The notes beneath the pieces are model-generated. The model worked only from the letters and a program-made list of their open reading frames with translations, ran no database searches and was not told the origin of the DNA. The translations under genes and the position numbers were made by a program. A stretch of DNA of 6,181 nt from Myxococcota bacterium (lineage in GTDB: Bacteria; Myxococcota_C; UBA6777), in the NCBI GenBank assembly GCA_023150835.1, contig JAKLKB010000210.1, positions 1-6,181 on the forward strand. Reading direction: 5' to 3'. Shown here piece by piece: positions 1 through 6,181 of this stretch; the first letter of the stretch is position 1, and every line of letters begins with the position of its first letter.

Positions 1-1838
1 CCGTCTTCGTCCAACGTCGCTTTGTGTTGAAGAGAGACCTTCAACCTGTCCGCAAACCATCGTACCCAACGATGTGCAACCTCTGGAGTAGGCCGTAAAA
101 AGCGCGTTCCGATGGTGCTTTCGGGATCGGCCACCAAACAACGCGCCGAAAACCCCAGATCCGTCAACATCCCATCCGCAAGCAGATCGGCGCTGGCTTT
201 TGGCTGGATCTGCAAATGCAGCGACAAGCGCCGCCCACTCAACACTTCGTAATCTGCGGCCCTTGGGCGATCCAGATCCCCTCCATCCCATAGCTTATTG
301 AGCGTGCTGACGGTACGCATCCGTTGCTCTTTGGACATGGAGAAACCACCGAGAAACGTACCGCCTTCGTCATTTAGCAAACCTTGGGCAAGCTGCCCGA
401 CCTTGAGGATGCGAAACAAGCCCTCTTGCGTAGGTTCTTTGACCTGTAGGATCGGTTGCCTCGGTGGTTTCGGTGGTTCTGTGGGTGGCCCACTTTCGTT
501 GCGTAAGCGTTCTTTTTCGCTGGTTTGCCAACGCCACAACGCGTCGTTGTAGTCCAACTTCTCTTGTTTGTAGTCGGCTTCCAATTGCCGCTGGTATTCG
601 TGGATGCCGAGTGTTGCGAGGCGATCAATCGCGGTTTTTCGTTCGCCGGATTGGGCGACCGAGACGAAAAAGCACGAAGTGGGCTGCGAAGAAGTCTCGG
701 GGCCACCGAGACCCGGTATGGAGATGTCGGCGATGTGCTGCGTTGCGACCGCTGTTGCGGCCAGAACAGACTGCGCGCAAAGAACGTAGGGAGCGCGTGT
801 GATCTCATGGATTGCTTCGATCACGGGATGGAGGGAGATCTGCGGAAACTCCCCAGCCTTCGGGCGTTCGGGAACAATGGGCAGGGGATCCATCGGCAGA
901 CCTTGTGCGATGCGATAAAGCTCCGGCCAACGCTTGAAGTTCTCAAAAGCCCCCTTGTCAGCGGAGCCAGAAAGACCAGCGGTATCCTCGAAGACAAAGG
1001 GGGTTTCCGCCACAAGTTGTTTGATCTGCTCGGATGTTCGGCCAAGTCGGTGATACCAATCGTAGACATCTTCGCCTTTTTCGAGATCAGGAAGCTCGAC
1101 GATCTTGATCGTTCGTACGCCAACCCCTTTGAGGATATCCGCCACTTCTTGTGCGTATTTTTTTCCTGCGATATCGGCATCTGGGAGGATCACGATGTCG
1201 CGTCCTTGAAGTGCCGTCCAATCGGTTTTGGCGGCGGCGTTTGCGCCTCCTGCGCTCGTCACCGAAAACAAGCCCTGTTGGGTGTTTGCAACGCACTTTT
1301 TCTCGCCTTCGACCACATAGATCGGGCCGTTTGGAGGGAGTGCTTCGCTTTGGTAGAGCGGGCGCGGCCCTTCGAGATGCGCTTGATACCAACGCTCCCC
1401 GATCTTCGAGACGGGGCGGATGATCTTTTTCCCATCACGCCCTTCCCATCGGCAAACCACACAGGCGGGTTGGCCTTCTCGCATGTAGATCCACGTTCCC
1501 GAAGGCTTGCCGAGCTTATAGGCTTGGATCGCTTCGTTGGCTGTGGAAAAAGCCTTGCCTTCGGGCTGTTTTGTCGGTGGGGTTGTGGTGGAAGAAGCCG
1601 CATTCGGCAAGTCCAAGGCCGAAAGGATGTCCTCGAAAGAGCAACCTGCGTGGCAACACAACAGGACGTTGCCATCGGCATCGGTTCCAATCGAAAGCGA
1701 ACGGTGCTGATCGTCATGAGAGGGACACTTTGCCTCCCATTGACCGTGTTTTCGGGTCGCTTTGACACTTTCCAGACGGCCTAGAATCGTGGAGATACTC
1801 CTGTTCCTTCGGGCGTTTTGGCCTTGGTGAGCAGTCAT
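1..1838 (-). CDS. TOPRIM/DUF3987 primase-helicase-like replication protein (3' end off the window)
   Basis: This probably starts or supports replication of the excised element. About 612 codons are visible and the C-terminus lies beyond position 1. Reading the minus strand from ATG 1838 (AAGGA ribosome site just upstream) gives a CHC2-type zinc-binding motif (C38-P-S-H41 and C62-H-A-G-C66). A TOPRIM domain follows, with E177 in VVEGEKK and D220/D222 in LPDAD. A DUF3987 (YfjI-like) domain begins near residue 330, with the P-loop-like SVAQSGERKT at 393-402 and an acidic LLNDEGG motif around D490/E491. A Lys/Glu/Pro-rich insert separates these two motifs. Known for the family: such proteins occur in phages, satellites and integrative elements and are taken to be primase/helicases. 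It is the second gene leftward, 121 bp after the small regulator at 1960-2241. Domain calls come from motif recognition only; enzymatic activity is inferred. Confidence 0.88.
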   Translation of the reverse strand, partial: MTAHQGQNARRNRSISTILGRLESVKATRKHGQWEAKCPSHDDQHRSLSIGTDADGNVLLCCHAGCSFEDILSALDLPNAASSTTTPPTKQPEGKAFSTANEAIQAYKLGKPSGTWIYMREGQPACVVCRWEGRDGKKIIRPVSKIGERWYQAHLEGPRPLYQSEALPPNGPIYVVEGEKKCVANTQQGLFSVTSAGGANAAAKTDWTALQGRDIVILPDADIAGKKYAQEVADILKGVGVRTIKIVELPDLEKGEDVYDWYHRLGRTSEQIKQLVAETPFVFEDTAGLSGSADKGAFENFKRWPELYRIAQGLPMDPLPIVPERPKAGEFPQISLHPVIEAIHEITRAPYVLCAQSVLAATAVATQHIADISIPGLGGPETSSQPTSCFFVSVAQSGERKTAIDRLATLGIHEYQRQLEADYKQEKLDYNDALWRWQTSEKERLRNESGPPTEPPKPPRQPILQVKEPTQEGLFRILKVGQLAQGLLNDEGGTFLGGFSMSKEQRMRTVSTLNKLWDGGDLDRPRAADYEVLSGRRLSLHLQIQPKASADLLADGMLTDLGFSARCLVADPESTIGTRFLRPTPEVAHRWVRWFADRLKVSLQHKATLDED

Positions 1839-1922
1839 CTTTCTGTCCTTGCCCGTTATAACGCACGAGAGTCGGGCTGTTTGGGATGTGGCCCTCTCGG
1901 CCTGTCGGTTGGAGAAGAGATA

Positions 1923-1942
1923 CTCTCGGATATAGGCGAGAG
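1923..1942. repeat. Small inverted repeat in the gap upstream of the primase gene
   Basis: CTCTCG and CGAGAG flank an 8-bp loop. The CTCTCG sequence recurs around 1865-1900 in the same 121-bp gap. A second short palindrome, CGTTATAACG, lies at 1854-1863, close to the primase ribosome binding site. There is no T-run, so a terminator is unlikely; an RNA hairpin between the two leftward genes is possible. No gene was found in this gap. Confidence 0.35.
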
Positions 1943-1959
1943 CAGAGGAGGTAAGAGGG

Positions 1960-2241
1960 TTATCTCTCCGAACAATTCGGCTGAATCACGTATGTTGTGC
2001 AAGCAGGCGTTCTTTGAATCGATGTTTCTTCGCTTGTGGGAGGAACTTCGTTGTGTTCGGGTGCAAAATCCCACATCAGCACATCAAAGTTTGTGGCTTG
2101 CTCAATTCGCCTTGCCATCGCGATGGAGGGTGTTCTCCTACCCGCCACATAATGCCCAACGGTAGAGCACGAAACACCAAGCTTGTCAGCGAATTGCTGA
2201 AGCGTGATCTGGTTCTTCTTCAAATAGTCTTTGAGCTTCAT
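1960..2241 (-). CDS. Small Cro/XRE-type DNA-binding regulator
   Basis: A 93-aa protein with an N-terminal lambda-repressor-like helix-turn-helix. Residues about 3-55 (MKLKDYLKKNQ, then LQQFADKLGVSCSTVGHYVAGRRTPS) show the Q-x3-A-x3-G-V-S-x3-V pattern of the HTH and the usual GRRTPS turn. The C-terminal 40 residues are unstructured-looking and not recognised. The start at 2241 is chosen over the upstream in-frame ATG at 2280 because AGGAGG lies 6 nt before it, while the longer form would begin inside the promoter. It is the first gene of the leftward module, followed by the primase, and is divergent from the XRE gene at 2372. By analogy with phage Cro it may control the lysogeny-to-replication switch; this is inference from position and size. 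Confidence 0.8.
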   Translation of the reverse strand: MKLKDYLKKNQITLQQFADKLGVSCSTVGHYVAGRRTPSIAMARRIEQATNFDVLMWDFAPEHNEVPPTSEETSIQRTPACTTYVIQPNCSER

Positions 2242-2258
2242 GGGTACCTCCTGCGACA

Positions 2259-2287
2259 GTTGTACATAATGCGGAATCACTTGTCAA
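2259..2287 (-). promoter_or_regulatory. Leftward promoter of the regulator-primase module
   Basis: On the minus strand a perfect -35 box TTGACA (2282-2287) is followed after exactly 17 bp by TACAAC (2259-2264). Transcription would start about 10 bp upstream of the AGGAGG of the gene starting at 2241. The spacer and -10 contain TTGTACATAATG (2260-2271, plus-strand reading), which differs at one of 12 bases from the sequence inside the rightward promoter at 2885-2896. It is therefore a likely operator half for a common repressor. Confidence 0.65.
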
Positions 2288-2315
2288 GATCGTGTTGTAC
2301 AAATAGTGCAATGTC

Positions 2316-2342
2316 TTGCTATCGCTGTACGCCATGTATAAG
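2316..2342 (+). promoter_or_regulatory. Possible promoter of the central XRE repressor
   Basis: TATAAG at 2337-2342 is a good -10 box 30 bp before the ATG at 2372. The best -35 is TTGCTA at 2316-2321 with a short 15-bp spacer, so the assignment is weak. GTAC-containing motifs (TTGTACAAATAGTGCAA at 2295-2311, an imperfect inverted repeat, and CTGTACG at 2325-2331) lie just upstream or inside it. They could be binding sites for autoregulation by one of the XRE proteins. Confidence 0.35.
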
Positions 2343-2371
2343 ATGAGACAGATTCAAGCACGGAGGGATAT

Positions 2372-2686
2372 ATGTTAGGCGAACGAATCAGGGCGCTAAG
2401 AAAGCAGAAAGGCTGGACGCTAAAGGACTTGGCAGAAAGGGCAGACGTAAGCTGGTCGATGATCTCTCATATCGAAAGGGGAGAGCGGACGGGAACCATG
2501 CAGATACTCGCCAAGATCGCCGAAGCCTTGGATGTCAGTCCTTCTCTTCTTCAAGAGGATGTGGAGCCAGAACAATTGGAGGACATTTCTCGGGCGCTGG
2601 AAGGGATGGCGACTCTGTCGCGTGAGCAAATGAAAATCGTTCTCTCTGTGATCGAAGGTCTTCGATCAACTTCAAAACAACCTTAA
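2372..2686 (+). CDS. XRE-family transcriptional repressor (CI-like)
   Basis: A 104-aa protein with a textbook HTH_3 domain at residues about 4-60: IRALRKQKGWTLKDLAERA, then DVSWSMISHIERGER, then ILAKIAEALDVSPSLL. The last 35 residues are a helical tail (LSREQMKIVLSVIEGLRS, residues 82-99) typical of short XRE regulators, where it may serve dimerisation. There is no peptidase domain, so induction by RecA-type autocleavage is not expected from this protein. The start at 2372 has GGAGGG 4 nt upstream. The gene is divergent from the Cro-like gene and lies between the leftward replication and rightward integration modules, so it is the best candidate for the master repressor. Its 3' end overlaps a convergent ORF and contains a 20-bp palindrome. 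Confidence 0.85.
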   Translation: MLGERIRALRKQKGWTLKDLAERADVSWSMISHIERGERTGTMQILAKIAEALDVSPSLLQEDVEPEQLEDISRALEGMATLSREQMKIVLSVIEGLRSTSKQP

Positions 2687-2762
2687 GATCTTTTCTTGAT
2701 AATTCCAAAATCCCTATAAACCCGCACTTGAGCAACTCTTCTTTGGATAAGTTGTCGTACAT
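2535..2762 (-). CDS. Possible small protein resembling the repressor tail, convergent and overlapping
   Basis: A 75-codon minus-strand ORF from ATG 2762 (GGTGAG 4 nt upstream), overlapping the last 152 bp of the XRE gene. Residues 21-38, LSRKDLKVVLKLIEDLRS, match the repressor tail LSREQMKIVLSVIEGLRS at 11 of 18 positions with mostly conservative changes elsewhere. Only the final IE-x-LRS part is forced by the shared palindrome; the LSR...K..VL matches lie outside it. A promoter-like TTGACT-17-TATCTC lies upstream. Residues 39-75 simply read the antisense of the XRE gene and look uninformative. It may be a tail-only paralogue without a DNA-binding domain, able to pair with the repressor, or only a relic of an inverted duplication. 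Confidence 0.35.
   Translation of the reverse strand: MYDNLSKEELLKCGFIGILELSRKDLKVVLKLIEDLRSQRERFSFAHATESPSLPAPEKCPPIVLAPHPLEEEKD
2615..2702. repeat. Inverted repeat centred on a 20-bp palindrome at the repressor gene 3' end
   Basis: The core 2649-2668 reads TGATCGAAG-GT-CTTCGATCA, with perfect 9-bp arms. The flanks 2615-2648 and 2669-2702 are imperfect inverted copies that diverge mostly in a codon-like pattern, so both strands code for a similar 18-residue helix. In RNA the core forms a stem near the stop codon (2684-2686), but the run after it is not T-rich enough for a standard terminator. Confidence 0.7.
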
Positions 2763-2816
2763 TTTCTCACCTGCCGTGCAACCCGCCTCACTGAACTTAT
2801 ACAACGCTGATCTTAT

Positions 2817-2845
2817 GAGATACTGCGTACATGCACAGAAGTCAA
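2817..2845 (-). promoter_or_regulatory. Possible leftward promoter for the small convergent ORF
   Basis: The minus strand reads TTGACT (2840-2845), 17 bp, then TATCTC (2817-2822). The -35 is good and the -10 is poor. The spacer holds CATGTACG, related to the GTAC motifs at the other promoters. It would produce a leader of about 45 nt for the ORF starting at 2762, and it is divergent from the rightward promoter at 2874. Confidence 0.35.
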
Positions 2846-2873
2846 CGCATTATACACTTTGGAGATAAAGAAT

Positions 2874-2902
2874 TTGACAAAACATTTTACATAATGTAAA
2901 AC
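2874..2902 (+). promoter_or_regulatory. Rightward promoter of the excision/integration operon
   Basis: A perfect TTGACA (2874-2879) is followed after 17 bp by TAAAAC (2897-2902). The predicted transcript start is about 2909. The architecture and the sequence before the -10 (CATAATGTAAAAC) closely copy the leftward promoter at 2259-2287 (GCATTATGTACAAC on its own strand). That points to shared control of both modules. Confidence 0.6.
2885..2901. promoter_or_regulatory. Operator palindrome inside the rightward promoter
   Basis: TTTTACAT-A-ATGTAAAA is a perfect inverted repeat with 8-bp arms and a single central base. It covers the downstream spacer and most of the -10 box, so a bound dimer would block RNA polymerase. 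Size and symmetry suit an XRE-type repressor dimer. Its left half and centre recur at 2260-2271 in the leftward promoter. The bound protein is most likely the product of the gene at 2372 or at 1960; this is inferred. Confidence 0.6.
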
Positions 2903-2903
2903 A

Positions 2904-2951
2904 CTCCTATGCCTGCAACATCACCCGTTGCGTTCCGCAACGGCATAGGAG
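2904..2951 (+). promoter_or_regulatory. Inverted repeat enclosing the ribosome binding site of the Cys-rich protein gene
   Basis: CTCCTATGCC (2904-2913) is perfectly complementary to GGCATAGGAG (2942-2951), whose end is part of the AGGAGG ribosome site (2947-2952). A nested hairpin, CGTTGCG-TTC-CGCAACG, occupies 2926-2942. A transcript starting near 2909 would keep only 5 bp of the outer stem but all of the inner one. Full sequestration would need a start further upstream. Confidence 0.5.
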
Positions 2952-2956
2952 GCCCC

Positions 2957-3568
2957 ATGAACCAATCATCCTCCCCAAATTACCGCTATGTTCCTGCGTC
3001 TTTGTTGGTTGCGTGGATGGAAGAGGCACGCCGCCAGTCCGAAGAACTCACTCGACAGAAGACGACGATCACCAAGAATTTGAGCGCAACACGCCAAACG
3101 CTCGTGGATATCCACGCAGAGATCCAACGCCGCGCAGAAGTCTCATGGCGCAACCGTCTTCGTCTTGGTCTTCGCCCGATTCCTCCGATGGTCTCGACCC
3201 CTTCATCCATCCCCCCGACCCCTTCATCCATCCACCCAACTCCTGCGCCCGTTCCTCCGCCACCACCGCCGACTCCTGCCATCGCCTCGATCCCCATCAA
3301 AGAGCAGGGCAACGAGCAAGGCTGGGTGGAGCTTCGCCTCGACGAGTCCCGAACTTGCGGAGAGTGCGCGAACTTCCGTATCGAGAGAACTGGTGTGGAA
3401 GAACACCGTGGATACTGCTTTTATGTGGACGATTCTGTTGGGAGCCGCGCACCCGCGAGTGGATGCCCTCGCTTTGATCCGCTCCCCAAACCCTCTCCCC
3501 AAGCTGTATCTGCGCTTGATTCGCTCGCAACCCCCGAAGAGATGGAGATATGCGATGTGCGCCGCTAA
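2957..3568 (+). CDS. Unrecognised protein: coiled coil, proline-rich linker and four-cysteine motif
   Basis: A 203-aa protein with no assigned function. Residues about 15-75 are charged and helical, likely a coiled coil (WMEEARRQSEELTRQK onward). Residues about 76-115 are a Pro-rich linker with a duplicated TPSSIxP unit and a run of six prolines. Residues 134-173 hold C134-x2-C137-x16-C154-x15-C170-x2-F, a spacing that suggests a zinc- or iron-sulfur-binding fold. Similar CxxC...C...C-x2-F tails occur in small mobile-element proteins of unknown role. Start 2957 is chosen for AGGAGG 4 nt upstream; an in-frame ATG at 2909 is the alternative. It is the first gene of the rightward operon and overlaps the next gene by 14 nt. 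A regulatory or excision-accessory role is only a guess. Confidence 0.78.
   Translation: MNQSSSPNYRYVPASLLVAWMEEARRQSEELTRQKTTITKNLSATRQTLVDIHAEIQRRAEVSWRNRLRLGLRPIPPMVSTPSSIPPTPSSIHPTPAPVPPPPPPTPAIASIPIKEQGNEQGWVELRLDESRTCGECANFRIERTGVEEHRGYCFYVDDSVGSRAPASGCPRFDPLPKPSPQAVSALDSLATPEEMEICDVRR
3195..3233. repeat. 21-bp tandem duplication in the proline-rich linker
   Basis: CGACCCCTTCATCCATCC occurs at 3195-3212 and again at 3216-3233, an in-frame period of 21 bp (7 codons, TPSSIxP). It looks like recent replication slippage and should vary in copy number between related elements. Confidence 0.8.
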
Positions 3569-4271
3569 GCTTTTGACGGTGGCCACGTTGCCCCGCCAAA
3601 AGACGGGCCGACTTTGTGCGACCATCGCCAACAAGGTTCTTTTGTTAAAACGCGAAAAGACCCCGATTTTGCTCGTGGATACAAGCAAACTTCAAGCAGC
3701 ACAGACCTTTTCTGAGCACAACGAACATCGCATCGAGCTGATTCTGAACAAAGGCGTTTCGGCACTTTCGCATGATAGCTTTTGGGTTTCCACAACGAGC
3801 CTCGAAGAGTCGGAAGCTGTGATGGATTGGGTCTTTTGGGCGATGGCAGGTGAACAAGGAGACTTTCTCTTCTCTCTCGAAGACGAAAGTATGTTTTCAA
3901 CCAAGTGCGAAGCAGCACAAGTAGAAAAGAAAAATCCGCAACATGCGGAAGAGTGCGCCCCAGAGGACACAGCATGGAGCCGCCACAAGACACTTGCGCG
4001 GCTCCACGCTGCTGCAAAGGAAGTGGGGTTGGATCACGCTGGTATCAAGTCGTTGTTGCCGGTGGAGTGGTCTTTTCGGACATTAGAACAGCGGATGTTG
4101 GATGTGGTGATGAGGCTTCTTGGTGCAAAGCACATCGGGGCTTTACGCGAGGCGTGGGATGCCCATCCGTGCGCGGCATTGGTTCGCCTCAAAGATTACA
4201 TGAAAGAGCAACTCTTTCTCAAAGAAATGGGATGCGCGGACGTGTCAACGCGCCGAGGAGGTGGATCTTGA
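3555..4271 (+). CDS. Unrecognised 238-aa operon protein
   Basis: The function is not recognised. The start at 3555 has GGAG 7 nt upstream and overlaps the preceding stop by 14 nt, implying translational coupling. The open frame extends far upstream without such a site, so a longer form is unlikely. Residues 1-115 look globular and mixed alpha/beta (PILLVDTSKLQAAQTF, then DWVFWAMAGEQGDFLF). Residues 116-140 are a charged linker. Residues about 145-195 are helical: LARLHAAAKEVGLDHAGIKS, then LLPVEWSFRTLEQRMLDVVM. That block faintly recalls the helical repeat of the phage Mu GemA/gp16 type (H-x3-K-x2-GL-D-x8-L), but the match is too weak to assign. No catalytic motif or membrane segment is seen. 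Its stop codon overlaps the start of the excisionase-like gene (TGATG), so it probably belongs to the same regulatory or excision unit. Confidence 0.75.
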   Translation: MCAAKLLTVATLPRQKTGRLCATIANKVLLLKREKTPILLVDTSKLQAAQTFSEHNEHRIELILNKGVSALSHDSFWVSTTSLEESEAVMDWVFWAMAGEQGDFLFSLEDESMFSTKCEAAQVEKKNPQHAEECAPEDTAWSRHKTLARLHAAAKEVGLDHAGIKSLLPVEWSFRTLEQRMLDVVMRLLGAKHIGALREAWDAHPCAALVRLKDYMKEQLFLKEMGCADVSTRRGGGS

Positions 4272-4690
4272 TGCTGCCGCTTAGACTTCGACACGGCGAT
4301 GAAACCGCCAAGATGCTCGGCTATCCGAGCGCACACGCGCTACGTGCAGCGCGTTGTCGTGGCTACCTTCCCAAAGGTTCTTGTTACAAAGAGGGAGGTC
4401 ATTGGTATTACTTGCCACACGTCTTTTTGGAGAAACAAGATGGCCAAGAAATTACCCAGCGGGATACAGAGATCAGGCAAAACCTACCGCATTCAATTTC
4501 GGTCACGCCATACCAACCCAGGCATGATCTACAGCGAACGTCTTCCACAAGGCACAACCCTACGGAGTGCCGAGGCATATCTAGCGAAGCTGCGAGAAGA
4601 AGATCGCCAAGAGACGCTTCAATGGAGAGACGAGAAGAAACGAGAAAAAGAATCGCATCGGATCTGGACCATTGGCGACTTCGCAACTGA
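4271..4690 (+). CDS. Excisionase / AlpA-like small HTH protein
   Basis: Probably the recombination directionality factor, or an AlpA-type activator, for the adjacent integrase. Residues about 10-50 form a MerR/Xis-like winged helix: ETAKMLGYPSAHALRAARCR, then GYLPKGS, then GGHWYYLP, with the typical W-Y-x-LP strand after the wing. The start ATG at 4271 shares its A with the previous stop (TGATG) and has AGGAGGT 8 nt upstream. The frame stays open to a stop at 4688-4690 (139 aa), but the last 80 or so residues (after about 57) overlap the integrase gene in another frame. They are Arg/Ser-rich and look like an out-of-frame readout. The functional part is therefore likely the first 55-60 residues. 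Excisionase identity rests on fold-like motifs and position. Confidence 0.72.
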   Translation: MLPLRLRHGDETAKMLGYPSAHALRAARCRGYLPKGSCYKEGGHWYYLPHVFLEKQDGQEITQRDTEIRQNLPHSISVTPYQPRHDLQRTSSTRHNPTECRGISSEAARRRSPRDASMERREETRKRIASDLDHWRLRN

Positions 4691-5549
4691 GATCTACCTA
4701 CCACACTGTGCGGCTTCCAATCGACCCTCAACGTTAGAGAGAAAGGTTCAAGAATTTAAACGCATCGGCCCTTGGTTTTGGGATCTGCGCCTGGATGGTG
4801 TGGATGCGGCGACGGTGAGTCGCTTTGCAGCGGAGAGAAAAGCGGAGGGAGTAAGGGCGAGAACAGTCAACATAGGAATCGCGCAGATCAAGCACCTACT
4901 GAATGTTGCTCATGAATTGGGCTTTCTTATCCATCCCCCACCGAAGTTTCGCCGTCTTCCTGAAAAGGATAAGAAGTCTGTGCGTTGGCTATCAAGAGAC
5001 GAGATAGAACTCGCCCTCGCCAACGCAACAGCAAAAGGGGAAGTTTGGAGGGCGCTATGTTTGTTTTTGCTGGGGACAGGGGCTAGGTGGGGCGAAACAC
5101 GCGCTCTTCGCTGGAGCGATCTCGACTTGGAAGAGGGCATCGTGACCTTTCACGGCCACACAACGAAAGGGGGGAAGGATCGGATGATACCGTTATTGCC
5201 CGAAGTGGTTAGCGCCTTGGCTTCGCTGACTCGTCTTGGTGATCTGGTGTTTATGCATCGGTGGCGAGAGAAAGTCTGCCCCATGCCCGTAGATGGAAAA
5301 CTGGGTGGGGATGTCTATCCGTGGGATGGTGAAGGGTTATCGGCCTCACCACACGTATTGCGTCATACGTTTGCGGCGATGAGACTGAGGGGAGGAGTGG
5401 GAATGGAAAAAGTCCAAAAATGGCTCGGTCACAGCACCATCAGTCTAACCGTCGATACATACGGTCACATCGTGCCGGAGGAACATGCAGAAGAGATAGC
5501 GAAGGGGTATCATGCAGGGACAAGACCGACCTTGCGAGCGGTGAAATAG
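4440..5549 (+). CDS. int: Tyrosine recombinase / integrase
   Basis: A 369-aa site-specific recombinase that would integrate the element at the neighbouring tRNA-Leu and, with the excisionase, excise it. An N-terminal arm-type DNA-binding domain spans residues 5-65 (GIQRSGKTYRIQFRSRH). A SAM-like core-binding domain spans about 75-165, and the catalytic domain about 183-355. The active-site set is complete: R216 (GTGARWGE), K243 (TTKGGKDR), H305 and R308 (SPHVLRHTF), H331 (WLGHS) and nucleophile Y341 (VDTYGH). Start 4440 has GGAG 7 nt upstream; an in-frame ATG at 4299 has no such site and would add an out-of-frame-looking peptide. It is the last gene of the rightward operon, ending 95 bp from the tRNA 3' end. 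Its first 251 bp overlap the excisionase-like frame. Confidence 0.93.
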   Translation: MAKKLPSGIQRSGKTYRIQFRSRHTNPGMIYSERLPQGTTLRSAEAYLAKLREEDRQETLQWRDEKKREKESHRIWTIGDFATEIYLPHCAASNRPSTLERKVQEFKRIGPWFWDLRLDGVDAATVSRFAAERKAEGVRARTVNIGIAQIKHLLNVAHELGFLIHPPPKFRRLPEKDKKSVRWLSRDEIELALANATAKGEVWRALCLFLLGTGARWGETRALRWSDLDLEEGIVTFHGHTTKGGKDRMIPLLPEVVSALASLTRLGDLVFMHRWREKVCPMPVDGKLGGDVYPWDGEGLSASPHVLRHTFAAMRLRGGVGMEKVQKWLGHSTISLTVDTYGHIVPEEHAEEIAKGYHAGTRPTLRAVK

Positions 5550-5561
5550 GCGAGTGCAGAT

Positions 5562-5581
5562 TTGTCACCACCTTGTCACCA
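5562..5581 (+). repeat. Paired direct repeats, likely integrase arm-type sites
   Basis: TTGTCACCA occurs at 5562-5570 and 5573-5581, an 11-bp period that places both copies on the same face of the helix. They lie between the integrase stop and the tRNA 3' end, where arm-binding sites of tyrosine recombinases usually sit next to the crossover. Function is inferred from position and spacing. Confidence 0.5.
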
Positions 5582-5644
5582 GAGGGAAAAAAGGAGAGGA
5601 AGGAGCGATGTGTAGATGCGGCGAAAGTCGCGGATGGAAGGGGA

Positions 5645-5690
5645 TGAGCGAGGTGGGACTCGAACCCACACTGGAAGGATTTTAAGTCCT
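5645..5690. other. Probable attachment-site junction (element end) in the tRNA 3' half
   Basis: Elements of this integrase family recombine within the anticodon or T arm of a tRNA and restore its 3' end with their own copy. Integrase placement and the lack of other genes between it and the tRNA put the junction here. The partner repeat would lie beyond the left edge; no second copy of the tRNA 3' sequence was seen within the window, so the exact core cannot be fixed. Confidence 0.6.
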
Positions 5691-5717
5691 TTGTCTCTAC
5701 CTTTGGACTACTCGCCC
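5645..5717 (-). tRNA. tRNA-Leu (anticodon UAA) with a short variable loop
   Basis: The 73-nt minus-strand cloverleaf has acceptor stem GGGCGAG/CTCGCTC (one G-U pair) and discriminator A. Its D arm is of the Leu kind (GTC/GAC stem and a large loop with GGTAGA). The anticodon stem is AAGGA/TCCTT with loop CTTAAAA, giving anticodon TAA. The variable loop is CCAGT (5 nt) and the T arm is GTGGG-TTCGAGT-CCCAC. CCA is not encoded. Standard bacterial tRNA-Leu has a long variable arm, so the 5-nt loop is abnormal. The gene reads toward the integrase, so the 3' part is the integration target; the sequence up to the crossover on that side is contributed by the element. Confidence 0.9.
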
Positions 5718-5753
5718 GAGAAAGCAGGATCAGCCTAAAAAAAACAGGGAACC

Positions 5754-5782
5754 GATATAGCCAAAAGCACACGCCCTGTCAA
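5754..5782 (-). promoter_or_regulatory. Promoter of the tRNA-Leu gene
   Basis: The minus strand reads TTGACA (5777-5782), 17 bp, then TATATC (5754-5759), 37 bp upstream of the mature tRNA 5' end. The leader contains a run of eight T residues. It lies on the chromosomal side, so transcription of the tRNA would survive insertion of the element. Confidence 0.75.
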
Positions 5783-5846
5783 GCGCTATCTTCTGTTTGC
5801 GGGTGGGGTGCGCAGGAGTGCGGTTTGCTGGTAGGGTTGCGTGAAG

Positions 5847-6023
5847 GTGTGATCTGCAGGGTGATACGAAATCCGCCTCTTGATACGAGATCCGCAGGGT
5901 GTGTGATCGCAAAACGTAGGGGCAGACAGGTGTGGCTGCCCAACGATCGGGTGTCTACGCACTATCCTACGGGAACACTTCACACGGATATCGTATGATA
6001 CGAAATCCTGTGATTGTGTGATC
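5847..6023. repeat. Alternating two-motif repeat array in the chromosomal intergenic region
   Basis: Motif A, TGATACGARATCC, occurs at 5862-5874, 5881-5893 and 5996-6008. Motif B, GTGTGATC, occurs at 5847-5854, 5901-5908 and 6016-6023. Each A is exactly 7 bp from a B: B-7-A, then 6 bp, then A-7-B, then a distant A-7-B. An inverted copy of A (GGATATCGTA, 5986-5995) abuts the third A with 3 bp between them. No gene is visible in 5718-6153; this array, the tRNA promoter and the palindrome at 6056 are what the stretch holds. Confidence 0.7.
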
Positions 6024-6055
6024 ATGTCCGCTCGCTCCTCAATATCCCGATAGAC

Positions 6056-6075
6056 GGGCGGTTCGCGAACCGCCC
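6056..6075. repeat. Perfect 20-bp GC-rich palindrome
   Basis: GGGCGGTTCGCGAACCGCCC is a perfect palindrome that in RNA gives an 8-bp stem with a CGCG loop. No T-run follows on either strand, so it is not a standard intrinsic terminator. GC-rich palindromes centred on TTCGCGAA are found as dispersed intergenic repeats in many bacteria, which is the likeliest identity. It lies 79 bp upstream of the gene starting at 6154. Confidence 0.8.
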
Positions 6076-6153
6076 CATTGGCATCAGGTTAAGAAGTAAA
6101 AGCAGATTCTTGTGGCATAATGGCGCACCTCAAAACGCGAAAGGGGAATAGAG

Positions 6154-6181
6154 ATGTTCACACAAAGCGCCGAAGCACAAG
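6154..6181 (+). CDS. Start of a chromosomal gene (partial, unidentified)
   Basis: ATG at 6154 is preceded 7 nt upstream by AAGGGG (6141-6146), and the frame reads MFTQSAEAQ to the window edge. A CATAAT box at 6116-6121 could be its -10, but no convincing -35 accompanies it. Nine residues are too few to name the product. It lies outside the element and reads away from it. Confidence 0.5.

Follow-up and report, generated by a model that had tools for sequence, protein, structure and literature searches.

The 6,181-bp stretch of DNA analysed here (the window) probably holds the core functions (integration, immunity and replication) of a small element that inserts at tRNA genes and is carried by an uncultured bacterium related to Myxococcota; an immunity cassette of the lambda type would keep excision and replication jointly repressed and release both upon derepression. 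The window corresponds to one complete contig, C178, of an assembly of 239 contigs and 7.56 Mb, and the element is therefore interrupted within the primase gene. All of its reading frames are open, and the gene content and directions proposed by the first-pass annotation were borne out by open reading frames, profile matches and a tRNA call (Table 1). Read from the left, the genes and sites are arranged as primase, Cro-like gene, operators, repressor, operators and promoter, Cys-rich gene, a gene for a 238-aa protein, xis, int and tRNA gene. The lambda immunity region has the same gene order, neighbours included (replication genes, cro, operators, repressor, operators and promoter, xis, int). 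At the level of sequence, the proposal is supported by this order, by two matching promoters, by replacement of the cassette between copies, and by cognate operator words with conserved spacing.

Table 1. Features of the window, with position, strand and the evidence on which each is placed.
Feature	Position	Strand	Evidence
Primase-helicase (Toprim + DUF3987), first 612 residues, open at contig start	3..1838	-	PF13148 E 9.3e-44; PF13155 E 1.2e-5
Exchanged immunity cassette (Cro-like gene, repressor, both promoters)	about 1880..2915	.	three-way DNA alignment
Cro-like HTH gene, ATG at 2241	1960..2241	-	PF01381 E 3.7e-10
Left promoter TTGACA-17-TACAAC, serving cro-like and primase genes	2259..2287	-	pattern search
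Candidate left operator O1, inside left promoter	2260..2276	.	dyad + four-site test
Candidate left operator O2, 35 bp from left O1	2295..2311	.	dyad + four-site test
Third operator-like site, over likely repressor-gene -10, 30 bp from left O2	2325..2341	.	dyad
XRE repressor, 104 aa	2372..2686	+	PF01381 E 2.6e-16
Candidate right operator O2, 35 bp upstream of right O1	2850..2866	.	dyad + four-site test
Right promoter TTGACA-17-TAAAAC, serving Cys-rich, 238-aa protein, xis and int genes	2874..2902	+	pattern search
Candidate right operator O1, perfect dyad TTTTACATAATGTAAAA	2885..2901	.	dyad + four-site test
Leader hairpin CTCCTATGCC...GGCATAGGAG, covering the Shine-Dalgarno sequence of the Cys-rich gene	2904..2951	+	stem conserved in three copies
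Cys-rich protein, ORF from 2909, likely start 2957	2957..3568	+	no known family
238-aa protein of no recognised function	3555..4271	+	no family match
Xis-like protein; 3' part overlaps int in another frame	4271..4690	+	weak HTH_17 E 0.047, below cut-off
Tyrosine integrase	4440..5549	+	PF00589 E 9.5e-23; phrog_1 E 4.9e-52
Tandem word TTGTCACCA, 11 bp apart, candidate integrase arm sites	5562..5581	+	sequence
tRNA gene, UAA anticodon, presumed attachment gene	5645..5717	-	tRNA call

Two further copies of the element were found. The first, on contig C33 of the same genome, holds the full core and repeats the layout that the first-pass annotation had suggested looking for in other genomes, including the divergence of repressor and Cro-like genes and a cro operon that runs into the replication genes. 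The second consists of fragments on two contigs (C263 and C189) of a same-genus genome, G001, which were taken as one copy by assumption. The window primase is 92% identical to the 1068-aa C33 protein (over 612 residues) and 96% to that of G001 (over 383 residues); the Cys-rich protein is 91-92% and the 238-aa protein 88-89% identical to those of the other copies. The three repressors are mutually 42-47% identical. In a three-way DNA alignment, identity per 40 bp falls to about 0-65% at ~1880-2915, against mostly 70-100% in the flanks, so that the Cro-like gene, the repressor and both promoters can be regarded as one exchanged cassette. The integrase, outside the cassette, is likewise diverged between copies (57% identity between window and C33, with 47% for Xis).

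The claim that the two divergent modules share one promoter design held up. The pattern TTGACA-N17-TANAAC has exactly two perfect matches in the window, where 0.04 would be expected by chance even with one mismatch allowed, and TNTACATAATG occurs exactly twice (0.01 expected), each time within one of these promoters. The -10 boxes of both promoters are weak. A 17-bp dyad, TTnTAC-N5-GTAnAA, has six window matches at up to two mismatches (1.17 expected), and the two control regions account for five of these; as this consensus was derived from those same window sites, the fair test is one that makes no use of it. Such a test was made by searching each copy for a set of four 17-mers resembling one another, one pair lying between the divergent genes and the other pair upstream of the Cys-rich gene, with an equal spacing of anything from 22 to 60 bp in both pairs; 200 dinucleotide shuffles per copy served as the control. 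The best spacing was 35 bp in the window, 35 bp in C33 and 34 bp in G001. The respective scores of 67, 84 and 68 exceed the highest shuffled ones (60, 60 and 62), so that none of the 200 shuffles reached the real score in any copy. The operator words differ by copy (TTnTAC-N5-GTAnAA in the window, GTATTC-N5-GCATAC in C33, a TCAC...GTGA dyad in G001), and within each copy the word recurs, with its register kept, at the promoters of both modules. After the -35 box, the left and right promoters of one copy have 15/24, 17/24 and 13/24 bases in common in the three copies, compared with 5-9/24 for promoters of different copies; the -35 anchors were picked by eye, which makes the four-site test the stronger of the two. 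The third operator-like site recurs in G001 at the same 30-bp step, and C33 is without a clear counterpart. Taken together, these operator results are what one would expect of cassettes that each bring a repressor together with cognate operators at both promoters. It has to be considered that two AT-rich promoter regions might look alike by chance: a generic sigma-70 scan of the window yielded nothing above chance and recorded neither promoter, and single 17-mers from the two control regions were not significantly alike in the window or G001 copies. Such a coincidence is nevertheless highly improbable, since three copies repeat one design with unrelated words, and in view of the shuffle results and the two exact promoter matches; a comparison of 30-mers between the two control regions was, moreover, significant for the window.

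The earlier proposal that a single repressor silences replication and excision together is thus supported in part, as far as sequence can speak, by differing repressors, copy-specific words at both promoters and pairs spaced by 34-35 bp in all three copies. Binding by the XRE protein, joint derepression, excision, replication and origin function are inferred. In the integrated state the 104-aa XRE repressor would bind the paired 17-bp operators at both promoters and, through the third operator, would control its own gene. The left promoter would drive the Cro-like and primase genes and the right one the Cys-rich gene, the 238-aa protein gene, xis and int, so that loss of the repressor would switch on both operons and the element would excise and copy itself. 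Copying may start at an origin inside the primase gene, judging from the C33 copy, and exchange of the whole cassette would allow copies to escape one another's repressor. The matched operators might instead be mainly sites of the Cro-like protein, closing both operons after a burst of expression, with the XRE repressor acting on the divergent region only. The Cro-like gene does lie within the same exchanged cassette, so that operator words would change alongside it, but in G001 the Cro-like frame is truncated to just 53 aa and the operator pairs at both promoters are nonetheless kept, and this arrangement is therefore judged unlikely. In lambda-type switches both proteins use common operators, so even a Cro-centred arrangement would leave binding by the repressor possible.

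Integration would take place at tRNA genes, since the tyrosine integrase gene adjoins a tRNA 3' end in the window, that of tRNA(UAA), and the C33 integrase adjoins tRNA-Leu(CAA). The latter placement relies on contig C202, whose last 100 bases are identical to the first 100 of C33. In a relative, G002, a 3' fragment of the presumed attachment-gene tRNA begins in the anticodon loop and resembles an att remnant, which suggests that this tRNA is used as an integration site in the family. C33 carries a different tandem word, GTGGGTAG, with the same 11-bp step and in the same place just past int, likewise a candidate for integrase arm sites. A second copy of the tRNA 3' end, the left att copy to which the first-pass annotation proposed extending the sequence, was sought without success in the bin and on C33, C263 and C189, the left end of the window copy of the element lying outside the assembly. 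This absence would be in keeping with a remnant of a larger prophage or island, immobile and with a layout inherited but inactive, as would the G001 copy, whose Cro-like frame is not intact and whose end is close to a host-like Clp ATPase gene, within about 230 bp past the primase. The truncated frame indeed indicates that some copies may be decayed. For the element as a whole, however, inactivity is rather unlikely, considering that every reading frame of the window is open, that two copies stand at two tRNA-Leu genes of one genome, and that the operators have been kept.

What lies left of the primase can be followed on C33. Past the primase come small genes, a UvrD/PD-(D/E)XK protein, an N6/N4 DNA methyltransferase and a ResIII protein, which together constitute a restriction-modification-like cargo, and beyond this cargo an IS1-type transposase, a TPR protein and a group of clustered orphan genes. 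A cluster syntenic with this group is present on contig C74 of G001, where no element genes were seen; the C33 orphan genes were considered as capsid genes, a candidacy rejected with no family, viral-contig or significant solved-structure match. The extension proposed earlier was thus successful in part, with no phage or conjugation set recognised among the scanned C33 proteins and, as stated, no left att copy. Up to the incomplete left end, neither packaging or capsid-hijack genes nor relaxase or conjugation families were recognised among the window and scanned C33 proteins. It could be argued that the element is mobilizable or conjugative, with transfer genes on the missing left side, since an integrase, a Xis-like protein, a repressor and a primase are found in such elements too, the window copy lacks its left side, and no att copy precedes the end of C33. 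The lack of relaxase and conjugation families among the scanned C33 and window proteins argues against this, and we consider it very unlikely.

The replication module is centred on a primase whose DUF3987 match scores 150.5 bits in the window and 216.8 in C33, for a Pfam cut-off of 27. Its distant relatives, at 23-34% identity, are on plasmids and many are annotated YfjI; among phage and plasmid records only distant relatives were found, none of which reached 80% query coverage. In its 3' part, the primase gene of C33 contains 26 words that differ from TGTCGCAA by at most one base: 17 of them point one way (6035-6546 of L009) and the nine that follow point the other way (6655-6812). This count compares with a mean of 8.5 and a maximum of 14 in synonymous codon shuffles of the same gene. 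The two groups encode different peptides, which suggests that selection probably acts on the DNA, and the array may represent an iteron-type origin located within the initiator gene. The G001 primase copy has few array words, and the window copy ends before this part.

Several known systems resemble the proposed arrangement. Coliphage lambda has two tripartite operators, and phage 434 is heteroimmune (PMC6550527). The element is comparable in having one repressor, operators (here candidate sites) at two promoters and versions with other operator specificity, as well as divergent repressor and cro genes with a cro operon leading into the replication genes, in the window and C33. It differs from lambda in its paired sites 34-35 bp apart, in the lack of any phage structural genes seen, in a primase of the DUF3987 type, and in a short repressor without a detected cleavage domain. 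In family scans this 104-aa protein matched HTH families only, with no self-cleaving C-terminal domain detected, which makes RecA-driven self-cleavage an improbable inducing signal. The proposed switch would work like that of lambda, yet the element is not a lambdoid phage. In SaPI1, Stl is associated with TGTACT boxes and palindromic operators in the divergent intergenic region (PMC9638917); SaPI and PICI elements are similar in being small and integrative, with int, a primase and one HTH master repressor whose palindromic operators lie between divergent genes. In contrast to these, a separate int/xis promoter of the present element carries a second pair of matched candidate operators, no packaging gene is recognised and no helper is known. 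By Pfam its primase belongs with the YfjI/DUF3987 primase-helicases of plasmids and islands, from which it differs by an N-terminal Toprim part and, in C33, by a C-terminal tail for which the iteron-like array is the coding sequence. Variable anti-phage genes are carried by P4-like satellites (PMC9122126); they too are compact int and primase elements, but here no P4-type hijack genes were recognised and the primase had no P4 alpha match in the scans.

It is conceivable, though only as a tentative proposal, that these copies represent an undescribed family of small satellites or integrative elements, seen in one genus, that combines lambda immunity logic with a DUF3987 primase replicon, an in-gene origin, two proteins of no recognised function serving induction or transfer, and restriction-modification-type cargo. 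If the joint-repression reading is right, immunity-cassette exchange, classic in temperate phages, would also govern small integrative elements in poorly studied bacteria, and two differently immune copies in one genome would illustrate how such copies could coexist. The design predicts that each repressor binds its own operators only, at both promoters.

The two conserved proteins of that proposal occupy positions where induction or transfer functions would be expected, and they are the right-hand genes to which the first-pass annotation could assign no function, an assessment that the scans confirmed. For the Cys-rich protein, neither Pfam, NCBIfam nor PADLOC gave a match, PHROGs gave no significant one, and no relatives were found among viral contigs. 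The 238-aa protein had no family match in profile scans and no relatives among viral contigs, and in searches of 98 relatives, phylum members and the genome collection it was confined to the genus; its predicted structure is poor (pLDDT 42). The neighbouring Xis assignment fared less clearly: the sequence pattern and the weak HTH_17 hit agree with it, no family match exceeds the cut-off, and the low-confidence model (pLDDT 46) suggests a helix-helix-beta-hairpin fold. The Cys-rich protein probably starts at 2957, behind AGGAGG, and not at 2909, since the extension upstream of 2957 is not common to the relatives. A role for the leader hairpin in blocking translation of read-through transcripts from the repressor gene was considered and rejected, folding giving low Shine-Dalgarno exposure both with and without the 5' arm. 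The predicted transcription start of the right promoter falls within that same 5' arm.

The second copy of the element in the window's own genome (contig C33) carries, within the coding sequence of the 3' part of its primase gene, 26 words resembling TGTCGCAA, the first 17 in direct orientation and the next 9 inverted. This array is iteron-like and, judged from sequence, constitutes a possible candidate for an origin located inside the gene. In the copy from the same-genus genome G001, a stretch resembling a tRNA T-arm, CTCGGTTCGAGTCCGAG, lies directly upstream of the primase gene, and a related stretch is found in the corresponding region of the C33 copy. The G001 copy itself may be decayed, since its Cro-like reading frame spans only 53 aa and is separated from the primase by unrelated sequence. 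The Cys-rich gene has a hairpin over its ribosome site, and an alternative pairing of this hairpin reaches into the coding sequence.

Features of the window and of the related copies
Feature	Position	Strand	Remark
Hairpin, Cys-rich gene leader	window 2904-2990		kept in 3 copies
tRNA read as tRNA-Leu(UAA)	window 5645-5717	(-)	73 nt
Repeat, ~115 bp	window 5881-6004		>30 copies genome-wide
Second repeat	window 6056-6181		at right end of window
TGTCGCAA-like words, C33 primase gene	L009:6035-6812
T-arm-like stretch, G001 copy	L021:2268-2330
Cro-like reading frame, G001 copy	L021:1610-1771
Unknown-gene cluster, C33	L011:3363-10811
Unknown-gene cluster, G001 (C74)	L039

C33 and G001 share a conserved cluster in which five or more unknown genes stand in identical order, the three pairs that were aligned showing 38-56% identity; family, viral-contig and structure searches returned no matches for it.

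The window tRNA, read as tRNA-Leu(UAA), is without the long variable arm that is usual in bacterial leucine tRNAs. Relatives with an identical anticodon occur in the compared genomes G002 and G004, and a search of the window's genome with one pattern found no long-arm UAA tRNA gene. Beyond the tRNA lie two repeats, the second of which is present also close to the ends of several other contigs and is probably the reason why the contig stops there.
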